Assembly: GCA_944326585.1 (NCBI GenBank)
Contig: CALVEN010000006.1
Span: 1 to 64,000 of the forward strand
Reading direction: 5' to 3'
DNA: 64,000 bases
Origin: Candidatus Gastranaerophilales bacterium
GTDB taxonomy: Bacteria; Cyanobacteriota; Vampirovibrionia; Gastranaerophilales; Gastranaerophilaceae
Shown: piece after piece, positions 1-64,000 of the stretch
Layout: every line of letters begins with the position of its first letter
Numbering within the stretch: the first letter of the stretch is position 1
Made by a program: the position numbers and the translations under genes
Notes under the pieces: model-generated
Database searches by the model: none
Seen by the model: only the letters and a program-made list of their open reading frames with translations
What the model was told of the DNA's origin: nothing

Positions 1-77
1 GGTAGCGCACCCGGCAACATTGAAAAGAGAATATATATAAGGCAGCATTATGTTGCCGCAACGCACCGGGATGTGGC
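1..77. repeat. 77-bp direct repeat, copy 1 (tRNA-Pro-derived ends)
   Basis: This block is identical over 77 bases to 119-195. It opens with GGTAGCGCACC, which matches the D-arm of the downstream tRNA-Pro, and closes with CGGGATGTGGC, the 5' end of that tRNA. Inside, GGCAACAT (13-20) and ATGTTGCC (49-56 region) can pair as a long-range stem. The unit touches the window edge, so further copies may lie upstream. Confidence 0.9.
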
Positions 78-118
78 ACTCTGCCGAACAAACGATTAAG
101 TATCGTTTGTGAGAGGTT

Positions 119-195
119 GGTAGCGCACCCGGCAACATTGAAAAGAGAATATATATAAGGCAGCATTATGTTGCCGCAACGCACCGGGATGTGGC
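119..195. repeat. 77-bp direct repeat, copy 2, running into tRNA-Pro
   Basis: This is an exact copy of 1-77 at a period of 118 bp. Its last 11 bases are the genuine 5' end of tRNA-Pro. Between the copies, ACAAACGAT-TAAGT-ATCGTTTGT (89-111 region) forms a perfect 9-bp hairpin. The spacer therefore sits where the D-loop of an upstream tRNA-like 5' half would be. Confidence 0.9.
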
Positions 196-261
196 GCAGC
201 TTGGTAGCGCACCTCGCTTGGGACGAGGGGGTCGCACGTTCAAATCGTGTCATCCCGACCA
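185..261 (+). tRNA. tRNA-Pro(UGG)
   Basis: The sequence folds as a full cloverleaf. The acceptor stem is CGGGATG/CATCCCG, the D-arm GCGC/GCGC, the anticodon stem CCTCG/CGAGG with loop CTTGGGA (anticodon TGG), and the T-arm GCACG/CGTGT with loop TTCAAAT. The 3' CCA is encoded. It is followed after 37 bases by yidC. Its 5' end is duplicated upstream in the tandem repeat. Confidence 0.95.
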
Positions 262-298
262 TTTTAAAAAAAGAGCCGAAAAAAAGAGGATTAGGGAA

Positions 299-1384
299 TT
301 GGATTTTACGACATTAACCATAGAATTTTTAGGGAAACTGGCGTCAATCGTCGGCAGTTACGGCTGGGCAATAATCGTATTAACGATAATAGTTCGAGCA
401 TTTTTGTGGCCGTTAAACGTATCACAGCAGCGTTCAATGCGAATGATGCAGACATTGCAGCCGAAATTGAAGGCTATACAGGACAGATACAAAAGTAATC
501 CGCAGGTAATGCAGCAAAAGCTTATGGAATTTTACAAAGAGCATAAGTTCAATCCTATGGGCGGCTGTATGCCTTTATTAATCCAGATGCCGATATTCAT
601 CCTGTTATATTCGGCGTTAATGAGTCCGCAGTTTATCCAGACAGCGGGGAATGTACCTTTTTTATTTGTAAACAGGCTTGATACAACATTAAGAGCATCC
701 GCCGGAATTTCAAACGATGGCGAGATGGGCGTATCAAAGTACGACAGATTTATTGTCGGAAAAACCGCGGTTGTATATTTGACCGATGAAACTTTAGAGA
801 ACGTAAAAATATCAAAGCCCAATCAGGCATTGGAAATTCAGGGCGAATTAACACCGGGCGAGCCGATTGATTTTAAAATCAGCCTTGACAATTTGAACTT
901 AAAATTCAGCCAGCTTCAAAAAATTGAAAAAGCAGATGTAATAATAACTGACGTAAACACAAAAGAAACCGAAAAGATAACCTTTGAGCGTCAGGGCGAG
1001 ATATTAGCGGCATCAGTTCCGTCTATTGAGGTAAAACAGGCTTTCCATTTTGACGTATTAATGTTAATCGTATTATTTGCGATAACGATGTTTATCTCGC
1101 AAAAGGTAATGATGGCGACGTCCAAAACCGCCGAACCGCAGGATCCGACACAAGCCGCAATTCAAAAATCAATGGGCACATTTATGCCTATAATGATTAT
1201 TGCGACGTTTGTAATAATTCCGATACCTGCCGGTGTGCTTTTATATCTTGTTACGAGCAATTTAATCCAGATATTACAGACGGTAATTGTAAATAAGCAG
1301 ATGGATATAGAAGAAGCGCACAAAAAAGCCGTTGTAACTGAAAGCGATCTTAATAACGCCAAAAAGATAGACAGTAAGGAGTAA
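299..1384 (+). CDS. yidC: YidC/Oxa1 membrane protein insertase
   Basis: YidC inserts and folds proteins in the inner membrane, alone or with SecYEG. The 361-residue product has an N-terminal membrane segment with the conserved Arg in IIVRAFLWPL. A cytoplasmic helical hairpin (QPKLKAIQDRYK region) follows, then the NPMGGCMPLLIQMPIF segment, a periplasmic insertion of about 130 residues, and C-terminal helices ending in the ILLYLVTSNL-type segment. I chose the TTG at 299 because it follows AGGA by 8 bases. An upstream GTG at 191 would lie inside tRNA-Pro. The large insertion between the core helices resembles cyanobacterial YidC more than firmicute YidC. queA follows after 4 bases. Confidence 0.93.
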   Translation: MDFTTLTIEFLGKLASIVGSYGWAIIVLTIIVRAFLWPLNVSQQRSMRMMQTLQPKLKAIQDRYKSNPQVMQQKLMEFYKEHKFNPMGGCMPLLIQMPIFILLYSALMSPQFIQTAGNVPFLFVNRLDTTLRASAGISNDGEMGVSKYDRFIVGKTAVVYLTDETLENVKISKPNQALEIQGELTPGEPIDFKISLDNLNLKFSQLQKIEKADVIITDVNTKETEKITFERQGEILAASVPSIEVKQAFHFDVLMLIVLFAITMFISQKVMMATSKTAEPQDPTQAAIQKSMGTFMPIMIIATFVIIPIPAGVLLYLVTSNLIQILQTVIVNKQMDIEEAHKKAVVTESDLNNAKKIDSKE

Positions 1385-1388
1385 GGCA

Positions 1389-2432
1389 TTGCAGGTATCG
1401 GAATATGATTACGAACTGCCCGAAGAATTAATAGCGCAAATGCCTGCCGACAAACGCGAAAATTCCAGAATGCTTGTACTTAATCCGGAAGAACAGACGA
1501 TTGAGCACAAGCATTTTTACGATATAGTCGATTTGCTGGATGAGAATACATTGCTTGTAATGAATAATACAAAAGTGCTTCCTGCAAGGCTGTACGGTAC
1601 AAAAGACACAGGCGCGCGGATTGAAGTATTTCTGCTTGAATCCAAAGGCGGCAAAAACTGGTCATGCCTTATAAAGCCGTCAAAACGTGTAAAGCCCGAT
1701 ACGATAATTAAAATAAGTAATGAATTAAGCGTGCGCGCCATAAAGCGGCTTGAAGAGGACGGCGAATGGCTTGTTGAGATGATTTATGACGGGGATTTGT
1801 TTGAGATACTGCATAAAGTCGGGAATATTCCGCTTCCGCCGTACATAGAGCGCAAACTTCAAACCGATGAGATAAAGAAATTTGACACTGAGCGCTACCA
1901 GACGGTTTACGCAAAGGATGAAGGTTCGGTTGCAGCGCCGACGGCAGGATTGCATTTTACAAAAGAGATATTGAAAAAACTGGAAGAAAAAGGTGTAGAG
2001 ACGGCTTACGTAACGCTTAATGTGGGTCTCGGAACATTCAGACCCGTAAAATGCGAGCGGATAGAAGACCATAAAATGCACTCGGAAACCTTTGAAATAA
2101 GCGAAGAAACAGCAGCCGTAATAAACCGTGCGAAATCCGCGGGTAAAAAGCTTATAGCAGTAGGCACAACGACCGTCAGAACTCTGGAGACCGCATACAA
2201 ACAATTCGGCTGCATAAAGGCTTGTAAAAGTGCGTCGGAATTATTCATTTACCCGCCTTATGAATTCAAGGTTATCGACGGGCTTATAACGAACTTTCAC
2301 CTGCCTAAATCAACGCTTTTAATGCTTGTGAGCGCTCTTGCGGGGAAAGAATTTATCTTTAAAGCTTATAAAGAAGCCGTAAAAGAGCGTTACAGGTTCT
2401 TTTCCTACGGGGATTGTATGTTTATTGAGTGA
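1389..2432 (+). CDS. queA: S-adenosylmethionine:tRNA ribosyltransferase-isomerase QueA
   Basis: QueA transfers and isomerises the ribosyl group of SAM onto preQ1-modified tRNA to give epoxyqueuosine. The 347-residue length is normal. The family start EYDYELPEELIAQ-P, the segment EGSVAAPTAGLHFT and the C-terminal FHLPKSTLLMLVSALAG are all visible. The start is TTG, preceded by AAGGAG, which overlaps the end of yidC, so the two genes are probably co-transcribed. The TGA stop lies inside the first copy of the dispersed GTGAATAAG element. FolE2 at 30.3 kb makes the pterin precursor shared by folate and queuosine synthesis. Confidence 0.95.
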   Translation: MQVSEYDYELPEELIAQMPADKRENSRMLVLNPEEQTIEHKHFYDIVDLLDENTLLVMNNTKVLPARLYGTKDTGARIEVFLLESKGGKNWSCLIKPSKRVKPDTIIKISNELSVRAIKRLEEDGEWLVEMIYDGDLFEILHKVGNIPLPPYIERKLQTDEIKKFDTERYQTVYAKDEGSVAAPTAGLHFTKEILKKLEEKGVETAYVTLNVGLGTFRPVKCERIEDHKMHSETFEISEETAAVINRAKSAGKKLIAVGTTTVRTLETAYKQFGCIKACKSASELFIYPPYEFKVIDGLITNFHLPKSTLLMLVSALAGKEFIFKAYKEAVKERYRFFSYGDCMFIE

Positions 2433-2557
2433 ATAAGTAAATAGGGGAATAAGTTGTATCATAGATTAATCTGTGCGGGATTTCTCCAAAATTGCTTTTT
2501 ATATAACACTTATTCCCTTATTCCCCTATTCCCTTATTTACTTATTCCCCTATTCAC
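2429..2557. repeat. Dispersed GAATAAG element, copy 1
   Basis: The core runs GGGGAATAAGTTGTATCAT, then AGATTAATCTGTGCGGG, then TTTTTATATAACACTTATTCCCC. The ends are inverted repeats (GTGAATAAG and CTTATT..CAC). The element starts at the queA stop codon and extends through tandem CTTATTCCCCTATTC runs. It fills the 213-bp gap before the lytic transglycosylase gene. Confidence 0.85.
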
Positions 2558-2645
2558 CATTTCCCTTGACATCTTGCGAAAAATCCTTAATTTATATGAT
2601 ACCAAACTTCAATAAAGCGTGTAGAATAAAATTGAGGGTAGGATT

Positions 2646-3365
2646 ATGTTTTCAGAAATGATACAAAGAATGCTGAACAGCGGCGGACAGGCAGCAGCAA
2701 TTCAAAGAGCCGCGCAGATGAATCAGTATGTAAATAATTTTTATAAGACCAAAAATGTAACACAGGCGAATATAAATACGATTCTTCCGCCGTCAAACTC
2801 CAACGTGCAATCATTTGAAAATGTTCTTTCTTCAACGCAAAAAGTAAACTTCGGCAATCTGCTTTTAAATCCGGAATCAATGAAAGTTAAGGCGGAACTT
2901 GCAAAAACAAATCCGACGGAAAGTCTTAATAACGCGCTTATGCAGGCGGCAGCAGCTAATAACGGAATAGGGAATATCAACAACCCTTCCAAAAGCCAGA
3001 TTATGAACATGGTCGAACAAATTGCCAAAAAACACGGAGTAGACGATAAATTAGTAAAAGCGCTAATCAAACAGGAATCAGGCTTTAACCCTGATGCGAA
3101 ATCCAAAGCCGGCGCTATGGGATTAATGCAATTGATGCCTGCGACAGCCAAGGGTTTGGGGGTAACTGACGCTTATAATCCCGTCCAAAACGTAGACGGC
3201 GGCGTAAGATATTTAAAATCCATGCTTAATAAATATAACGGCAACGTAATTCTGGCGCTTGCGGCATACAATGCAGGCCCCGGTGCTGTTGACAAATATG
3301 ACGGTGTTCCGCCATATAAAGAAACCCAAAATTACGTAAAAAACATTCTGGCGAATTATTTGTAA
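2646..3365 (+). CDS. Lytic transglycosylase (SLT domain) without a classical signal peptide
   Basis: The protein cleaves the MurNAc-GlcNAc bond of peptidoglycan. Its 239 residues comprise an N-terminal, polar, alanine-rich region (about 1-115) and a C-terminal SLT domain (about 118-239). The domain shows the catalytic Glu144 in KQESGFNP, the [14 protein letters not shown] motif and [11 protein letters not shown]. No hydrophobic signal peptide is visible. Such an arrangement fits a transglycosylase exported by the flagellar type III route, or one with a non-canonical signal. This is inference, as the flagellar genes at 20.5 kb are distant. GGGTAGGA lies upstream of the ATG. The stop codon is followed directly by a dispersed element. 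Confidence 0.88.
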
Positions 3366-3460
3366 GGTAATAAGGTAATAAGTGTTATATAAAAAGCAAT
3401 TTTGGAAAAATCCCACACAGATTAATTTTAGAAACAACTTATTCCCCCTATTCCCTTATT
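3365..3460. repeat. Dispersed GAATAAG element, copy 2 (reverse orientation)
   Basis: The reverse-complement form reads AATAAGTGTTATATAAAAAG, then AGATTAATTTTAGAAAC and AACTTATTCCCC. It begins immediately after the transglycosylase stop codon. It lies between that gene and the mlaD promoter. Confidence 0.85.
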
Positions 3461-3480
3461 AACTTCAAAACAATAACTTT

Positions 3481-3509
3481 TTGCATTTAAAAAAGTTTTT
3501 TGCTACAAT
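3481..3509 (+). promoter_or_regulatory. Sigma70-type promoter of mlaD
   Basis: A TTGCAT -35 box, a 17-base spacer and a TACAAT -10 box lie about 30 bases before the mlaD ATG. The predicted transcript would start near 3516. Confidence 0.65.
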
Positions 3510-3538
3510 AAAAATGTAGATAACAAATGAGGGATTAA

Positions 3539-4897
3539 ATGAAGTTCTCGTCATCATTCAAGGTAGGCTTGCTAACCTTAATAGCGCTGGTATTATTGTT
3601 TGGAGTAGTATTCAAGGTAAAAGGAAGAACTTTTTCCAATGCAAAAAGGATAGAAATACAATTCAAAGACGTAAACGGCATGAGACCTGGTGCGGGCGTA
3701 CAGATGATGGGCTTAAGAGTAGGTCAGGTAGAGGAAGTAACGCCGATAGTTGACGGCGAAAACAGCTATGTAAAGGTAAAATTCGTAATCACCGACCCTG
3801 ATGTAAAAATCCCCAAAGCTTCACTTTTTTCAATCCAGCAGTCAGGCTTAATCGGTGAATTATTTTTGGAAATCACCCCGCCAAAGACAAGAACCCTCTA
3901 TATTCCGATGAAAACAAAAGATTTGTTATATAAAGACGATACGGTCGAAATGCAGCTTGATGACAAATTCTACGACGTCGGCACGGTAAAAGCAATTGAA
4001 GTAATTTCACGTGCTGCAGTACCGTTTAATTTCAGAGATTCAATAGATACGACTTATGCCTATAAAATAGATTATATGGTAGATTTGCCGGGGCTTGTAC
4101 TTCCGGAATTTATGAAAGGTCAGCCGGTATTCAAAAACGGTGAGAAAAAATTAAGAATATCCACGCTGGATGATACAATATTGCCATACCCTGCGCAGAA
4201 TTCGCCCTATACAATAATTGAGCCGATGAGGATAGCGGATTTTATGGAATGGCAGTACAAAGCGGCGGAATCACTTACCGAAACCAACAGAAAAATCAAT
4301 GACCTTTTATCTGATGAAGTTATCGCGGAACTTCAGATGTCAGTAACAAACATAAATTCACTGACTGCGCAATCAGCCGCAACAATTGCCAAGTTTGACA
4401 AACTCATTGACGCTTCAGAAGGCGATTTGAAAGAATTGATGACCATGCTTGACAGAACAAGCAAAGATTTTTCAAAACTTTCGGATAACCTTAACAACAT
4501 AATCGGTGACAAAGAATTCAAATCAAAACTCTATTCCACGGCGGATTCACTGGAATTGTTAAGCAAAAACTTAAACAAAATTATGGATAACGGCAACGCG
4601 GAAGCCATTGCCGCCGATTTGAAAGTCATTATGCATAATGTAAATGAAATCAGCACTTACATAAATTCAATGACAAAAGACGATAACCTGAAACATGATT
4701 TGACAAGCGCTATTAAAAGCGTAGATAAAGCAATGACGGATATCTCAACAACACTTGCAACAGTAAATCAGCTGACACCGGAAAACAAAACGGAATTACA
4801 ATCCATAATTGATGATGCAGCTGTTACAACCTGCAATTTGAGAAAATTCTCCGAAAAATTAAATAAAAGATTTTTATTATTCAGACTGATGTTTTAA
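3539..4897 (+). CDS. mlaD: MlaD family MCE-domain lipid-transport protein
   Basis: MCE proteins form periplasmic rings that shuttle phospholipid between membranes together with an MlaE permease and MlaF ATPase. The 452 residues start with a membrane anchor (about 8-26: VGLLTLIALVLLFGVVFKV). An MCE domain follows (about 34-115) with VNGMRPGAGVQMMGLRVGQV and IPKASLFSIQQSGLIGELFLEI. A long helical C-terminal region (about 230-440) completes it. This is longer than proteobacterial MlaD (about 180 residues) but typical of cyanobacterial/plastid TGD2-like proteins. The likely partners mlaE and mlaF are at 63.0-64.0 kb, so the transporter is split between loci. lpxK follows after 3 bases. Confidence 0.9.
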   Translation: MKFSSSFKVGLLTLIALVLLFGVVFKVKGRTFSNAKRIEIQFKDVNGMRPGAGVQMMGLRVGQVEEVTPIVDGENSYVKVKFVITDPDVKIPKASLFSIQQSGLIGELFLEITPPKTRTLYIPMKTKDLLYKDDTVEMQLDDKFYDVGTVKAIEVISRAAVPFNFRDSIDTTYAYKIDYMVDLPGLVLPEFMKGQPVFKNGEKKLRISTLDDTILPYPAQNSPYTIIEPMRIADFMEWQYKAAESLTETNRKINDLLSDEVIAELQMSVTNINSLTAQSAATIAKFDKLIDASEGDLKELMTMLDRTSKDFSKLSDNLNNIIGDKEFKSKLYSTADSLELLSKNLNKIMDNGNAEAIAADLKVIMHNVNEISTYINSMTKDDNLKHDLTSAIKSVDKAMTDISTTLATVNQLTPENKTELQSIIDDAAVTTCNLRKFSEKLNKRFLLFRLMF

Positions 4898-4900
4898 AAT

Positions 4901-5932
4901 ATGAACCTGAAAACAAAGATAACAAAATTACATTATGACCGGAATGCAAAAGGCGTGCTTGTGAATATACTGGAAGGCATGTCATACGTATACGGTCTGG
5001 GAAGCGGATTAAAAAACTGGCTATATGATAAAAAAATCTTACGTCCGAAAAAAGTCGGCGCATACGTAATTTCGGTCGGAAACATGACAACCGGCGGCGT
5101 TGGAAAAACACCCGTTGTTCTGGAAATTGCAAGATATTTGCTCAAAAAAGGCGAAAAAGTCGCAATAATTTCGCGCGGCTACGGGGGCAAATTATCAAAT
5201 AAAAACGTCAACATAATATCAGACGGAAAATACGTACTTCATACAGCGGCAATGGCGGGAGATGAACCTTTCTGGCTTGCGCAAAAAGCCGAAGGCGCCT
5301 GCGTTTTAACCTGCAAAGACAGATACAAAGCCGCAAAATACGCAATAGAAAATTTCGGTGTAACAAAAATAATTCTTGACGACGGATTTCAGCATCGCAA
5401 ATTATTCCGCGACATAGATATAGTCCTGATGGACAGCAAAATGGGTCTGGGAAATGAAAAGCTGCTTCCCGCAGGACCTTTAAGAGAAGGTGCGGAAGCT
5501 CTTGACAGAATTGACAAACTGCTTATCATAAGCAAAGACACTGACCACACAAAAGCCGAAAAATTTGCACGGATTATGGAAAAAAGACTGAGCATTGAAA
5601 CAATGGTCTGCGCGATTGAACCGGATTACATATATAATATTAAAACCGGCGAACATCTGGAGGAGGGAAATGCCGTGACGGCAATGTGTTCAATCGGTCA
5701 GCCCCAACAGTTTTTCGACTTTTTAACAGGATTTTACGTAAAAAAAGAAATCGCACTTGACGATCATCATCAATATTCTCCGATTGACCTTGTGGATATC
5801 GACGGAAATGTTGTTACAACGGAAAAAGATGCTGTAAAACTTTTACGGTTTGACAAAGATAACATTTATGCGCTGAAACTTCGCACAGTGCTTGATGTTG
5901 AAAGGCTTTTGAATGTTAAAAGAAAAAGTTGA
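4901..5932 (+). CDS. lpxK: Tetraacyldisaccharide 4'-kinase LpxK
   Basis: LpxK phosphorylates the 4' position of the lipid A disaccharide at the inner membrane. The 343-residue product has the expected N-terminal helix, the P-loop GNMTTGGVGKT at about 60-70, the ISRGYGG strand, and the LDDGFQHRKLFRDIDIVL motif in the middle. Its presence shows that the organism makes a lipid A-type outer membrane. The gene follows mlaD by 3 bases and overlaps nth by 20 bases. That fits a mlaD-lpxK-nth operon driven by the promoter at 3481. Confidence 0.93.
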   Translation: MNLKTKITKLHYDRNAKGVLVNILEGMSYVYGLGSGLKNWLYDKKILRPKKVGAYVISVGNMTTGGVGKTPVVLEIARYLLKKGEKVAIISRGYGGKLSNKNVNIISDGKYVLHTAAMAGDEPFWLAQKAEGACVLTCKDRYKAAKYAIENFGVTKIILDDGFQHRKLFRDIDIVLMDSKMGLGNEKLLPAGPLREGAEALDRIDKLLIISKDTDHTKAEKFARIMEKRLSIETMVCAIEPDYIYNIKTGEHLEEGNAVTAMCSIGQPQQFFDFLTGFYVKKEIALDDHHQYSPIDLVDIDGNVVTTEKDAVKLLRFDKDNIYALKLRTVLDVERLLNVKRKS

Positions 5933-6560
5933 TATAGATAGTGTCGTAAAAAACTTAAAAGCCGCCCGACAGCCGCAAAGCGATTTTGTAAAGCTTATGG
6001 ACGAATTTAAAGACCCGTATCTTGTTTTGATAGCGTGCATTTTGAGCTTAAGAACAAACGATAAAACAACCTATCCCGCGACATTAAGGATGCTGGAATT
6101 AGGCAGAACCCCTGAAGACTTTGCAAAACTGGATCCGAAAGTTCTGGAAAAAGCCATATACCCCGTAGGTTTTTATGCGAATAAAGCGCGTCAGATAGTT
6201 GAATTATCAAAAGAATTGGTGGAAAAATACAATTCACGTGTTCCGGATGAGATAGACGAACTTGTAAAATTCAACGGAGTAGGGAGAAAGACCGCGAATT
6301 TAGTTTTGAGCGAAGGATTTCACAAACCCGCAATCTGCGTGGATGTACACGTTCACAGGATTATGAACAGACTAGGATACGTGAAAACAAATACACCCGA
6401 GGAAACAGAATTTGCGCTGAGAGAAAAACTGCCCGTAAAATACTGGATAGATATAAATTCACTCCTTGTAACCCACGGACAGAACGTCTGCACCCCGCGT
6501 AACCCAAAATGCGAAATCTGCCCCGTTAAAGAATTTTGCGAAACTTACCGCGCGAACTGA
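5913..6560 (+). CDS. nth: Endonuclease III (DNA glycosylase/AP lyase)
   Basis: Nth removes oxidised pyrimidines and nicks the abasic site in base-excision repair. The 215-residue protein has a helix-hairpin-helix FNGVGRKTANLVL with catalytic Lys126, the catalytic Asp144 in VDVHVHR, and a C-terminal [4Fe-4S] cluster motif C-X6-C-X2-C-X5-C (Cys193, 200, 203, 209). The ATG at 5913 lies inside the end of lpxK, an overlap typical of translational coupling. A repeat-filled gap follows before the hydrogenase operon. Confidence 0.94.
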   Translation: MLKEKVDIDSVVKNLKAARQPQSDFVKLMDEFKDPYLVLIACILSLRTNDKTTYPATLRMLELGRTPEDFAKLDPKVLEKAIYPVGFYANKARQIVELSKELVEKYNSRVPDEIDELVKFNGVGRKTANLVLSEGFHKPAICVDVHVHRIMNRLGYVKTNTPEETEFALREKLPVKYWIDINSLLVTHGQNVCTPRNPKCEICPVKEFCETYRAN

Positions 6561-6584
6561 GCTATTGCAGGTCGGATTTAACAC

Positions 6585-6720
6585 GTCATCCTGAGGCGAA
6601 GCCGAAGGATCTCAAATAACCGGGAGATTCTTCGCTCACGCTCAGAATGACAAATGCAGGTCTGATTATCAGACAGTAAATTCTTAGTATCTTACTGCCT
6701 TAGTATCTTAGTAACTTCTT
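6585..6720. repeat. Intergenic repeat block: TCATCCTGAGG/CTCAGAATGA hairpin and TTAGTATCTTAG runs
   Basis: The block holds GTCATCCTGAGGCGAAGCC, GAAGGATCTC and GAGATTCTTCGCTCACGCTC. Its halves form an imperfect inverted repeat. GGTCTGATTATCAGACAGT and tandem CTTAGTATCTTA words follow. The same modules recur at 11.1, 38.2, 40.1-40.4, 44.8, 45.7, 52.8-53.2 and 60.8 kb. Confidence 0.8.
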
Positions 6721-6753
6721 ACTTAAACATATGCCGACAATAACATAACCACC

Positions 6754-6782
6754 TTGATTTCTGAGCGAATTTGTGTGATAAT
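6754..6782 (+). promoter_or_regulatory. Candidate promoter of the hydrogenase operon
   Basis: TTGATT and GATAAT are separated by 17 bases. The -10 box ends 23 bases before the hydC ATG, and AACGAGGAG follows as the ribosome site. Confidence 0.6.
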
Positions 6783-6805
6783 ATTGACATAAAAACGAGG
6801 AGTTA

Positions 6806-7303
6806 ATGATGACAATAGACACAACCCGCAGAATCAGCACGAACAAATTAGACGAGATTTTGCAGTCTTATGATTACAAAAAATCCAATCTGATAGCTAT
6901 TTTGCAAAAAGTACAGGAAGAATACCGTTATCTTCCGGAAGAAGCTTTAATTTACATCGGGACAAAAATTGAGGGGTTATCGCCCGCAACTGTTTTCGGT
7001 GTGGCAACATTTTACGCACAATTTTCACTGGAGCCGAAAGGCAAATTTGAAATCAAAGTCTGCGACGGCACGGCATGCCATGTTAGAGGCTCAATGCCTG
7101 TATTAAACGCGATAAGAAACAAACTTAACATCAAAGAGGGGCAATTAACAAGCGAAAACGGACTTTTCTCGCTGGAAACGGTAAGCTGCCTCGGTGCATG
7201 CGGACTTGCACCGGTTGTTGTAATTAACGGAAAAGTTTACCCGCAGATGACGTCCGATGCCATCAGCATTGTACTTGATACCCTTTTGAAAGAGGAAGAA
7301 TAA
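6806..7303 (+). CDS. hydC: [FeFe] hydrogenase small subunit, NuoE-like HydC/HndA
   Basis: This is the NuoE-like [2Fe-2S] thioredoxin-fold subunit of a multimeric, NAD(P)-linked [FeFe] hydrogenase. Its 165 residues comprise an N-terminal helical bundle and the cluster ligands CDGTAC (about 91-96) and CLGAC (about 131-135). GAGGAG lies 5-8 bases ahead of the ATG. An alternative in-frame ATG is at 6809. hydB begins 1 base after the stop, so this is the first gene of a tight hydC-hydB-hydA operon. Confidence 0.9.
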   Translation: MMTIDTTRRISTNKLDEILQSYDYKKSNLIAILQKVQEEYRYLPEEALIYIGTKIEGLSPATVFGVATFYAQFSLEPKGKFEIKVCDGTACHVRGSMPVLNAIRNKLNIKEGQLTSENGLFSLETVSCLGACGLAPVVVINGKVYPQMTSDAISIVLDTLLKEEE

Positions 7304-7304
7304 T

Positions 7305-9167
7305 ATGGAAACAAAAAGCTTAAGTATAGATATAAAAGAAGAACAGCAAAAAGCACAGGAAAAAATACGTGAACAGGGTCTGAGGGTTCTTGTCTGCGCA
7401 GGAACAGGCTGCGTTGCAAACGGGGCTTTAGGTGTAATCGAAAGATTCAAAGAACTGGGCGCTGACGTATCAGTTTTGACGGATTACGATAAAATGACAA
7501 TAGTTCCGACCGGATGCCACGGATTTTGCGAACAGGGCGTTCTGGTAAGCATTCCCGACAAGCACGTAACCTATGTTAAAGTCCGCTACAAAGACGTTGA
7601 AGAAATTTACGAAACCCACATAAGAGGCGGACAGCCGGTTGAAAGACTTTTATACACGGATCCGCAGACAAAAGAACATATTTTCAAAGACGAAGATATT
7701 AATTTTTACGCAAAACAAAACCGCACCGCGCTTAAAAACTGCGGAAACATAAACGCGGAAAGTATTGACGAAGCAATTGCGGTGAGAGGTTACGAGGCAC
7801 TATATAACGTATTGACCGAAAATAACCCCGAAGGCGTAATTGAAACAATTGAAAAATCAGGCTTAAGAGGCAGAGGGGGCGGCGGTTTCCCGACCGGAAG
7901 GAAATGGCGCTTTACGGCAGCCAACCGCGGCGGAAAATCCTACGTGGTATGTAACGGTGATGAAGGCGACCCGGGCGCATTCATGGACAGAAGTATTATG
8001 GAAGGCGATCCGCATAAACTTCTTGAAGGTATGGCAATTGCAGCTTTTGCAATCGGCGCGGACGAAGGTTATATCTACGTAAGAGCCGAATACCCGCTTG
8101 CGATTGAACGTCTGAAAAAAGCAATAAAAGACGCCGAAGAAAGACATTTTTTGGGCGAAAACATAATGGGAAGCGGTTTTTCATTCACCATTCACATAAA
8201 AGAAGGCGCCGGAGCATTTGTTTGCGGCGAAGAAACCGCACTCATAGCATCAATAGAAGGCGAACGCGGAATGCCCAGACCAAAACCGCCGTTCCCTGCA
8301 AATAAAGGTTTGTTCGGCAGACCGACATTGATTAACAACGTTGAAACACTTGCAAACGTGCCTGTTATAATGCTTAACGGCGCTGACTGGTTTGCACAAA
8401 TGGGTACCGAAACTTCTAAAGGCACCAAAACATTTGCACTGACAGGTGAAGTTAATAATACGGGCTTAATCGAAGTTCCGATGGGAACAACGTTAAGACA
8501 AATCATCTTTGACATAGGCGGCGGAATAAGAGGCGGCAAAAAATTCAAAGCTGTCCAAATCGGCGGCCCGTCAGGCGGATGTTTAACCGAAGAACATCTT
8601 GATTTGCCTATGGATTACGACAGTCTTATAAAAGCAGGCGCAATGGTCGGCTCAGGCGGTCTGGTCGTAATGGCGGAAGATACCTGTATGGTTGAAGTTG
8701 CAAGATTTTTCATGAACTTTACCAAAAACGAAAGCTGCGGGAAATGCGTTCCCTGCCGCGAAGGTACAAAAAACATGCTCAAAATCCTTGAAAAAATAGT
8801 TGCGGGAAAAGGCGAACTTTCGGATTTGGATTTGCTGGAAGAATTGGCACACACTGTTAAAGAAGGTTCATTGTGCGGGCTTGGAAAAACAGCTCCGAAC
8901 CCTGTTTTGTCAACCTTAAAATACTTCAGGGACGAATATATAGCACACATTGTCGATAAAAAATGCCCTGCAGGGGTTTGTACGGCAATGAAAAAGGTTG
9001 TTATCAACCCCGAAAAATGTAAAGGATGCACAAAATGTGCAAGAACCTGTCCTGTAGGCGCTATTGAAGGCACGGTAAAACAACCGCACCACATAGATCA
9101 GGAAAAATGTATTAAATGCGAGGCATGCCTCAAGAGCTGCCCGTTTAAGGCAATTGAATTACAATAG
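7305..9167 (+). CDS. hydB: [FeFe] hydrogenase flavin subunit, NuoF-like HydB/HndC
   Basis: HydB binds FMN and NAD(P) and passes electrons between pyridine nucleotide, ferredoxin and the HydA subunit. The 620 residues contain, in order, a thioredoxin-like [2Fe-2S] domain (Cys31, 36, 71, 75), a NuoF core with GLRGRGGGGFPTGRKW and GDEGDPGAFMDR, the SLBB region, and an N3-type cluster motif ESCGKCVPCREG. A C-terminal di-cluster ferredoxin domain (two CxxCxxCxxxC motifs in the last 55 residues) ends it. This architecture is that of HydB in electron-bifurcating hydrogenases. Bifurcation itself is inference. Confidence 0.92.
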   Translation: METKSLSIDIKEEQQKAQEKIREQGLRVLVCAGTGCVANGALGVIERFKELGADVSVLTDYDKMTIVPTGCHGFCEQGVLVSIPDKHVTYVKVRYKDVEEIYETHIRGGQPVERLLYTDPQTKEHIFKDEDINFYAKQNRTALKNCGNINAESIDEAIAVRGYEALYNVLTENNPEGVIETIEKSGLRGRGGGGFPTGRKWRFTAANRGGKSYVVCNGDEGDPGAFMDRSIMEGDPHKLLEGMAIAAFAIGADEGYIYVRAEYPLAIERLKKAIKDAEERHFLGENIMGSGFSFTIHIKEGAGAFVCGEETALIASIEGERGMPRPKPPFPANKGLFGRPTLINNVETLANVPVIMLNGADWFAQMGTETSKGTKTFALTGEVNNTGLIEVPMGTTLRQIIFDIGGGIRGGKKFKAVQIGGPSGGCLTEEHLDLPMDYDSLIKAGAMVGSGGLVVMAEDTCMVEVARFFMNFTKNESCGKCVPCREGTKNMLKILEKIVAGKGELSDLDLLEELAHTVKEGSLCGLGKTAPNPVLSTLKYFRDEYIAHIVDKKCPAGVCTAMKKVVINPEKCKGCTKCARTCPVGAIEGTVKQPHHIDQEKCIKCEACLKSCPFKAIELQ

Positions 9168-9195
9168 TGCGGAATAATTTACGAGGAAAATAGAA

Positions 9196-10944
9196 ATGAC
9201 AGATAAGAAAACATTATTTATAGACGGTAAAGAAGTAGAATTCACGGATGAACCGAATTTATTGGAAGTAATCCGAAAAGCGGGAATGAATGTTCCGACA
9301 TTCTGCTATCGCCCTGATTTAACCTCATTCGGCGCATGCAGAATGTGTGTTGTGGAAGTAGAAGGCAGAGGAATACAATCCTCCTGCACAATGCCGCCGG
9401 AAGCGGGTTTAAAAATTCATATTAATACCGAAAAGACCAGAAGAATAAGGAAAACAGTTCTGGAATTATTGCTGGCAAACCACGACAGAAGCTGTTTGAC
9501 CTGCGAAAAATCAGGTGACTGCGAACTTCAAAAATACGCTGAAGAATACGGAATTACAAAAATCAGATATGCCGAAAAAGAGGATTACCTGCCGATAGAC
9601 GACAGCTCCCCCTCAATAGTCAGAGATCCGAACAAATGTATTTTGTGCGGTGCGTGCGTAAGAGCCTGCTCTGAATTTCAGGGGCATTCTGTACTGGGTT
9701 TTGCCAACAGAGGCTCAAAAACAGTCGTAGAGCCAATGAACGGCAGACCGCTCGGACAGGTTGACTGTGTAAACTGCGGACAATGCGTTGCGGTTTGCCC
9801 GACAGGAGCATTAACGATTAAATCATCACTGGATGATGTCTGGGCAAGGATTACAAACCCGGAGGTGAAAGTTATCGCGCATATGGCACCGTCAGTCAGA
9901 GTTGCACTGGGCGAAATGTTCGGACTTGAACCCGGTGAAAACACTATCGGAAAAATTGATGCTGCGCTCAGAAGAATAGGTTTTGACATGGTATTTGATA
10001 CCAATTTCGGGGCGGACTTAACGATTATGGAAGAAGCAACGGAATTTATAGACAGACTTAAATCAGGTCAAAATCTTCCGTTATTTACATCTTGTTGTCC
10101 TGCGTGGGTTAAGTATCTTGAGATGATGCACCCTGATATGCTTAATCATCTTTCAAGCTGCAAATCACCTATGTCAATGCAGTCGCCGGTTCTGGTCGAT
10201 TTAATTCCGAAAATGCTGGGAATTCCGCGCGAAAACTTGACGGTCGTTGCAATAATGCCGTGTACAGCGAAAAAATATGAAGCCTTGCGCCCTGAATTAA
10301 GCCAAAACGGACGTCAGGACACGGATTTTGTACTTACGACAAAAGAACTCGGCAAAATGATAAAGAGTGCGGGAATTGATTTTAATTCGCTGGAACCCGA
10401 AGCACCTGATTCACCGTTCGGGGAATATACAGGTGCCGGAACAATATTCGGCGCATCCGGCGGGGTTGCGGAAGCAGCTGTCAGAACGGCTTATGAATTT
10501 GCAACCGGCGAAGTTCTCCAAAACGTTGATATCAAAGAAATGCGCGGCACAACAAACAGGTGCAAAGATGTTGAAATCGACATCAAAGGCACAAAAGTTG
10601 TCGTAAGGGTAGTGTCAACGCTTAAAGAGGCTGAAAAATCAATTAAAGAAATCAAAGAAGGAAAAGCACAATTCCAGATGCTTGAAGTTATGGCATGCCC
10701 GGGAGGCTGCATAAACGGCGGCGGACAACCCGCAAGCTTTAATGACAGCAAAATCAAGCAGGAACGCGCAGAAGGATTATACAAAGAGGACGAACAGCTT
10801 CCTATACGTAAATCGCATATGAATCCTTCAGTTCAAAAACTTTATCAGGAATTTTTGGAACATCCGAATTCACATAAGGCGCACGAAATCCTGCATACCG
10901 TATACACGGACAGATTCGCGGGGTCATATAAAGATATTAAGTAA
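9196..10944 (+). CDS. hydA: [FeFe] hydrogenase catalytic subunit HydA
   Basis: HydA reduces protons to H2 (or the reverse) at the H-cluster. The 582 residues carry an N-terminal [2Fe-2S] domain (Cys37, 48, 51, 64), the His-Cys3 cluster (His96, Cys100, 103, 109) and two [4Fe-4S] ferredoxin clusters (Cys148-158 and 191-201). The three H-cluster signatures are TSCCPAW (Cys300/301), MPCTAKKYE (Cys356) and EVMACPGGCINGGGQP (Cys501/505). All metal ligands and the proton-transfer cysteine are present, so it should be active. The maturases HydE, HydF and HydG are not in the window. GAGGAAAATAGAA precedes the ATG, and a strong terminator follows. Confidence 0.96.
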   Translation: MTDKKTLFIDGKEVEFTDEPNLLEVIRKAGMNVPTFCYRPDLTSFGACRMCVVEVEGRGIQSSCTMPPEAGLKIHINTEKTRRIRKTVLELLLANHDRSCLTCEKSGDCELQKYAEEYGITKIRYAEKEDYLPIDDSSPSIVRDPNKCILCGACVRACSEFQGHSVLGFANRGSKTVVEPMNGRPLGQVDCVNCGQCVAVCPTGALTIKSSLDDVWARITNPEVKVIAHMAPSVRVALGEMFGLEPGENTIGKIDAALRRIGFDMVFDTNFGADLTIMEEATEFIDRLKSGQNLPLFTSCCPAWVKYLEMMHPDMLNHLSSCKSPMSMQSPVLVDLIPKMLGIPRENLTVVAIMPCTAKKYEALRPELSQNGRQDTDFVLTTKELGKMIKSAGIDFNSLEPEAPDSPFGEYTGAGTIFGASGGVAEAAVRTAYEFATGEVLQNVDIKEMRGTTNRCKDVEIDIKGTKVVVRVVSTLKEAEKSIKEIKEGKAQFQMLEVMACPGGCINGGGQPASFNDSKIKQERAEGLYKEDEQLPIRKSHMNPSVQKLYQEFLEHPNSHKAHEILHTVYTDRFAGSYKDIK

Positions 10945-10948
10945 AATT

Positions 10949-10973
10949 AAGGGTCGGGTTCCGACCCTTTTTC
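10949..10973 (+). terminator. Terminator of the hydrogenase operon
   Basis: AAGGGTCGG-GTT-CCGACCCTT followed by TTTC forms a 9-bp perfect stem starting 4 bases after the hydA stop. Confidence 0.85.
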
Positions 10974-10977
10974 TAAA

Positions 10978-11070
10978 GTGAATAAGGTAATAAGGGATTA
11001 GGGGAATAAGTTGTGCCCTAGATTAATCTGTGCGGAAGTTCTCCTATTTTCATTTTATATAACGAATGAC
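10978..11070. repeat. Dispersed GAATAAG element, copy 3 (variant 3' end)
   Basis: The left half matches the family (GTGAATAAGG, GGGGAATAAGTTG, AGATTAATCTGTGCGGAAG). The right half ends in ATATAACGAATGACA instead of ATATAACACTTATTCCC. Copy 9 at 45.6 kb shares this ending. Confidence 0.8.
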
Positions 11071-11282
11071 ATAACACCTCACGCCACTCACACCACACAC
11101 TTTACTCACTCTAAAAACTTCTTACGGTCTTACTGTCTTAGTATCTTAGTATCTTTATCTGAGATTCTTCGCTGGCGCTCAGAATGACAAACATGGACAA
11201 ATATAGGTCTGATTAGCCGACAGTAAATCCTTAGTGCCTTACTAGTATCTTAGTAACTTTTATCAAAGATTCTAAAAAACTG
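11071..11282. repeat. Intergenic repeat block upstream of tRNA-Lys
   Basis: The gap from hydA to tRNA-Lys holds no gene. It contains CTTAGTATCTTAGTATC runs, the module GAGATTCTTCGCTGGCGCTC, a GGTCTGATTAGCCGACAGT hairpin-like word and a second TTAGTAAC run. Confidence 0.75.
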
Positions 11283-11311
11283 TTGACAAGAAAATTTGTT
11301 CTTGATAGACT
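11283..11311 (+). promoter_or_regulatory. Promoter of tRNA-Lys
   Basis: A consensus TTGACA and TAGACT are separated by 17 bases. The -10 box ends 34 bases before the mature tRNA 5' end. Confidence 0.75.
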
Positions 11312-11345
11312 AAAAACATTGACAGTCGAAATGAATAGCAAATAA

Positions 11346-11418
11346 GCGCTTGTAGCTCAGCAGGTAGAGCACTCCCCTTTTAAGGGATAGGTCGCGCGTT
11401 CGAATCGCGCCAAGCGCA
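11346..11418 (+). tRNA. tRNA-Lys(UUU)
   Basis: The cloverleaf has acceptor GCGCTTG/CAAGCGC with discriminator A, D-stem GCTC/GAGC, and anticodon stem CTCCC/GGGAT with loop CTTTTAA (anticodon TTT). The outermost anticodon-stem pair is a C-U mismatch. The T-stem is GCGCG/CGCGC. CCA is not encoded. The last 16 bases are repeated at 11627-11642. Confidence 0.95.
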
Positions 11419-11419
11419 T

Positions 11420-11456
11420 AAAAGAGAGGATAGGTTAAAACCTATCCTCTCTTTTA
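11420..11456 (+). terminator. Terminator after tRNA-Lys
   Basis: AAAGAGAGGATAGG and CCTATCCTCTCTTTT pair as a long perfect stem around a TTAAAA loop, directly after the tRNA. Confidence 0.9.
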
Positions 11457-11642
11457 TTTGTTTTGACAGGATTTGCAGAACGCGCACAAGGCGAAAGCCT
11501 TGTCAAAGCGTTCGGCGGATTTGCGGACGGACGGAATGAAATGAGTCCGGATAGCGAACGGAACGAGCCGGCATAGCCCTCAGGGCTTTGAGGCGAGTCT
11601 CCGTGAGCGTGGAGCAAATCCAAGACAATCGCGCCAAGCGCA
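11457..11642. other. Structured GC-rich element ending in a copy of the tRNA-Lys 3' end
   Basis: This stretch is GC-rich against AT-rich flanks and has no convincing gene. GGATTTGC (11469-11476) pairs with GCAAATCC (11614-11621) to close the element. Inside, GAACGC (11478-11483) pairs with GCGTTC (11508-11513) around a perfect hairpin ACAAGGC-GAAA-GCCTTGT (11486-11503). A smaller AGCCC-TCA-GGGCT hairpin is at 11575-11587. The element ends with CCAAGACAATC (11620-11630), fused to AATCGCGCCAAGCGCA (11627-11642), the exact 3' end of tRNA-Lys. The same layout recurs after tRNA-Gly(UCC). Between 11643 and 11775 the sequence is plain AT-rich leader of the Fic gene. Confidence 0.7.
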
Positions 11643-11775
11643 CAAAATTTTGTTATTTATCAGGTATGCACAATTATATTTTGTAATGACAAATTTATAA
11701 TATACATATTGATATTATAAATAAATATGTTAAAATTATAATAAGATACATTTTAGAAAAAAAAAAGAGGCATAT

Positions 11776-12957
11776 ATGAATAATTTTCAGGCAGGACACT
11801 ATGTACAATGTTCCGGATACAAAGCGTTCATACCTTCAAAAATTAATAAAGAATTCATATGTAATGATTCCAAAATACTTGCATTACTTGAAAAAGCAAG
11901 CCGTTATATAGGGGAATTAAATGCTTATTCAAAAAATTTACCTAATATATTTTTCTTTCTCAGTATGATGGCAATAGATGAAGCAACATTTTCAAACAAA
12001 ATAGAGGGTACAAGAATAACATTAAATGAAGTTGTATCTCCTGATGAAGAGATTTTGCCGGAACGCAGAGACGAAAAAACAGAAGTGTTAAATTATCTGT
12101 ATGCACTGTCGTTATCATACAAAACATTAACCGGATATGAAAACATTTTAATATCTCCTGAGAAAGCAAATGACCCTACATTACCATTTTGTACTCGCTT
12201 AATAAAGAAAGCGCACAAATATTTATTAGAGGGTTCTAGGGGTAAAGATAAACATCCCGGAGAATTCAGAAAATCACAAAACTGGATAGGCGGTACAATG
12301 CCGTCAACAGCAGCATTTGTTCCGCCACCGCCTGAGCTGTTAAATGAATTGCTGGCGGATTTTGAAAACTTCTGGCATAATGATGAGATTTATGTTCCTA
12401 TTTTAATAAAAATAGCTATCTGTCATTATCAATTTGAAACAATTCACCCATTTTTAGACGGTAATGGCAGAATAGGAAGATTAATACTGTTATTGCAGCT
12501 TGTAGACAGCGGATTATTGGAACTGCCTACACTATATCTTTCAAAATATTTTGAAAGAAACCGTAAACAATACTACGATGCACTTAGCTTAGTACGAGAA
12601 AAAAATAATATTAATCAATGGATACAATATTTTTTGGAAGGAGTCTGCGATACGGCACTGCTATCTGTAAATCTTCTTAAAGATATTGATAATCTTAACA
12701 ATGAATGCGAAGAAAAGCTCCAAGGTATTCCCCGTTCGCACATAAATGCAAACAAGTTACTCAAAAATCTATACTTATACCCGCAAACAAGTACTAACAA
12801 AATTTCAAAACAGCTTAATATAGAATACCAAAATGCTAATAATCTGCTTAAGACTTTTGTTAAACTCGGGATACTGGAAGTAAACAGTAAACGAAGGAAT
12901 AAAATATATACATTCAAAAAATACTTGGATATATTCAATAAAGCACAATTAAAATAA
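11776..12957 (+). CDS. Fic family protein (probable AMP transferase, class II autoinhibited)
   Basis: Fic enzymes usually transfer AMP from ATP to target proteins. The 393-residue protein has the catalytic motif HPFLDGNGRIGR (His224 onward). An N-terminal helix carries SNKIEG (Ser73-Gly78), which matches the inhibitory motif [S/T]xxxE[G/N] of class II Fic proteins, so no separate antitoxin is needed. The last ~90 residues look like a winged-helix domain (KISKQLNIEYQNANNLLKTFVKLGILE). AAAGAGG lies before the ATG. The gene is AT-richer than its neighbours and sits next to the tRNA-Lys 3'-end duplication, which suggests acquisition by transfer. The target protein is not predictable here. Confidence 0.88.
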   Translation: MNNFQAGHYVQCSGYKAFIPSKINKEFICNDSKILALLEKASRYIGELNAYSKNLPNIFFFLSMMAIDEATFSNKIEGTRITLNEVVSPDEEILPERRDEKTEVLNYLYALSLSYKTLTGYENILISPEKANDPTLPFCTRLIKKAHKYLLEGSRGKDKHPGEFRKSQNWIGGTMPSTAAFVPPPPELLNELLADFENFWHNDEIYVPILIKIAICHYQFETIHPFLDGNGRIGRLILLLQLVDSGLLELPTLYLSKYFERNRKQYYDALSLVREKNNINQWIQYFLEGVCDTALLSVNLLKDIDNLNNECEEKLQGIPRSHINANKLLKNLYLYPQTSTNKISKQLNIEYQNANNLLKTFVKLGILEVNSKRRNKIYTFKKYLDIFNKAQLK

Positions 12958-12968
12958 CAATTTTGCCA

Positions 12969-13532
12969 TTATTTTATATGCACGAATTTTTTAGCGCAGT
13001 CGAACATGGAGTTTACAAGCGCGGCATTTGAATAAATATTCATACCGTTGACCTCCAGAACCTGCTTCATTCGTTTTTCCCACATATTATAAACCTCGTC
13101 GACCGTCAAATCCAGAACCTGACCTATCATTGACAATTCCTTAAAATCAATTGGCACAGGCATTACACCGCGCAAAATATCCACAATATCCAGACGTTTT
13201 TTCCGCGGAAAAGCTTTCAAAAAATTTACGACAGACATCTTTTTAGACTTTAGAGCATCTTTTATGAATTCCACGGAATCGTCAAGCAAAACCGGCTCCT
13301 GCGGGATTTTATATTCCTCAAATTCTTCAGGCTCAACCTCCATAACCGTTGCAATCCGCTCCAGCGTAGTGCCGCGCGTCGAAAACGGAATTGATTCGTC
13401 TATCAAGTTATATACATACGAAAGCGTTACCCCTATCATTTCCGCGAAATCTTTCTTGTGCAAAGCGTTTTTTTCAAGAAACCTTGCGACTTTTTCCGAA
13501 CTTTTTTGTTGAATTATCTGTTTATCTTTCAT
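12969..13532 (-). CDS. Helix-turn-helix (XRE-like) transcriptional regulator
   Basis: The 187-residue protein has an N-terminal HTH domain (about 10-66: KVARFLEKNALHKKDFAEMI, then GVTLSYVYNLI, then LERIATVMEVEPEEF). A helical C-terminal half without a recognised ligand domain follows (FLKAFPRKKRLDIVDILRGV and VLDLTVDEVYNMWEKRM). It is convergent with the Fic gene and divergent from pth. An inverted repeat CGATTTG/CAAATCG at 13581-13610 upstream of its start could be its own operator. Its target genes are unknown. Confidence 0.75.
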   Translation of the reverse strand: MKDKQIIQQKSSEKVARFLEKNALHKKDFAEMIGVTLSYVYNLIDESIPFSTRGTTLERIATVMEVEPEEFEEYKIPQEPVLLDDSVEFIKDALKSKKMSVVNFLKAFPRKKRLDIVDILRGVMPVPIDFKELSMIGQVLDLTVDEVYNMWEKRMKQVLEVNGMNIYSNAALVNSMFDCAKKFVHIK

Positions 13533-13580
13533 AATTTAATCCTCACAATTGAACTTACCTTCAAAATACGTTTATCTTAT

Positions 13581-13610
13581 CGATTTGTTAAGCGAAATGT
13601 CGGCAAATCG
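13581..13610. promoter_or_regulatory. Inverted repeat between the HTH regulator and pth
   Basis: CGATTTG and CAAATCG are 7-base arms separated by 16 bases in the divergent intergenic region. The position suits an autoregulatory operator. No experiment or known consensus supports it. Confidence 0.3.
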
Positions 13611-13662
13611 ACACGGTAATATTTATTTACGTTAAAATAATAAATATAAAAGGTTTTTGAAA

Positions 13663-14220
13663 ATGAAATTAGTTACAGGTTTAGGAAATATCGGAGAAAA
13701 ATACTGTTTCACACGCCACAACGCAGGATTTATGGTTGTCGACAAATGGGCGCTTGAAAATAACCTGCAATTCAGAGAAGAAAAAAAATTCAAATGTCTT
13801 ATGACAAAATTCAATTTCAACAGCGAGGATATAATTCTCGCAAAGCCCACAACATTTATGAACCTGTCGGGTGAAGCTGTAGGCGCTCTTTGTAATTTCT
13901 ACAAAATAGATATAAAAGATGTTTTGATAATTTTTGACGATATAGCACTGGATTTGGGGAGGCTGAGATTCCGCAAAACAGGCTCTGACGGCGGTCATAA
14001 CGGGATTAAATCAATTATAAAACATCTGGGGACAACTGATTTTGCGAGATTAAAAGTGGGTATAGGTCCGCAGCCGCCGATTCCGTCGGAGAATTATGTT
14101 CTCGGGACTTTTACAAAAGAGCAGGCGGAAATCTTGAAACCAACGCTTTCGCGCGCCGTAAGCGCGGTTGAGTGTTATCTCACGGACGGAATTGAAAAGG
14201 CTCAGAATATTTTCAATTAG
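13663..14220 (+). CDS. pth: Peptidyl-tRNA hydrolase
   Basis: Pth releases peptides from peptidyl-tRNAs that drop off the ribosome. The 185-residue protein shows GLGNIGEKY, the catalytic His in TRHNAGFMVVD (about 20), KPTTFMNLSGEAV and DDIALDLGRLRFRKTGSDGGHNGIKSI, all family hallmarks. I chose the ATG at 13663 over a TTG two codons upstream because of AAAAGG at its 5' side and the normal family start MKLVTGLGN. The TPR gene follows with its own -10 box. Confidence 0.95.
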   Translation: MKLVTGLGNIGEKYCFTRHNAGFMVVDKWALENNLQFREEKKFKCLMTKFNFNSEDIILAKPTTFMNLSGEAVGALCNFYKIDIKDVLIIFDDIALDLGRLRFRKTGSDGGHNGIKSIIKHLGTTDFARLKVGIGPQPPIPSENYVLGTFTKEQAEILKPTLSRAVSAVECYLTDGIEKAQNIFN

Positions 14221-14230
14221 CCAATCGGAC

Positions 14231-14258
14231 TTTTCAAACAAAATATTTTGTGTATAAT
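14231..14258 (+). promoter_or_regulatory. Candidate promoter of the TPR gene
   Basis: TTTTCA and a perfect TATAAT are separated by 16 bases. The -10 box ends 18 bases before the ATG, and CAAGGAG lies between. Confidence 0.5.
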
Positions 14259-14276
14259 GAACTCAAGGAGTATAAA

Positions 14277-15674
14277 ATGAGCATACAAACAGCAGAACAA
14301 TTTGAAGCCAACGAACAATACGAACAGGCTTATGAAGAATATAAAAAAGAACACGAAAAACGCCCGAATGATTTGAGTATAACCGAACGCCTCGGACACT
14401 TAGCAATGATGCTTAACAAAAAAGACGAAGCAGCGGATTATTATACACAAATTCTCGAAAAAGACATGACAAATACGCTTTGCTATGAACAGCTGATGGA
14501 TATTTATGTTGATACAGACAGATACAAATACTATATCTATCGCGGGAATTTGCATTCAGTTGAGCATAAGCTTGAACATGCAATAAATGACTACAAAAAA
14601 GCCCTTAATCATGCGGAAAACGAACGCGATATTGTCATGACACGCTTTACGCTTGCCAACTTGTACGACCAGACGGGAAATACAACAAAAGCAATCGACG
14701 AATTTTTAAAAACGCTTGAATATGAAGAAAACCATGAAGAAGTTTTCCTCAAGCTTGCCGATTTATACATAAAAGAAGATATGCTCACAAGCGCAATCGA
14801 TGTGCTTGAACGCGCTCAAAAACGCTTTGATACTGATAACGTCAGAGAAAATCTTGCAAAACTGTATCTTCGGAATAATCAGCCCGAACTTGCAAAAGAT
14901 TTGACCAAAGATGATTTATTAAAAATCAAGTGTATGCTCCAATCCGGCGAAGATACTGACGCGGATAAAAAATTACGGGAGATTGAACCGTTTTATAAAA
15001 ACAACCCCGAATATTACGCGCTCAGAGCGGAATACTATTACACACAGGGCGAATACGACAAGGCGCTTGAATACGTTGAAAAATACAACGAGCTTAACAG
15101 AAATTCAGCGCTTGCCTACCAGATGCGCGCTTTGATTTTTGAAGGTAAAAACGACGAATACAGCGCTCACCTCAACTGGGGTAAATATAACCTTGTCCGG
15201 GGCAATAAAGATATTGCGGTAAATGAATTTTTAAATGCATGGCAAATGAAAGAAGATGATGTGGATTTGATGAATACCCTTGCTGTTTTACTGGAAGAAA
15301 CAGGGGACAAAAACCACGCTGTTGAGTTCTGGGAAAGGATTTCAAACGCTGAACCGACAAACAAAAAAGCGCTTGAAAAGCTTGCCGATTTCAGAGAAAA
15401 TATAGGCGATTACAGAGCGGAAGCGGATTATCTTGAAAAGTGGTACGAACTTGATAAACGCAACGCAATTTTAGTCAGACGACTTGCAAAAGTTTACGAA
15501 AAAATAAAAAATAAGCCTGACGCCGTCGAATTTTACAAAAAATACCTTGAGCTTGCAAAAGGCGCTCAGGATTATGCACAAATCGAGCAAAAGCTCCAAA
15601 AGCTTGAACATACGGAATTTGTTCAGGAAGATGAAGGCTTGCTGGATAAAATAATGCGATTTTTCAACAAATAA
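14277..15674 (+). CDS. Tetratricopeptide-repeat protein
   Basis: The 465-residue protein is built almost wholly of TPR-like helix pairs (for example FEANEQYEQAYEEYKKEHEK, HAINDYKKALNHAEN, KAIDEFLKTLEYEENHEEVF, KALEYVEKYNELNRNSALAY, HAVEFWERISNAEPTNKKAL). It has no signal peptide or membrane segment, so it is probably a cytoplasmic scaffold or adaptor. AAGGAG stands 7 bases ahead of the ATG. An upstream in-frame start would bypass this site. No enzyme domain is present, and the partner cannot be read from the sequence. Confidence 0.85.
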   Translation: MSIQTAEQFEANEQYEQAYEEYKKEHEKRPNDLSITERLGHLAMMLNKKDEAADYYTQILEKDMTNTLCYEQLMDIYVDTDRYKYYIYRGNLHSVEHKLEHAINDYKKALNHAENERDIVMTRFTLANLYDQTGNTTKAIDEFLKTLEYEENHEEVFLKLADLYIKEDMLTSAIDVLERAQKRFDTDNVRENLAKLYLRNNQPELAKDLTKDDLLKIKCMLQSGEDTDADKKLREIEPFYKNNPEYYALRAEYYYTQGEYDKALEYVEKYNELNRNSALAYQMRALIFEGKNDEYSAHLNWGKYNLVRGNKDIAVNEFLNAWQMKEDDVDLMNTLAVLLEETGDKNHAVEFWERISNAEPTNKKALEKLADFRENIGDYRAEADYLEKWYELDKRNAILVRRLAKVYEKIKNKPDAVEFYKKYLELAKGAQDYAQIEQKLQKLEHTEFVQEDEGLLDKIMRFFNK

Positions 15675-15683
15675 GGAGTATAT

Positions 15684-16076
15684 ATGAAAGTAAACACAAT
15701 AAATTCGACATATTCACCGTCATTCGGAGTAAAAATTTCGACAAAAGAACTCCTCAATTTTATATCTAAAGCGGCTGTAACCGACAACAAATATACATCT
15801 TCGGCTCTTACGGTAACAAAATTGACAAACGGAAGAATAAAAGAGGTTGACAATTCGGTTATGAATATGTGGAACATATGCTGCAATTATGCCCAAAAAA
15901 TCCGCAGCAAATATCCCGAATTAAAAACCGCAGCCGATTCTCTGGATAAATATTCCGAAAAACTGTTCAAGAAAAAAGGGATTTCAATGGAAGAATATCT
16001 TTCAAAACTGAATAAAAAAATAACCCGTTTTGAAAAACAACTCGGCAAAGCATACGACATAACCGATTTTGAATAG
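15684..16076 (+). CDS. Small hypothetical protein with SPSFGV N-terminal motif
   Basis: This is a 130-residue protein with no recognised domain. Its start, NTINSTYSPSFGVKIS, resembles the short N-terminal F(R/K/S)G motif seen in many proteins of gut Melainabacteria. The starch-synthase-like protein at 40.6 kb has ITFRGENTN. The remainder is basic and helical. AAGGAG lies 8 bases before the ATG, and the gene follows the TPR gene by 9 bases, so the two probably form one operon. It converges on the sigma-factor gene with a 1-base gap. Confidence 0.7.
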   Translation: MKVNTINSTYSPSFGVKISTKELLNFISKAAVTDNKYTSSALTVTKLTNGRIKEVDNSVMNMWNICCNYAQKIRSKYPELKTAADSLDKYSEKLFKKKGISMEEYLSKLNKKITRFEKQLGKAYDITDFE

Positions 16077-16077
16077 A

Positions 16078-17010
16078 TTATTCTTCAATAAAGTCCCTAA
16101 AATGGCAGAATTCTTTCTTCTCGCGGATTTTGCGTAACGCACCGTCCTCAAGCTGTCTTATGCGTTCTTTTGAATAGCCCATAATTTCACCGAGCTGCTC
16201 AAGAGTTCTGGTTTTTACACCGTTAATTCCGAACCGATATGTAATAATTTTACGTTCTCTTTCGCTCAAACCGGCAAGAAGATTTTCAATGCTGCCTTTA
16301 ACCATATTGTTGCGGGTTTGAACTTCGGGGGAATTGCAGCTTTTATCCTCAACATAATCCCCGACGTTCAAATCATCGGTTACCGGAGTTTCAAGACTTA
16401 TCGGCTCTTTTATAATAGCTTTTTTCACGGCAGTCAATTTTTTTAACGGAATGCCCATTTTTTCCGCTATTTCAAAGTCCGAAGGCTCCCTGCCGAGAGT
16501 GATTGACAGGCTTGTATAAAGTTTTTTGTACCTGCGGATTTTATCAGCCATATGAACAGGAATTCGTATTGCGCGCGAATTGTTTGCAATAGCCCTGATT
16601 ATTGTCTGTTTAATCCACCAGGTTGCATATGTCGAAAACTTGAAGTTCTTAGAATAATCAAACTTTTCCGCCGCCTTTATTAACCCCAACGACCCTTCCT
16701 GCACAAGATCCATAAACAAAACACCCTGCCCGATGTATTTTTTGGCAATACTGACAACAAGCCGCAAATTCGCCTGTATAAGCTTGCGTTTGGCGATTTC
16801 TGATTTATCTTCCTTAATCTGTCTGCCGAGTTCCCTCTCCTGCTTTAAAGATAAAAGTTTAATCTTGCCGATATCTTTTAAATACATTTGCAAAATATCA
16901 TCATCATGCGAAATAGAATTGAAAGTTTTAGGCTCATCTAAATCGTCATTTTCAACTTGTTCTGCCTGCTCAATCCCGTATTGCAAATCCTTAAACAAAA
17001 TCTCATTCAT
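16078..17010 (-). CDS. Group 2 RpoD-type sigma factor
   Basis: The 310-residue sigma70-family protein directs RNA polymerase to promoters. It lacks region 1.1. Region 1.2 ([18 protein letters not shown]), region 2 ([56 protein letters not shown]), region 3 ([12 protein letters not shown]) and region 4.2 ([20 protein letters not shown]) are all intact. That fits the non-essential group 2 sigma factors common in Cyanobacteria. I chose the ATG at 17010 because AGGAGAGG precedes it. An in-frame ATG 5 codons upstream lacks a site. Confidence 0.92.
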
Positions 17011-17066
17011 AAATCCTCTCCTCATTTTCTTGGACGAAAATATTCGGAAAATGTTTCAAAAAAATA

Positions 17067-17095
17067 TTGACAAACGTTTTTGTTGCTGGTAACAT
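17067..17095 (+). promoter_or_regulatory. Strong promoter pointing toward tRNA-Val
   Basis: TTGACA, 17 bases, then TAACAT. The predicted start is near 17102, 143 bases before tRNA-Val, so the precursor would carry a long AT-rich leader. The leader begins with a TTTGCGG/CCGCAAA hairpin (17100-17122). A separate small RNA from this promoter is an alternative. Confidence 0.55.
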
Positions 17096-17244
17096 TGAAT
17101 TTGCGGACTGCAAAGCCGCAAATGAAAATCAACATATTGGCTTTTAGCTTTTTTACAGATGAAAAGCACTAAAATCGCAAAAAAGCAAATGAAAATTCAA
17201 TATAATAAAGTTTTTTTGCTAAGCTTTTTATACAAAAAAAGCGT

Positions 17245-17320
17245 GGGCGTTTAGCTCAGTTGGTAGAGCGTCTCCCTTACAAGGAGAGGGTCGGGGGTTC
17301 AAGTCCCTCAACGCCCACCA
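17245..17320 (+). tRNA. tRNA-Val(UAC)
   Basis: Acceptor GGGCGTT/AACGCCC, D-stem GCTC/GAGC, anticodon stem TCTCC/GGAGA with loop CTTACAA (anticodon TAC), and T-stem GGGGG/tccct with loop TTCAAGT. The 3' ACCA is encoded. Confidence 0.95.
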
Positions 17321-17634
17321 TTTATAACATAAGTCCGGTAAGCCTTTTAGGAAACTGGATTATTTTTTTGTTATATCCTGATGACTCCATGCTCACATTT
17401 TGCTCACATTGTTTCACTCTTTGAATGCCCCGCTTGGTTTTGGACAAATTTAACGCTTAACCCACTAGCAGTAGGTCGGCATTACTATGCCGACAATAAA
17501 ATTTCTGTCGGATTAGTAAATCCGACCTACAATCTTATTCACATATTCCCTTAAAGTATTGTCGTGACTTATGCTCCTTCTCTCTGCGGGAGAGGGGCAG
17601 CAAGTTGGGCTTTCAACCCGAGAGGAGAACTAAA
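17321..17634. repeat. Intergenic region with a three-way-junction palindrome
   Basis: No gene is seen. GTAGGTCGG (from about 17470) and CCGACCTAC (to about 17531) form an outer 9-bp stem. It encloses two hairpins, GTCGGCAT/ATGCCGAC and GTCGGATT/AATCCGAC. Related GGTCGGATTA..CCGAC words occur at 6.66, 11.2, 38.2 and 60.5 kb. A TCTCTGCGGGAGAGGGG module follows at about 17580. Confidence 0.65.
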
Positions 17635-17658
17635 AAAGAGGTCTTGCGACCTCTTTAT
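17635..17658 (-). terminator. Terminator of clpC
   Basis: On the minus strand AAAGAGGTC-GCAA-GACCTCTTT is followed by a T run. The stem overlaps the last codon and stop of clpC. Confidence 0.8.
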
Positions 17659-20165
17659 TCTGCCGGAATTTCTTCCTTAACTTCTTCTTTGGCTTTGGAT
17701 TTACGTTTTGCACCGCCTTTTTCAAACGCAATTTTGCCGTCTTTCAGGATAATCCTTACAGTATCACCGTTTGCGTATTTTCCTGAGAGGATTTCTTCGG
17801 CGAGCTCATCTTCAATTTTACGCTGAATCAATCTTCTCAACGGTCTTGCGCCGTAAGCTTCGGAGTAACCGTTTTCAGCAAGGTGGTCTTTAACTTCATC
17901 CGTAACCTCAACCGACAATTCGCGTTCCTGCAAGCGTTTAAACAAATCTTTCAGCATTAAATCAACAATCTGTCTGATTTCCTCTTTGCTGAGGTGAGAG
18001 AAGACTATTGTTTCATCAATACGGTTCAAGAATTCCGGTCTGAAGGCTTTTTTCATTTCTTCGGTAACGGTTTCTTTGAGTTTTTCGTATTTATCTTTAG
18101 ATTCGTCCTCGCCTGTTGTAAAGCCGAGTTTAGCCGTATTTGTAATCATGCTTGCGCCGACGTTTGACGTCATGATAATAATTGTATTTTTGAAATTGAT
18201 ATGGCGTCCTTTGGAATCCGTCAGGCGGCCGTCATCAAGGATTTGAAGCATAATATTAAACACATCCGGATGAGCTTTTTCAATTTCGTCAAAAAGCACA
18301 ACGGAATAAGGCTTTTTACGGATTAATTCGGTTAAATGCCCGCCGTCATCATAGCCAACGTAGCCCGGAGGAGAGCCGATAAGTTTTGCGGTTGAATGTT
18401 TTTCCATAAATTCTGACATATCAACCCTTATCATGTTATCTTCAGAGCCGAAAACGGCTTCAGCCAGCGCTTTTGCGAGTTCTGTTTTACCGACGCCCGT
18501 CGGACCGCAGAAGATAAAGCTTCCGATGGGTCTGTTGGGTGATTTTAAGCCGACACGCGCGCGGCGGATTGCTTTTGAAATAGCAACAACAGCGTCGTTT
18601 TGCCCGATAACACGTGCGTGGAGAGTTTCTTCAAGTTTAAGAAGTCTTTCACTTTCGCCCTCTGTCAGCTTGGTTACAGGAACACCTGTCATTGTCGCGA
18701 TAACTTCCGCAACGTTTTCAGCTGTTACGGTCGGTTTATTTGCTTCGTGTTCTTCTTTCCATTTTGCGGACATTTCGCGGATTCTGTCTTTCATATCAGC
18801 TTCTTCGTCGCGCAATTGAGAAGCTTTTTCAAATTCCTGATTACGGATTGCGTCTTCTTTTTCTTTAATCAAAGCGCGCAATTCTTTTTCCATTTCTTTA
18901 CCTTCCGGAGAAAGTGTTGAAACTTTCAAACGGACTTTAGAGCTTGCCTCATCAAGAACATCAATAGCTTTATCGGGCAAGAATCTGTCCGTAATGTATT
19001 TGTTAGACAACTTAACCGCCGCAACAACCGCCTCATCGGAGATTATAAGGTTGTGGTGTTCTTCATATTTGCCTTTAATACCTTTAATAATTTCAATGGA
19101 TTCATCCTCGGTCGGCTCGTCAATCATAACGGGCTGGAAGCGTCTTTCAAGAGCTGAGTCTTTTTCGACGTATTTTCTGTACTCATCGAGTGTAGTTGCG
19201 CCGATAACCTGAATTTCGCCGCGTGAGAGCGCGGGTTTCAGGATATTTGCGGCATCAATTGCGCCTTCAGCGGCACCTGCACCGATAAGTGTGTGCATTT
19301 CGTCGATTACGAGAATAATATTACCTGCCTGTCTGATTTCGTCCATAATCTTTTTAAGACGTTCTTCAAATTCGCCGCGGTATTTTGTACCTGCGACCAG
19401 AAGTCCCATATCAAGCTGGATAACCTTTTTGCCGTCGAGAATATCAGGGACTTCGGCATTAACAATTCTTATTGCAAGCCCCTCTGCGACAGCAGTTTTA
19501 CCGACACCGGGTTCGCCAATCAAAACAGGGTTATTTTTTGTTCTGCGTGCCAAAATCTGTATAACACGTTCAATTTCTTTTTCTCTGCCCACAACAGGGT
19601 CAAGTCTTAACTCTTGAGCCGCAAGTGTCAGGTCTCGTCCGAATTCATCAAGACTCGGAGTTTTAGTCTTGCCGGACGAAGACGAACTTGATGATGAGCT
19701 TGATGAAGCTCCGCTTGAAACCTGCGGTTTTGTTTCGCCGAGCATTTTTATAACATTGCTTCTGATTTTATTCAAATCAACGCCTAAATTTTCCAGAACA
19801 CGGGCTGCAACGCCTTCGCCTTCTCTTATCAAGCCTAATAAAAGATGTTCTGTGCCTATATAATTATGTCCTAACTGTCTTGCTTCATCCCATGAAAGCT
19901 CAAGAACACGTTTTGCGCGGGGTGTGAAAGGGATTTCCACCGCAACAAACCCTGAGCCGCGGCCGATAATTTTTTCGACTTCAGCTCTTGCGTCTTTCAG
20001 GGTTACGCCCATAGATTTAAGGGTTTTGGCGGCAACACCCGTTCCCTCTCCTATAAGCCCGAGAAGAACCTGCTCCGTGCCGACAAAATTATGGCCGAGT
20101 CTGCGGGCTTCTTCCTGCGCCAGCATTATAACCTTGATAGCTTTTTCCGTAAAACGTTCAAACAT
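17655..20165 (-). CDS. clpC: ATP-dependent Clp protease ATPase ClpC
   Basis: ClpC is a Hsp100 unfoldase that feeds proteins to ClpP. The 836-residue protein has two Clp-N repeats (about 1-140: [20 protein letters not shown] and the matching [20 protein letters not shown]), then a Ser-rich linker. AAA1 follows with GEPGVGKT (about 214), then a UVR/middle domain ([11 protein letters not shown]). AAA2 with GPTGVGKT (about 555) and an acidic/basic C-tail complete it. Length and architecture match cyanobacterial and firmicute ClpC. A promoter at 20195-20223 and GATAGGAG ahead of the ATG support the start. No mcsAB or ctsR is adjacent. clpP is not in the window. Confidence 0.96.
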
Positions 20166-20194
20166 TTTTTCTCCTATCTCTTCCTATGTTATAA

Positions 20195-20223
20195 ATTATA
20201 TATCAAAAACTTTAAACTTTCAA
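20195..20223 (-). promoter_or_regulatory. Promoter of clpC
   Basis: Read on the minus strand: TTGAAA, 17 bases, TATAAT, about 30 bases before the ATG. No CIRCE or CtsR heptad repeat was recognised. Confidence 0.7.
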
Positions 20224-20263
20224 GTCTAATTCGGAGTTTTTACTATCAGGCATGCCGGACAAA

Positions 20264-20347
20264 AGGGAATAGGGGAATAAGTTATTTCTAAAATTAATCT
20301 GAACAAATTTTTTCAATATCAACTTTATATAACGCTTATTTACTTCT
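20264..20347. repeat. Dispersed GAATAAG element, copy 4
   Basis: GGGGAATAAGTTATTTC, AAATTAATCTGAAC, TTTCAATATCAAC and TTTATATAACGCTTATT. The subtype with CAATATCAAC is shared with copies 8 and 11. TTAGTATCTTAG-type runs follow to about 20395. Nothing else is seen before fliJ. Confidence 0.8.
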
Positions 20348-20487
20348 TAGCGCCTCAGTATCTTAGAGCCTTAGTATCTTAGCAACTTTTACACATTTGA
20401 CTTTTTTGAAAAAATCATTAAATCTCATACAAACAGATGTTTATTACCCTGACTTAATCATTCATAATGAATGCAAGAAAGTGTAAT

Positions 20488-20985
20488 ATGCCATTCAGAT
20501 ACCGTTTGCAAAAAATTCTGGATTTCCGTATCCGTAAAAAAGAAGAACAATTGCTTGTAGTACAGAAAGCACAGCAGGCAGTGTACATAGCAGAAGAAAA
20601 CATCAGAAAAAACGAGGCGGAAATACAGGCAACAAAAGACGGTCTGAGAAAAGCTGATCCCATGATGTTTGAGGCTTATGACAAATACCTCAACCACCTC
20701 TGGGAAAAAGCCGAAGAACTTGAACAAATCCGCATACAGGCGCAGGAACAGCTTGATATTGAAAAAGAAAAGCTGGTAAAGCTTGAACAGGCGGTCAAAG
20801 TTCTTGAAAAACACAAAGAGCGGCACAGAGAAATCTATATAGAAGAAGAAAAAGCCGCTGAATTAAAACAGTATTCCGAACTCGGGGTCACGAGATTTTT
20901 CAGACAAAATCAGGAAAAACTCGAGCAGGAAGAAAAAGAAATCCTTGAAGAATTAAGAAAAATTGAGGGCGAAAATGGATATTAG
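20488..20985 (+). CDS. fliJ: Flagellar export protein FliJ
   Basis: FliJ is the coiled-coil stalk of the flagellar type III export ATPase and an escort for export chaperones. The 165-residue product begins FRYRLQKILDFRIRKKEEQL, the family signature, and is almost entirely charged coiled coil. I chose the ATG at 20488 from the family start. An ATG 7 codons upstream (20467) is possible, and neither has a strong ribosome site. The end overlaps the FliK-like gene by 11 bases. fliI, expected next to fliJ, is not upstream here. Confidence 0.82.
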   Translation: MPFRYRLQKILDFRIRKKEEQLLVVQKAQQAVYIAEENIRKNEAEIQATKDGLRKADPMMFEAYDKYLNHLWEKAEELEQIRIQAQEQLDIEKEKLVKLEQAVKVLEKHKERHREIYIEEEKAAELKQYSELGVTRFFRQNQEKLEQEEKEILEELRKIEGENGY

Positions 20986-21817
20986 TTCAACATCATCAGC
21001 AACAGCAACCGCGGCGAGTTCATCTTCACAAACTCAGAGAACTTCCAAAAGCGATTCGTCTTTTAAAGATGAAATGAGCAAGGTTTCGGAAGCCAAAGAA
21101 ACAGGTGAGCAGGAAACCGAACAAAAAGTTGACGGAATTGAGAATAAAACAGATGAAAAAGCCGGTGAAAAAAACGACGAAAATGCACAAACAGACATCG
21201 GGAATAATCAAAAATTATCAGGTGAAGTTTCAATGATAGCCGGTCAATACGGCAATATACATACTGATATGAACCAAAATTTGCAGATGAACAATATTCA
21301 GGCGCTTATGGATGCAAATACACAGCTTGCAAACGTTACGGAGCTGCGCGGCGGCGTTTCCGGAATAAAAGTCGATTATTCCAATATAAACATGACGTTT
21401 GACGATGCAAAATTTTTTGCAGATCTTGTTCAAAATACCGACAAAACCTTGCAGGACGTTATGACTGATTTAAAGAGCAACACGGAACAAACTGTTCAAA
21501 AAGCATCGCAGCATGTTAAGGTGTCCTCGACTTTGATGAACGCTTTGAACGAAGCCGTGAAATCAAATCAGCCGGTCAGAATCAACCTTGACAAAGATGT
21601 TTCCGTCATTATAAAAGTTGATAAAGACGGTGCGCTTTCCGCGACGTTTATCCCCGGAGATAAGGCTGTGGAAGAATATTTGAGGCAAAACATCTCAACG
21701 CTTCGCCAGAGATTTGACGAGCAGGAACTTTCTTACAGAGATTTGTCATATTCGCGGCAAAAACAAAATCAAGAACAAAATCGAAGAAATAATAATAAGG
21801 AGAATGATAATGAATGA
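20975..21817 (+). CDS. fliK: FliK-like flagellar hook-length control protein
   Basis: The 280-residue protein has a Ser/Thr/Glu-rich, low-complexity N-terminal half (about 1-100). Its compact C-terminal region (about 195-255) has QPVRINLDKDVSVIIKVDKD and LSATFIPGDKAVEEYLRQN. There a FliK C-terminal domain would set substrate switching. It is shorter than typical FliK. The call rests on position between fliJ and a hook/rod gene plus overall architecture, so it is tentative. The ATG follows AGGGCGAAA. The stop overlaps the next start by 8 bases. Confidence 0.6.
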   Translation: MDISSTSSATATAASSSSQTQRTSKSDSSFKDEMSKVSEAKETGEQETEQKVDGIENKTDEKAGEKNDENAQTDIGNNQKLSGEVSMIAGQYGNIHTDMNQNLQMNNIQALMDANTQLANVTELRGGVSGIKVDYSNINMTFDDAKFFADLVQNTDKTLQDVMTDLKSNTEQTVQKASQHVKVSSTLMNALNEAVKSNQPVRINLDKDVSVIIKVDKDGALSATFIPGDKAVEEYLRQNISTLRQRFDEQELSYRDLSYSRQKQNQEQNRRNNNKENDNE

Positions 21818-22646
21818 TTCATTTATCACGGCACTGAATACGCAGTTTGCGACTAACAACTGGATGGACGTAATTGCGGATAACATGACAAACGTTTACA
21901 CGCCGGGCTTTCGTGAAAAGCAGGTGAATTTTAAAACATTTTTGGGCGGAGCAGTTACCGACGACTACAACAAAAACCTCGGTCAGGGGAAATCTACTCC
22001 CGGTACTTCAGTTGAAAACCTGTTTCTGGAAGGAAAAGGATTTTTCCTTGTAAAAAATTCCGAAGGCAAGAGTATTTACACCCGCCTCGGTGAATTCAAA
22101 TTTGACGGCGAGGGTGTTTATCGTGACAGGGACGGTAATACCGTTCAGGGTTATATTCTGAATGACAAAGGCGAAATTATGCAGGGTACCAAATCCTTAA
22201 GCGCGGATTTATACCAGCAGACAGCTTTAAAAGGCGGCTCTCTGGACATTCCGACCACCAATATTAAAATGTGGATTGACCCCAATAACGGCAAATATTT
22301 GGGTAAATACGACGATTATGAAATTAAAGGCGACGGCACAATTTACGGTAAAGCTGACGGCGGCAAACGTATGGTGCCTTTGTACAGAATTACCACAAGG
22401 AATTTCCACAATTCCGCAGGGCTGTATGAATTCAAAGACGGCCAGTTTATTGAAACCGAAGAATCCGGCAAACCTGTTCTCGGCTACGGTGAAATAAGAT
22501 CCGGACTTTTGGAACTTTCAAACGCCGACTTTAAGGCAAATATTTCATACTACCAGATGGCAAAACTTCAGATGGAAATAACAAACAAACTTATTTCCAG
22601 CAACAAAGAATTGCTGCAGGAAGCACTAAGGCTTGTCGGCAGCTAA
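21810..22646 (+). CDS. Flagellar hook/basal-body rod protein (FlgE/FlgF/FlgG family)
   Basis: This 278-residue axial protein has the conserved N-terminal rod domain (ALNTQFATNNWMDVIADNMT, then NVYTPGFREK), the middle region VENLFLEGKGFFLVKN, and the C-terminal helix (YYQMAKLQMEITNKLISSN, then ELLQEALRL). Length suits a FlgF/FlgG-like rod protein. The subtype cannot be settled by eye. I chose the ATG at 21810 because AAGGAG stands 8 bases ahead. An ATG 6 bases earlier is too close to that site. The three flagellar genes overlap and form one transcript ending at the terminator at 22672. Confidence 0.85.
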   Translation: MNDSFITALNTQFATNNWMDVIADNMTNVYTPGFREKQVNFKTFLGGAVTDDYNKNLGQGKSTPGTSVENLFLEGKGFFLVKNSEGKSIYTRLGEFKFDGEGVYRDRDGNTVQGYILNDKGEIMQGTKSLSADLYQQTALKGGSLDIPTTNIKMWIDPNNGKYLGKYDDYEIKGDGTIYGKADGGKRMVPLYRITTRNFHNSAGLYEFKDGQFIETEESGKPVLGYGEIRSGLLELSNADFKANISYYQMAKLQMEITNKLISSNKELLQEALRLVGS

Positions 22647-22671
22647 TAATTAAACTCCATTTTTTCAAATC

Positions 22672-22696
22672 GGAACCCTGCAAAGGGTTCTTTTTT
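22672..22696 (+). terminator. Terminator of the flagellar trio
   Basis: GAACCCT-GCAA-AGGGTTC followed by TTTTTT. Confidence 0.88.
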
Positions 22697-22730
22697 ATCG
22701 GAACACGTTTTGAACAGCAGGGCATACCAA

Positions 22731-22843
22731 GTGAATAGGGGAATAAGTTGTATCATAGATTAATCTGAGCGGTATTTTCCCAAGATTGCTTTTATATAAC
22801 ACTTATTCCCTTATTCCCCTATTTACTTATTCCCTTATTTACT
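22731..22843. repeat. Dispersed GAATAAG element, copy 5
   Basis: GTGAATAGGGGAATAAGTTG, ATAGATTAATCTGAGCGG, CAAGATTGCTTTTATATAAC and ACTTATTCCC with tandem TTATTCCCC runs. It is followed by CTTAGTATCTTAGTATC to 22880. Confidence 0.85.
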
Positions 22844-22890
22844 TCTTAATGCCTTAGTATCTTAGTATCTTAGTAACTTTATTATCCTTG

Positions 22891-22919
22891 TTGCGCGGCG
22901 CGATTTTTTGGGTTATAAT
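22891..22919 (+). promoter_or_regulatory. Candidate promoter of the parvulin-aminopeptidase-methyltransferase operon
   Basis: TTGCGC, 17 bases, TATAAT. The ATG of the first gene follows 20 bases later, with AAAAGGAG between. Confidence 0.5.
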
Positions 22920-22938
22920 CCATAAAAAAGGAGTAATT

Positions 22939-23220
22939 ATGACAACAGAAGTAAGAGCAAGCCATATTCTTGTAAAAACCAGAGAAGAAGCTGAAAAACT
23001 ATTGGATGAAATCAAAGGCGGCAAATCATTTGCAGAAGCTGCACAGGAAAATTCTTTATGCCCGTCAGGCACTTCAGGCGGCGATTTAGGATATTTCGGA
23101 CGCGGAATGATGGTCAAACCGTTTGAAGATGCGGCATTTAACATGGAAGTGGGCGAGGTGTCCGACCCTGTTCAAACACAATTCGGCTGGCATTTAATCC
23201 AACTTACCGGTAAAAATTAA
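22939..23220 (+). CDS. Parvulin-type peptidyl-prolyl isomerase
   Basis: This 93-residue single-domain parvulin catalyses cis-trans isomerisation of peptidyl-proline. It shows RASHILVKTREEAEKLL, SGTSGGDLGYFGRGMMVKPF and VQTQFGWHLIQL, the complete rotamase core. There is no signal peptide, so it is cytoplasmic like E. coli PpiC. The ATG at 22939 follows AAAAGGAG. The stop overlaps the next start (TAATG), so the gene is translationally coupled to aminopeptidase P. Confidence 0.93.
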   Translation: MTTEVRASHILVKTREEAEKLLDEIKGGKSFAEAAQENSLCPSGTSGGDLGYFGRGMMVKPFEDAAFNMEVGEVSDPVQTQFGWHLIQLTGKN

Positions 23221-24782
23221 TGACAAACCACGTTTTGACGGTGCTTCGGGAATTTATGACCGAACAAAAGGTCGATTACCTGCTTGTGAATTCCACTAAC
23301 AAATTTTTGGTGGAATACAATACCCTGAGCGAAAATTCACGCTACCACCTGACGAACTTCACAGGTTCAACAGGCGATGCGCTTGTGACACCGGACAGAG
23401 TTCTTTTGTTTGTTGACGGAAGGTATCATATTCAGGCGGATTTGGAGGTTGACCCGAATATTACAACAGTTGTAAAACTGCAAACCGGTCAGACTTTTCT
23501 CGAAGAAATGCTCAAAAACATTCCGCCGGATGCGGTTCTGGGGCTTTTTTCAGAAAAAAATCCGCAGTCTGCGGTTGATTTGATACAAAAACAGCGCAAA
23601 ATTAAGCTTTTAGACAAAGACCCGCTGGATATTTTCACGTCAGCACAAAACTCCGAAATCATACCGCTTGATAAAAATTTAACCGGACTTACGAGCGAAG
23701 AAAAAATCTCTCAAATCAAGCTCAATGATGACGAGGCAATCCTTTTGACGAATTTGGAAGAGGTTTCGTATCTTTTTAATTTAAGGGATTTTTCCATGCC
23801 GTTTTCCGCCAAAATCAAGGCAAAAGCAGTCATTTTGAAAGACAAAGCCCTGCTTTTTGAAGAAAACAGGCTTGATAAGTTTGAAGAATTTATAAAAAAT
23901 CTTGATAAAAAAATTTACGTTGACAAAAGCTCGATAAACGCTTATGATTACGGGCTTTTGGGAAACCGCGCGCAGGAAATGAAATCAAGCCCTGTCAAAC
24001 TTATGAAATCAATTAAAACCGACGCGGAAATCGCGCATTATAAAGACGCTTTTTGCCGTACTGATAAGGCTGTTCGCGCAATCAGCGATTATATAAATTC
24101 CGTTGAAAATATTTCGGAATTTGATATTGCCTGCAAACTTGAAGAAGAATTCATTAAAAACGGCGCAAAAGGTTTGAGCTTCAATTCAATCGTCGCGAAG
24201 GACAAGAATTCCGCACTTGCGCACTATTCAAAATCCTCGCCCGACGAGGTTTTGAAAGACGGGAGCCTTGTTTTAATCGACTGCGGTGCGTATTTTGAAG
24301 GCGGACTTGCAACCGATATTACGAGAGTTTTTGTAAAAGGCGAACCTTGTGAATTGCAAAAGCGGGTTTACACAACGGTTTTAAGAGCATTTTTACATGC
24401 TTATAACACCGAAATCAAAGACGGAATGGCGGGTTACGACATTGACAGCGAGGCACGCGTCTTTTTTGACGAAAACAAGATTGACGGATTTGTGTTTAAC
24501 CACGGACTCGGACACGGTATCGGCATAAACGTCCATGAAGCTCCGCCAAACCTCGGAAAAGGTGAAATCGCAAAGGTGCCTTTGACGGACAACATGTGCT
24601 TTACCATTGAACCGGGACTTTATAACGCGGAACATTTCGGCGTAAGGCTTGAAAATTCCTGCTATTTAAAAAACGGAAAAATAAATTCGTTTGTCAAAAT
24701 GCCTTATGAGAAAAAACTCATTGATTACGCGCTTTTGACCAATATTGAAAAAGAATGGCTTGAAGAATTCGGGGTGATTTAG
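23220..24782 (+). CDS. pepP: Xaa-Pro aminopeptidase (M24B family)
   Basis: The enzyme removes N-terminal residues ahead of proline. The 520 residues comprise creatinase-type N-terminal domains (about 1-280) and a C-terminal pita-bread metallopeptidase. The two metal ions should be held by the Asp residues in LIDCGAYFEGGLATDITRVF, the His in HGLGHGIGINVHE, and the Glu residues in TIEPGLY and VRLENS. It lacks a signal peptide. Start and stop both abut neighbours without a gap, in a parvulin-pepP-methyltransferase operon. The length (longer than E. coli PepP, 441) suits the two-N-domain type of aminopeptidase P. Confidence 0.92.
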   Translation: MTNHVLTVLREFMTEQKVDYLLVNSTNKFLVEYNTLSENSRYHLTNFTGSTGDALVTPDRVLLFVDGRYHIQADLEVDPNITTVVKLQTGQTFLEEMLKNIPPDAVLGLFSEKNPQSAVDLIQKQRKIKLLDKDPLDIFTSAQNSEIIPLDKNLTGLTSEEKISQIKLNDDEAILLTNLEEVSYLFNLRDFSMPFSAKIKAKAVILKDKALLFEENRLDKFEEFIKNLDKKIYVDKSSINAYDYGLLGNRAQEMKSSPVKLMKSIKTDAEIAHYKDAFCRTDKAVRAISDYINSVENISEFDIACKLEEEFIKNGAKGLSFNSIVAKDKNSALAHYSKSSPDEVLKDGSLVLIDCGAYFEGGLATDITRVFVKGEPCELQKRVYTTVLRAFLHAYNTEIKDGMAGYDIDSEARVFFDENKIDGFVFNHGLGHGIGINVHEAPPNLGKGEIAKVPLTDNMCFTIEPGLYNAEHFGVRLENSCYLKNGKINSFVKMPYEKKLIDYALLTNIEKEWLEEFGVI

Positions 24783-25523
24783 ATGGAAATTACGAGCGTA
24801 AACAACAATCTTGTAAAAGAAACCGTAAAGCTTCAGCAGAAAAAATACCGGACGGAAAAATTTCTGCTGGAAGGATTTAAGGCGATTGAAGGGGCTTACA
24901 ATTCAGGCATAAAGTTTGATTACGTATTTGTTTCGGACAAAAAAGCTGACGAATACAAATTTTTAGGGGACAAAGTAATTTTGACAACCGAACCAGTTTT
25001 GAAAAAGATTTCCACGACAGACACGGCGCCGGAGGCGGTCGGGGTAGCGTTTAAGAAAGAATACGACAGAAAAATTTTAAAATCCGCAAAAAAAGTTGTG
25101 CTTTTGGAGGGGATAAAAGACGCGGGAAACCTCGGGACAATTTTGCGGACATCCGCCGCATTCGGGGTTGATGCGGTTGTTTTGTACGGGGACAGCGTGG
25201 ATTTATACAACCCGAAATGTATCCGCTCTGCCGTCGGAAATTTGTGGAAAATTCCGGTTTTTGATATTAAAAATCATAACGAACTTGAAGAAATGTTTAC
25301 AAAATTTAATCGTATAGCAACACTTCCGGGGGCGAAAAACCACCTGAAGAATTTTCACACCGGATTGCCGTGTCTTATAATGTTCGGCTCGGAAGCAGAC
25401 GGATTAAGCGAAGAACTCAAACTTTTTGCAACAGACAGTGTGAAAATCGAAATGGAAGAAAGCGTGGAATCTTTGAATTTGAGCGTATCCTGTGCGGTTA
25501 TTCTATACAAATTGTTTGTGTAA
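24783..25523 (+). CDS. TrmH/SpoU family RNA 2'-O-methyltransferase
   Basis: SPOUT-class enzymes methylate ribose 2'-OH in rRNA or tRNA using SAM. The 246-residue protein has an N-terminal substrate-binding region (VKLQQKKYRTEKFLLEGFKA). The SpoU domain follows with motif 1 DAGNLGTILRTSAAFGVDAV, motif 2 IMFGSEADGLSEEL and motif 3 VKIEMEESVESLNLSVS. The exact substrate (23S rRNA like RlmB, or tRNA) cannot be told by eye. The ATG follows the pepP stop directly. The gene converges on the PHP gene with a 3-base gap. Confidence 0.9.
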   Translation: MEITSVNNNLVKETVKLQQKKYRTEKFLLEGFKAIEGAYNSGIKFDYVFVSDKKADEYKFLGDKVILTTEPVLKKISTTDTAPEAVGVAFKKEYDRKILKSAKKVVLLEGIKDAGNLGTILRTSAAFGVDAVVLYGDSVDLYNPKCIRSAVGNLWKIPVFDIKNHNELEEMFTKFNRIATLPGAKNHLKNFHTGLPCLIMFGSEADGLSEELKLFATDSVKIEMEESVESLNLSVSCAVILYKLFV

Positions 25524-25526
25524 ATT

Positions 25527-26150
25527 CTACAAAACTTCTCCGTGGAGGTCTGTTCCGCCGGTCATAATCAGACCGTATTTTTCGGCTGCTTTTTTAACCG
25601 CAGCGACCGTATGGAATTTAATTATGCCTCTGTGGCGTTCGTAGGGGTAAAAAACTTCGGCACCGTCAAGTCCGAGGGATTTCAATTTTTTGAAAAACCT
25701 GTCAAGGCTGAACGCCCAGCAGCATGCCGGATGCGCAATTACCGCAATTCCGCCTGAGGCGTGGATTGCTTCAATAAGTTTTTTTATATCGCGTTTTGCA
25801 AAAATACGCACAATATCAAGCTCTGTTTCTTTTTTAGATTTGGCGAGAAAAGGCTTTAAAGCATCGGAATTCACGTCAATTCCGTATGCCAGAAGGTGCA
25901 TAAACACGTATCCGCACCAGACATCAAATTCAACCGCGGGGATGACGTTCGCGGGAACGGGGTTTTCAAGGTAACCTTCAATCGTATTGTGGTCGGAAAT
26001 CGCAATTGCCTTATAGCCGTCTGCCTGCCGTACAAGTGAGGCAAAGTCGCCTGCGCCGTCAGAGTAGTTTGTGTGGATGTGCAAATTAACCCTGTGCGCT
26101 TTGTAATCTTCTTCCGTAAAACTCTTTATTAATTCTTTGTAATCTATCAT
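25527..26150 (-). CDS. PHP-domain metal-dependent phosphoesterase
   Basis: The 207-residue PHP protein probably hydrolyses a small phosphoester such as a nucleoside 3',5'-bisphosphate. Metal ligands are visible: His24 and His26 in NLHIHTNYSD, Asp/His in ISDHNT (about 53-54), His140 in VIAHPA and Asp/His in TDLHG near the C-terminus. It is shorter than YciV/RNase AM (about 290), with the middle helical insertion reduced. I chose the ATG at 26150 because the PHP fold begins directly after it. The longer frame upstream overlaps the divergent membrane-protein gene. No ribosome site is obvious. Confidence 0.85.
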   Translation of the reverse strand: MIDYKELIKSFTEEDYKAHRVNLHIHTNYSDGAGDFASLVRQADGYKAIAISDHNTIEGYLENPVPANVIPAVEFDVWCGYVFMHLLAYGIDVNSDALKPFLAKSKKETELDIVRIFAKRDIKKLIEAIHASGGIAVIAHPACCWAFSLDRFFKKLKSLGLDGAEVFYPYERHRGIIKFHTVAAVKKAAEKYGLIMTGGTDLHGEVL

Positions 26151-26202
26151 TGTTTTTTTAAACTTATTTGTAATAAAATTATTATACATCAAAGGAGAAA
26201 AT

Positions 26203-27105
26203 ATGGCGAAATTCAAGATAAAAGACAGTATTTGGAATGTTTTGGGCGAGGGGTTAAAGATATATTTCACGAATTTTTTGAAATTCACGCAATATATGCT
26301 TTTTCCGGTATTCGGACAGATAATCGGTATTGCGCTGATTTTCGGATTAACGGGCTGGTTTATACAATCACTTCCGAATTTGACCGTGGAGCATGAATTT
26401 TTGAATAATTTCACGACTGTGACTTTTTGCCTTGTGCTTTTGACATTACCTGGGTTTGCGGTATTTTTAAAGGCGTTTTGGGATTTTCTGGTGGCATATG
26501 TTGCCCTGAATTCCATGACGGATGCCGTCATTACAACGGGAAAATTATACGACTTCAAGGCACACAATCAGGTTGTGACAACGCGCACGGGAAGCTTTAT
26601 TATTTTGCTGCTTATAATAAGCATTCTGTCTTTAATCGCAATTAACCCGTTATTCTGGGTTCTGGGATTAATCTTTTTCATTTATTTTATACTTGTGTTT
26701 CAAATCTTTACGTTTGAGCCTGAGGCGGGTGTCACGGGGTGTTTCAAGCGCAGTTTTAACCTTATAAAGGGGAATTTTGCCAGAACATTTTTGATTATGA
26801 CGATTTTGACATTGATTTCGCATTACCTGATAAATTGGGGCGCGGCAGCTTTAGCGGATATTGTAAAGCTCGGCGATTTTTTGCGCGGAATTTTTGAAAA
26901 CTGGGCATCAACGCTTCCTTTGAACGAAATCAATAATACGCTTGAATATTTCAGAATGCAGACTATAACACCGTTAACCGTTGCAAAAGAAATTCTTGCA
27001 TCAAGTATATTGTTTACGGTTGCCGGACTTACGCTTCCGATGAGAAGTATCTGCTGGACTCTGTGGTACAAAAATTTATCAGGCAAAAAATCCGAAAAGA
27101 AATAA
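26203..27105 (+). CDS. Multi-pass membrane protein of unknown function
   Basis: This 300-residue protein has about six hydrophobic segments (around 28-55, 72-100, 128-165, 192-215 and 260-285). The architecture resembles glycerophosphodiester-phosphodiesterase-type membrane domains or YihY/DUF-type membrane proteins, but no family signature is certain. CAAAGGAG precedes the ATG. The stop overlaps the next start (TAATG), and the following genes are a zinc-ribbon protein and RNase PH in one operon. No catalytic motif was seen. Confidence 0.7.
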   Translation: MAKFKIKDSIWNVLGEGLKIYFTNFLKFTQYMLFPVFGQIIGIALIFGLTGWFIQSLPNLTVEHEFLNNFTTVTFCLVLLTLPGFAVFLKAFWDFLVAYVALNSMTDAVITTGKLYDFKAHNQVVTTRTGSFIILLLIISILSLIAINPLFWVLGLIFFIYFILVFQIFTFEPEAGVTGCFKRSFNLIKGNFARTFLIMTILTLISHYLINWGAAALADIVKLGDFLRGIFENWASTLPLNEINNTLEYFRMQTITPLTVAKEILASSILFTVAGLTLPMRSICWTLWYKNLSGKKSEKK

Positions 27106-27332
27106 TGTTTATATGTAAAAATTGCAAATCAGTTGATAAATTTGAATTGATGTTTGCGCCTGATTATAAGGGTGACAAACATTTTGAGCAGCGATACAAT
27201 TCCAAAAACGAAATAGAGATTACGGTTGACGGTTACACATTTGTGCCGGATTTGAGATTTATGAACGAATGCGCTGTGTGCAGATACTGCGGACAAATTT
27301 ATATGTGGGATTACGAGAGGATGAATATATGA
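27105..27332 (+). CDS. Small zinc-ribbon protein
   Basis: The 75-residue protein has two cysteine pairs, CKNC at the N-terminus and CAVCRYC near residue 58-64. It also has aromatic-rich strands between them, fitting a zinc ribbon or rubredoxin-like knuckle. Its function is unknown. The start is coupled to the upstream membrane protein (TAATG). The end overlaps the RNase PH ATG by 4 bases. A second small Cys-rich protein of similar size is encoded at 45.2 kb. Confidence 0.65.
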   Translation: MFICKNCKSVDKFELMFAPDYKGDKHFEQRYNSKNEIEITVDGYTFVPDLRFMNECAVCRYCGQIYMWDYERMNI

Positions 27333-28021
27333 GAGAAAACAGAAAAAACAACGAAACCCGTGAAATCAAATTCACACACGGATACACAAAACACGCCCCC
27401 GGATCAATTCTTGCGGAATTCGGGGAAACAAAGGTGATTGTAACGGCATCTGTCGAACACACAAAACCGAAATGGATGGAAAAAGATGACCCCCGAGGCT
27501 GGGTTACGGCAGAATATTCCCTTTTGCCTTCATCAACAAACACTCGCTGCCAGAGAGAACGTACAAAAATTTCAGGCAGAACTCAGGAAATCCAGCGGCT
27601 TATAGGCAGAAGCCTCAGAGCTGCCGTTGATTTAACCAGAATGCCGGATTTGACCATAACAATTGATGCGGACGTAATTCAGGCTGACGGAGGAACAAGA
27701 ACCGCAAGCATTTGCGGAGGTTTTCTGGCGCTTAAAGACGCTGTTGAAAAACTTCTTGCCGAAGGCACTTTGCAAGAAAATCCCATAATTGAGCCTGTTG
27801 CGGCAATTTCTGCAGGAATTATCAACGGGGATGTCAGACTTGATTTGAATTATGAAGAAGATTCGCACGCTCAGGTCGATTCAAATGTCGTCCTGACAAA
27901 AAGCGGCAAAATCATTGAATTCCAGACGACAGCCGAGGGCGAACCTTACGAATATGACCAAATGTTACAAATTTTTCAAATTGCTAAAAAAGGTATTGAC
28001 GAAATCATTGCAAAATACTAA
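27329..28021 (+). CDS. rph: Ribonuclease PH
   Basis: RNase PH trims tRNA 3' ends by phosphorolysis. The 230-residue protein matches the family from start to end: HAPGSILAEFGETKVIVTAS, GWVTAEYSLLPSST, the RERTKISGRTQEIQRLIGRS phosphate-binding segment, DADVIQADGGTRTASICGG and VLTKSGKIIEFQTTAEGEP. I chose the ATG at 27329 because GAGAGGATG precedes it and the family start is short. The upstream in-frame ATG overlaps the zinc-ribbon gene. Confidence 0.95.
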   Translation: MRENRKNNETREIKFTHGYTKHAPGSILAEFGETKVIVTASVEHTKPKWMEKDDPRGWVTAEYSLLPSSTNTRCQRERTKISGRTQEIQRLIGRSLRAAVDLTRMPDLTITIDADVIQADGGTRTASICGGFLALKDAVEKLLAEGTLQENPIIEPVAAISAGIINGDVRLDLNYEEDSHAQVDSNVVLTKSGKIIEFQTTAEGEPYEYDQMLQIFQIAKKGIDEIIAKY

Positions 28022-28057
28022 AAATATTGTTATAATCTTAACAAGAAAGGTTGGTTT

Positions 28058-28357
28058 ATGAAAAAAATTCCGGTAGTTTTATTGGCAGCTATAATGCTTG
28101 CAGCGCCTGCGTTTGCAGCCGACAATCCCATAACCTCGTTTTTTGATAAGCTCTGGAAGTTTAACGACGACGTAATGGCGAAAGTTGACGATATTCAAGC
28201 TAAAAACGAAGCGCAGCAAAGAAAATATGAGGCGAAAAAAGCCGAACGCGAACAAAAAATTCTTGAAGAACAAAGAAAACGTCAGGAAATTTATCAGGCC
28301 AACCAGAAACGTTTAGAGGAAAAGAAAGAGCAGTTAAGAATACTGCTTGAAGAATAA
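28058..28357 (+). CDS. Small secreted coiled-coil protein A
   Basis: This 99-residue protein has a clear Sec signal peptide (KKIPVVLLAAIMLAAPAFA, cleavage after AFA). A Lys/Glu/Gln-rich helix follows (about 45-99) that should form an extended coiled coil in the periplasm. The gene next door encodes a protein of the same plan, so the two are probably paralogues. GAAAGG and TATAAT (28031-28036) precede it. No known domain; a periplasmic chaperone or Skp-like role is only a guess from shape. Confidence 0.7.
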   Translation: MKKIPVVLLAAIMLAAPAFAADNPITSFFDKLWKFNDDVMAKVDDIQAKNEAQQRKYEAKKAEREQKILEEQRKRQEIYQANQKRLEEKKEQLRILLEE

Positions 28358-28369
28358 AGGAGAAAATTT

Positions 28370-28642
28370 ATGAAAAAAACATTGATTGCATCACTTATCG
28401 TTATGTTTACGGCAACAGGCGCTTTTGCAGGTCCTTTAGGCGATTGGGCGCAGCAAACAACCGACAAAATTAATAAAAAAGAAGCTGAAATGCAGCAAAA
28501 ACAAGAAGATTACAAAAAACAACAGGAAGCTGCAAGACTCGAAAGAGAAAAACAACAGGCTGAACAGCAGAAAAAACGCGAAGCAGCTCAAAAGAAAATC
28601 GAACACAAAAAACAATTGTGGAACGAATTAATCAGTGAATAA
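28370..28642 (+). CDS. Small secreted coiled-coil protein B
   Basis: This 90-residue protein has a signal peptide (KKTLIASLIVMFTATGAFA). A charged helix follows, with heptad-like QKQEDYKKQQEAARLEREKQ and EQQKKREAAQKK segments. It ends in ELISE, comparable to ILLEE in its neighbour. It lies 12 bases after protein A, with AAAGGAG before the ATG, and is closed by a strong terminator, so the two form a bicistronic unit. Function unknown. Confidence 0.7.
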   Translation: MKKTLIASLIVMFTATGAFAGPLGDWAQQTTDKINKKEAEMQQKQEDYKKQQEAARLEREKQQAEQQKKREAAQKKIEHKKQLWNELISE

Positions 28643-28643
28643 T

Positions 28644-28675
28644 AAAAAAAGCCTGCCTCGCGCAGGCTTTTTTGT
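28644..28675 (+). terminator. Terminator after the coiled-coil pair
   Basis: An A-run, GCCTGC-CTCGC-GCAGGC, then TTTTTT. The ilvB -10 box starts 3 bases downstream. Confidence 0.9.
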
Positions 28676-28683
28676 GCTAAAAT
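28675..28683 (+). promoter_or_regulatory. Extended -10 promoter of ilvB (leaderless)
   Basis: TGC-TAAAAT lies 6 bases before the ATG at 28690. Transcription would start at the start codon, and no ribosome site is present. Confidence 0.5.
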
Positions 28684-28689
28684 TTGATT

Positions 28690-30306
28690 ATGGAAAATTT
28701 GTTAAAAACAAAAACACTGACAGGTGCCGAAATTATAGTTAAAACCCTGCAAAATCTCGGAGTTGAAAAGATTTTCGGCTACCCCGGCGGCATAGTTTTA
28801 AAAATATACGACGAACTTTATAAACAAAACGAAATACAGCATATTCTTGTGCGACACGAACAGGCAGCCGTACATGCGGCAGAGGGTTACGCAAGAGTGA
28901 GCGGCAAAGCCGGCGTTGTCCTTGTGACATCAGGTCCGGGCGCCACAAATACCGTATCGGGAATTGTAAACGCCTACCTCGACGGCGCGCCGCTTGTGGT
29001 TTTGACAGGTCAGGTTACGGCGGATTTAATAGGCAAAGATGCGTTTCAGGAGGCTGATATCTGCGATATTACACGCTCTTGCACAAAAAAAGTTTATCAG
29101 GTTAAATCGGTCAAAGACCTTGAACAAACTCTTTATAACGCCTTTAATACCGCAATATCCGGCAAAAAAGGCCCTGTTGTCGTTGATCTGGCAAAAAATA
29201 TTCTGTATGAAAACGCTGAATTTAAGGGCAGCCCTGATACGGCACCGGCATGTGAAGCGGCTGTTGATGTTACAAAGATTCTTAAAGAGCTTTCCCTTGC
29301 AAAACGTCCGGTAATCGTGACGGGCGGCGGGGCTAAAGATGCTTATAAAGAGGTGAGAGAACTTAACAAAATCCTGAAATTCCCTGTTGTGACGACTATG
29401 ATGGGGCTTGGCGTTTACCCTGCAGAGGATGAAAACTATTTCGGCATGATAGGCATTTTCGGTGACAGAGCCGCAAATGCAGTGATTAAAGAGAGTGATT
29501 TGATTTTTTCAATCGGCGCAAGGTTTAATGACAGAATTACCTGCTGCTTTGAAAAGCCTGATTTAGAGAAGAAATTCATCCAGCTTGACATAAATGAGCG
29601 TGAAATTTCGCGCGTAATTAAAGCGCACGACTCCATAACGGGCGATGCGAAAATTATTCTGGCGGAAATGATTAAGTCGCTTGCGGGTGTTTCTTTTTCC
29701 GCCAAGTGGGGTGACACGGAAAGATTCCGCGCCCTGAACGTTAAGCGTGAGGCAAAAACAAACATGCTGCAATCATTTGAGGTTATGCGGGAGCTGGACA
29801 AATTTATTTGCGGAAAAGATTTGACCGTGACAACGGAAGTCGGTCAGCATCAGCTCTGGGCAGCGCAGAACCTGCATTTTTCCAAACCCGGGAAATTCCT
29901 GACCTCCGGCGGCTCGGGCACTATGGGGTTTGGTTTTCCCGCGGCAATCGGGGCGGCTGTGTATGATAATTCAAAACCGGTTGTGTGCGTTGCGGGCGAC
30001 GGGTCTTTCCAGATGAATTTACAGGAATTGGCTACCTGCCGCGACTATAATTTGCCCGTAAAAATTCTTATACTGAATAACGGCTATCTCGGCATGGTTC
30101 GTCAACTGCAGGAAAAACAATGTGACGGAAGGTATTTTGAAACCAAAATTTCCAATCCGGATTTTATGAAAATCGCTGAAAGCTACGGGCTGAAAGGCTG
30201 CCGTGTCCGTAACCGCAGCGAAATTGTGCCGGCTTTAACAGAAGCTTTCAAATATTCCGGAACTTATATTGTTGAATTTACAGTGGAGCCGATGGAGGTT
30301 CTTTAA
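28690..30306 (+). CDS. ilvB: Acetolactate synthase, large subunit
   Basis: This ThDP enzyme condenses two pyruvates to acetolactate (or pyruvate with 2-oxobutyrate) for valine, leucine and isoleucine. The 538 residues show the catalytic Glu in RHEQAAVHAAEGYAR and the TSGPGATN segment. The QEADI activation loop, FAD-domain motifs and the ThDP motif GDGSFQMNLQELATCRDYNLP follow. No regulatory subunit gene ilvN is adjacent, so it may act alone or with a distant partner. An earlier in-frame TTG at 28684 lies inside the likely promoter. Confidence 0.92.
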   Translation: MENLLKTKTLTGAEIIVKTLQNLGVEKIFGYPGGIVLKIYDELYKQNEIQHILVRHEQAAVHAAEGYARVSGKAGVVLVTSGPGATNTVSGIVNAYLDGAPLVVLTGQVTADLIGKDAFQEADICDITRSCTKKVYQVKSVKDLEQTLYNAFNTAISGKKGPVVVDLAKNILYENAEFKGSPDTAPACEAAVDVTKILKELSLAKRPVIVTGGGAKDAYKEVRELNKILKFPVVTTMMGLGVYPAEDENYFGMIGIFGDRAANAVIKESDLIFSIGARFNDRITCCFEKPDLEKKFIQLDINEREISRVIKAHDSITGDAKIILAEMIKSLAGVSFSAKWGDTERFRALNVKREAKTNMLQSFEVMRELDKFICGKDLTVTTEVGQHQLWAAQNLHFSKPGKFLTSGGSGTMGFGFPAAIGAAVYDNSKPVVCVAGDGSFQMNLQELATCRDYNLPVKILILNNGYLGMVRQLQEKQCDGRYFETKISNPDFMKIAESYGLKGCRVRNRSEIVPALTEAFKYSGTYIVEFTVEPMEVL

Positions 30307-30323
30307 TCCGCGGAATTTTTTCA

Positions 30324-30332
30324 TGTTATAAT
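30324..30332 (+). promoter_or_regulatory. Extended -10 promoter of folE2 (leaderless)
   Basis: TGT-TATAAT, ending 6 bases before the ATG at 30339. No Shine-Dalgarno sequence fits in the remaining space. Confidence 0.6.
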
Positions 30333-30338
30333 CCTTTT

Positions 30339-31118
30339 ATGAAAGATATTCAAAATCTGGAAGACACAAGAGAAGTCGACATACAAAAAGTCGGGATTAA
30401 GCATATTGAACTGCCTTTGATAATCCAGAGGAAAAACAATTCCAACCAGACAGTCTGTGCAAAAGCCCGCGTGAGTGTTTCTTTGCCAAAAAAATACAAA
30501 GGAACACACATGTCGCGTTTTGTAGAAGTTTTGAGCGAATGGCAGACCAAGAATCTTCTGGGGGTTGATATAAAAGGCTGTCTTGAAAAAATTATCAAAA
30601 AACTTCACGCCCAAAGCGGCGATCTGGAATTCAAGTTTAAATATTTCATTGACAAATCCGCACCTGTTACGGGCTTCAGCGCGCCGATGAGCTACGAATG
30701 TACATTTGAAGGACGGATAAAAGACGGGAATTACAAATTTATCTTAGGCGTTGTGGTGCCTGTGACAACACTTTGCCCGTGTTCAAAAGAAATTTCCGAA
30801 AACGGGGCGCACAATCAGCGTGCTTATATTTCGGTTAAAGTTTCTTATGATGAGAATGAGCATATCTGGCTTGAGGATTTGATAGAGCTTGTTGAAAGCT
30901 GTGCGTCATGTCCTGTATATCCTCTTTTAAAGCGCAAAGACGAAAAATTTGTAACCGAAAAAGCTTGGGATAACCCGAAATTTGTTGAAGATGTGCTGCG
31001 TGATGTTGTCGTAAAACTCCGCAGACACCCCGTTGTTAAAGAGTTTGAAGTTGAATGCGAAGCTTTTGAAAGTATTCACAACCACTCTGCCTGGGCTTAT
31101 CAAAAGGAGTCAAACTAA
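30339..31118 (+). CDS. folE2: GTP cyclohydrolase FolE2 (type IB)
   Basis: FolE2 converts GTP to 7,8-dihydroneopterin triphosphate for folate and queuosine synthesis and is often used where zinc is scarce. The 259-residue length is normal. The metal-binding signature TTLCPCSKEIS, the substrate segment EVLSEW and the C-terminal HNHSAWA are present. The last 4 bases overlap the convergent barrel-like gene. The mRNA is predicted to be leaderless. Confidence 0.95.
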   Translation: MKDIQNLEDTREVDIQKVGIKHIELPLIIQRKNNSNQTVCAKARVSVSLPKKYKGTHMSRFVEVLSEWQTKNLLGVDIKGCLEKIIKKLHAQSGDLEFKFKYFIDKSAPVTGFSAPMSYECTFEGRIKDGNYKFILGVVVPVTTLCPCSKEISENGAHNQRAYISVKVSYDENEHIWLEDLIELVESCASCPVYPLLKRKDEKFVTEKAWDNPKFVEDVLRDVVVKLRRHPVVKEFEVECEAFESIHNHSAWAYQKESN

Positions 31119-31639
31119 AATTTATAAGTTATGCCGACATTTGCACTCCAATTTCGGGGTGAATTATCCGTCGGATTTTGGAGGTTATAACGCTGAATTT
31201 CCGCAAAAATCACGGTTTTATCATTAACTTTAAAATTAGCGCCGCCGAAAATTCCCAATGAGTGATTGCTTTTATCCGGATTAAGATAGTCTGCTTTATA
31301 GGCATAGTAAGGGTTTACGTAAAGCGTAACGTTTTTGCCGACATTTTCCTGCACATAGGGAGAAATTCTCACCTGCGTGGCGAGTTTGCCGTCGCCGGCA
31401 TAAGTTCTGACACGGGTTTGCACGCCGTAATTAGCATTGAACGCGACATTGCCTTTCAAATCAACCACGCCGCCCGTGTAATCTTTCAAATTTGTATCAA
31501 GACCGCCGCCCGCAAACAGCGAAACGCTTTCGCACGGTTTATAATTTACACCGTACATGGCAATAGTCTGATTGTCCCCGTTAAATGACTGGAAACTCTG
31601 TACTGATACATTCTGTTGTATTTTCCCCGTGTCTGGCAT
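31115..31639 (-). CDS. Beta-rich barrel-like protein lacking a signal peptide
   Basis: The 174-residue protein alternates polar and aromatic residues (QTIAMYGVNYKPC, GGGLDTNLKDYTGG, VTLYVNPYYAYKADY, NWSANVGITYKF). It ends in Phe, as do outer-membrane barrels. Yet it starts with a polar segment and no signal peptide. GAGGGG precedes the ATG. It could be an outer-membrane protein fragment, a small cytoplasmic beta-protein, or a protein whose signal-coding 5' end has been lost. Upstream is the repeat-free 60-bp gap to the M49-like gene. Confidence 0.5.
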   Translation of the reverse strand: MPDTGKIQQNVSVQSFQSFNGDNQTIAMYGVNYKPCESVSLFAGGGLDTNLKDYTGGVVDLKGNVAFNANYGVQTRVRTYAGDGKLATQVRISPYVQENVGKNVTLYVNPYYAYKADYLNPDKSNHSLGIFGGANFKVNDKTVIFAEIQRYNLQNPTDNSPRNWSANVGITYKF

Positions 31640-31700
31640 AAAATCCCCTCGTTATTTATATAAAAACAAGGGGACTTTATAAATTGCCTTTTATGTTAAG

Positions 31701-33428
31701 TTATTTTTCTTTTGCAAGCTTATCGGCGAGTTTGGTTTCGAGTTTGCCGTTAAGGGTTTTGCTGACTTTTTGGAGCGCTTTTGCAATAATTTCCATATTA
31801 TCAGTCCAGACAAAATTTTTCTTAACGTATTTATCCGCACGTTCAAAATCTTCGTCTATTTGAAGGCGGATAATCTCTTTGAGCATTTCTTGAGCTGCGG
31901 GAACGACTTTGTCTATATTAACGTGGATTTTTCCGTCGACAAGCTCATATGCGCCGCACTCCGCCATATATTTGTTCTGCATAACCGTTCTGACGCGGTG
32001 TGCCTGACTTAAATTAGGTTTTGATTTCAAAAAGTTATCAGCCACAACGGTTACGAGAATTTGTTTACGCTGTTCATCTGTATACATTCCGAGTTCCGTC
32101 AAGAGGTCAACAAAAGCTAAAGATGCCATATCCGCCTTGTTTTCCTCGATAATATTCCTGTATTTGCCGAGTTTTTCGCAAGCCTTTTTAGGTCCCAGGG
32201 AATGCGCGTTTTCATGCCCGATTGTAAACCAATGGTCAGCCTCATCAAGGTAATATTTGTGCTGATCTTTGTCTAAAATCGCATCCAGCCTTTCCTGAAG
32301 TTTTTTCTTATCGCTTATAAATCTTATCTGCCTGTGATAAACATTTCTTCTGCCCCCGCCGATTTGCAAAGACGGTTTGTCGTCATTGGGGAGATTTTCC
32401 GCAAGCGTAATTCCGCCCCTGTATGCCCCGACGTCACCCGCTGCCTGAACCATATCAACGTCAACCATTGTCTGTTTTGTGTCTTTGCCGGGTGAAATAT
32501 TCTGCTCGTATTCATCCGCGTAAGGCATGTTTTTTGCAAGTTCCGGAAGGTATTTTTTAATCGCCGTCAAAGCTTCCGTGCCTTTTTTATTAACAATTCC
32601 GACCCTGCCGCCGAGAAAATCCTTGGGCGTCGGGGTTATACCGTGTTTTGAAAGCAGATTGACAAGATCCTGATTTTCCATAATTGTGCCGGTCATCTCA
32701 TCCTCGTAGTTTTCGCGTGTAATAGTGAATTCCAGAGGGGTATCCTGCAAAGTTGCCCATTTTTTATCCGCAAATGCATCAAATGTCGGATCTGCCGTTC
32801 TCAGAGCTTTAGATTGCAAAATTAAATATTCGTTGAAATCCTCATTTGTGGAAGTTTCTGCGGCTTTTTCCAATTCGTCGGCAGCTTTTTGAAATTCTTC
32901 GCGGAATTTGTCCACATAATCAATTCCCACAAGATGTTTTCCGCTTCTTTCCACAACAGAGCGCTGATTAAGGACTTTCCTAACCTCGTCGATTTTTTTG
33001 GCTTCTATCATTTCCGTCAGAATCTTATGAAATTCTTTTACGCTCAAATCCTTCGGGTAAACGCCTTTCCCGGGAAGTTCTTTAATCCCTTTTGCAAGGT
33101 TAATTTTATTTGACATAGTATCAACAGCATTCATACCCTTTTGTGCGTCAAAAAGGATTTTGGTTAATTTGGCGCGCTTATTGCCGTTTTTAATTTCGCG
33201 TTTCAAATAAGCTTCAAAATCAAGGTTATCGTGGCAATCAAGCTGTAAATTCACCCGTCCGATGATATTTGCCGCCTTTACAAGATGGATGAGCGCCTTT
33301 TTATCGCCCTCATCAAGTGCAAGGTATTCCGGCGCATCAGGGGTTAGAAATTTCTTCGTAACCAGATAGTCCTTACTTGTCCGCTTTTCAAGTTCTTTTT
33401 CCGATAAATTTAATTCAAATTCTCTCAT
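31701..33428 (-). CDS. M49-like metallopeptidase (dipeptidyl-peptidase III related)
   Basis: This 575-residue soluble protein has a HExxH zinc motif in HENAHSLGPK (about 410-415) and a downstream EENKADMASL that would supply the third ligand. The spacing and the ADxASL pattern resemble the NUDIX-associated branch of the M49 dipeptidyl-peptidase III family. The N-terminal half is helical and without known motifs. There is no signal peptide. AAAGGAG lies ahead of the ATG at 33428, and an in-frame ATG 18 codons upstream has none. The substrate is unknown. The fit to M49 is by motif and is not proven. Confidence 0.7.
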   Translation of the reverse strand: MREFELNLSEKELEKRTSKDYLVTKKFLTPDAPEYLALDEGDKKALIHLVKAANIIGRVNLQLDCHDNLDFEAYLKREIKNGNKRAKLTKILFDAQKGMNAVDTMSNKINLAKGIKELPGKGVYPKDLSVKEFHKILTEMIEAKKIDEVRKVLNQRSVVERSGKHLVGIDYVDKFREEFQKAADELEKAAETSTNEDFNEYLILQSKALRTADPTFDAFADKKWATLQDTPLEFTITRENYEDEMTGTIMENQDLVNLLSKHGITPTPKDFLGGRVGIVNKKGTEALTAIKKYLPELAKNMPYADEYEQNISPGKDTKQTMVDVDMVQAAGDVGAYRGGITLAENLPNDDKPSLQIGGGRRNVYHRQIRFISDKKKLQERLDAILDKDQHKYYLDEADHWFTIGHENAHSLGPKKACEKLGKYRNIIEENKADMASLAFVDLLTELGMYTDEQRKQILVTVVADNFLKSKPNLSQAHRVRTVMQNKYMAECGAYELVDGKIHVNIDKVVPAAQEMLKEIIRLQIDEDFERADKYVKKNFVWTDNMEIIAKALQKVSKTLNGKLETKLADKLAKEK

Positions 33429-33482
33429 AAATAAACTCCTTTTGCCGAAAATTATAGCATATTTTGCCGCGGCATGGCTCAT

Positions 33483-33953
33483 CTATTTATGGTAAGTTTC
33501 TCCCTTAATTATCTTGAAAGCCCTATATATCTGCTCAACAAGCAAAAGCCTTGCAAACTGGTGCAAAAACGTCATTTTTGACATACTCAAAGCAAAATCC
33601 GCCCTTTTTGAAACCTCTTTTGAAATTCCGTGGGAAGAACCGATTACAAATGCAATCTCCGAAATTCCCTCATTTGACAGGGTTTGAATTTTTTCGGCAA
33701 ATTCTTCGCTCGAAAGCATTTTTCCCTGAATTTCCAGCGTAATTACGTACGTCTGCGGCTTTATGCAGGCAAGAATTTTTTCGCCCTCGGCATCAAGAGC
33801 TTTTTCAATTAAATTTTCATCCCTTATCTCCACGGGCGCAAGTTCGACTATTTCCACGTTCGCGTAGGGTGTAAGCCGTTTAAGAAATTCGTCTATACCC
33901 TCTTTTAAAAATTTTTCTTTGATTTTGCCTAAAGCAATAATTTTTATCTTCAT
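33483..33953 (-). CDS. rlmH: 23S rRNA pseudouridine-1915 N3-methyltransferase RlmH
   Basis: This SPOUT enzyme methylates pseudouridine 1915 in helix 69. The 156-residue protein shows the family start KIKIIALGKIKEKFLKEGI, the SAM knot IAFVIGSSHGIS and the C-terminal MTFLHQFARLLLVEQIYRAF plus KGETYHK, all diagnostic. Its start overlaps the end of the mscS gene by 4 bases, so the two are coupled. Confidence 0.96.
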   Translation of the reverse strand: MKIKIIALGKIKEKFLKEGIDEFLKRLTPYANVEIVELAPVEIRDENLIEKALDAEGEKILACIKPQTYVITLEIQGKMLSSEEFAEKIQTLSNEGISEIAFVIGSSHGISKEVSKRADFALSMSKMTFLHQFARLLLVEQIYRAFKIIKGETYHK

Positions 33954-34801
33954 TTTTTCTCAATATAAACAGACTGTGACGGGAACGCAAAATCTATGCC
34001 CTCTGCTCTGAAGCGTTTTACAATCTCCAGAATTACATCTGACCTTATTTTGATAAATTCATTAAAAGCGTTCGTTTTGACATAAGCGTAAAGTCTTATG
34101 TCAATTGAGCTTGCAGCAAGGGTTTCGACAACCGTGACGGGATTTTTGTGAACCCTTGTGTCGTTTTCGCAAACCTCTTTTATAATCTCGATTGCGCGGT
34201 GAAGTTTTTCGTCACTTGTGTCGTAAGTTACGCTAAAAACTTCGTTAATACGGCGCTTTCTGGCTTTTGAAATATTTGTAATCAGAGTCGCCGAAATATT
34301 ATTATTGGGAATTGACACGATAAAATCGTCCAGTGTGCGGATTTTGGTTGACAAAAGGTTTATATCTTCAACCGTACCCTCAATCTCGCCGATTTTAACG
34401 TAATCGCCGAGTTTATAAATTTTATCCGCTATAATCGCAAGCGTTCCGAAAAAATCAGCAATTGTCTGCTGCGCCGCAAAGCCCACTGCCAAACCGGTTA
34501 TACCAAAACCTGCTATCAATGAGGTTATTGAATACCCGTTACTCTGCAAAAACGATGCGACAATAAAAAACAGGATTAAAAATTTTATTATCTTATCCAA
34601 AATCGGAATTAAATGGGACGAAAGCGCCGTTGAATCAGACTTTTGTGTATGCTCTTTCAATTTCCGTATAAAAATATCCGTAACCTTGAAAAGCGCAATC
34701 GCTATTATTACGTTGATTATAATCCCTATGATAAAGCCGAACTTCAGCGTCTTTAGCGCTGCTTCGATTTTATCCGCGTAATTTAAAATTTCTGTTATCA
34801 T
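33950..34801 (-). CDS. mscS: Small-conductance mechanosensitive channel (MscS family)
   Basis: MscS channels release solutes when membrane tension rises. The 283 residues have three transmembrane segments (about 18-45, 70-88, 91-120). The pore-lining TM3 reads ITSLIAGFGITGLAVGFAAQ, and the beta domain GDYVKIGEIEGTVEDINLLS and alpha/beta C-terminal domain follow. The length matches E. coli MscS (286). It heads an mscS-rlmH pair on the minus strand. Confidence 0.93.
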   Translation of the reverse strand: MITEILNYADKIEAALKTLKFGFIIGIIINVIIAIALFKVTDIFIRKLKEHTQKSDSTALSSHLIPILDKIIKFLILFFIVASFLQSNGYSITSLIAGFGITGLAVGFAAQQTIADFFGTLAIIADKIYKLGDYVKIGEIEGTVEDINLLSTKIRTLDDFIVSIPNNNISATLITNISKARKRRINEVFSVTYDTSDEKLHRAIEIIKEVCENDTRVHKNPVTVVETLAASSIDIRLYAYVKTNAFNEFIKIRSDVILEIVKRFRAEGIDFAFPSQSVYIEKK

Positions 34802-35005
34802 ATATACTCCTTTATAAGACGATATTTTGATTAAAGTCGTTAAGTTATTAAGACGTTAAGTTCTTTAATAAAAGCTTTTTTGACAAAAATATGTTAAGAC
34901 TGATTGATGAAACTCTAAACCTCCAGCCTCAGCTCGTTCGCGCTCGAACCTGAGACAAAGCTTCGCTTTGCGGTTCTCGTCCGCCGATATTCTGTTTTCA
35001 ACAAA
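34802..35005. other. Structured region downstream of tRNA-Gly(CCC)
   Basis: No gene is seen. Read beside the tRNA (minus strand), the region holds a GAACCGC..GGTTC outer arm with a CAAAGC-GAA-GCTTTG inner hairpin (about 34953-34975). On the plus strand, CTCAG/CTGAG (34926-34952) encloses GTTCG-CGCT-CGAAC. These resemble hairpins in the elements after tRNA-Lys and tRNA-Gly(UCC). Here no clear copy of the tRNA 3' end was found. Confidence 0.55.
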
Positions 35006-35077
35006 AGCGGAAGACGGGACTCGAACCCGCGACGTCAACCTTGGGAAGGTTGCATTCTACCACTGAATTACTTCCGC
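35006..35077 (-). tRNA. tRNA-Gly(CCC)
   Basis: On the minus strand: acceptor GCGGAAG/CTTCCGC, D-stem ATTC/GAAT, anticodon stem CAACC/GGTTG with loop TTCCCAA (anticodon CCC), and T-stem GCGGG/CCCGT with loop TTCGAGT. CCA is not encoded. Confidence 0.94.
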
Positions 35078-35147
35078 AGCTATCTTATTTATACTATAAA
35101 AATATAAAAATTCAAAGTCTACTGCAGGTCGGGCATAAATGCCTAAA

Positions 35148-35246
35148 GTGAATAAGATAATAGGGGAATAAATTATTTCTAAAAGTAATCTGAGCGGAAG
35201 TTTTACAAGATTGCTTTTTATATAACACTTATTTATTCCCTTATTC
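35148..35246. repeat. Dispersed GAATAAG element, copy 6
   Basis: GTGAATAAGATAATAGGGG, AAAAGTAATCTGAGCGGAAG, CAAGATTGCTTTTTATATAA and CACTTATTTATTCCC. Its right edge supplies the TGA stop of the minus-strand gene at 35245. Confidence 0.85.
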
Positions 35247-36024
35247 AAGGCAGGATATGCACTCCTGCGCCCATGTCACCGTAACGTCCGCCCCAGCTTT
35301 CTCTGTATGAACCGTTAAATCTTTGCGATGAACGCGGATTATAGCCGCCGTAAGGGTTATTATACATCCCGTAAGAACCCACATGCGGGGAAAAACCCGT
35401 CGGCATACCTACAAAATTCCTGTTCATAAAATTCGTAAACGCCCCCGCAAGACTTCTTATGCCGCTCGGAGGAAGTGCAAAATACGGATCATCGGGAATC
35501 ATTGACGAATAAAAATTTGAATTGTTATAATGCTGAATTGCTTTTGAAAGCATTGAATAACGGCTGTTTATATCTCCGCTTTGGATTGTTCCGAATACTT
35601 CCTCCTCCAGTCTGGATATCCTGTTTTCGGGAATATCATCTTCAAACGCCCGTTTGAAAACTTTTTTTTCCAGTTTGGAAAGTTTTTTATTTACTGCATT
35701 GTCCGACGAAATATTATTATTCCTGTAATTTACAATAATATTATTCATCCTCTGCTCATAAGTCATATCAGGATATGTTCGATTAAAAACCGAACGCTCG
35801 AGCCTGTTCAGGCGGACATCTATATGCTGGTTTTCGTAAGTCTGACCGAGAATAGTGCGCTCTGCCTGAGTTACTTTGTTATAGTTAAGTTTATTATAAT
35901 TATTTTTCGGCAGAGTTTTAACCGGCTGCAAAGGCGGAAAACCCTCTTTTGCATAGTCAACGGGTCTTGCCTCTGCCGACGCCGTTAACAACAGTACCCC
36001 TAAAATCAAACACATTTTTTTCAT
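35245..36024 (-). CDS. Secreted protein with LxxLE/VFG repeats
   Basis: The 259-residue protein has a signal peptide (KKMCLILGVLLLTASAEA). Three to four short repeats follow, each ending in a leucine-glutamate-valine-phenylalanine core: RLNRLERSVFNRTYPD, KLSKLEKKVFKRAFEDD, RISRLEEEVFGTIQSGD, preceded by a degenerate AERTILGQTYEN. The C-terminal 60 residues are Gly/Tyr/Asn-rich. Comparable RLxxLExxVFG repeats are, to my knowledge, frequent in cyanobacterial and Melainabacterial exported proteins, but the role is unknown. I chose the ATG at 36024 for the signal peptide. The stop is provided by the adjoining dispersed element. Confidence 0.7.
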   Translation of the reverse strand: MKKMCLILGVLLLTASAEARPVDYAKEGFPPLQPVKTLPKNNYNKLNYNKVTQAERTILGQTYENQHIDVRLNRLERSVFNRTYPDMTYEQRMNNIIVNYRNNNISSDNAVNKKLSKLEKKVFKRAFEDDIPENRISRLEEEVFGTIQSGDINSRYSMLSKAIQHYNNSNFYSSMIPDDPYFALPPSGIRSLAGAFTNFMNRNFVGMPTGFSPHVGSYGMYNNPYGGYNPRSSQRFNGSYRESWGGRYGDMGAGVHILP

Positions 36025-36135
36025 ATTTTGTAAACCCTCTTTATTGTTTTTAAAATAAAATTTTCGCCCGCACATTACCCTCAAAGGCTACGGCAGGAAG
36101 ATAATTTTTATAAAATTGCCCGAAATTTAAAAATA

Positions 36136-36144
36136 TGATAAAAT
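36136..36144 (+). promoter_or_regulatory. Extended -10 promoter of the GH38 gene (leaderless)
   Basis: TGA-TAAAAT ends 7 bases before the ATG at 36152, and no ribosome site is visible. Confidence 0.45.
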
Positions 36145-36151
36145 TACTTTT

Positions 36152-38059
36152 ATGAAGAAAAAAGTAATCGCATATCCGCATACACACTGGGATAGGGAAT
36201 GGTACAGGGAATTCGAGGTGTTCAGACTCAGATTGTTGAGGGTTTTTGATAATGTACTCGAAATGCTTGAAAAAGGCGGTATCCCCTCGTTTTATTTTGA
36301 CGGACAGGTCGCGGCATTATTGGATTACCTTGAGATAAGACCTGAAAAAGAAACGTTGGTCAGAAAATTTATAAAAGAAAAAAAACTTTTTATCGGACCT
36401 TTTTACTGCCTCGTTGATGAATTTTTGACGGACAGAAAGTGTTTTGAAAAGAATTTGGAAATAGGATTAAAAATCTCCCGCGATTTTGGCTGCGAAGATT
36501 TTATCGGATATCTTGCGGATACTTTCGGACACAGCAAAAATGTTCCGGCAATTTTAAAAGAATTCGGGGTTGATAAAGCAATGGTCTGGCGCGGAGTCGG
36601 CGATTTGCCGGCAAATTTTGTTTTTAACGGAGTAAACACCGTTAACCTTGTCCGCGGATATTTTATGGATATATTTTCAGCCCCGATTTCCATTGAAGAA
36701 AAAGCCGGCTGGCTTGAAAAAGATCTGGATAAAATTTCACCCGCGGCACCGGATTACATTCTGATGCCAATCGGTGCCGACCACCTCGGACTTGAAAAAA
36801 ATCTTCAACAACAAATTGACGCCGTAAATAAATTGCTTTCTAACTACGAAATTACACTCGGCTCGCCTTTTGACTACTTTGAAAAAGTTAAATTTGAAAC
36901 AAAATTTGATGACGAATTGCGTGATAATTCAAAAACCTTTATTCTTCAAGGTGCATATTCCGCACGCATGAAGCTCAAGCAGTATAACGTAAAATGCTCT
37001 TATCTGCTTGAAGAAACCGACAAACTCCAAAAATTTTACGGTGCAAAATACGACGCGATGATTGAATACGCATATAAACTTTTACTTCAAAATCAAGCAC
37101 ACGACAGCATTTGCGGATGTTCTACGGATTTGGTTCACCGTGAAAACATTACCCGCTTTGAAAAAGTTGTCCAAATCGCAAACACAATTATTGAAGAATT
37201 AAGGCTAGAGCATAATTTTGAAACGCCGGTTATGCGTACAACCGAACCGCTTCCGGGTTATGAGGTCATAAAAACCGGGCAGGGATTTGACAATAAAATT
37301 TTGTATGATACTCAAAAAATTCCCGTAACGGAAGACTACAGGACTATTTACACTCTTAAAAAATCCCCGAAATTCCGCACCGATTTGAATATTCATCTCA
37401 CGGACGGCAAACTTTTTGTGTCAGACGTGCAAATTGAATTCGTAATCCGCGAGGATAAAGGCGATACGTATAATTTCGGCGCGGTTGAGGGCGATTACGG
37501 AAAAACGGCGGAAATTTCGGAAATTAGCGGAAACACAATAAAAACAAGCTTTTTCGACGTCAAATTTGAACGCGGTGAAAATCTTATTAATTTTACGATA
37601 AATTGGGAAAACAAATTAAAAGATAAGCTTTGGCAGGTCAGATTTTTGCTGCCGGAACCGATTACGGAAACATATTCAGAGGATATGAACACAATTATCC
37701 GCCGCGAATTTGACCCAGATTATGATATGCTCAAGCACCTGCCCAAAACCCGCGGGATTGAAGTCAAAACGAACTTCGCACCTATGCAAAGATTAGTCTG
37801 GACGCAGGGTTTCGGAGTTATAACACAGGGCTTGACAGAATATGAGGTTTTCAAAAACGGACTTTCAATAACAATTTTGAGAAGCACGGGCGTAATTTCA
37901 AATCCGCACAACCCGTCGCGCTCAACCCCCGCAGGTCCGCCGATTGAGGTTCCCGACGCACAGCAGCAGGGCAAAAATACAGCGGAATTTTCCGTCGGAT
38001 TTTTTGACATTAAAGATTACGAAAAATATATTAAAGAAGTTTTTCCGCCGTTGATTTAA
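36152..38059 (+). CDS. GH38 alpha-mannosidase-like glycoside hydrolase
   Basis: GH38 enzymes cleave alpha-mannosides. The 635-residue protein opens with PHTHWDREWYREFE, whose His12 and Asp14 would bind zinc. The nucleophile is likely Asp123 in YLADTFGHSKN, and HDSICGCSTD supplies the later zinc histidine. The C-terminal beta domains are partly present (EDMNTIIRREFDPDYD, PSRSTPAGPPIEVPDAQ). It is much shorter than E. coli MngB (about 877), so the final beta-sandwich region is reduced. There is no signal peptide, so the substrate is probably an imported mannosyl-glycerate, mannobiose or host-glycan fragment (inference). Confidence 0.88.
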   Translation: MKKKVIAYPHTHWDREWYREFEVFRLRLLRVFDNVLEMLEKGGIPSFYFDGQVAALLDYLEIRPEKETLVRKFIKEKKLFIGPFYCLVDEFLTDRKCFEKNLEIGLKISRDFGCEDFIGYLADTFGHSKNVPAILKEFGVDKAMVWRGVGDLPANFVFNGVNTVNLVRGYFMDIFSAPISIEEKAGWLEKDLDKISPAAPDYILMPIGADHLGLEKNLQQQIDAVNKLLSNYEITLGSPFDYFEKVKFETKFDDELRDNSKTFILQGAYSARMKLKQYNVKCSYLLEETDKLQKFYGAKYDAMIEYAYKLLLQNQAHDSICGCSTDLVHRENITRFEKVVQIANTIIEELRLEHNFETPVMRTTEPLPGYEVIKTGQGFDNKILYDTQKIPVTEDYRTIYTLKKSPKFRTDLNIHLTDGKLFVSDVQIEFVIREDKGDTYNFGAVEGDYGKTAEISEISGNTIKTSFFDVKFERGENLINFTINWENKLKDKLWQVRFLLPEPITETYSEDMNTIIRREFDPDYDMLKHLPKTRGIEVKTNFAPMQRLVWTQGFGVITQGLTEYEVFKNGLSITILRSTGVISNPHNPSRSTPAGPPIEVPDAQQQGKNTAEFSVGFFDIKDYEKYIKEVFPPLI

Positions 38060-38516
38060 ATTCCCTCACCCGCGGGAGAAGGGTGAGGGGGCAGTAATCA
38101 GATCCCGCAATACCTACCACGTTGACGGATGCAGGCTCACACAACTCGTTCCTGTTCGCTTTGCAAAATGCGGGATGTCAAATTGTAGGTCGGATTATCC
38201 GACTGTAAATTCTTAGTATCTTAGTGCCTTAGTATCTTAGTAACTTCTGCAAAAAATAAAAAACCCTATCTTTCGATAGAGTTCGGAATTCTTTTTTCGT
38301 AATTCCTCGTGTGTAGAAGGTTAGTGTGTAGTAGGTAGTGTAAATAGTGTATTATGTATCTCGTGTTTATTTAATCAATCCTTACATATTAATAAAGTAT
38401 TTCTTGAGTATATAATTGCTATATACATTCAATATCTTTACAAAACTTAACAAAAACCTTTCAAACCCGCGCAAGATAGCAATTGTCACAATAGTTTAAC
38501 AAAACAAAAAAATAAC
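38060..38516. repeat. Repeat-rich and AT-rich gap before glnA
   Basis: The gap holds a CCCTCACCCGCGGGAGAAGG module, an AGATCCCGCAA/TGCGGGATGT pair and a TAGGTCGGATTATCCGACTG hairpin. A CTTAGTATCTTAGTGCC run and a CTATC-TTTC-GATAG hairpin follow. Next come GT-rich words (38311-38365), where GTGTGTAG, GTAGGTAGTG and AATAGTGTA recur in degenerate tandem. A 19-bp palindrome GTATATA-ATTGC-TATATAC sits at 38408-38426. No gene is seen. Confidence 0.65.
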
Positions 38517-38545
38517 TTGACCTTTTAAAAAAAAGTCTATATTCT
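38517..38545 (+). promoter_or_regulatory. Promoter of glnA
   Basis: TTGACC, 17 bases, TATTCT, ending 24 bases before the ATG chosen. No GTA-N8-TAC NtcA site was found at -40. Confidence 0.65.
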
Positions 38546-38569
38546 AGAAATATGGAAAGAGGGGCAGAA

Positions 38570-39934
38570 ATGACAGAATTTAAACACACCAGACTTGATA
38601 ACCGGCAATTTACTGAAGAAGATGTAAAGGGATACATAAAAGAATACAATATAAAGTTTATAAAACTGCAGTTTGTAGACATAAACGGACAGGTCAAGAA
38701 TCTAACGATACCGTCAGAGCATATAGATAAAGCTCTGGCGAACGAAATGATGCTGGACGGATCATCCATAAAGGGGTTCAGGAGCATTGAGACCTCGGAC
38801 ATGTTTTTCCACCCCGACATAAATTCTTTTCAGATATTACCGTGGAGGGAAAAAGACGGAATCACATCCGCAAGACTTATCTGCGACATTTATAATGCAG
38901 ACGGCACCCCGTTTGAAGGCTGCCCGAGATGTAACCTCAAAAGGCTGATGAAAGAAGCGGAAAAAATGGGATTTTCAATGAATGTCGGACCTGAGGCGGA
39001 ATTTTTCTTATTTGCAAAAGACAAAGACGGAAAAGTAACAACAACCACACAGGACAGAGCCGGCTACTATGATGTCGGGCCTGAGGATTTGGGCGAAGAT
39101 GTCAGAGAAGACATTGTTTTGACGCTCAAGGAAATGGGTTTTGACATAGAAGCATCTCACCACGAGGTTGCGGACGGTCAGCACGAGATAGATTTCAGAT
39201 ATACTGATATTCTGACCGCTGCGGACAATGTGGTAACTTTCAGAATTGCAGTCAAAGCAATAGCCGCAAAACATAATTTTCATGCGACATTTATGCCCAA
39301 ACCGATTTACGGAATAAACGGCTCAGGTATGCACTGCAATGTTTCGTTGTTTAAAGACGGGAAAAACGCGTTTTATGATGAAAATACCGAATACCAGCTT
39401 TCTGATATCGCCAAATATTCAATCGGCGGTATGCTAAAACACGTAAGAAGCATAACGGCTGTAACAAACCCGACGGTTAACAGCTACAAGCGACTGGTGC
39501 CGGGTTATGAAGCGCCTGTATATCTTGCCTGGTCTTTAGCTAACAGAAGCGCGCTTTTAAGAGTTCCCGCCAAAAGAGGAAACGCAACAAGAGTTGAATT
39601 AAGATCTCCGGATCCTGCGTGCAACCCGTATTTAGCATTTGCAGCCATACTGGAATCCTGTATTGACGGAATAAGGAACAAAATAGATCCGCCGGCACCG
39701 GTTGAAAGCAATATTTACCAGTTAACATCAAAAGAGCGTAAAAAACAAAGAATTGATTCTCTGCCCGGAAGCCTTGCGGAAGCACTTGAACAGCTTGACA
39801 AATCACTTGTTGCAAGAGCGGCTCTCGGCGAGCATATATTTAATGAATTTATGTCCTCAAAACGCAAGGAATGGGATTCTTTCAGAACATACGTTTCCAA
39901 ATGGGAACTTGACAGATATCTGGAAAGATACTAA
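38570..39934 (+). CDS. glnA: Glutamine synthetase, type I
   Basis: GlnA condenses glutamate and ammonia to glutamine. The 454-residue protein shows QFVDINGQVKNLTIP, DGSSIKGF, the metal/substrate motifs GPEAEFFLF and HHEVADGQHEIDFRY, the ATP segment NGSGMHCNVSLF, NSYKRLVPGYEAPVYLAWS and RVELRSPDPACNPYLAFA. The Tyr of the adenylylation loop typical of GSI-beta is not present near residue 390, so it looks like GSI-alpha (feedback-regulated). I chose the ATG at 38570 because AGAGGGG precedes it by 6 bases. An ATG 6 codons upstream lies beside the -10 box. Confidence 0.95.
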   Translation: MTEFKHTRLDNRQFTEEDVKGYIKEYNIKFIKLQFVDINGQVKNLTIPSEHIDKALANEMMLDGSSIKGFRSIETSDMFFHPDINSFQILPWREKDGITSARLICDIYNADGTPFEGCPRCNLKRLMKEAEKMGFSMNVGPEAEFFLFAKDKDGKVTTTTQDRAGYYDVGPEDLGEDVREDIVLTLKEMGFDIEASHHEVADGQHEIDFRYTDILTAADNVVTFRIAVKAIAAKHNFHATFMPKPIYGINGSGMHCNVSLFKDGKNAFYDENTEYQLSDIAKYSIGGMLKHVRSITAVTNPTVNSYKRLVPGYEAPVYLAWSLANRSALLRVPAKRGNATRVELRSPDPACNPYLAFAAILESCIDGIRNKIDPPAPVESNIYQLTSKERKKQRIDSLPGSLAEALEQLDKSLVARAALGEHIFNEFMSSKRKEWDSFRTYVSKWELDRYLERY

Positions 39935-39977
39935 AAGCGCTTTAGCGCTGCAGGCCGGGCAAACCTGCCCAATTAAA

Positions 39978-40114
39978 GTGAATAACAGGGAAATAAGTTG
40001 TATCATAGATTAATCTGAGCGGGATGACCTGTAGGGATGTCCAGCATCCGGTATCCTGCCTTTGGCAGAGCTGGATTTTTTCCAAGATTGCTTTTTATAT
40101 AACACTTATTCCCC
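39978..40114. repeat. Dispersed GAATAAG element, copy 7, with nested 52-bp double-hairpin insert
   Basis: The family sequence (AATAAGTTGTATCATAGATT ... TTGCTTTTTATATAACACTT) is interrupted after CTGAGCGGGA. The insert holds GGATG-TCCAG-CATCC (40034-40048) and CTGCC-TTT-GGCAG (40056-40069). Copy 12 carries the same insert. Confidence 0.85.
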
Positions 40115-40325
40115 AAAAAAATCCAGTATGACGCAAGACATGTCATCCTGAGGCTTTAGCCGAAGGATCTCTTTGCACCTTCTCACGCCACTCACTTCAC
40201 TCACTCTAAACCTTCTTAGTATCTTAGTAACTTTATCGAGATTCTTCGCTGGCGCTCAGAATGACGCTGCAGAGATCCCGCAACAAGTGCGGGATGACGA
40301 ATTGACATTGTTAGGTTGAGCATAT
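40115..40325. repeat. Intergenic repeat block between two dispersed elements
   Basis: TGTCATCCTGAGGCTTTAGC with GAAGGATCTC, a TTAGTATCTTAG run, GAGATTCTTCGCTGGCGCTC and AGATCCCGCAACAAGTGCGG modules follow one another. No gene is seen. Confidence 0.75.
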
Positions 40326-40423
40326 GTGAATAAGGTAATAATAAGTTATTTCTAAAATTAATCTGAGCGGATATTTTCAATATCAACTTTATATAACACT
40401 TATTCCCTTATTTACTTATTCAC
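40326..40423. repeat. Dispersed GAATAAG element, copy 8
   Basis: It is bounded by perfect GTGAATAAGG and CTTATTCAC ends. It has AAATTAATCTGAGCGG, CAATATCAAC and TTTATATAACACTTATTCCC. A TTAGTATCTTAGTAAC run follows. Confidence 0.85.
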
Positions 40424-40467
40424 TTCTTACTGCCTTAGTATCTTAGTAACTTTCCCCCCTTTCACAA

Positions 40468-40496
40468 TTGACATGCCGGTATAATTATGCTATAAA
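40468..40496 (+). promoter_or_regulatory. Promoter of the GT5-like gene
   Basis: TTGACA, 17 bases, TATAAA. This predicts a leader of about 92 bases, in which GATAC and GTATC could pair ahead of AAAAGGAGAAGG. Confidence 0.7.
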
Positions 40497-40594
40497 ATAG
40501 ATACTTTTAGTGTTTTGTAACATTTTGTATCTTTTAGAAAGAAAAGACGGCAAAATTATTTTTCACGAGCATTCTATGAAAAAAAGGAGAAGGT

Positions 40595-43387
40595 ATGTCG
40601 ACAGTACAAAGAATTACATTTCGAGGGGAAAACACAAATCTTTTAGACAAAAGATTTAACAAATCCGGCTTTACGGAACCTGCTAAAGTGCCGGCTGCAG
40701 CCCAAAGTCAAGCACCTGCGCAACCACAGACTCAATCTGTCGAAAAACCTGCAAATAAGAAATTATCCGGTGAAAAAATTGCCTATGTAAGTTCGGCGAT
40801 TGCAATTGTTTCACTCGGCATATCGACAGCTTACGGAATAAAAAGCGGGAAAATAGCCAAAAAATATTCCGGTTTAATTAATAATGCAGCAGATAAAATG
40901 CACAAAGAATTAAATGAAATAACAGATAATCTGAAAAAAGTAACAGCAAACGTAAAATCTTTACGAAAATCATCAGAAGACAGCGCACAAAAGCTTAATG
41001 AGCGAATAAATGAGGTAGGAGAATACCACGACAAATGGATTAAAGCAGTAGAAGAAAAAGCCGCTCAAGCTCTTGAAAAACCGACACACCTGAAAGTTGA
41101 AACACACATACAAACAGAACGTAATCTGGTATCCATAGACGGATTAAATCTTCTACAGAACTTGAATAATAAAAATGAACGGAAACCGCTTCCTGAAAGT
41201 GTGGTTAAAAAACTGCAGGAATCAGCGCAAAACTATATTAAAGGCAATACCGAACCGATTGCAAAACTGGATAAAAACTCCACAATCTGGTCAGTAACAG
41301 CTGAATCCATTCCTGAAAAAGAAGGCGGTCTCGGCGAAGTTCCCGTTCAAATTGCAAAAAATCTCACACAAGAATTAAAAATCGATAATTATCTTGTACG
41401 TCCGTTGAACGAAATTAAAGGGGTCTCAAAAATAATTTGCGAGGACGGCAAATATACTTATCAATACGGCGGCACAAAAATGCCGGTGGATAAAGTAATG
41501 GAATTCAATGTGCCTGCATTTAGAAACGGCAGATACTATGATGAAAAAGTCGAAGTTTTCTACGGTATCGACCCGTCATTCAAATATAAACGTCTGATGT
41601 TTAAAAACGATACATATTTTTCTGCAAAAAGCCTTTACGAAAACTCACAATCAGTTTCGGAAACCGAAAGATACGCGTTTTTCCCGAAAACTGTATACGA
41701 ATTTTTGAAAATAAAACATGACCCTAATGCCATGACATCATATTCAATAACAAATAAAACCCTGTTTGATGCAATAAACCCGCCTGATGCAATGATAGCA
41801 AACGACTGGCACGCCGCTGCACTTCCCGCATTAACCAAATTAAAGGCGCCCGTGGAAGCTGCAATGGGCGATTTGAATAAAAAAGCTGCCGAAAAAATCG
41901 AAAAAATGAATATTATTGAACTTATTCACAACGCCGACTATCAAGGAGACAACTGGCAATACGCATCCGAAATTTTAAATACGCTTTTTGACAAATACGC
42001 ACTTGATATTTACGAAAATGCAAACAGCGGATTTTTAGAAAACGGTATTCAAAAAGTCCTGACCGTAGAAGGCGGAGTAAATCTGGCGAACTTATCCGCA
42101 ATGCTTGCAAACAAAATAAAACCGGTTTCACCGACATATGCAACGGAATTAGCGCATCAATTTGAAAGAAGCCGCTCTCTGCAGCACGTATTTGATGTAA
42201 GACTTCAATCAGGCACAATGAAAGGTCACAGCAACGGCTGGGATAAATCGGTTAACGAAGTCAGCCTCGAGAATTTGAATAAATTTAATGAAAATTTGAA
42301 TAAAGATAAATGTATGATATTCCAGTCGGTTATTGAAAACATTCCGGGCTTAAGCGATACGGAAGCAAAACTCATAAATGACGTATTCAAAAATATTGAT
42401 AACGGTACGGTTAAATACAGCAACTTTGCAATGGTTCTGGATACACTGACCAAACTCAATATCCCGAAACTTAATGATGCACTAAAACAGCTTGACAAAG
42501 ATTCAATAATATATCTCAGAGCATTCAAGCCTGTATCTTTGGATGACGGAATGACAATGGTTATGGAAAACAGACGTCATAATAAAGAAATGGTGCTCGG
42601 ATATTTAAAAAGAATGGTGGATTACAACCACAAAACCGGCACGGAATTTTTTAACATCAAAGAAAGCGGTCTGACGGATCTTTCCGGAATTGATTGGAAC
42701 AGACTTGACGAAACACCGGTAATTGATATGGGAACGCGATTCTGCGAGCAAAAAGGTATTGATATAGCCTGCGGGACAATTGAATCATTGCTGAACGAAT
42801 GGGAACATCTGTTCCCCGGCAAACCGCAGCCAGTATTTGCAATCGGCGGAGCGGACAGCACCGGCGGAACATACAGGAATATGGCGCTGCAAATGAAAAG
42901 ACGACTCGGCGAAAAAGGCAAACAGGTAGTATATATGGACGGATTTTTGCCTAATAATATACTGCAGGCCGGCTCTGACTTCACCTGGTTCCCGAGCCAC
43001 TTTGAACCGGACGGCTCTAAGTGGGAATCTTTGTATAAAGGTACTCCGGTCATTGCAACCCGTGTCGGAGGACACGTTGACAGTATTCAGGACGGCATAA
43101 ACGGATTTTTGACAAAACGTACAGTACCCGAGGTGAAAGCAAGCGGTTATGATTATCTGAGTACAATGATTTACGACTTTAAAGAAGCAAATATACGCGC
43201 GCTTCAAACCTTCTTTGACAAACCGCGGTACCAAATTATGGTGGAAAACGACCTGAAAGGCAGTGCAAACTGGCTTATAAAAGACCAAAACGGCAAAATA
43301 ACCGGCGGAGCATTGCTGGAGCATTTGCAGGATTTAGGATTTAATCTTGAAAAATTCCCGCAGATTGCACCTGATGCCCGTATATAA
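40595..43387 (+). CDS. Membrane-anchored starch/glycogen-synthase-like glycosyltransferase (GT5-like)
   Basis: This 930-residue protein begins with TVQRITFRGENTN, the short motif typical of many gut Melainabacterial proteins. It continues with a Pro/Gln-rich linker, a single hydrophobic helix (about 63-80) and a coiled coil (about 95-150). The N-terminal glycogen-synthase-like domain contains KEGGLGEVPVQIAKNL (about 241-256, the ADP-glucose loop) and ANDWHAAALPAL (about 400). After a long helical insertion (about 430-700) the C-terminal half has FEPDGSKWESLYKGTPVIA (about 802) with the E-x7-E pattern, followed by GGHVDSI. Overall it is an unusually large, probably membrane-tethered relative of GlgA. 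The sugar donor and acceptor are unknown. Confidence 0.75.
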   Translation: MSTVQRITFRGENTNLLDKRFNKSGFTEPAKVPAAAQSQAPAQPQTQSVEKPANKKLSGEKIAYVSSAIAIVSLGISTAYGIKSGKIAKKYSGLINNAADKMHKELNEITDNLKKVTANVKSLRKSSEDSAQKLNERINEVGEYHDKWIKAVEEKAAQALEKPTHLKVETHIQTERNLVSIDGLNLLQNLNNKNERKPLPESVVKKLQESAQNYIKGNTEPIAKLDKNSTIWSVTAESIPEKEGGLGEVPVQIAKNLTQELKIDNYLVRPLNEIKGVSKIICEDGKYTYQYGGTKMPVDKVMEFNVPAFRNGRYYDEKVEVFYGIDPSFKYKRLMFKNDTYFSAKSLYENSQSVSETERYAFFPKTVYEFLKIKHDPNAMTSYSITNKTLFDAINPPDAMIANDWHAAALPALTKLKAPVEAAMGDLNKKAAEKIEKMNIIELIHNADYQGDNWQYASEILNTLFDKYALDIYENANSGFLENGIQKVLTVEGGVNLANLSAMLANKIKPVSPTYATELAHQFERSRSLQHVFDVRLQSGTMKGHSNGWDKSVNEVSLENLNKFNENLNKDKCMIFQSVIENIPGLSDTEAKLINDVFKNIDNGTVKYSNFAMVLDTLTKLNIPKLNDALKQLDKDSIIYLRAFKPVSLDDGMTMVMENRRHNKEMVLGYLKRMVDYNHKTGTEFFNIKESGLTDLSGIDWNRLDETPVIDMGTRFCEQKGIDIACGTIESLLNEWEHLFPGKPQPVFAIGGADSTGGTYRNMALQMKRRLGEKGKQVVYMDGFLPNNILQAGSDFTWFPSHFEPDGSKWESLYKGTPVIATRVGGHVDSIQDGINGFLTKRTVPEVKASGYDYLSTMIYDFKEANIRALQTFFDKPRYQIMVENDLKGSANWLIKDQNGKITGGALLEHLQDLGFNLEKFPQIAPDARI

Positions 43388-43405
43388 ACTTTTATCACAT
43401 TTCAA

Positions 43406-43437
43406 AAACAAGGCGTTTATAATGCGCCTTGTTTTTT
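43406..43437 (+). terminator. Terminator of the GT5-like gene
   Basis: ACAAGGCG and CGCCTTGT pair around a 9-base loop, followed by TTTTT. Confidence 0.85.
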
Positions 43438-43470
43438 GTATAATAAATTTGTGAGAGTAAAAGGATTAAG

Positions 43471-44742
43471 ATGGACAGATTTTTTGGAATTTTCGGGATA
43501 ATATTAATTTTTGCAATAGCATATTTAATGTCAAACAACAGAAAGGCAATAAATTACAAAACCGTCGGGACGGGATTTGTGTTACAGATACTGCTTGCGG
43601 TATTTGTGTTCAAGGTACCGTTAGGGCGGTCGTTATTTCTTGCAATCGGCGAATTTATCCAAAAAATTCTTGAATTTGCAAAAGAAGGCGGACAATTTGT
43701 ATTTGGCGGTCTGATGGACGGCAAATGGGAGCTTGCAAACGGCGGGCAGATTTTTGCACTGCAGTTGATAAGTTCAATAATCTTTATGATGATTTTGGTC
43801 AATATGCTGTATTATTACGGGATAATGCAAAGGATAGTTGCCGTTCTGGGAAAAGGGATGAATAAACTTATGTCAGTATCCGGCGCGGAGGCATTATCGA
43901 ATGTTGCAAGCGCTTTTGTAGGTCAGATTGTGGCACAGATAATGATAAAACCTTATCTGCCAAAGCTTACCAGATCAGAGCTTCTGGCATCAATGGCAGG
44001 AAGCATGGCGTGTATTTCAGGTGCGACAATGCCTTTATATATAGGAATGGGAATTCCGGCGCCATATATTCTTGCATCATCTATAATGGCTGCCCCCGGG
44101 GCGCTTGTAATTTCAAAAATAGTTTACCCTGAGGTGAACACACCGGAAACGAGCGAAAATTTTCAGGTTAATTTCAGCAAAAGAAAAAGAACGCATGCGA
44201 ATGTATTTGATGCGATTTCAGCAGGTGCATCAGAGGGTATGAAAGTTGCAATCAACGTAACCGCAATGATTTTGGCGCTTGTTGCTCTTGTTGCAATGAT
44301 TGACTGGGTTCTTGGAGGCGTCGGAAGCTTTATAGTAAAATATCTGCATATAAATTCATTTTTGGGAATGGATATGGCGCATCTTTCATTAAAGATGATT
44401 CTGGGCGAAATTTTTGCGATATTTGCGTTTTTAATGGGAGTTCCTCTCGGGGAAGCTACGACCGTGGGGAGTTTAATGGGTACTAAGCTTGTATTGAACG
44501 AAATGGTTGCCTATGTTGACCTGACGCACCTGCCGGTTGCGTTATCGGATAAAAGCTTTTTGATAGCGAGCTTTGCACTGTGCAGCTTCGGGAACTTCGG
44601 CTCAATAGCAATTCAATTAGGCGGTATAGGTGAACTTGCCCCGAACCAGCGTAAAAACCTTGCACGTCTGGGCGTCAGAGCGCTTATTTGCGGAACATTG
44701 ACCTGTTATATGTCCGCGGCTATCGCAGGAATATTATTCTAG
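43471..44742 (+). CDS. nupC: Concentrative nucleoside transporter NupC
   Basis: NupC imports nucleosides with H+ or Na+. The 423-residue protein has about nine to ten hydrophobic segments and the family motifs GQIFALQLISSIIFMMILVN, NVASAFVGQIVAQIMIKPYL, MAGSMACISGATMPLYIGMG, MGVPLGEATTVGSLMGTKLV and FALCSFGNFGSIAIQLGGIG. TATAAT at 43439 and AAAGGAT before the ATG indicate its own promoter, right after the upstream terminator. It would supply purines and pyrimidines from the host environment. Confidence 0.93.
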   Translation: MDRFFGIFGIILIFAIAYLMSNNRKAINYKTVGTGFVLQILLAVFVFKVPLGRSLFLAIGEFIQKILEFAKEGGQFVFGGLMDGKWELANGGQIFALQLISSIIFMMILVNMLYYYGIMQRIVAVLGKGMNKLMSVSGAEALSNVASAFVGQIVAQIMIKPYLPKLTRSELLASMAGSMACISGATMPLYIGMGIPAPYILASSIMAAPGALVISKIVYPEVNTPETSENFQVNFSKRKRTHANVFDAISAGASEGMKVAINVTAMILALVALVAMIDWVLGGVGSFIVKYLHINSFLGMDMAHLSLKMILGEIFAIFAFLMGVPLGEATTVGSLMGTKLVLNEMVAYVDLTHLPVALSDKSFLIASFALCSFGNFGSIAIQLGGIGELAPNQRKNLARLGVRALICGTLTCYMSAAIAGILF

Positions 44743-45017
44743 TATTTGAAATCTGTCGGCGAAGTCATCACGTGTTTCAGCAGCTCACGTCATCCTGAGG
44801 CGAAGCCGAAGGATCTCAAGAGATTCTTCGCTAACGCTCAGAATGACAATTTTCAGGGCATACTCGCGCTCAAGTTATCACAATGACGATACTTAGCACC
44901 AGCACGACAAATAACGCTTATTCAATTAAGCGTATATCAAACACTTTTTACTCTCTACACATTCCTAATTGGCGCCGGAACAACGCCGGTAATTTTACGT
45001 CTTTACTTTTAGAAGTT
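44743..45017. repeat. Intergenic repeats after nupC
   Basis: The region holds CTCACGTCATCCTGAGGCGA with GAAGGATCTC and GAGATTCTTCGCTAACGCTC near 44790-44850. AT-rich sequence follows, up to the microprotein gene. GGCGCCGG and CGCCGG words lie at 44974-44992. No other gene is seen. Confidence 0.6.
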
Positions 45018-45113
45018 TTATCCTTCTGTTGTTAATTCTTCCCAGATGCTTGGTACTACGATTAACGCAGTATAAACGATAAAACCAAACAGGATTAAAT
45101 TAATAGCTTCCAT
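45018..45113 (-). CDS. 31-residue single-span membrane microprotein
   Basis: A short reading frame begins with ATG at 45113, 8 bases after a strong AAAGGAG site. It encodes 31 residues. The start is polar (MEAIN), residues 6-22 are hydrophobic (LILFGFIVYTALIVVPS) and the end is acidic (WEELTTEG). The arrangement suggests a single membrane helix with a charged tail, comparable in size to the tiny subunits of cyanobacterial membrane complexes or to regulatory microproteins. No homologue is recognised. It lies in the gap between nupC and the zinc-ribbon gene and points leftward, alone. Confidence 0.6.
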   Translation of the reverse strand: MEAINLILFGFIVYTALIVVPSIWEELTTEG

Positions 45114-45223
45114 GACACGCTCCTTTTGTCACATGTATATTATTCCCGTTTTGTTATAATTTTTAACATAATTTGAAAAATATATAGAAAAAATTTTTTT
45201 AGTTGTTATAATGAGGATGTAAT

Positions 45224-45538
45224 ATGAAAAAGAATATCAAAAAATTATTTGAAAATTTATGTTGTGCGAGCTGCAAATGCGGATTTGACGAAGATTCAAT
45301 ATTTGTCAGACGGTATGAGCAGGATTTAACCGTGGCTCAGCTTGTATGTAAAAATTGCGGACGCGGTTACGGCATTGCATTTTTAGGATTTTCGGGCGGA
45401 ATTTCTATAAAAGGTGAAGAAGAACCTCTGGAAGTTCAGGAAGGACCTGATGCAATTAATTATGACGATGTACTTGACGCGCATAAATTTATTCAGAATT
45501 TAGACGAACACTGGCAGGATTATTTACCGAAAAAATAA
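45224..45538 (+). CDS. Small cysteine-rich (zinc-ribbon-like) hypothetical protein
   Basis: This 104-residue protein has CCASCKCGF near residue 14-22 and CKNCGRGYG near residue 44-52, which could bind one zinc. The acidic C-terminal half is helical (DDVLDAHKFIQNLDEHW). TGT-TATAAT (45204-45212) lies 11 bases before the ATG, so the leader is very short. No function is recognised. Compare the zinc-ribbon protein at 27.1 kb. Confidence 0.65.
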   Translation: MKKNIKKLFENLCCASCKCGFDEDSIFVRRYEQDLTVAQLVCKNCGRGYGIAFLGFSGGISIKGEEEPLEVQEGPDAINYDDVLDAHKFIQNLDEHWQDYLPKK

Positions 45539-45565
45539 TTCAACAGATAGCATGGCATACCTAAA

Positions 45566-45634
45566 GTGAATAAGTTATTTCTAAAAGTAATCCGTGCGGA
45601 AGTTCTCCAATTTTCATTGTATATAACGAATGAC
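45566..45634. repeat. Dispersed GAATAAG element, copy 9 (variant 3' end)
   Basis: GTGAATAAGTTATTTC, AAAAGTAATCCGTGCGGAAG, TTTTCATTGTATATAAC and GAATGACA. It shares the variant right end with copy 3. Confidence 0.8.
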
Positions 45635-45909
45635 ATAAAACCTCACACCACTCACTCTAAAAACTTCTTAGTATCTTAGTAACTTTATCTGAGATTCTTC
45701 GCTAACGCTCAGAATGACTGAGTGCTGTCGTGGCTTTGGCACCCCTCTCAATGACCTGAATAGGTAAACCAAAATTGTCAAACATGATGTAGTGCCTTTG
45801 GCACCCCTCTCCCTGCGGGAGAGGGGTAGGGGAGAGGGGGCTAAGATCCCGCAACACCTACCGGCTACGCCGACGGATGCAGGCTCACACAACTCACTCC
45901 AAAACCTTC
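45635..45909. repeat. Intergenic repeat block before the bioA 3' end
   Basis: CTTAGTATCTTAGTAAC, GAGATTCTTCGCTAACGCTC and two GCACCCCTCTCCCTGCGGG / GGGGTAGGGGAGAGGGG modules. AGATCCCGCAAC, GGCTACGCCGACGGATGCAG and a final TTACTGCCTTAGTATCTTAG run follow. That run is the 3' end of bioA. No gene is seen. Confidence 0.75.
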
Positions 45910-47265
45910 TTACTGCCTTAGTATCTTAGTAACTTCTTCAGTGCATTCAAGTGCGACATCAACTACAAAATCCATATCAGACTTTTCGATTATCAAAGGC
46001 GGATTAAAATAAATGACATTGCCCAGGGGTCTTAGAAGCACCCCGCGGGAGAGCGCTTTTTTATAGATTTGATACCCGACACGCAAATCACTTTCAAACG
46101 GTTCTTTTGTATTTTTGTCTTTAACCAGTTCAATTGCGTTGATAAGCCCGATAGATCGAACTTCGCCGACATTTTCCAGCGGGAGGAATTTTTCTTTAAT
46201 AATTTTGTTAAAATAAGGCGCCTTATCATTAGCTTTTTGAATAATTTGTTCATCATCAAGAATATTCAAGACCTCACACGCAGCGGATGCGGCAAGGGGG
46301 TTACCGCTGTAGGTATGGCTGTGCATAAAGGCTTTACCCTCATTATAATCCGCGTAAAATGCGTCGTAAATCTTTTGTGTCGTAATAAACATTGCCATAG
46401 GCATATATCCGCCGGTCAAGCCTTTAGAAAGACACATAATATCAGGCGAAGCACCCGCATGATCGAACGCAAACATTTTACCTGTTCTGCCGTAGCCGGT
46501 TGCGATTTCGTCAGCAATCAAAAGCACGCCGTATTGGTCACAAATCGTGCGTAATTTTTTCAAATACAAAGGAGGATAAATTTTCATACCCGCAGACCCT
46601 TGCAATAAAGGTTCAACAAGAATTGCAGCGGTTTCGCCGCCATAGCGCGCAAAAGTTTTTTCCGCATGCTCAAAGCATTCACAATTACAGTTGTCGCGGC
46701 ATTTGCCGTAAAGACATCTAAAGCAGTCAGGACCCTCAATTCGCACTATATCAAGCAGCATAGGTTTATAAATTTCCGAATACAAATCCACACCGCCTGC
46801 AGAAAGCGCGCCGATAGTTTCACCGTGATAAGCGTCTGATAGTGCCATAAAACGTTTTTTCCGCGGGTTTCCGGACTGATAATGGTATTGAAAACTCACT
46901 TTCATTGCCGCCTCAATCGCTGATGAGCCGTTATCAGTAAAATTGAATTTGCAAAGCCCCGCAGGCAGAACTTTTGAAAGCTTCTCGCATAAATTTATAA
47001 CGGGTTTATGAGTAAAATTTGCGAAAATAACATGTTCAAGCCGGTCAATCTGTGATTTTACGGCAGCGTTAATTCTCGGATGGCAGTGTCCGAGAAGATT
47101 ACACCACCATGAGCTTACAACATCGGCGTAGCTTTTGCCGTCAACGTCATAAAGATATAACCCCTTGCCGTGGTCAATCACAATAGGCGGCAAATCCTCG
47201 TAATCTTTCATCTGGGAACACGGGTGCCAGATATATTTCAAATCCTTTTCCTGCCATTCGTTCAT
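45910..47265 (-). CDS. bioA: Adenosylmethionine-8-amino-7-oxononanoate aminotransferase BioA
   Basis: BioA transaminates 7-keto-8-aminopelargonate in biotin synthesis using SAM as amino donor. The 451-residue PLP enzyme shows YIWHPCSQMKDYED, SSWWCNLLGHCHP, FTDNGSSAIEAAMK, the DEIATGYGRTGKMFAF region and the PLP lysine in LSKGLTGGYMPMA. A six-cysteine insertion (CFRCLYGKCRDNCNCECFE) is present. I recall similar inserts in some class III aminotransferases, and it may bind metal. The final seven codons and stop come from the TTAGTATCTTAG repeat. The start overlaps the bioD stop (TAATG). Confidence 0.94.
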   Translation of the reverse strand: MNEWQEKDLKYIWHPCSQMKDYEDLPPIVIDHGKGLYLYDVDGKSYADVVSSWWCNLLGHCHPRINAAVKSQIDRLEHVIFANFTHKPVINLCEKLSKVLPAGLCKFNFTDNGSSAIEAAMKVSFQYHYQSGNPRKKRFMALSDAYHGETIGALSAGGVDLYSEIYKPMLLDIVRIEGPDCFRCLYGKCRDNCNCECFEHAEKTFARYGGETAAILVEPLLQGSAGMKIYPPLYLKKLRTICDQYGVLLIADEIATGYGRTGKMFAFDHAGASPDIMCLSKGLTGGYMPMAMFITTQKIYDAFYADYNEGKAFMHSHTYSGNPLAASAACEVLNILDDEQIIQKANDKAPYFNKIIKEKFLPLENVGEVRSIGLINAIELVKDKNTKEPFESDLRVGYQIYKKALSRGVLLRPLGNVIYFNPPLIIEKSDMDFVVDVALECTEEVTKILRQ

Positions 47266-47942
47266 TAAATCTCCTCAAAAACGCTCAACAATGCGTCTTT
47301 TTCAATTTCAAAATCTGTTGCACAAGCCTTGACTGCCGCAATTACTTTTATACCCGTCAAATTCTCAATGGAACACCTGTTATCGGCATGCATGATATTA
47401 TTTTCGTCAAAGTTATTCAAAATTATGCCTTTTATGTTAATGCCGCAGCTTTTGGCATATTCGGCCGTCAAAAAAGTTGAATTAATCGTACCCAAATCTG
47501 CGGGTGCAACGATTAAGATATCCATGCCCAGAGCTTTTATAACATCGGGCAGGAGAATTTTTTCGTCATGCTCGAGTTTAAACGGACACGCAATCCCGCC
47601 CGCGCCTTCCGTCACAACATAATCAAACTCTTGCTTTATCCTTTCAAAATCGAATTTGATTTTATCCAAACAAACGGGATTCCCCTCAATTCTTGCGGCA
47701 AGATGCGGCGACACGGCATGCTCATATGAAAAACTTACAAAATCAAACGGGTCGGCATCTGTTTTTGCGGTTTTCAAAACAAAATCGACATCTCCCGGGC
47801 GTCCGTCCGCCAGCCCGCTTAAAACGGGTTTGTAGTAACCGCAATTCAGTCCGAATTCGCGCATCTTTTTTACCAGAAGTCCTGAAATATATGTTTTCCC
47901 GACGTCCGTACCTGTCGCCGTAATAAATATCCCTTTTGTCAT
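47265..47942 (-). CDS. bioD: Dethiobiotin synthetase BioD
   Basis: BioD closes the ureido ring of dethiobiotin with CO2 and ATP. The 225-residue product has the P-loop GTDVGKTYISGLL at residues 8-20, the KPVLSG loop, EGAGGIACP and VAPADLGTINSTFL. I chose the ATG at 47942 because TAAGGAGAGGAAA precedes it, which fits better than an ATG 12 codons upstream. bioA follows by 1-base overlap. BioB, BioF and the pimeloyl genes are not in the window. Confidence 0.95.
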   Translation of the reverse strand: MTKGIFITATGTDVGKTYISGLLVKKMREFGLNCGYYKPVLSGLADGRPGDVDFVLKTAKTDADPFDFVSFSYEHAVSPHLAARIEGNPVCLDKIKFDFERIKQEFDYVVTEGAGGIACPFKLEHDEKILLPDVIKALGMDILIVAPADLGTINSTFLTAEYAKSCGINIKGIILNNFDENNIMHADNRCSIENLTGIKVIAAVKACATDFEIEKDALLSVFEEI

Positions 47943-47961
47943 TTTCCTCTCCTTAGGAACA

Positions 47962-47987
47962 AGCGATAACTTTTTCAAGTTATCGCT
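47962..47987 (-). promoter_or_regulatory. Perfect 11-bp palindrome upstream of bioD
   Basis: AGCGATAACTT-TTTC-AAGTTATCGCT lies 20 bases ahead of the bioD start and 30 bases after the TpsB stop. No T-run follows on either strand, so it is not a standard terminator. It does not match the BirA consensus TTGTAAAC..GTTTACAA. It could be an operator for bioDA or an RNA stem. Confidence 0.45.
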
Positions 47988-48017
47988 ATTATGATAAATA
48001 TATATGAATTTAAAAGC

Positions 48018-49985
48018 TTACAAAGCGCCTGCGCCGTCTAAGAAATAATCATAATGTCTTACGTCATCATAATTATTTATATATTCCGCCTCAACTTCTT
48101 TTTGAACCTGAGGTACAACTTTCGCTGCAACGGACCTGCTCTTTAATAGTTTATCAATATTTGGTTCTAATGTCAACTCAAAGTGGAAACGCCCGTATTT
48201 TCTGTCATATTCATAAGCGTTGTTAATCAACGGATAGCCCCAGTAGAGTCTTGCGCTCAAATCACCCGGCAATTGAACTCTCAACCCCATACCGACTGAT
48301 GCGAGGAAATAGCTTCCGTCATAATAATCATGCCTTGCGTCAGGGAATACTCCGGCATGGTCTGCGAATACTACACCTTGAACGTATTTACCCAAAAACG
48401 GTATTTTTTCGCCTGATCTCGGGCTTGTAATTTGTCTTGGCAAAAGCGGGAAGATTAAGTCAGCACTTGTAAAGTAACCGTTTTTACCGATTAACAGACC
48501 TTCTGAATAACCTCTGACCGTCACAAGACCGCCTGCCTGGAACTGGTCAATGTAAGGGATATCTTTGTTATTCGGAATTATCTGATAATTTGCTCTGACC
48601 TGTGCATACACACCGTGTGAAAAGTCATGCAGTCTTAACAATCCGCCGGAATATTTGAAGTAGCTTGATCTGCTGTCAAATATCGGGAATGCCATTGATG
48701 CGTTCTGGTTCAAATACCATATACCGCGTGCAGTGTCTTTTCTCAGGTTGATACCCAAATCAGCACTCGTAACTTCATCCAAACCTAACTGTGAAGTTCC
48801 GGTAAACTGCTGCAAAATATCCATACCGGTATATACACGTTTATAATTCAAAGCACCGTAGCCTTTGAGTTCAAAACCTTGAGTACGTTTAATCGGTTGT
48901 GAATAGTACAATGAATAAATATACGATCTGGTTTTCAAGCCTAACGGAGCATATTGACCCCATTTAACGTTGGCAAATGTTGATGCGTAGCTGAAACCTA
49001 CACGGCCGTCGTATTTGTTGACCGGAATATTATAATCAAAGAACGGGCTTATTGCACCGCCGCTGAAGTATGAACCTAAGCTCATTCTGTCACGGTAGCC
49101 GAACAAGCTGTCAGCAATCAACATCGGACCGCCTCTTAATTTACCTGTCTGGTACCTTCCGGCATTATCCATTACACCGATTAAGTGGAACGGGAATTTT
49201 TCTTCCGCAGACAGTTCAATATCCGTTGTACCGGGTTTTTCGCCTGCCTTCAGGTTTGCGGAAAGCTTTACGCCCTCGTTATATCTGTTAAAATCAAGAA
49301 CGTCTTTTTCTAATTTTACAATATCAAAAAGCTGATGCTCCTCATCCGGAATTCTGTCCAGAATATAATCGGATTTTGTCCATCTGTTGCCGTCTATGGT
49401 AACTTTACCGATGCGGCTTTCGATTAAATCAATATAAATAGCGCCGTTTTCAACCTGTTGTTCAGGCAGATATGCCTTTGCCGTTACAAAACCTTTTTTG
49501 GCATAAAGCGCGTTAATCTCGTCAATCATTGCCTGAATATCGGTTATAAAAAGGTTTTTGCCGGCGTATTTTGAAATTACGGGCTCAATTTCTTCTCGTG
49601 TCAAAATTTCAGAAGGTGCGACTTCAATAGAATTCACGTAAACGCCTTTGGTTTCAAGTTCTTCAACCTTTGCGCGGATAACATCCCCCTGACCTTCCGG
49701 TGCGCCTTTGATTACCGTACTGCCCTGAGTCCCGCCCTGTTCACGTTCTTCCTGATATCTCTCGTAGTCAGACCTGACGTTGCCGCGTTCACGCTCATCC
49801 TGCATCTGCTGAAATTCGTGTCTGATATTACCGCCGGATTGATGTTGAGCTCCGGGGATTTGCTCCAAAATTTGAGCCGGAATTTCACCGGGGGCAAGCG
49901 CAAAACCGCTCTGAGGCACGCAGCATAAAACAGCCAGCGATACTGCCGTACTTAGAAAAATCTTTTTTGAAATCACCTTTTTCAT
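48018..49985 (-). CDS. TpsB/ShlB-type two-partner secretion outer-membrane protein
   Basis: TpsB proteins are BamA-superfamily barrels that export a TpsA partner. The 655-residue protein has a signal peptide (about 1-29) and a Glu/Arg-rich helix (about 55-90, like the plug helix H1). Two POTRA domains follow (about 115-190 TREEIEPVISKYAGKNLFIT, and 195-265 RIGKVTIDGNRWTKSDYI), then the barrel with the lid-lock VRGYSEG near 500. The C-terminal extension after the FHFELTLEP strand is odd: barrels normally end at the last strand, whereas this one carries about 45 further residues. No TpsA adhesin/exotoxin gene lies in the window. Confidence 0.85.
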   Translation of the reverse strand: MKKVISKKIFLSTAVSLAVLCCVPQSGFALAPGEIPAQILEQIPGAQHQSGGNIRHEFQQMQDERERGNVRSDYERYQEEREQGGTQGSTVIKGAPEGQGDVIRAKVEELETKGVYVNSIEVAPSEILTREEIEPVISKYAGKNLFITDIQAMIDEINALYAKKGFVTAKAYLPEQQVENGAIYIDLIESRIGKVTIDGNRWTKSDYILDRIPDEEHQLFDIVKLEKDVLDFNRYNEGVKLSANLKAGEKPGTTDIELSAEEKFPFHLIGVMDNAGRYQTGKLRGGPMLIADSLFGYRDRMSLGSYFSGGAISPFFDYNIPVNKYDGRVGFSYASTFANVKWGQYAPLGLKTRSYIYSLYYSQPIKRTQGFELKGYGALNYKRVYTGMDILQQFTGTSQLGLDEVTSADLGINLRKDTARGIWYLNQNASMAFPIFDSRSSYFKYSGGLLRLHDFSHGVYAQVRANYQIIPNNKDIPYIDQFQAGGLVTVRGYSEGLLIGKNGYFTSADLIFPLLPRQITSPRSGEKIPFLGKYVQGVVFADHAGVFPDARHDYYDGSYFLASVGMGLRVQLPGDLSARLYWGYPLINNAYEYDRKYGRFHFELTLEPNIDKLLKSRSVAAKVVPQVQKEVEAEYINNYDDVRHYDYFLDGAGAL

Positions 49986-50101
49986 ATAATATTCTTACCT
50001 TTTAAATTTTTAGTCCGGTTAATTGTTATTTTCCTACTATAAAACACGGACATAAAGTTTTTTTGTATTTTTATTACAATTTAGTAACAAAAATTTATTT
50101 T

Positions 50102-50129
50102 TTGACACAAAAAGTGTTCACCTGATAAT
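50102..50129 (+). promoter_or_regulatory. Candidate promoter of skp
   Basis: TTGACA, 16 bases, GATAAT. This predicts a leader of about 98 bases. An ACAC-AAAAA-GTGT hairpin lies in the spacer. The rest of 49986-50233 is AT-rich, with no other feature seen. Confidence 0.5.
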
Positions 50130-50233
50130 ATTATAGAGTATTATTTTATTCTTGTAAATAATATAACGAAAATTTAACCTATTTATTTGAACAAAAACTA
50201 AAAAATCATACATTTGACGGAAGGACAGTGGTT

Positions 50234-50683
50234 ATGAAAATTAAAACATTAACAATTATTACGGCGGTAATTATAGGGCTGTATTCAGCACCTGCTTTTG
50301 CAACTGAAGTTGCGTCTATTGACGTTCAAAAGGTAGTCGGTTCTTCCCCTAAAGTTCAATCACTGAAAAAAGAACAACAGGCTAAGAATAAAGAACTTTT
50401 TACTTTCCTTGAAAAAGCCAATAAAGAAATTGCAAAAACAACAGACCTCAAGGCAAAAGAAGAACTTCAAAACAAATACAGCAAACAGCTCACCGAAAAA
50501 AGAGATAAAATGGACAAAGATTACGCTTCAAAACTCGAAAAACTTGAAGATGAAATCTCCAAAATCATAGCTGATCAGGCAAAATTAAAAGGCTATGATA
50601 TGGTTGTTGCAAAAGGCGTGGTGCTCTACGGCACAAATGACATAACGGATGACGTCATAAAGGCTATTAAATCAGCCAAATAA
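50234..50683 (+). CDS. skp: Skp/OmpH periplasmic chaperone
   Basis: Skp holds unfolded outer-membrane proteins in the periplasm. The 149-residue product has a signal peptide (about 1-21, ending PAFA), the start strand EVASIDVQKVVGSSPKVQSL, a long charged coiled coil (about 45-110) and the C-terminal strand GYDMVVAKGVVLYGTNDITD, all as in OmpH. GGAAGGA precedes the ATG at 50234. A GTG two codons upstream is less likely. It is divergent from the TpsB gene, matching a role in its biogenesis. Confidence 0.9.
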   Translation: MKIKTLTIITAVIIGLYSAPAFATEVASIDVQKVVGSSPKVQSLKKEQQAKNKELFTFLEKANKEIAKTTDLKAKEELQNKYSKQLTEKRDKMDKDYASKLEKLEDEISKIIADQAKLKGYDMVVAKGVVLYGTNDITDDVIKAIKSAK

Positions 50684-50690
50684 TTCATTA

Positions 50691-50722
50691 AAAAAAACAC
50701 CCCCTCAAGGGGGTGTTTTTTA
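50691..50722 (+). terminator. Terminator of skp
   Basis: ACACCCCCT-CA-AGGGGGTGT flanked by an A-run and TTTTTT. It could also serve the convergent pgi gene. Confidence 0.9.
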
Positions 50723-50759
50723 TGCGTGTTCCGCTGTGCGTCTTTCTTGAGCGGGTGTT

Positions 50760-52097
50760 TTATGCAAGTTTTGAAAACCTTCCTGCAACCACAACATCTG
50801 GTTCTCCCGGCTGAGGTTTCAAATTTTTCTTATAAAATTCCACATGCGGCTGCAGCACGCTGTCCAAGACGTCAGGAAGTTTTTCCTGTTTCATTGCTTT
50901 GTCAATCAATTCCTGATAGACAGTTGAGAACGCTCTCGATTGAGTGAGCGCGCCTGCCGTATCAGGTCTTAAGCCCAAACCTGCCGTTTCTGCGGTTTCA
51001 TTAAAAAACGGACCCGACTGCGAATATGATTTGTTTAACGCGTTTATATAACCTGCAGCGTTTTCTCTTGCCGCACCGTGATCAACCGGAGAGGTCAGAG
51101 CATATGCGTATTTATTTGCCGGATTAAAATGTGCTTCCGAGCTGTGATGCATTGCATCAGGAACTTTTGCTATCTGCTTAAGCGTATTTTTTACGGATTC
51201 ATTCTGCATTTGAGAATGCCAGTTTACGGTATCTTCAAACAGTGAACCCATATATTGATGTACGGTTGTTCTTATACCGTTGAGCCTTGAATTTACCCAG
51301 AATGCCGCCTGCATTAACGGGTCATTTTTGCTTAAATCTTTGGAAAGCGCTGTTTCTGACATACCCTGAGCAGCTTTTAACATTTTTATCATATCCTGTT
51401 TTTTCATACCGGCATCTGCCAGCGCAAAAAGAACATGATCATCCAGTGCCGAAAATCTTCCGCCTACGTCGTCGTGTATAAACAAATCTCCCGCCCAGTT
51501 CTCGGAATTCGACAATCTTCTTAATTCGCTTGATGCGGGGTTTTTATCGGTTACGGCTATCATATGTTTTGCTGCCATCTCTTTTGCCTGATTTTTATCG
51601 TAACCTTTGTTTATATAGGCATCCTCAAGTAATTGCTTGAATCTCAGCATCCCGTCTTTTGTTTCAAAGGTCGAACCTGATTTTGACACTACAAGAAAAT
51701 TTGATTTTGTTACATCATTGTCAAGTCTGTTTATAAACCTTGCAAGACTCGTTGAATCAACATCAGAAAAGAACAAAACTTTGTCTTTGTTTATATTCAA
51801 ACCGTTTATTGAAAGCATATGCTCCACCGGATGCTTTGACCCGCCTATACCCAGAACTGTCAATACTTTTGAATCGGTTTGATTTTTGGATTTTGCAACA
51901 AGATCATAAATTTTATCAACCCTTTTGAGCTGCTCTTTCGGCAAATCAATCCAGCTCAAAAATTGTCCGGGCTTATTTGCCCTTCTTGTTAATTCATCTA
52001 CGGCCGCAGGCAAAACTTTGTTTACGTTTGAAACGTCTGCATTAAAATATTTTGTTGCGATTCCAAAACCTGCATTCACAGAATGTACACTTACCAT
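50760..52097 (-). CDS. pgi: Glucose-6-phosphate isomerase-like protein
   Basis: Pgi interconverts glucose-6-P and fructose-6-P. The 445-residue protein has the SIS-domain signatures VLGIGGSKHPVEHML, VVSKSGSTFET, GGRFSALDDHVLFALADAG and QMQNESVKNTL. The family lysine/histidine region near the C-terminus is diverged. The first ~60 residues (VHSVNAGFGIATKYFNADVS) lack the usual start. It is shorter than E. coli Pgi (549), closer to the firmicute type. AAGGAGG stands before the ATG. Together with the GT5-like protein, it fits storage-sugar metabolism. Confidence 0.82.
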   Translation of the reverse strand: MVSVHSVNAGFGIATKYFNADVSNVNKVLPAAVDELTRRANKPGQFLSWIDLPKEQLKRVDKIYDLVAKSKNQTDSKVLTVLGIGGSKHPVEHMLSINGLNINKDKVLFFSDVDSTSLARFINRLDNDVTKSNFLVVSKSGSTFETKDGMLRFKQLLEDAYINKGYDKNQAKEMAAKHMIAVTDKNPASSELRRLSNSENWAGDLFIHDDVGGRFSALDDHVLFALADAGMKKQDMIKMLKAAQGMSETALSKDLSKNDPLMQAAFWVNSRLNGIRTTVHQYMGSLFEDTVNWHSQMQNESVKNTLKQIAKVPDAMHHSSEAHFNPANKYAYALTSPVDHGAARENAAGYINALNKSYSQSGPFFNETAETAGLGLRPDTAGALTQSRAFSTVYQELIDKAMKQEKLPDVLDSVLQPHVEFYKKNLKPQPGEPDVVVAGRFSKLA

Positions 52098-52337
52098 ATT
52101 ATTACCTCCTTAAGTCTGATTTTTTGCAGAAAATAATTTTGTTTTTCGGGTAAATAATCCCCCCGACGGAGTTATTTTATTAGCGGAAGACGGGATTGTC
52201 TTGGTCTTGCTCGCGATTAACGGGTCTTCGGACTTTCTTTTTGTCGGCGTTACCGCCTTAAAAAAGAAAGCTCCTGCGCCCTCAGCTCGCAGACCGCTCG
52301 AACTCGATATAGAGTTCTCATCTATGTCATTCCTAAT
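52098..52337. other. Structured element downstream of tRNA-Gly(UCC), ending in a copy of the tRNA 3' end
   Basis: Read beside the tRNA on the minus strand, the order is terminator, hairpins, CCAAGACAATC (52194-52204) and then CCCGTCTTCCGCTAATA (about 52178-52194). The last is a near-copy of the tRNA-Gly 3' end and its flank (compare 52360-52379, one mismatch). Hairpins include a 10-bp CTTTCTTTTT/AAAAAGAAAG stem (52233-52242 with 52262-52271), which encloses GGCG-TTAC-CGCC. AACTC-GATATA-GAGTT is at about 52301-52316. CTCAGCTCGCAGACCGCTCG (52281-52300) resembles the same position after tRNA-Gly(CCC). No gene is seen. Confidence 0.7.
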
Positions 52338-52360
52338 AAAAAAGCCTTTGAGGCTTTTTT
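52338..52360 (-). terminator. Terminator after tRNA-Gly(UCC)
   Basis: AAAAAAGCC-TTTGA-GGCTTTTTT, symmetric. It lies 3 bases past the tRNA 3' end. Confidence 0.88.
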
Positions 52361-52363
52361 ATT

Positions 52364-52435
52364 AGCGGAAGACGAGATTCGAACTCGCAACAACCTGCTT
52401 GGAAGGCAGGGACTCTACCATTGAGTTACTTCCGC
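52364..52435 (-). tRNA. tRNA-Gly(UCC)
   Basis: On the minus strand: acceptor GCGGAAG/CTTCCGC, D-stem ACTC/GAGT, anticodon stem CCTGC/GCAGG with loop CTTCCAA (anticodon TCC), and T-stem GCGAG/CTCGT with loop TTCGAAT. CCA is not encoded. Confidence 0.94.
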
Positions 52436-52502
52436 ATATTTCACATCCTATGATAAAAATAAAAAAATTGCAACCCTTATTCAATCATTCTAAAGAATTA
52501 AT

Positions 52503-52676
52503 CATTAATCGCTATTTATTTTATATAAAAAGTAATTCCCAAGGAGGGTGAAAACCTTGCAAAAAAGAGTTATCATATATACGTAGGCTCAAGATATCCA
52601 GGCACTTTTTCGGGGTTGCGACAAGAGTTTTTCTTTAGCGGGTTTGGTTGAAAATATTTTGGGTCTACGCTTTTTT
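52503..52676 (+). ncRNA. Candidate structured small RNA with 16-bp closing stem
   Basis: CGTAGGCTCAAGATAT (52582-52597) pairs with ATATTTTGGGTCTACG (52654-52669) over 16 consecutive positions, counting G-T pairs. CTTTTTT follows, as in an intrinsic terminator. The ~56-base loop contains CCAGGCAC and GGGGTTGCGACAAGAG. Upstream, TTGCAA (52468) and TAAAGA (52491) are 17 bases apart. CAAGG-N10-CCTTG at 52539-52559 is a further stem holding AAGGAGG. It does not show the GGAAGGAAGC loop of SRP RNA. A short open frame (TTG at 52557, 9 codons) follows the AAGGAGG and could be a leader peptide. The 5' end is uncertain. Confidence 0.5.
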
Positions 52677-52727
52677 ATGCGATTTTTTCGTGAGCTTTGT
52701 AATGCAGGTCAGGCACAATTGCCTAAA

Positions 52728-52816
52728 GTGAATAAGGTAATAGGGGAATAAGTTATATCATAGATTAATCTGAGCGGAATTTTTCTAAGATTGCTTTTTA
52801 TATAACACTTATTCCC
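52728..52816. repeat. Dispersed GAATAAG element, copy 10
   Basis: GTGAATAAGGTAATAGGGG, AATAAGTTATATCATAGATT, AATCTGAGCGG and TTGCTTTTTATATAACACTT. It is a typical member. Confidence 0.85.
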
Positions 52817-53249
52817 CAAAAAATTCAGTATGACGCGAGATATGTCATCCTGAGGCTTTAGCCGAAGGATCTCTTTGCCCCTCACCCCAAACCCCGCGGG
52901 AGAGGGCAGTAATTAGATCCCGCAACAAGTGCGGGATGACGAATTAAGTAAATCCTTAGTATTTTAATAACTTTATCGAGATTCTTCGCTGGCGCTCAGA
53001 ATGACGCTGCAGAGATCCCGCAACACCTACCGTCTACGCCGACGGATGCAGGCTCACACAACTCGTTCCTGTTCGCTTTGCAAAGTGCGGGATGACGAAT
53101 TAAGTGAATTTTTAGTATCTTAGTAACTTTATCGAGATTCTTCGCTGGCGCTCAGAATGACTGAGTGCTGTCCCGGGCAGTTCAGGATGACATAAAACCT
53201 CACACCGCTCACTTCACTCACTCTAAAAACTTCTTAGTATCTTAGTAAC
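52817..53249. repeat. Repeat mosaic before the M16 peptidase 3' end
   Basis: TGTCATCCTGAGGCTTTAGC, CCCCGCGGGAGAGGG, AGATCCCGCAACAAGTGCGG, three TTAGTATCTTAG/TTAGTATTTTAA-type runs and two GAGATTCTTCGCTGGCGCTC copies. CTACGCCGACGGATGCAGG also occurs. No gene is seen. The last TTAGTAACTTA run abuts the peptidase stop codon. Confidence 0.8.
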
Positions 53250-54578
53250 TTATCTTTCCGGAACCAGCACGGATATAACGGCATTATTAATGTTTAAATA
53301 TTTTTTTATAGCGTTATTCAAATCTCCTGTGGTAATGTTTTCCAGCTCGTTCAAATAATGCTCGATAATTTTCAAATCACCGCAAACCGTTACATAATAG
53401 CCGATATTTTCTCCGATTTCGGAAACCGTTTCCGCAGAATATGCAAATTTTGATTTGGTCTTTTTCTTTGCTTTCAAAAGTTCTTCTTCCGTAATCTCAA
53501 CCGTCAAAAGCTTTTCAAGCTCTTTTTTAATCAAATCAAGCGCTTCATCCTTTTTTTCGGATTTGAAATTAGCCTGAATAAAGAAGTTATCCCCGTCTTT
53601 GAACTGGTAATGCTCGGAATTTATCATATTAAACACCGGCTCGGGTAATTTTTCGATTAAATTCCGGTAAAGTCTTGAGCTTGTTCCGTCGCCGGAAATT
53701 ATACCGATTAAATCAAGGCAGATTGTATTTTTCAAATCGCTTGCCTTTGGTCCGAGCCAACCGAACATAGCATAGGATGTATTTATGTGCGATGTCTGCT
53801 CGACATATTTTGTTTCCGCAACCGGCAAATCCGGCTCATGCATCTGTACGGGACGGTTTTCGCGCCCTTTAAAATCAAATTCTTTTTCCAGTTTTTTAAG
53901 AATTTCTTCATGGTCAAAATCCCCGACAACAATGGTCGTCATATTTTCGGGGGTGTAGAAATTCTTATAATAACTCATTATGTCATCGCGCGTAACCTTT
54001 GATATAATTTCGGGTGTGCCTATGACATCGCGCTTATAGGGGTGTTTTGTGTACATATTGAAATTGCAGGTATTGTAAACTTTTGTCCAGGATTGGTCTT
54101 TTCTCATCCTGATTTCTTCAATAACCACGTGGCGTTCACGTTTATCCGAAACCGCCGTGTCGTTCAAATCAAACGGAGCGCCGATTTCTTCTTCCGGCAG
54201 AACAGGATCGAGCATCATATCAGCATGAAGTTCGATCGCGAGGTTCAAATCACGGCAGTTTTCCCCTTTCGGAAGTGTTACGTAATAAAAAGTATAATCT
54301 TTCCACGTTGCGGCATTGACAATAGCGCCTTTAGCCTCGAGAGTTCTGTCAAAATAACCCGCCTTGTGTTTGTGGGTGCCTTTAAACATCAAGTGCTCCA
54401 GAAAATGTGAAATACCGTTGTTTTCGTCGGTTTCATTTATGGAACCCGTTTTAACCCAGGTACTCAAATTTACGAGCGTACCTTCTTTATGCGCAAGGAC
54501 AATCGTATGCCCGTTTTCGCGTGTGTAAACCCCTACATCGCGCGTCAGATAAGGATATTTTACAAAACTTTTTTTCAT
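53250..54578 (-). CDS. M16 family zinc metallopeptidase (insulinase-like)
   Basis: The 442-residue protein has the inverted zinc motif HFLEH (His58, Glu61, His62) and a downstream VVIEEIRMRKD that supplies the third ligand. The C-terminal inactive half carries the M16 substrate-contact region (DGTSSRLYRNLIEKLPEPVF). The size is that of bacterial processing-peptidase-like M16B enzymes, which act as homo- or heterodimers. There is no signal peptide, so it is cytoplasmic or non-classically exported. It is divergent from nanE with a 59-bp gap. The stop abuts a TTAGTAAC repeat. Confidence 0.9.
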   Translation of the reverse strand: MKKSFVKYPYLTRDVGVYTRENGHTIVLAHKEGTLVNLSTWVKTGSINETDENNGISHFLEHLMFKGTHKHKAGYFDRTLEAKGAIVNAATWKDYTFYYVTLPKGENCRDLNLAIELHADMMLDPVLPEEEIGAPFDLNDTAVSDKRERHVVIEEIRMRKDQSWTKVYNTCNFNMYTKHPYKRDVIGTPEIISKVTRDDIMSYYKNFYTPENMTTIVVGDFDHEEILKKLEKEFDFKGRENRPVQMHEPDLPVAETKYVEQTSHINTSYAMFGWLGPKASDLKNTICLDLIGIISGDGTSSRLYRNLIEKLPEPVFNMINSEHYQFKDGDNFFIQANFKSEKKDEALDLIKKELEKLLTVEITEEELLKAKKKTKSKFAYSAETVSEIGENIGYYVTVCGDLKIIEHYLNELENITTGDLNNAIKKYLNINNAVISVLVPER

Positions 54579-54624
54579 AGAACCTCTCTTTATTATAATT
54601 ATACCTCAAAAAGTTTTTTTGGTA

Positions 54625-54630
54625 TATAAT
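54625..54630 (+). promoter_or_regulatory. -10 box of nanE (leaderless)
   Basis: TATAAT ends 7 bases before the ATG at 54638. No clear -35 box and no ribosome site are seen. Confidence 0.4.
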
Positions 54631-54637
54631 TAAATGT

Positions 54638-55327
54638 ATGGATATTATTGATCGTTTGAAAAACAAAGTAGTGGTTTCAGTACAGGCAATGCCGAGCGAG
54701 CCTTTATATCTTGAAAAATGTATGGCAGCCATGATGAAATCGGTTGTAAAAGGGGGCGCCGGCGGCTTAAGAGTTGCGGGTACAAGAGATGTCAAAAATG
54801 CAAAAACACTTTTTGATGTTCCGGTGATAGGGATTACAAAACCCGACATTATCCCCGCGAATTATAAAGAAATCGTCTATATCACGCCCGAATTAAAGGA
54901 TGTAATAGCACTCATCGAAGCCGGAGCGGACATTATTGCGTTTGACGGAACTCAAAGACCGCGGCCGAATAAAAATTCTCTCGGTGAAATGATTAAGTAT
55001 ATTCATATTAATAAAAGAGTTGCAATGGCAGATATTGCAACGGTTGAGGAAGGGATTGAGGCTGCAAAACTCGGAGCTGATATTTTATCCACAACCCTTG
55101 CCGGATACACGCTTGAATCAAAAGATTCACCACAGGGACCTGATTTTCCGCTTCTGGAAAAACTCGTAAAATCCGTTGACGTGCCGGTATTTCTTGAGGG
55201 AAGAATATGGGAGCCGGAGGAGGTTGACAGAGCATTTTCACTCGGTGCTCACGCCGTTGTAATAGGTTCTGCAATCACACGTCCCCAGCTCATTACAAAA
55301 CGATTTGTACAAAGGGGGAACAAATGA
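54638..55327 (+). CDS. nanE: N-acetylmannosamine-6-phosphate 2-epimerase NanE
   Basis: NanE converts ManNAc-6-P to GlcNAc-6-P in sialic acid breakdown. The 229-residue TIM-barrel protein shows VVSVQAMPSEPLY, GGAGGLRVAGTRDV, PVIGITKPD, ADIIAFDGTQRPRP, VAMADIATVEEGIEA and VPVFLEGRIWEPEEVDRAFS. The next gene, a ROK kinase overlapping by 4 bases, is the expected partner (ManNAc kinase). NanA and a sialic acid transporter are not in the window. Confidence 0.94.
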   Translation: MDIIDRLKNKVVVSVQAMPSEPLYLEKCMAAMMKSVVKGGAGGLRVAGTRDVKNAKTLFDVPVIGITKPDIIPANYKEIVYITPELKDVIALIEAGADIIAFDGTQRPRPNKNSLGEMIKYIHINKRVAMADIATVEEGIEAAKLGADILSTTLAGYTLESKDSPQGPDFPLLEKLVKSVDVPVFLEGRIWEPEEVDRAFSLGAHAVVIGSAITRPQLITKRFVQRGNK

Positions 55328-56202
55328 AAAAAGCTTTTGCGATTGACATAGGCGGCACGAAAATCTATTCGGCAATTTTGGACGAAAACGGCGAAATCCT
55401 TACGCACGTAAATAAAATCGAAACGCCTAAAAAATATGAAGGTATAATTTTAACCTTAAAAAATTTGATTCACAAAGTTGAAAAAGATGTTGATTTGATT
55501 GCAATTTCCACATGCGGAGCCGTAAATAACGACAATACGCGAATTTTAGGCTCAACCGGAAATATTGCAAAAGAATACCCGACAACTGATTTTCAAAGTT
55601 TGAGTATCAAGCCTGTATTTTTGGAAAATGACGCTAACTGCGCTGCCTGGGCAGAATATAAAACCGGCGCGTCTAAAGGCTGCCCGCATAATATTATGCT
55701 GACACTCGGAACAGGTGTAGGCGGCGGGATTATTATCGACGGAAAACTTTTAAAAGGTCAAAACGGTGCCGCCGGTGAAATGCACTTTAAAATGCGCACC
55801 GACCGTCAGAGAAAATGCACCTGCGGGTCTTGGGATTGTTTTGAAACTTATGCGTCGGGTACGGGGCTTAAAAAAACGGGCGAAGAAATCTCCCACAATC
55901 CGAATATCACAACTTATGATATAATCGGCGGCTACAAACTCAATGATGCCGTTATGACAATGATTTACGAACGCTGGCAAAACGATATTCTGGAGGGGCT
56001 TATCGGACTTGCAAATATTTTCGACCCCGAAGTTATTGTACTTTCAGGCTCAATGGCTGAATTTGTCGATACGGACTCCTTGACGAAAGCCGTAAACAAA
56101 GAAATTGTAACCACCCCAACACGCGTAGTCAAGGCAATAGCCGGAAATTACGCAGGCATGATAGGGGCTGTTCTTCTGGCTTTTGACAAATATAAAGGAT
56201 GA
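55324..56202 (+). CDS. nanK: ROK family sugar kinase (probable N-acetylmannosamine kinase)
   Basis: ROK kinases phosphorylate hexoses or amino-hexoses. The 292-residue protein has the N-terminal phosphate loop IDIGGTKIYSAILD, the catalytic Asp in LENDANCAAWAE, LGTGVGGGIIIDGK, and the zinc site CTCGSWDCFE preceded by GEMHFKM (His). Its coupling to nanE (ATGA-type overlap) suggests ManNAc as substrate, but glucokinase activity cannot be excluded by eye. Four bases separate it from the next small gene. Confidence 0.85.
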   Translation: MKKAFAIDIGGTKIYSAILDENGEILTHVNKIETPKKYEGIILTLKNLIHKVEKDVDLIAISTCGAVNNDNTRILGSTGNIAKEYPTTDFQSLSIKPVFLENDANCAAWAEYKTGASKGCPHNIMLTLGTGVGGGIIIDGKLLKGQNGAAGEMHFKMRTDRQRKCTCGSWDCFETYASGTGLKKTGEEISHNPNITTYDIIGGYKLNDAVMTMIYERWQNDILEGLIGLANIFDPEVIVLSGSMAEFVDTDSLTKAVNKEIVTTPTRVVKAIAGNYAGMIGAVLLAFDKYKG

Positions 56203-56206
56203 AATT

Positions 56207-56425
56207 GTGGGTAAAGCAAAGAAAAGAAGTTTACATCTCGGCATAAATGACAGATTTTCAAAGCTTTCAAGAGAAGAAGCGGTTGAAACTGTCGTTGACA
56301 TGCTTCAAAACGGCGACAAAGACGTTTATGCGCTTATAACTCTTTTCGGGCTGACGGCTGAAGAAATCCTTGAAGCCGGTGCAAGTTATGAATCCGTAAT
56401 AGGAATGGGGAATATTTTATTGTGA
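56207..56425 (+). CDS. Small hypothetical protein between ROK kinase and UbiA
   Basis: The 72-residue protein starts at GTG (56207) after AAAGGATG. It is basic at the start (KAKKRSLHLGINDRFSK) and then acidic-helical (EEAVETVVDMLQNGDKDVYA, GLTAEEILEAG). The architecture suggests a small helical or HTH-like fold, but no family is recognised. Its stop overlaps the UbiA start (GTGA), so it is translationally linked to that gene. Confidence 0.6.
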   Translation: MGKAKKRSLHLGINDRFSKLSREEAVETVVDMLQNGDKDVYALITLFGLTAEEILEAGASYESVIGMGNILL

Positions 56426-57387
56426 ATAAATTAAAATTCTGGTGGAATTGTTCAAGAGCTTTTGCGCTGCCTGTGACCGTAATGTCGTGGCTTTCGGTAT
56501 TTGTATACGCCCTGATTTCGGGCGGAAACGCTGTTTTTGGGGTTCTCGCGCTTACAGGTGTTTGTTTTGCACACCTTGCGGCAAATATTTTTGACGATTA
56601 TTTTGACTACAATATTTTGTCAAAAGACGAAAAATACCTTAAATCAGCCCAGATTTGCAAATGCAAATTCATAACCGACGGGCTTGTAACGCATAAGGGG
56701 ATGCTGATTGCTGGCTTGGTGTGTTTGTTTATTGCTGTATGCTTCGGGGCTTTATTGACATTTTTTACCGGTTGGGGCGTGGTTTTGATTGCACTTCTTG
56801 CAAGTGTTTTTGTAATTTTTTATTCAAAATTCACATTTATAGGGCTTGGAGAGCTTGCCGTCGGGATTACGTACGGACCTTTGTTGTTTGAGGGGGTTTA
56901 TTATGTTATGACAGGAAGTTTTTCGCTTGACGTTTTAATCCTGTCGCTCGGAGTCTCGCCTTTTGTAATCGCGTTTTTGTACACACATACGATTTTGGAT
57001 TACGACGGGGATTTGTGTTCCCACAAAAAAACTCTGGCATGCTCGTTTGCGGATAAAAATGATGCGTTGAAAATTCTTGCTGGATTTTATGCGGAAGGTT
57101 ATGTTTTTCTGGCGGTTTTTGCTTATTTAACTCAGATTTACACGGTTTTAATCTCATTTTTGGCAGTGCCGTTGATTTTTCTTTTATACAAAAGCCTTGA
57201 GGTATATAATCAAGACAAAAGCCTTGTGCCGGAGGTTAAATGGTGGAATTACCCCCTCGGAAACTGGGCGCATATTGAACAAGAGGGAACTCAGAGTTTT
57301 TATTTAAGACTCTATCTTGCGCGAAACATTACAACTTATTTTACCGTACTTGTTTGTATTGCATTTGTGCTTGAAAAATTCCTCTAA
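56422..57387 (+). CDS. UbiA family prenyltransferase
   Basis: UbiA enzymes attach polyprenyl chains to aromatic or other acceptors in the membrane. The 321-residue protein has about eight hydrophobic segments. The two Asp-rich motifs are NIFDDYFDYN (about 69-78) and LDYDGDLCSHKKTL (about 190-203). The start is GTG, overlapping the previous gene. The acceptor is unclear: MenA-like naphthoate prenylation is possible, yet no quinone-pathway genes are in the window. The neighbour order (nanE, kinase, small gene, ubiA) does not explain it. Confidence 0.85.
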   Translation: MNKLKFWWNCSRAFALPVTVMSWLSVFVYALISGGNAVFGVLALTGVCFAHLAANIFDDYFDYNILSKDEKYLKSAQICKCKFITDGLVTHKGMLIAGLVCLFIAVCFGALLTFFTGWGVVLIALLASVFVIFYSKFTFIGLGELAVGITYGPLLFEGVYYVMTGSFSLDVLILSLGVSPFVIAFLYTHTILDYDGDLCSHKKTLACSFADKNDALKILAGFYAEGYVFLAVFAYLTQIYTVLISFLAVPLIFLLYKSLEVYNQDKSLVPEVKWWNYPLGNWAHIEQEGTQSFYLRLYLARNITTYFTVLVCIAFVLEKFL

Positions 57388-57419
57388 ATTTGTTACTCTA
57401 AAATAAAAAGAGGATAAAA

Positions 57420-58745
57420 ATGACGACAAATCAATCAATAAAACCCCTGACCGCGGCTGTAAATTCGCTCGGACACCTTGAAATCGGCGGATGCGATACG
57501 GTTGAACTTGCCAAAAAATACGGAACACCCTTGTATGTTCTGGATAAATTTACTATAGAAAGTATTTGCAGGGAGTATAAAACCGCGTTCAAAGCTTACC
57601 CGAAAATCCGTATGATGTATGCGTCAAAAGCCCTGTGCACAATCGCAACCACGCAATTGATCGCAAAAGAAGGCTTTGGATTTGACGTTGTATCCGGCGG
57701 CGAGCTGTTTACGGTATACAAAGCCGGCGTTGACATGTCAAAAGTTCTCTTTAACGGCAATAACAAATCATTTGACGAACTTTCGCTGGCAATTGATTTG
57801 AATACCGGCAGAATTTCCGCAGACAATTTTACCGAGCTTGAAATGCTGAATGAAATTGCCCGTTCAAAAAACAAAACCGTCAAAATCCTCTTGAGGATTA
57901 CCCCCGGAATTGAATGCCACACCCACGAATACATTCAAACCGGACATCTTGATTCAAAATTCGGTTTTGACCTGACGCAGATTGATAATGCTGTCGAACT
58001 TATCCTGAAAAATTACAAAAACCTTGAATTGACGGGGCTTCACGCACATATCGGCTCCCAGATTTTTGAGACAAAAATCTACTTTGACGAAGTTGAAATT
58101 CTGGTGAAAGAAATCGCCCGCCTGAGAGAAAAATTTGGGCTAAACCTTGATGAAATCAACCTTGGCGGCGGGCTTGGCGTTAAATATACAAACGCCGACA
58201 ATCCGCCCTCTGTCAATGAAATTGCGGAGGTAATTATAACGGCGCTCGAAAACGCAATTCAAAAATACCGGATTGACCCGCCGGTTGTTTACATAGAACC
58301 CGGCAGAAGCATAATTTCCACCTCCGGTGTAACCCTCTACACAGTCGGAAGTTCTAAACAGGTTCCCCGCGGCACAAAATACATTGCAGTAGACGGCGGA
58401 ATGGCGGACAACCCGCGCCCCTCAATGTACAGAGCGGAATATTCCGCGCAAATTGCAAATAAAGCAAATTCCTCAGAAAATTTACAAACGGTAACAATTG
58501 CCGGAAGATTTTGCGAATCCGGCGATATTTTGATAAAAAATATTCAACTTCCTAATCCCGAAAAAGGCGACATTTTATGCGTGTTTAACACCGGTGCCTA
58601 TAATTTTTCAATGTCATCAAATTACAATCGCGTACAAAAATCTTGTATGGTACTTGTAAATAATTCACAATCTGATATTATAGTATATAGAGAGACGTTA
58701 GAGGATTTGATATCCCGTGATGTTATTTTGGATGGGTTAGCATGA
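57420..58745 (+). CDS. lysA: Diaminopimelate decarboxylase LysA
   Basis: LysA makes lysine from meso-diaminopimelate using PLP. The 441-residue protein shows YGTPLYVLDK, the PLP lysine in MMYASKALC, the HIGSQIFE loop, NLGGGLGV and EPGRSII, and GRFCESGDIL near the C-terminus with the catalytic Cys. AGAGGATAAAA precedes the ATG. The diadenylate cyclase gene overlaps its stop by 4 bases. Confidence 0.95.
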   Translation: MTTNQSIKPLTAAVNSLGHLEIGGCDTVELAKKYGTPLYVLDKFTIESICREYKTAFKAYPKIRMMYASKALCTIATTQLIAKEGFGFDVVSGGELFTVYKAGVDMSKVLFNGNNKSFDELSLAIDLNTGRISADNFTELEMLNEIARSKNKTVKILLRITPGIECHTHEYIQTGHLDSKFGFDLTQIDNAVELILKNYKNLELTGLHAHIGSQIFETKIYFDEVEILVKEIARLREKFGLNLDEINLGGGLGVKYTNADNPPSVNEIAEVIITALENAIQKYRIDPPVVYIEPGRSIISTSGVTLYTVGSSKQVPRGTKYIAVDGGMADNPRPSMYRAEYSAQIANKANSSENLQTVTIAGRFCESGDILIKNIQLPNPEKGDILCVFNTGAYNFSMSSNYNRVQKSCMVLVNNSQSDIIVYRETLEDLISRDVILDGLA

Positions 58746-59620
58746 TATCGGAAATTTCAGCATTTTTTCAAAGTTTAATAGCGCCTATGGATCTGGCTTT
58801 TAACTGGACTAATCTGGCTGAAATCTGCGTTATAATTGCGATTTTATGGCTTTTTTATAAAAAATTCATCAAAAACACCCAGTCCGAAAAGTTTGTAAAA
58901 GGCGCATTTTTCCTTGTATTTTTATGGATTTTCAGCGAAATATTAATAAGATTTGACCTCAAGATAATCGGCGTTTTCTTAAAATCTGTCGTAACCCTTG
59001 TATCATTGAGTTTAATCGTAATATTCCAGCCGGAATTAAGACGGCTTTTGGGATTTTTGGGACAGGTTGATTTTATCAACAAACTTTTCTCAAGCTCCAA
59101 AAAAAATGACAGCAAGCGAATTGACGTTGTAAAAGAGATTATAGAGGCGGTAAAATATTTTTCCAAATCTCACACAGGCGCCTTGATTGTATTTCAGGAC
59201 GATTTAAGCAACACATATTATGATGTGGGAACAGAATTGAACGCGGATGTTTCAACGGAACTTTTGCTGACGATTTTCCACCCCAATACTCCGCTGCATG
59301 ACGGTGCGGTTGTGATTAACGGTGACAAAATTATCTCAGCCGGTGTTCTTCTGCCGCTCACCGAGGACCCGAAATTGAGCTGGAAATACGGAACCCGCCA
59401 CCGTGCCGCAATCGGAATGTCCGAAGTCAGCGACGCTGCCTGCCTTGTTGTGTCGGAAGAAACCGGCGATGTGTCAGTTTGTATTGACGGGACTTTGAAA
59501 AGATACGAGGATCTTGTAACCCTTAAAACCGATCTCGAAAATATTCTCGGAGTCAAACCCGCCGATGAAGAAAAAACTGTTTTTAAAATAAATAACTTTA
59601 TAACAATTAAGAAAAAATAA
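58742..59620 (+). CDS. cdaA: Diadenylate cyclase (CdaA/DacA)
   Basis: CdaA makes the second messenger c-di-AMP from two ATP. The 292-residue protein has three N-terminal membrane helices (about 20-40, 53-70, 75-95) and a DAC domain with LHDGAVVINGDKI and GTRHRAAIGMSE, holding the DGA and RHR catalytic motifs. Coupling to lysA links it, in expression at least, to cell-wall precursor or lysine supply. c-di-AMP controls osmolyte and potassium uptake in many bacteria. No c-di-AMP phosphodiesterase or CdaR gene is in view. Confidence 0.95.
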   Translation: MISEISAFFQSLIAPMDLAFNWTNLAEICVIIAILWLFYKKFIKNTQSEKFVKGAFFLVFLWIFSEILIRFDLKIIGVFLKSVVTLVSLSLIVIFQPELRRLLGFLGQVDFINKLFSSSKKNDSKRIDVVKEIIEAVKYFSKSHTGALIVFQDDLSNTYYDVGTELNADVSTELLLTIFHPNTPLHDGAVVINGDKIISAGVLLPLTEDPKLSWKYGTRHRAAIGMSEVSDAACLVVSEETGDVSVCIDGTLKRYEDLVTLKTDLENILGVKPADEEKTVFKINNFITIKKK

Positions 59621-59621
59621 T

Positions 59622-60494
59622 ATGCACACAAAAACCATTCCATTGAAATTCAGAATATTATTGATAATCCGAAAGATGCTTTTTTTAACAATCGGAGCAT
59701 TTATTGCTGCAGCGGCAATCGAAGGATTTTTGCTGCCGAATAACATTATTGACGGCGGTGTCATCGGTATTTCAATGATTGCGACTTACCTGACAAAAAT
59801 TAATCTGGGCTTGCTCGTTGTTTTGATTAACTTTCCTTTTATCTGTCTTGCATTTACTAAAATGGGGAAAAAATTTGTACTGCAGACATTTTATGCGATT
59901 ATAATGTTTTCGCTGGCACTGAACGTATTCCACGGGCATCAGGCAACGGAGGATTTGCTTCTGGCAACGGTATTCGGCGGGATAATCCTCGGCACCGGAG
60001 TCGGCATAATCCTTAAAAACGAAGGCTCGCTTGACGGAACTGAAATCCTTTCGCTTGTTTTATCCAAAAAATGGGGGTTTTCGGTCGGTGAATTCATTAT
60101 GGGGATGAATATATTCATCTATTGCGGGGCGGGACTTGTTTTCGGCTGGGGAAAAGCAATGTATTCAATGCTCACCTATTTTATAGCGTTTAAGGTTATT
60201 GATATTGTTATTGAAGGGCTTAACAGCTCCAAATCCGTCAGAATTATCAGCGACAAATCCTATGAAATCGGGCAAACGCTTATTGAAAAGCTTGATATCG
60301 GAATTACTTATATATACGGGCAGGGCGGCTATTCAAAAGTCGATAAAACAATGATTTACTGTATTATTTCCCGTCTTGAAATGTCCAAAATGAAAGAAAT
60401 TGTCCGCGAAATTGACCCCAATGCGTTTATGTCGATTGTCGACGTACACGAAACCTACGGCGCCAGACTCAAAAAAAGAGTTAATAAAATATAG
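59622..60494 (+). CDS. YitT family membrane protein (DUF161/DUF2179)
   Basis: The 290-residue protein has about five to six membrane segments, with the family motifs GFLLPNNIIDGGVIGISMIA, GILGTG-like GGIILGTGVGIILKNEGSLD and GWGKAMYSMLTYF. A soluble C-terminal DUF2179 domain follows (about 205-290: SVRIISDKSYEIGQTLIEKL, TMIYCIISRLEM). The function of YitT proteins is not firmly known. It begins 1 base after cdaA, so it closes the lysA-cdaA-yitT operon. Confidence 0.9.
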   Translation: MHTKTIPLKFRILLIIRKMLFLTIGAFIAAAAIEGFLLPNNIIDGGVIGISMIATYLTKINLGLLVVLINFPFICLAFTKMGKKFVLQTFYAIIMFSLALNVFHGHQATEDLLLATVFGGIILGTGVGIILKNEGSLDGTEILSLVLSKKWGFSVGEFIMGMNIFIYCGAGLVFGWGKAMYSMLTYFIAFKVIDIVIEGLNSSKSVRIISDKSYEIGQTLIEKLDIGITYIYGQGGYSKVDKTMIYCIISRLEMSKMKEIVREIDPNAFMSIVDVHETYGARLKKRVNKI

Positions 60495-60535
60495 TTATGG
60501 GATTACTGTCAGATAATCCGACCTGCGTTTTTAAA

Positions 60536-60634
60536 GGGGAATAAGTGAATAAGGGAATAAGTGTTATATAAAGTTGATATTGAAAATATCCGCTCAGATT
60601 AATTTTAGAAATAACTTATTATTACCTTATTCAC
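60536..60634. repeat. Dispersed GAATAAG element, copy 11 (reverse orientation)
   Basis: It starts GGGGAATAAGTGAATAAGGG and continues with GTTATATAAAGTTGATATTG and CGCTCAGATTAATTTTAG, ending CTTATTCAC. It is the reverse complement of the copy 8 subtype. Confidence 0.85.
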
Positions 60635-60969
60635 ATATGCCCAACCTAACAATGTCAATTTGTCATCCCGCACTTGTTGCGGGATCTTAGCCCCCTCACC
60701 CGAATTTCTAAACTCGCAAATGCTCGTTAAGAAATTCTACCCTCTCCCAGAGGTAGAGGCGATGAGGTAGGGCAACACTCCGTCATTCTGAGCGCCAGCG
60801 AAGAATCTCGATAAAGTTATTAAAATACTAAGGATTTGCTTAATTCGTCATCCCGCACTTGTTGCGGGATCTAATTACTGTCCCCTCCCGCGGGGTTTGG
60901 GGTGAGGGGCAAAGAGATCCTTCGGCTAAAGCCTCAGGATGACATATCTCGTGTCATACTGAATTTTTT
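60635..60969. repeat. Repeat mosaic after yitT
   Basis: GTCATCCCGCACTTGTTGCG occurs twice. CCCCTCACCCGAATTTC, GTCATTCTGAGCGCCAGCG with AAGAATCTCG, CTCCCGCGGGGTTTGGGG and GATCCTTCGGCTAAAGCCTC follow. Together they are the reverse complement of the 52.8-53.1 kb mosaic in the same order of modules. No gene is seen. Confidence 0.8.
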
Positions 60970-61121
60970 GGGGAATAAGTGTTATATAAAAAGCAATCTT
61001 GGAAAAATCCCGCTCTGCCAAAGGCAGGATACCGGATGCTGGACATCCCCACAGGTCATCCCGTTCAGATTAATTTTAGAAATAACTTATTCCCTTATTC
61101 CCTTATTACCTTATTCCCTTT
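60970..61121. repeat. Dispersed GAATAAG element, copy 12 (reverse) with nested insert
   Basis: GGGGAATAAGTGTTATATAA and AAAGCAATCTTGGAAAAATC lead into the same nested double-hairpin insert as copy 7 (CTGCC-AAA-GGCAG and GGATG-CTGGA-CATCC). AGATTAATTTTAGAAATAAC and tandem CTTATTCCC runs follow. Confidence 0.85.
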
Positions 61122-61152
61122 AGGTATACCTGCCTTGAACGTCATTCTGTAC

Positions 61153-61181
61153 TTGTCGTGCGTCAGGCACTGTGGTATAAT
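61153..61181 (+). promoter_or_regulatory. Promoter of padR (leaderless)
   Basis: TTGTCG, 17 bases, perfect TATAAT. The -10 box ends 6 bases before the ATG at 61188, and there is no ribosome site. Confidence 0.65.
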
Positions 61182-61187
61182 AGATTT

Positions 61188-61715
61188 ATGATAGAACTAA
61201 TGATATTATATGTGCTGTCAAAGCGTGAATTAACAATGTATTCGGTGCAAAAATTCATATTTGAGAATTTCGGCGCATTTTCGAAACCCAGCATCGGAGC
61301 GATAAAACCGGCGCTGGTGCGTCTGGAAAAACAGGGCTGTCTGACTTCCCGAAAAATGATGTCCGACGGCGGAAAGCTTTCTGTTTTTTATACAATAACC
61401 AAAAACGGGCTGGAGGAGCTCAGACGGCTTATTCTGGAAAACTTAAGCGAAAATCCGGTGCAATTTTTGACAAATGCCAGAATAAAACTTTCCTGTGCCT
61501 CTTTTTTGTCCAAAGACGAATGTGCTGATTTGTTTTTCCGTATCAAATCACTTGCAATGCAGCACAAATTCAATGCGGAAGCGGCAATTGACGATGAATA
61601 CAATCACTTAAGCTTTTATCAGAGGATAATTCTGGATAACACTATCTGTGAATACGCAAATTTCATAACAATTCTGGAAGGTTTGGAAAAAGAAAATGCC
61701 GGCAGCAGTAAATAG
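61188..61715 (+). CDS. PadR family transcriptional regulator
   Basis: PadR proteins are winged-helix repressors. The 175-residue protein has the wHTH at about 1-80 (LMILYVLSKRELTMYSVQKF, KPSIGAIKPALVRLEKQGCL, with wing KLSVFYTITKNGLEEL). A C-terminal helical dimerisation domain (about 100-170) ends with LDNTICEYANFITILEGLEK. I chose the ATG at 61188 because the promoter TATAAT lies just before it. The next gene starts 20 bases inside its end, so it may control the DUF512/mla unit. Confidence 0.85.
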   Translation: MIELMILYVLSKRELTMYSVQKFIFENFGAFSKPSIGAIKPALVRLEKQGCLTSRKMMSDGGKLSVFYTITKNGLEELRRLILENLSENPVQFLTNARIKLSCASFLSKDECADLFFRIKSLAMQHKFNAEAAIDDEYNHLSFYQRIILDNTICEYANFITILEGLEKENAGSSK

Positions 61716-62991
61716 CGTTATAAAAAATTCAATTGCAGATGAGCTGGAAATCACGGCGGGTGACGAAATTTTGTCAATCGACGGAAATAAAATGTCCGAT
61801 ATGATTGATTATAATTTTTACTGTAAATCCGAATTTTTGACCCTTGAGGTTAAAAAAAAATCCGGCGGGATTGAAGAAATTGAAATCGAAAAAGATTATG
61901 ACGAAGATTTGGGCATAGTCTTTGAAAGTGCTGTTTTTGACAGAGTAAAACCATGCCTGAACAAATGCATTTTCTGCTTTGTAGACCAGCAGCCAAAGGG
62001 TTTGAGGGAAACTTTGTACGTAAAAGACGATGATTACAGGCTTTCATATCTGCAAGGCACATATATTACGCTTACAAATTTTACGGAAAAAGACCGCGAA
62101 CGGATAAAAAGACTGCATCTGGGACCTTTTTATGTATCAATACATACGACAAATCCGGATTTGAGATGTAAAATGCTCCAAAATCCCAATGCCGGCAAGG
62201 CTCTGGAGAATTTGAAATGGTTCAGAAAAAACAAAATCCCGTTTCACGCACAAATTGTTTTATGCCCCGGAATAAATGACGGAAAGGAGCTGGAGCGCAC
62301 GCTTGATGATCTTGCGCAATTAAAAAACACTGTTTTATCCACGGCAATTGTGCCTGTCGGGGTTACGCAATTCAGAAAAGACGGACTGAGGCGGGTTGAC
62401 AAAAAATGTGCCCTGCAAACAATTGACATTGCGTCACGCTACAAACGCGTATGCTGCTCCGATGAGTTCTTTTTGATTGCGGAAATGGATATTCCGCCTA
62501 AAAAATACTACGGAAATTTCGCACAGCTTGATGACGGCGTGGGTGCAATAAGACTTTTAATTGAAGATTTTAAAAAATGCAGGCTGCCCGAAAAGCTTAA
62601 AACGCCCGTGAAATTTGCGTTTGCAACATCATATGCCGCAAAATACGCAATAGACAAAATTGCACAAAGGCTTAATAAAATTCCTAACCTCACCTGCTCG
62701 GTTCATCCGGTAAAATCGGATTACTGGGGCGAAGACATAACGGTTGCGGGGCTGATTACAAGCAAAGATTTAATCAAAACCGTGCAAAATCTGGAGGCTG
62801 ATTTTGTCGTTATCCCGTCCGTCATGCTCAGAGCTTACAGTGAGGATTTTCTCGACGGAAAAAACCTTGATTACGTCAAAAAAGTTACGGACAAAAAATT
62901 TTTTGTGGTAAAAAATATCTATTCAATGCGGGAGCTTACGGAATATTTGCGGCAAAGCGCAACCAAATTGACAACACACCCGATTTTTTAG
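61696..62991 (+). CDS. DUF512 protein: PDZ-like plus radical-SAM-type Fe-S protein
   Basis: The 431 residues begin with a PDZ-like domain (about 1-65: ITAGDEILSIDGNKMSDMID). A radical-SAM-like segment with the cluster motif CLNKCIFCFVDQQPKGLRET (about 88-107; Cys-X3-Cys-X2-Cys) follows, then the DUF512 C-terminal domain (DGVGAIRLLIEDF onward). Proteins of this class are widespread in Cyanobacteria and Clostridia as conserved Fe-S proteins of unknown role. Its start overlaps padR by 20 bases. Confidence 0.9.
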   Translation: MPAAVNSVIKNSIADELEITAGDEILSIDGNKMSDMIDYNFYCKSEFLTLEVKKKSGGIEEIEIEKDYDEDLGIVFESAVFDRVKPCLNKCIFCFVDQQPKGLRETLYVKDDDYRLSYLQGTYITLTNFTEKDRERIKRLHLGPFYVSIHTTNPDLRCKMLQNPNAGKALENLKWFRKNKIPFHAQIVLCPGINDGKELERTLDDLAQLKNTVLSTAIVPVGVTQFRKDGLRRVDKKCALQTIDIASRYKRVCCSDEFFLIAEMDIPPKKYYGNFAQLDDGVGAIRLLIEDFKKCRLPEKLKTPVKFAFATSYAAKYAIDKIAQRLNKIPNLTCSVHPVKSDYWGEDITVAGLITSKDLIKTVQNLEADFVVIPSVMLRAYSEDFLDGKNLDYVKKVTDKKFFVVKNIYSMRELTEYLRQSATKLTTHPIF

Positions 62992-62997
62992 TATAAT
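62968..62997 (+). promoter_or_regulatory. Promoter of mlaE (leaderless)
   Basis: TTGACA, 18 bases, TATAAT, lying in the last codons of the DUF512 gene and just past its stop. The -10 box ends 7 bases before the ATG at 63005. Confidence 0.7.
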
Positions 62998-63004
62998 TCT
63001 TTGT

Positions 63005-63814
63005 ATGGGGACTTTACAAAAATATCTGAAACAATCCGCCACATACAAGATTTTTACAGGGGTATACGACACCTTTTACGAGTTTGTGGATACTCTTGGC
63101 AAAATTACCGAAAACGGAATTCAGCTTATCAAAGCCCTGATAAAAGGCGGAATTGACCGGAAAGAACTTGTTTATCAATGTTCAAGATTTGGTGTAAGTT
63201 CACTTCCCATAACGCTTACGATTGTCGGAATGACGTCTGTTATTGTTGCGTCGCAGGTTGCACTCGAAATGGTTAAACAGGGCGGCGGAAATTTTATCGG
63301 CATGATGATGTCAATTTTGATAGTGAGAGAAGTCGCCGTTATAATGTCGGGCTTTGCAATAATATCCATGATAGGCTCCTCTATTGCCTCCGAAATCGCC
63401 ACAATGCGAGTTACGGAACAAATTGACGCAATCAGAGTATTAAAAGTCGACCCCGTAAGCTATTTATTTGTGCCGAGGGTATTGTCAGGAATAATCATGA
63501 TGCCTTTTGTAACCATAATTGCGGCGGCAGTCGGGGTTTTGGCGGGAGCCGTAACGTCGGATTTGTTTGCCGGATTGAGCTACAGGGCATATTTTGATTC
63601 GGCCTGGCTCGGAATTTACATGAAAGATTTATGGGTAAGCTTACTTAAGGCGGTATTTTTCGGCGGAACAATCGCGCTTATAAGCTGCTCGTGCGGATAT
63701 CACGCCTCGGGCGGAGCCAAAGGCGTCGGACTCGCAACCACAAAAGCCGTTGTATGGTCATTTGTGGCAATTGTTATCTGGGATATGATTTTTGCGGTGG
63801 CATTTTTCTTTTAA
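63005..63814 (+). CDS. mlaE: MlaE/YrbE family lipid ABC-transporter permease
   Basis: MlaE is the inner-membrane permease of the Mla/TGD lipid transporter. The 269-residue protein has five or six hydrophobic segments and the family motifs SSLPITLTIVGMTSVIVASQ, IAMSGF-like VIMSGFAIISMIGSSIASEI, ATMRVTEQIDAIRVLKVDPV and PRVLSGIIMMPFVTII, with GATTKAV-like VGLATTKAVVWSF. mlaF begins 11 bases later, so permease and ATPase share a transcript. The MCE partner is encoded far away at 3.5 kb. Confidence 0.93.
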   Translation: MGTLQKYLKQSATYKIFTGVYDTFYEFVDTLGKITENGIQLIKALIKGGIDRKELVYQCSRFGVSSLPITLTIVGMTSVIVASQVALEMVKQGGGNFIGMMMSILIVREVAVIMSGFAIISMIGSSIASEIATMRVTEQIDAIRVLKVDPVSYLFVPRVLSGIIMMPFVTIIAAAVGVLAGAVTSDLFAGLSYRAYFDSAWLGIYMKDLWVSLLKAVFFGGTIALISCSCGYHASGGAKGVGLATTKAVVWSFVAIVIWDMIFAVAFFF

Positions 63815-63825
63815 GGGTATAAAAA

Positions 63826-64000
63826 ATGAGTATTGAAGTTAAAAATTTAGTTAAAAAATTCGGTGATAAAACGGTCATAGACAATGTTTCATTTAAGGTC
63901 AACGACAGAGAAACTCTTGCGATTGTCGGGTTTTCAGGCTCCGGCAAAAGTACCATTTTAAAGCTGATTTCAGGGCTTTTGGAAAAAGATTCCGGTGAAA
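63826..64000 (+). CDS. mlaF: MlaF-type ABC ATPase, partial (cut by window end)
   Basis: The first 58 codons are visible: SIEVKNLVKKFGDKTVIDNV, then SFKVNDRETLAIVGFSGSGK with the Walker A lysine, followed by STILKLISGLLEKDSGE. This is the nucleotide-binding start of an ABC transporter ATPase. The location after mlaE makes it the energising subunit of the lipid transporter. The gene continues past the window. Confidence 0.88.
   Translation, partial: MSIEVKNLVKKFGDKTVIDNVSFKVNDRETLAIVGFSGSGKSTILKLISGLLEKDSGE

Follow-up and report, generated by a model that had tools for sequence, protein, structure and literature searches.

The analyzed window, a 64,000-nucleotide stretch of a contig from Candidatus Gastranaerophilales bacterium, contains an intact tRNA-Lys(UUU) gene (positions 11346–11418, + strand), identified by both ARAGORN and Rfam. 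The initial annotation had reported an exact downstream copy of the 3′ end of this gene, and sequence comparison confirmed it: the 16-nt sequence AATCGCGCCAAGCGCA at 11403–11418 (+ strand), which is the tRNA 3′ end from the T-loop onward, is identical to that at 11627–11642 (+ strand). The repeat extends to 21 nt if one mismatch is allowed, and the spacing of the two copies is 224. We estimate (4^-16 per position) that a particular 16-mer would reappear by chance over such a short distance, a few hundred bases, with a probability of approximately 1e-7.

The terminator described between the two copies is borne out by an 18-bp stem followed by T at 11418–11457 (+ strand). This intrinsic terminator is carried by the inserted unit; at the empty tRNA-Lys sites of relatives only a short T-run is found in its place. 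The GC-rich segment that follows was also correctly recognized as folded: its predicted folding energy is -77.4 kcal/mol (z = -5.2), which was equaled by none of 200 shuffled sequences. Both strands of the proposed closing pair, GGATTTGC and GCAAATCC, are found in the segment, as are the nested GAACGC..GCGTTC and ACAAGGC-GAAA-GCCTTGT structures. GGATTTGC is present twice on the left side (starting at 11469 and 11517), and either copy is therefore able to pair with GCAAATCC at 11614; the pairing conserved across relatives is that of 11517–11524 with 11614–11621. The first copy (11469–11476, + strand), a duplicate of the 5′ closing strand of the core, matches the end of the core, so that the computed fold of the segment closes there.

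The next part of the interval is the left arm (11478–11513, + strand), composed of GAACGCGC, the hairpin ACAAGGC-GAAA-GCCTTGT and GCGTTC. The first of these sequences is the reverse complement of the 5′ half of the tRNA-Lys T-arm, GCGCGTTC (11394–11401), and the GCGTTC closing the arm is a direct copy of that half. It is followed by a core, referred to below as type A (11516–11626, + strand), with an outer stem (11517–11524/11614–11621), an inner hairpin, a branched stem and the tail AAGAC. The right copy of the tRNA 3′ end directly adjoins this tail and is read as the original tRNA-Lys 3′ end displaced by the insertion. Promoter-like matches within 11250–11800 were no more numerous than in shuffled sequences. 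An Rfam scan of the window for known RNAs yielded only tRNAs at the gathering threshold, and the sub-threshold matches at the tRNA-Lys locus were to unrelated families.

Searches of related genomes revealed that the interval matches many places, chiefly through one core of about 111 nt corresponding to window positions 11516–11626. A covariance model of this core (R1), built from 23 sequences including that of the window, recognized the window copy with 116.5 bits (E = 2e-29). Among 73 distinct core A sequences, 98.3% of the paired cells were standard pairs, and double changes were counted in 314 cells, as against 82 in shuffled controls and no more than 51 in slid ones, although these sequences are related and the cells do not count as independent events. 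Non-standard cells were far more often G-U than A-C in core A (38 versus 9; p = 2.5e-5), and likewise in the type B core described below (42 versus 9). In core A, this excess points to the + strand as the folded strand, and to RNA rather than DNA.

Core A was identified with R1 in 94 of the 146 sampled Gastranaerophilales genomes, nearly all of them belonging to the same family as the window, and the copy number reaches at least 26 per genome, with several genomes containing from 22 to at least 26 copies. Where named, the public contigs bearing the 3′ end of the core are nearly all from Candidatus Gastranaerophilales or gut bacteria, and the host of the window is accordingly taken to be a gut member of this order. 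In searches with R1 and the type B model R2, units were missing from some of the nearly complete genomes of the family.

At the tRNA-Lys site itself, relatives display several states: (i) empty sites, where nothing but a T-run follows the tRNA (G006, G014, G021, G022, G023 and others), (ii) single units with a type B core (G011, G001, G010 and G016), (iii) single units with a third kind of core (G009 and G012) and (iv) tandem pairs with the tRNA 3′ end after each unit (G013 and G002). Where a unit is present, the T-run native to the site usually comes after the right-hand copy, and it is the unit that supplies the terminator behind the tRNA. As judged by sequence, this pattern is the expected remnant of an insertion that restores the tRNA. 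The initial annotation had considered mobility or RNA function unlikely if all relatives carried the interval, with no empty site and no covariation; empty tRNA-Lys sites do exist, and the fold of core A covaries strongly. The tRNA-Lys interval is a 224-base non-coding cassette and not a one-off relic.

The same order of parts was found in units at Leu, Asp, Gly, Asn, Ser, Val, Ile and other tRNAs. In the 5′ part, a terminator is followed by a complement of the 3′ half of the T-arm, GAG, a complement of the 5′ half of the T-arm and, often, a hairpin; in the 3′ part, the T-arm 5′ half is repeated in direct orientation, with GTTCGAG at its end, and is followed by the core, AAGAC, and the T-arm 3′ half with the acceptor end. 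The complementary stretch of the left arm fits the 3′ half of its own tRNA better than those of other tRNAs (permutation p = 2e-4; n = 15 tRNA types, including enterobacterial Tyr and Pro, with one representative unit each), but these units were hand-picked and several are decayed, so this result is supportive rather than decisive. In the window unit, this matching is confined to the 5′-half arm: GGATTTGC at 11469–11476 replaces the stretch that is complementary, in other units, to the T-arm 3′ half, and it pairs with the end of the core instead.

Core A was observed in 107 distinct insertion contexts, of which 49 are T-loop-like and 58 are not. The preceding base is G in 106 of these contexts and the following base is A in 87. 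No consistent target-site duplication was seen, with unit boundaries uncertain by 1–2 nt.

A second covariance model (R2), constructed from 21 type B units with E. coli excluded, showed compensatory change in 23 of 33 pairs. Type B units share the layout of type A units; R2 matches were detected in 91 of 117 genomes, and the genome from which the window derives has 19 matches, two of which lie behind tRNA-Gly genes of the window. A complete type B unit (52175–52363, - strand; R2 match at 52189–52328, E = 2.5e-26; one of the 21 training sequences) lies behind tRNA-Gly(TCC) (52364–52435), in the order terminator, left arm, core and copy of the tRNA-Gly 3′ end. A truncated unit (34852–35005, - strand; R2 match at 34852–34987, E = 2.9e-4) lies behind tRNA-Gly(CCC) (35006–35077). 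Together with the tRNA-Lys unit, units are therefore present behind three of the window's five tRNA genes.

Core A is also present away from tRNAs, within dispersed REP-like repeats, at gene ends, at a gene start and on phage contigs. In genome G029, a dispersed palindromic repeat accommodates at least 13 near-identical cores, which lie between CCTGAACTT and GTTTCAGG. Other copies are placed at the stop codon of an EF-P-like gene (L031; gene named by eye) and at the start of a gene (L019). On one of the two phage contigs (L199 and L200), within the region 3741–3990 of L199, a tail-tube gene is broken near codon 9 by the core, behind which a second, synonymously diverged gene start is found, i.e. 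the 5′ end of the tail-tube gene has been duplicated. This arrangement mirrors that at the tRNAs. The same contig carries two additional, weaker core matches, arranged in tandem at 8989–9201. The first impression gained from the G029 repeats, that of a general preference for hairpin loops, was not borne out overall: the 58 non-tRNA contexts were palindromic no more often than random positions (p = 0.63). Likewise, horizontal spread to Bacteroidota, indicated by a contig assigned to 'Muribaculaceae' (L265), was rejected: the contig carries a cyanobacterial-looking PilT-like gene and, by visual inspection, is probably misbinned.

In two genera (L180 and L181), a HipA-like toxin gene and a gene for a 179-aa tyrosine recombinase are accompanied by core A, located 57–69 bp behind the hipA stop codon. 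The window itself contains seven copies of a REP-like repeat, GAGATTCTTCGCTNNCGCTCAGAATGAC (6624–6653, 11161–11190, 40238–40267, 44820–44849, 45691–45720, 52978–53007 and 53134–53163), and many further intergenic mosaics of 8-nt units, e.g. CTTAGTAT and CTTATTCC.

A different duplication was found at the 5′ ends of tRNA genes. The region upstream of tRNA-Pro (185–261) contains, within 66–184, a 38-nt hairpin element, ACTCTGCCGAACAAACGATTAAGTATCGTTTGTGAGAG (from position 78), by which a duplicated 5′ end of tRNA-Pro is split within the D-loop. An exact 77-nt direct repeat (1–77 and 119–195; spacing 118) covers the duplicated 5′ end and the spacer. Upstream of tRNA-Leu (L080, L095, L270 and L281) and tRNA-Ile (L336), duplicated 5′ ends are likewise split by related hairpins, some of them in tandem. 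Related hairpins also occur inside several type A and B cores (L175, L215, L216, L252, L258 and L123). These D-loop hairpins at tRNA 5′ ends are the mirror image of the T-loop units.

Units of comparable design were recognized in enterobacteria. In the tyrTV region of E. coli K-12, the tRNA-Tyr 3′ end is followed, after an intervening stretch, by GGGGAAGGAT-GAG-AAGC..., AAGGTTCGA, the core and AATCCTTCCCCCACCACCA, and this order is repeated. Two such units, each with a terminator and with arms (GAGGATGAGAACCTC and GAGGTTCGA) that fit tRNA-Pro, lie behind tRNA-Pro of Salmonella. At the E. coli tRNA-Pro locus (eptB-dppA; L347, L346 and L345), zero, one or two full RtT units are present depending on the strain, and the last, partial unit holds a REP-like palindrome (recognized by eye) in the slot of the core. 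RtT-like places were detected in 5375 of 5426 E. coli genomes (median 8). An occurrence of RtT on plasmids was rejected, as the two matches inspected proved to be chromosomal tyrTV segments. To our knowledge, RtT repeats have remained a decades-old oddity of the E. coli tyrT operon without an accepted origin; the E. coli RtT is reportedly a by-product of tRNA transcription.

Taken together, the interval is probably best explained as one of a large family of non-coding cassettes located in tRNA T-loops. The inserted unit would comprise, in this order, the tRNA 3′ end from the T-loop, the terminator, an inverted T-arm copy, a hairpin, the directly copied T-arm 5′ half and the structured core. 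It would enter tRNA-Lys between GTTCGA and ATCGCGCC; entry at this point would leave the tRNA whole and its original 3′ end as the right-hand repeat. The mobility of the units is inferred from their distribution, that is, from the footprint of insertion, and the cassette is most likely a non-autonomous element moved in trans, presumably by a recombinase. The terminator may shield the tRNA, and the folded strand may act as RNA, either during movement or, like the E. coli RtT, in the form of a by-product arising from tRNA transcription. The alternative of a short non-autonomous element, one of three offered by the initial annotation, is supported by the empty sites, the other cores at the same site, the tandem units and the multi-copy core; that of a structured RNA is supported, at the sequence level, by the covarying fold and the preference for G-U over A-C. 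Core and T-arm platform give the impression of separable modules: A, B and RtT cores as well as the REP-like palindrome of E. coli occupy one slot, and core A also occurs free of the platform. Homologous recombination between the tRNA 3′ repeats would change array length, and the E. coli tRNA-Pro arrays with zero, one or two units suggest that many tRNA units may have been inherited vertically or amplified in this manner.

The strong RNA-level covariation, the G-U bias and the same tRNA-Pro arrays would also speak for a selected, RtT-like small RNA gene residing in the tRNA tail, its useful RNA being processed from or beside the tRNA transcript and its copies spreading, without transposition, by tandem duplication and by homologous recombination between tRNA 3′ repeats. 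We regard this explanation as unlikely, because cores A also lie far from tRNAs, within REP-like repeats and phage genes and at gene ends, because different core families occupy one tRNA slot among sister species, and because units are missing from some of the family's nearly complete genomes.

Less probable still is a non-autonomous derivative of a known transposon (IS110 with its bridge RNA, IS200/605 or RAYT, a group II intron or a serine recombinase element), even though insertion without a clear target duplication, the structured ends and the location of some insertions in REP-like palindromes are compatible with such an origin. A search of 30 genomes, chosen as A-rich or A-free, for IS110, reverse transcriptase, Y1 and serine recombinases found no mobilizing enzyme; since the choice was made by type A copies only and some A-free genomes are rich in B units, the test is weaker for type B. 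The IS110 DEDD recombinase (PF01548), hinted at by the AG/CT-like borders, was detected in only one of these genomes, which has no core, and in none of the A-rich ones. Reverse transcriptase (PF00078), as expected for a group II intron or retron, is missing from eight high-copy genomes. Nor do reverse transcriptase, Y1 or serine recombinases follow copy number: they are missing from several A-rich genomes and found in some A-free ones. Short tyrosine recombinases (180 aa) encoded near HipA and the core (G013 and G138) are present in core-free genomes too, and their adjacency to the core looks incidental. Tyrosine recombinases as a whole occur in every genome tested and are therefore neither excluded nor singled out. 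None of the 326 loci examined contained an autonomous version with genes between the core ends. Of the features of terminal-inverted-repeat MITEs, the inverted core ends were found, and a constant duplication and an autonomous relative were not.

The third possibility raised by the initial annotation, an att relic, i.e. the left and right att arms of a tRNA-integrated island that together make up the 224 bp after deletion of its cargo, is very improbable. T-arm symmetry is commonly used by tyrosine recombinases, and at tRNA-Ile of G013 core A and a tRNA 3′ copy lie at the far side of a 36-kb stretch; but the interval is a standard compact unit whose conserved fold recurs at many tRNAs and in tandem, with no unique junction, and none of the 326 loci holds a longer element with genes between the core ends. 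Moreover, the true islands at tRNA-Ile (in G013 and in G124, where a serine-recombinase island precedes two tandem units) lie between the tRNA and older-looking units. At one tRNA-Ile locus (L334), two tandem units are separated from the tRNA by an adjoining 12.9-kb island that carries two large serine recombinase genes.

The cassette family favored here most closely resembles the RtT repeats. The shared plan is a unit of about 170–180 bp that lies directly behind a tRNA, has the tRNA 3′ end at both ends and is often arranged in tandem. In both, the left arm is the T-arm reverse complement, in which TGAG replaces the loop part (GGGTGAGAACC in E. coli RtT; GATGAGAACGC in tRNA-Lys type B units), followed by the T-arm 5′ half, a structured core and the T-arm 3′ half. 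The RtT arms are re-matched to each host tRNA (Tyr and Pro), as in the new units, and the tRNA-Pro arrays likewise have a terminator after each tRNA 3′ end. The T-arm copies around the core were recognized in this study and are absent from the RF00391 family description. In contrast, the sequence and fold of the cores differ, the hosts belong to different phyla and, unlike RtT, the new cores A have spread to phage contigs and dispersed repeats. The Rfam RtT model (RF00391) had no match in the window at its gathering threshold and none up to E = 5 over 11300–11750, and it gave 22.4 bits (E = 1.9; gathering score 45) for the type B unit at tRNA-Asn of the same genome. Conversely, within the tyrTV region R2 gave its top ranks to the four rtT units, though weakly (E = 0.006–0.12). 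In view of this weak ranking and of the non-acceptance by RF00391, we consider that, in sequence organization, the new units work on the RtT plan, and we do not claim them as members of RF00391.

The similarity of rtT to BIMEs has been noted earlier (PMC2965389). Like REP and BIME sequences, core A is short, structured, multi-copy and intergenic, but it is longer (111 nt), has a branched fold and does not correlate with a Y1 (RAYT-type) transposase. As in tRNA-targeting integrative elements, the tRNA 3′ end is duplicated and the tRNA gene restored; the new units differ from these in their size (about 220 bp), in having neither genes nor a linked integrase, and in forming tandem structured arrays. 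A search for mobile tRNA-tail units in the accessible literature, mostly outside subscription journals, yielded no more than mentions of RtT.

It is tempting, if speculative, to unite RtT and the Gastranaerophilales units in one widespread class of RNA-based mobile T-loop cassettes, with a mirror-image D-loop system at tRNA 5′ ends. In such a class, the carried complementary strand would recognize the T-arm, insertion into the T-loop would rebuild the tRNA, and the cores would be interchangeable. Irrespective of this, the occurrence, in a distant phylum, of the same layout splitting the T-arm, with several cores, empty sites and copies outside tRNAs, makes of the RtT oddity a class that offers a testable hypothesis, T-loop insertion with tRNA restoration. 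The enzyme, if found, would represent a new way for tiny non-coding elements to use essential genes safely.

Follow-up and report, generated by a model that had tools for sequence, protein, structure and literature searches.

A family of folded, gene-free units that end in a copy of the host tRNA 3′ end behind tRNA genes of Gastranaerophilales

Introduction

The 3′ ends of tRNA genes are classic integration sites. Plasmids, islands, and prophages that use tyrosine recombinases insert at these ends, and in doing so they duplicate the end and reconstitute the tRNA. The rtT repeats of Escherichia coli, reportedly described in 1981, are not known to have a settled function. At the tyrT/tyrV locus of strain K-12, these 178-bp repeats (rtT RNA, RttR; RF00391) stand in tandem behind the tRNA gene, and each unit ends in the 3′ part of tRNA-Tyr from T-loop position 58/59. 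Searches of openly accessible papers on tRNA-end repeats, rtT, and repeats of Gastranaerophilales brought up nothing directly relevant.

Here, we analyze a locus behind tRNA-Gly(UCC) in a Candidatus Gastranaerophilales bacterium (assembly GCA_944326585.1, contig CALVEN010000006.1). The window is the whole stretch from position 1 to 64,000 of this contig. An initial annotation of this DNA had described the same layout behind tRNA-Lys and tRNA-Gly and had proposed a family of tRNA-associated elements.

Results

Layout of the loci in the window

On the minus strand, the tRNA-Gly(UCC) gene (52364–52435; ARAGORN; Rfam tRNA, 69.7 bits), which encodes no CCA, is adjoined by an A/T-rich intrinsic terminator hairpin (52335–52363; trailer AATAAAAAAG). 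A folded segment ending in GAGCAAGACCAAGACA follows (about 52324–52197) and then a second tRNA 3′ end, so that both the sequence and the ARAGORN call bear out the order given initially. The stretch ATCCCGTCTTCCGCTAATAAAA (52196–52175, minus strand) is a near-copy of the tRNA-Gly 3′ end with one mismatch; its tRNA part (X′; 52182–52196) starts at tRNA position 59. The trailer or terminator-like stretch behind it (52152–52181) resembles the terminator at the empty site of the congener G008. We found no open reading frame of 80 aa or more between the tRNA and the copy in the window.

The folded segment begins with X (52320–52324), a short strand able to pair with the first bases of the tRNA copy, as supported by X/X′ pairing over 25 elements; this pairing is weak in the window copy and stronger in the sister genome G012. 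Next comes the P0 hairpin (GAGAACTC..GAGTTC, then GAGCG; 52295–52319), which recurs in the family and whose GTTCGA corresponds to T-loop positions 53–58 of the tRNA. The class B core (52197–52302) consists of P1, CGAGC.GAG, P2, the P3 hairpin, CGTTWAANGCGAG, P1′, and a terminal CAAGACA (52197–52203), a conserved junction word that closes both element classes on the 3′ side. With R1, a covariance model built for the core, this copy scores 78.8 bits (E = 7.8e-20).

On the plus strand, tRNA-Lys(UUU) (11346–11418; ARAGORN) is followed by a terminator hairpin (11419–11456), a class A element (11469–11627), and an exact second tRNA-Lys 3′ end from position 59 (11628–11642). The class A element was recognized from its sequence and from the 3′ edge pattern in relatives; it has a P0 of GAACGC..GCGTTC, a P1 of GGATTTGC/GCAAATCC, a different inner fold, and the CAAGACA end. 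Its junction reads GAGCAAATCCAAGACAATC (11612–11630) and runs into the exact Lys end. The layout said to be shared by the Lys and Gly loci holds for the junction and the outer plan, but the inner folds differ. A third element, recognized by core matches in context, lies behind tRNA-Gly(CCC) (35006–35077) on the minus strand (34921–34980). It is a class B element that is truncated in the window, whereas it is intact and followed by a tRNA copy in the congener G001. Separately, blocks of about 50 bp that are 92–96% identical form dispersed intergenic repeats upstream of tRNA-Lys and tRNA-Gly (window 11138–11188 and 52800–53300), and the same genome has, at G000:C5:65337-65705, another and diverged copy of the glucose-6-phosphate isomerase-like gene found at window 50760–52097.

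The initial annotation had suggested a search with the word shared by the two junctions. This 11-mer, CCAAGACAATC, occurs twice in the window and four times in the 1.70-Mb genome: at Lys, at Gly, at the end of a tRNA-Arg array on contig C13, and in a coding sequence on C11. With one mismatch allowed, 23 of 100 shuffled windows contain at least two matches. The word alone is weak evidence because of these chance matches and the coding occurrence, and we rejected it as a signature. The word ends in tRNA positions, which differ from one tRNA to the next; what is conserved at the junction is CAAGACA plus the host tRNA's own end. The short pattern AAGACARTC was uninformative in relatives, being at or below control in most genomes. 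In G058, a genome of another order in the same class, it is over-represented (88 and 81 matches versus 32 and 27 for the reversed control), and yet R1 has no match there.

Copies of tRNA ends across the genome

We located 44 tRNA genes of the window's own genome with the Rfam tRNA model and examined their surroundings, counting as a copy any repeat of the last 14 nt with at most two mismatches within 1 kb downstream. Eleven genes have a downstream copy of their own end, one of which is a neighboring tRNA-Pro gene. Beyond such neighbor-gene effects, at least 10 of the 44 carry a copy: Thr, Arg, Asn, Leu (UAA, UAG, CAA, and GAG), Gln, Lys, and Gly. Further copies at His and, in degenerate form, at Ser were found by eye. 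When the tails of other tRNAs were used as a control, 7 of 1,810 pairings matched, and about six of these are real tRNA genes nearby.

R1 has 26 matches in this genome, 10 at tRNAs and 16 dispersed in intergenic DNA. The Arg array combines one class A with one class B element in tandem, and at tRNA-Leu(UAG) a 5′-shortened element lies between direct repeats of about 22 bp. The copies at Gln, His, Thr, the first Arg unit, and Leu-UAA are preceded by other or inverted structured segments, not by CAAGACA. Several contigs end inside tRNA-end arrays (Arg and His), which is likely an effect of assembly.

Other features were seen in the same genome. Another structured repeat of the CGAGCAAAACGATTGAGTATCGTTTTGTGAGAGG type, often inverted, lies between tRNA 3′-end copies at His, at Leu-CAA, and near Phe (L032, L024, L010, and L030), and a perfect tandem unit of about 167 bp lies behind tRNA-Gln(CUG). 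L094 (G000:C10, about 14.9–17.8 kb) is a retron-like locus, with a 324-aa reverse transcriptase adjoining a 294-aa open reading frame and a small tyrosine integrase nearby.

Distribution among relatives

R1 finds the core in 48 of 59 relatives, at 0 to 47 copies per genome. In a phylum-wide sample of 244 genomes, 99 contain the core and all belong to the order Gastranaerophilales; genomes of other orders in this sample are absent from the matches listed. A covariance model of the intervals, as the initial annotation had suggested, can thus be built and detects the family across the order. The accompanying search of the genome and its relatives for the junction beside tRNA 3′ ends brought up many other tRNAs. 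The proposal of a tRNA-associated family therefore stands, with CAAGACA and the host 3′ end as its mark.

Of 112 high-scoring elements, 72 lie on the same strand as a tRNA or tmRNA gene that is no more than 700 nt upstream, in 54 cases at a distance of 60–105 nt, and 57 are followed by the upstream gene's own 3′ end with at most two mismatches; as these 112 are the best-scoring matches, the fractions are not a genome-wide estimate. The hosts of the own-end elements comprise 19 tRNA types plus tmRNA. In 40 of 51 non-redundant cases, the tRNA copy has its first base at T-loop position 58 or 59. For class A, a search of 20 relatives with the 3′ edge pattern gave about 100 matches, and a control pattern gave none; in the 30 loci that we read, the host's own 3′ end follows at Ser, Gly(GCC), Leu(GAG), Arg, Asp, and Lys.

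Near-identical units stand in tandem at L110, L229, and, behind Gln, L032. At L125 (G005) and L237 (G007), a tmRNA gene is followed by an element and a copy of the tmRNA's own 3′ end. In G034 (L122, L252, L255, and L262), short core variants form tandem arrays away from tRNAs, within a repeat containing CGGGGCTGTGCCCC.

Fold and pairing of the elements

The class B core is about 100 nt long, ends in CAAGACA, and comprises three helices with the conserved CGAGC.GAG and CGTTWAANGCGAG between them. Class A has another inner fold but shares the P0 hairpin, the long-range P1 pairing, and the CAAGACA edge. A first alignment of 14 elements, which was not fitted to a model, showed strong compensatory change in all three helices. 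In a larger alignment of 46 distinct core sequences, which was fitted to R1 and so leans towards the model as the first does not, 81.9% of cells are paired versus 56.9 ± 1.1% in shuffled sequences and 33–47% with slid partners, and the covariation score is 0.529 versus 0.139 ± 0.013.

Outside the core, X adjoins the P0 hairpin on its 5′ side and forms a helix with X′, where the tRNA copy begins, for example, GTTGGAC with GTCCAAC at Asn and AAGGGGAT with ATCCCCTT at Ser. Over 25 elements picked and delimited by hand, the mean X/X′ helix is 4.4 versus 3.25 ± 0.19 when partners are permuted, a value reached by none of 20,000 permutations; X pairs better with the X′ of its own tRNA than with those of others. 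Dispersed copies, several of which are near-identical to each other, are flanked by short inverted repeats (mean 6.5 versus 4.2 in shuffles, with a maximum of 5.15 in 300). The GTTCGA on the 5′ side of the core, which matches T-loop 53–58, is conserved, and at L113 a truncated tRNA-Asp has a core directly in its T-loop, with position 58 on one side and position 59 on the other.

Filled and empty sites

The tRNA-Gly(UCC) site is filled in the window's own genome and in G012. It is empty in the congeners G006, G008, and G011, where both flanks are homologous and the tRNA plus CCA stands directly before the glucose-6-phosphate isomerase gene. In G001, G009, and G013, the upstream flank of this locus is conserved and the downstream flank is not. 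The trailer type AATAAAAAAG recurs at element-bearing tRNA-Gly(UCC) genes of other genomes, whereas empty sites have CCA and a trailer unlike that of filled sites. The tRNA-Lys gene carries a class A element in the window's genome; in G011, where the upstream flank is homologous, it carries one of class B.

At several loci, CCA is missing from the functional tRNA but present in the displaced copy: Asp in G007, G016, G041, and G046; Gly in G012 and G028; Tyr in G002 and G010; and Ser in G016. The reverse pattern occurs at at least two loci (Gly-CCC in G003 and Leu-GAG in G004). These states were read by eye at single loci because an automated tally miscounts CC+discriminator-A acceptors and copies shifted by one base. 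At several loci (Gly-CCC in G001 and Ser in G018), identical trailers are present on both sides, so a tandem or target-site duplication fits as well. Among the genomes examined, neither an excised form nor a recent insertion of a unit was seen.

Discussion

The units form one family, with a conserved structure, a fixed boundary, an end matched to the host tRNA, and empty orthologous sites. On balance, we think that they are probably non-coding, non-autonomous mini-elements of about 170–220 bp that use the 3′ ends of tRNA and tmRNA genes as insertion sites and bring along a new end. A unit would consist of a tRNA 3′ end from position 58/59, usually a trailer with a terminator, X, P0, the core, and CAAGACA. 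Insertion would proceed by recombination within the stretch common to unit and target, from T-loop position 58 to the discriminator base; the tRNA would stay intact with a unit-derived 3′ end, and the old end would be pushed downstream behind CAAGACA. Arrays may arise from repeated insertion or from recombination. Exchange between position 58 and the discriminator would account for a left boundary that is fixed and a copy that matches the host, as well as for the replaced end, the arrays, and the empty sites. A CCA found only in the displaced copy would likewise be expected because the unit would supply a new end and displace the old one.

We suggest that the exchange would be site specific and driven by a recombinase acting in trans, and that the enzyme may recognize the folded strand, either in the form of single-stranded DNA or of RNA. 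No unit encodes a recombinase, and no recombinase could be linked to the family; the window's genome has four tyrosine integrase genes, and its candidate integrases lie at C1:90532, C1:77507, and C2:266020. A body common to different tRNAs is not explained by a simple attP × attB reaction because each unit needs a matching tRNA end, and the proposed exchange alone does not account for one body serving many tRNA specificities. Other points that speak against this reading are the reverse CCA pattern in G003 and G004, the loci with identical trailers on both sides, and the 16 of 26 core copies that are dispersed in the window's genome.

Much of the structural evidence would also suit a functional RNA, either a transcribed and processed RNA or an element of tRNA maturation or attenuation, with the tRNA-end copies produced through tandem duplication and gene conversion, a view that has been put forward for the E. 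coli rtT RNA. The strong compensatory change, an X/X′ pairing that tracks the tRNA sequence, the arrays of near-identical units (L110 and L229; Gln, L032), and the annotation of E. coli rttR, which has the same outer fold, as a small RNA all point this way. We nonetheless hold this to be unlikely: a strong terminator usually separates tRNA and element, orthologous sites are empty and copy number ranges from 0 to 47 per genome, one tRNA can carry different core classes, and dispersed copies lie far from tRNAs. Transposition that duplicates a target site of varying length, such as target-primed reverse transcription in which the CAAGACA end is joined to a nick in the T-loop, would fit an exact 3′ edge with a variable 5′ edge, the 5′-shortened copy at tRNA-Leu(UAG) between its direct repeats, the identical trailers at some loci, and the inverted flanks of dispersed copies. 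We consider it improbable, since a functional tRNA without CCA next to a displaced copy with CCA is not expected from simple duplication and the complementarity of X to X′ is left unexplained. Nor does the enzymology agree: the only reverse transcriptase found in the genome (one RVT_1 match) sits in a locus that looks like a retron and not like a retrotransposon, and we rejected membership in a retrotransposon family with a dedicated reverse transcriptase.

Attachment-site scars left after the deletion of larger islands or prophages integrated at tRNA genes, whose 3′ ends are classic integration sites, would suit the loss of synteny at the tRNA end in G001, G009, and G013, but we regard this origin as very improbable. 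About 20 tRNA types have the same small structured core and CAAGACA edge at a nearly constant spacing, no cargo genes lie between tRNA and copy, and scans of viral DNA gave chance coding matches only, on which ground phages were also dismissed as carriers.

The mini-element reading has practical consequences. R1 can be used to find further members of the family, and the elements explain why Gastranaerophilales assemblies can break at tRNA genes. It also becomes testable how insertions replace tRNA 3′ ends and perhaps lose or gain CCA and terminators. Structured, gene-free units would be targeting the T-loops of about 20 tRNA types and of tmRNA.

Compared with known systems, the units share with tRNA-integrative elements the insertion at the 3′ end, the duplicated end, and the reconstituted tRNA: a direct repeat of the tRNA 3′ end accompanies an intact host tRNA, and the orthologous tRNA-Gly site is empty in G006, G008, and G011. 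They differ in that no unit has its own integrase gene or cargo, in being shorter than 250 bp with a conserved fold, and in serving many tRNA specificities with one common body. REP, REPIN, ERIC, RU, and MITE-type repeats (PMC2759123) are likewise small, non-coding, palindromic, multicopy, and also dispersed, but they lack the strong targeting of tRNA 3′ ends, the copy of the host end, and the fixed T-loop boundary. Integron cassettes and attC sites, likened here by description, also form arrays of small units with a folded site kept by base pairing and not by sequence; their arrays grow at attI, whereas ours stand at a tRNA gene.

The closest match is the E. coli tyrT repeat. The initial annotation recognized no described system with this organization; the outer plan, however, is known from tyrT. 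The tyrT X (GGGGAAGGAT) pairs perfectly with its X′ (ATCCTTCCCC). After X come a P0 hairpin (GAGAAG..GGTTCGACTCGAGCG), then an inner domain, and then the tRNA-Tyr end from position 59, which is the order seen in the mini-elements. In both, the motif GAGAA..hairpin..GTTC..GAGCG..GCGAG comes directly after X. The combined X + GAGAA..GTTC..GAGCG motif, which was composed with both families in view, is rare in background sequence, with three distinct matches in about 1 Mb of viral DNA, none in 5 Mb of Markov sequence modeled on the tyrT region, and four in 5 Mb modeled on the composition of the rtT unit. The tyrT units differ in having another inner domain, GAGTA in place of CAAGACA, no terminator seen between tRNA and unit, and a single tRNA family at the locus. 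An Rfam scan of the elements gave no family above threshold. The RtT model (gathering threshold, 45 bits), with which the tyrT units score 133–138 bits, had no above-threshold match in 28 element-bearing loci, and its sole sub-threshold match (L102, 22.4 bits) was set aside as aligned out of register; R1, in turn, has no match at the tyrT locus. As neither model accepts the other's elements, we treat rtT as following the same plan, with common descent as a possibility only.

A more speculative extension, which we think quite unlikely, is that the folded core and the X/X′ stem form a single-stranded recombination site and that tRNA genes act as integron-like platforms, to which units with a tRNA 3′ end and terminator as their only cargo would be added at the T-loop. 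If so, the E. coli rtT repeats would be a relic of this machinery, or related to it, in a phylum far removed from this one. With the units described here, a curiosity of one E. coli tRNA operon becomes an apparently general element type across a bacterial order.
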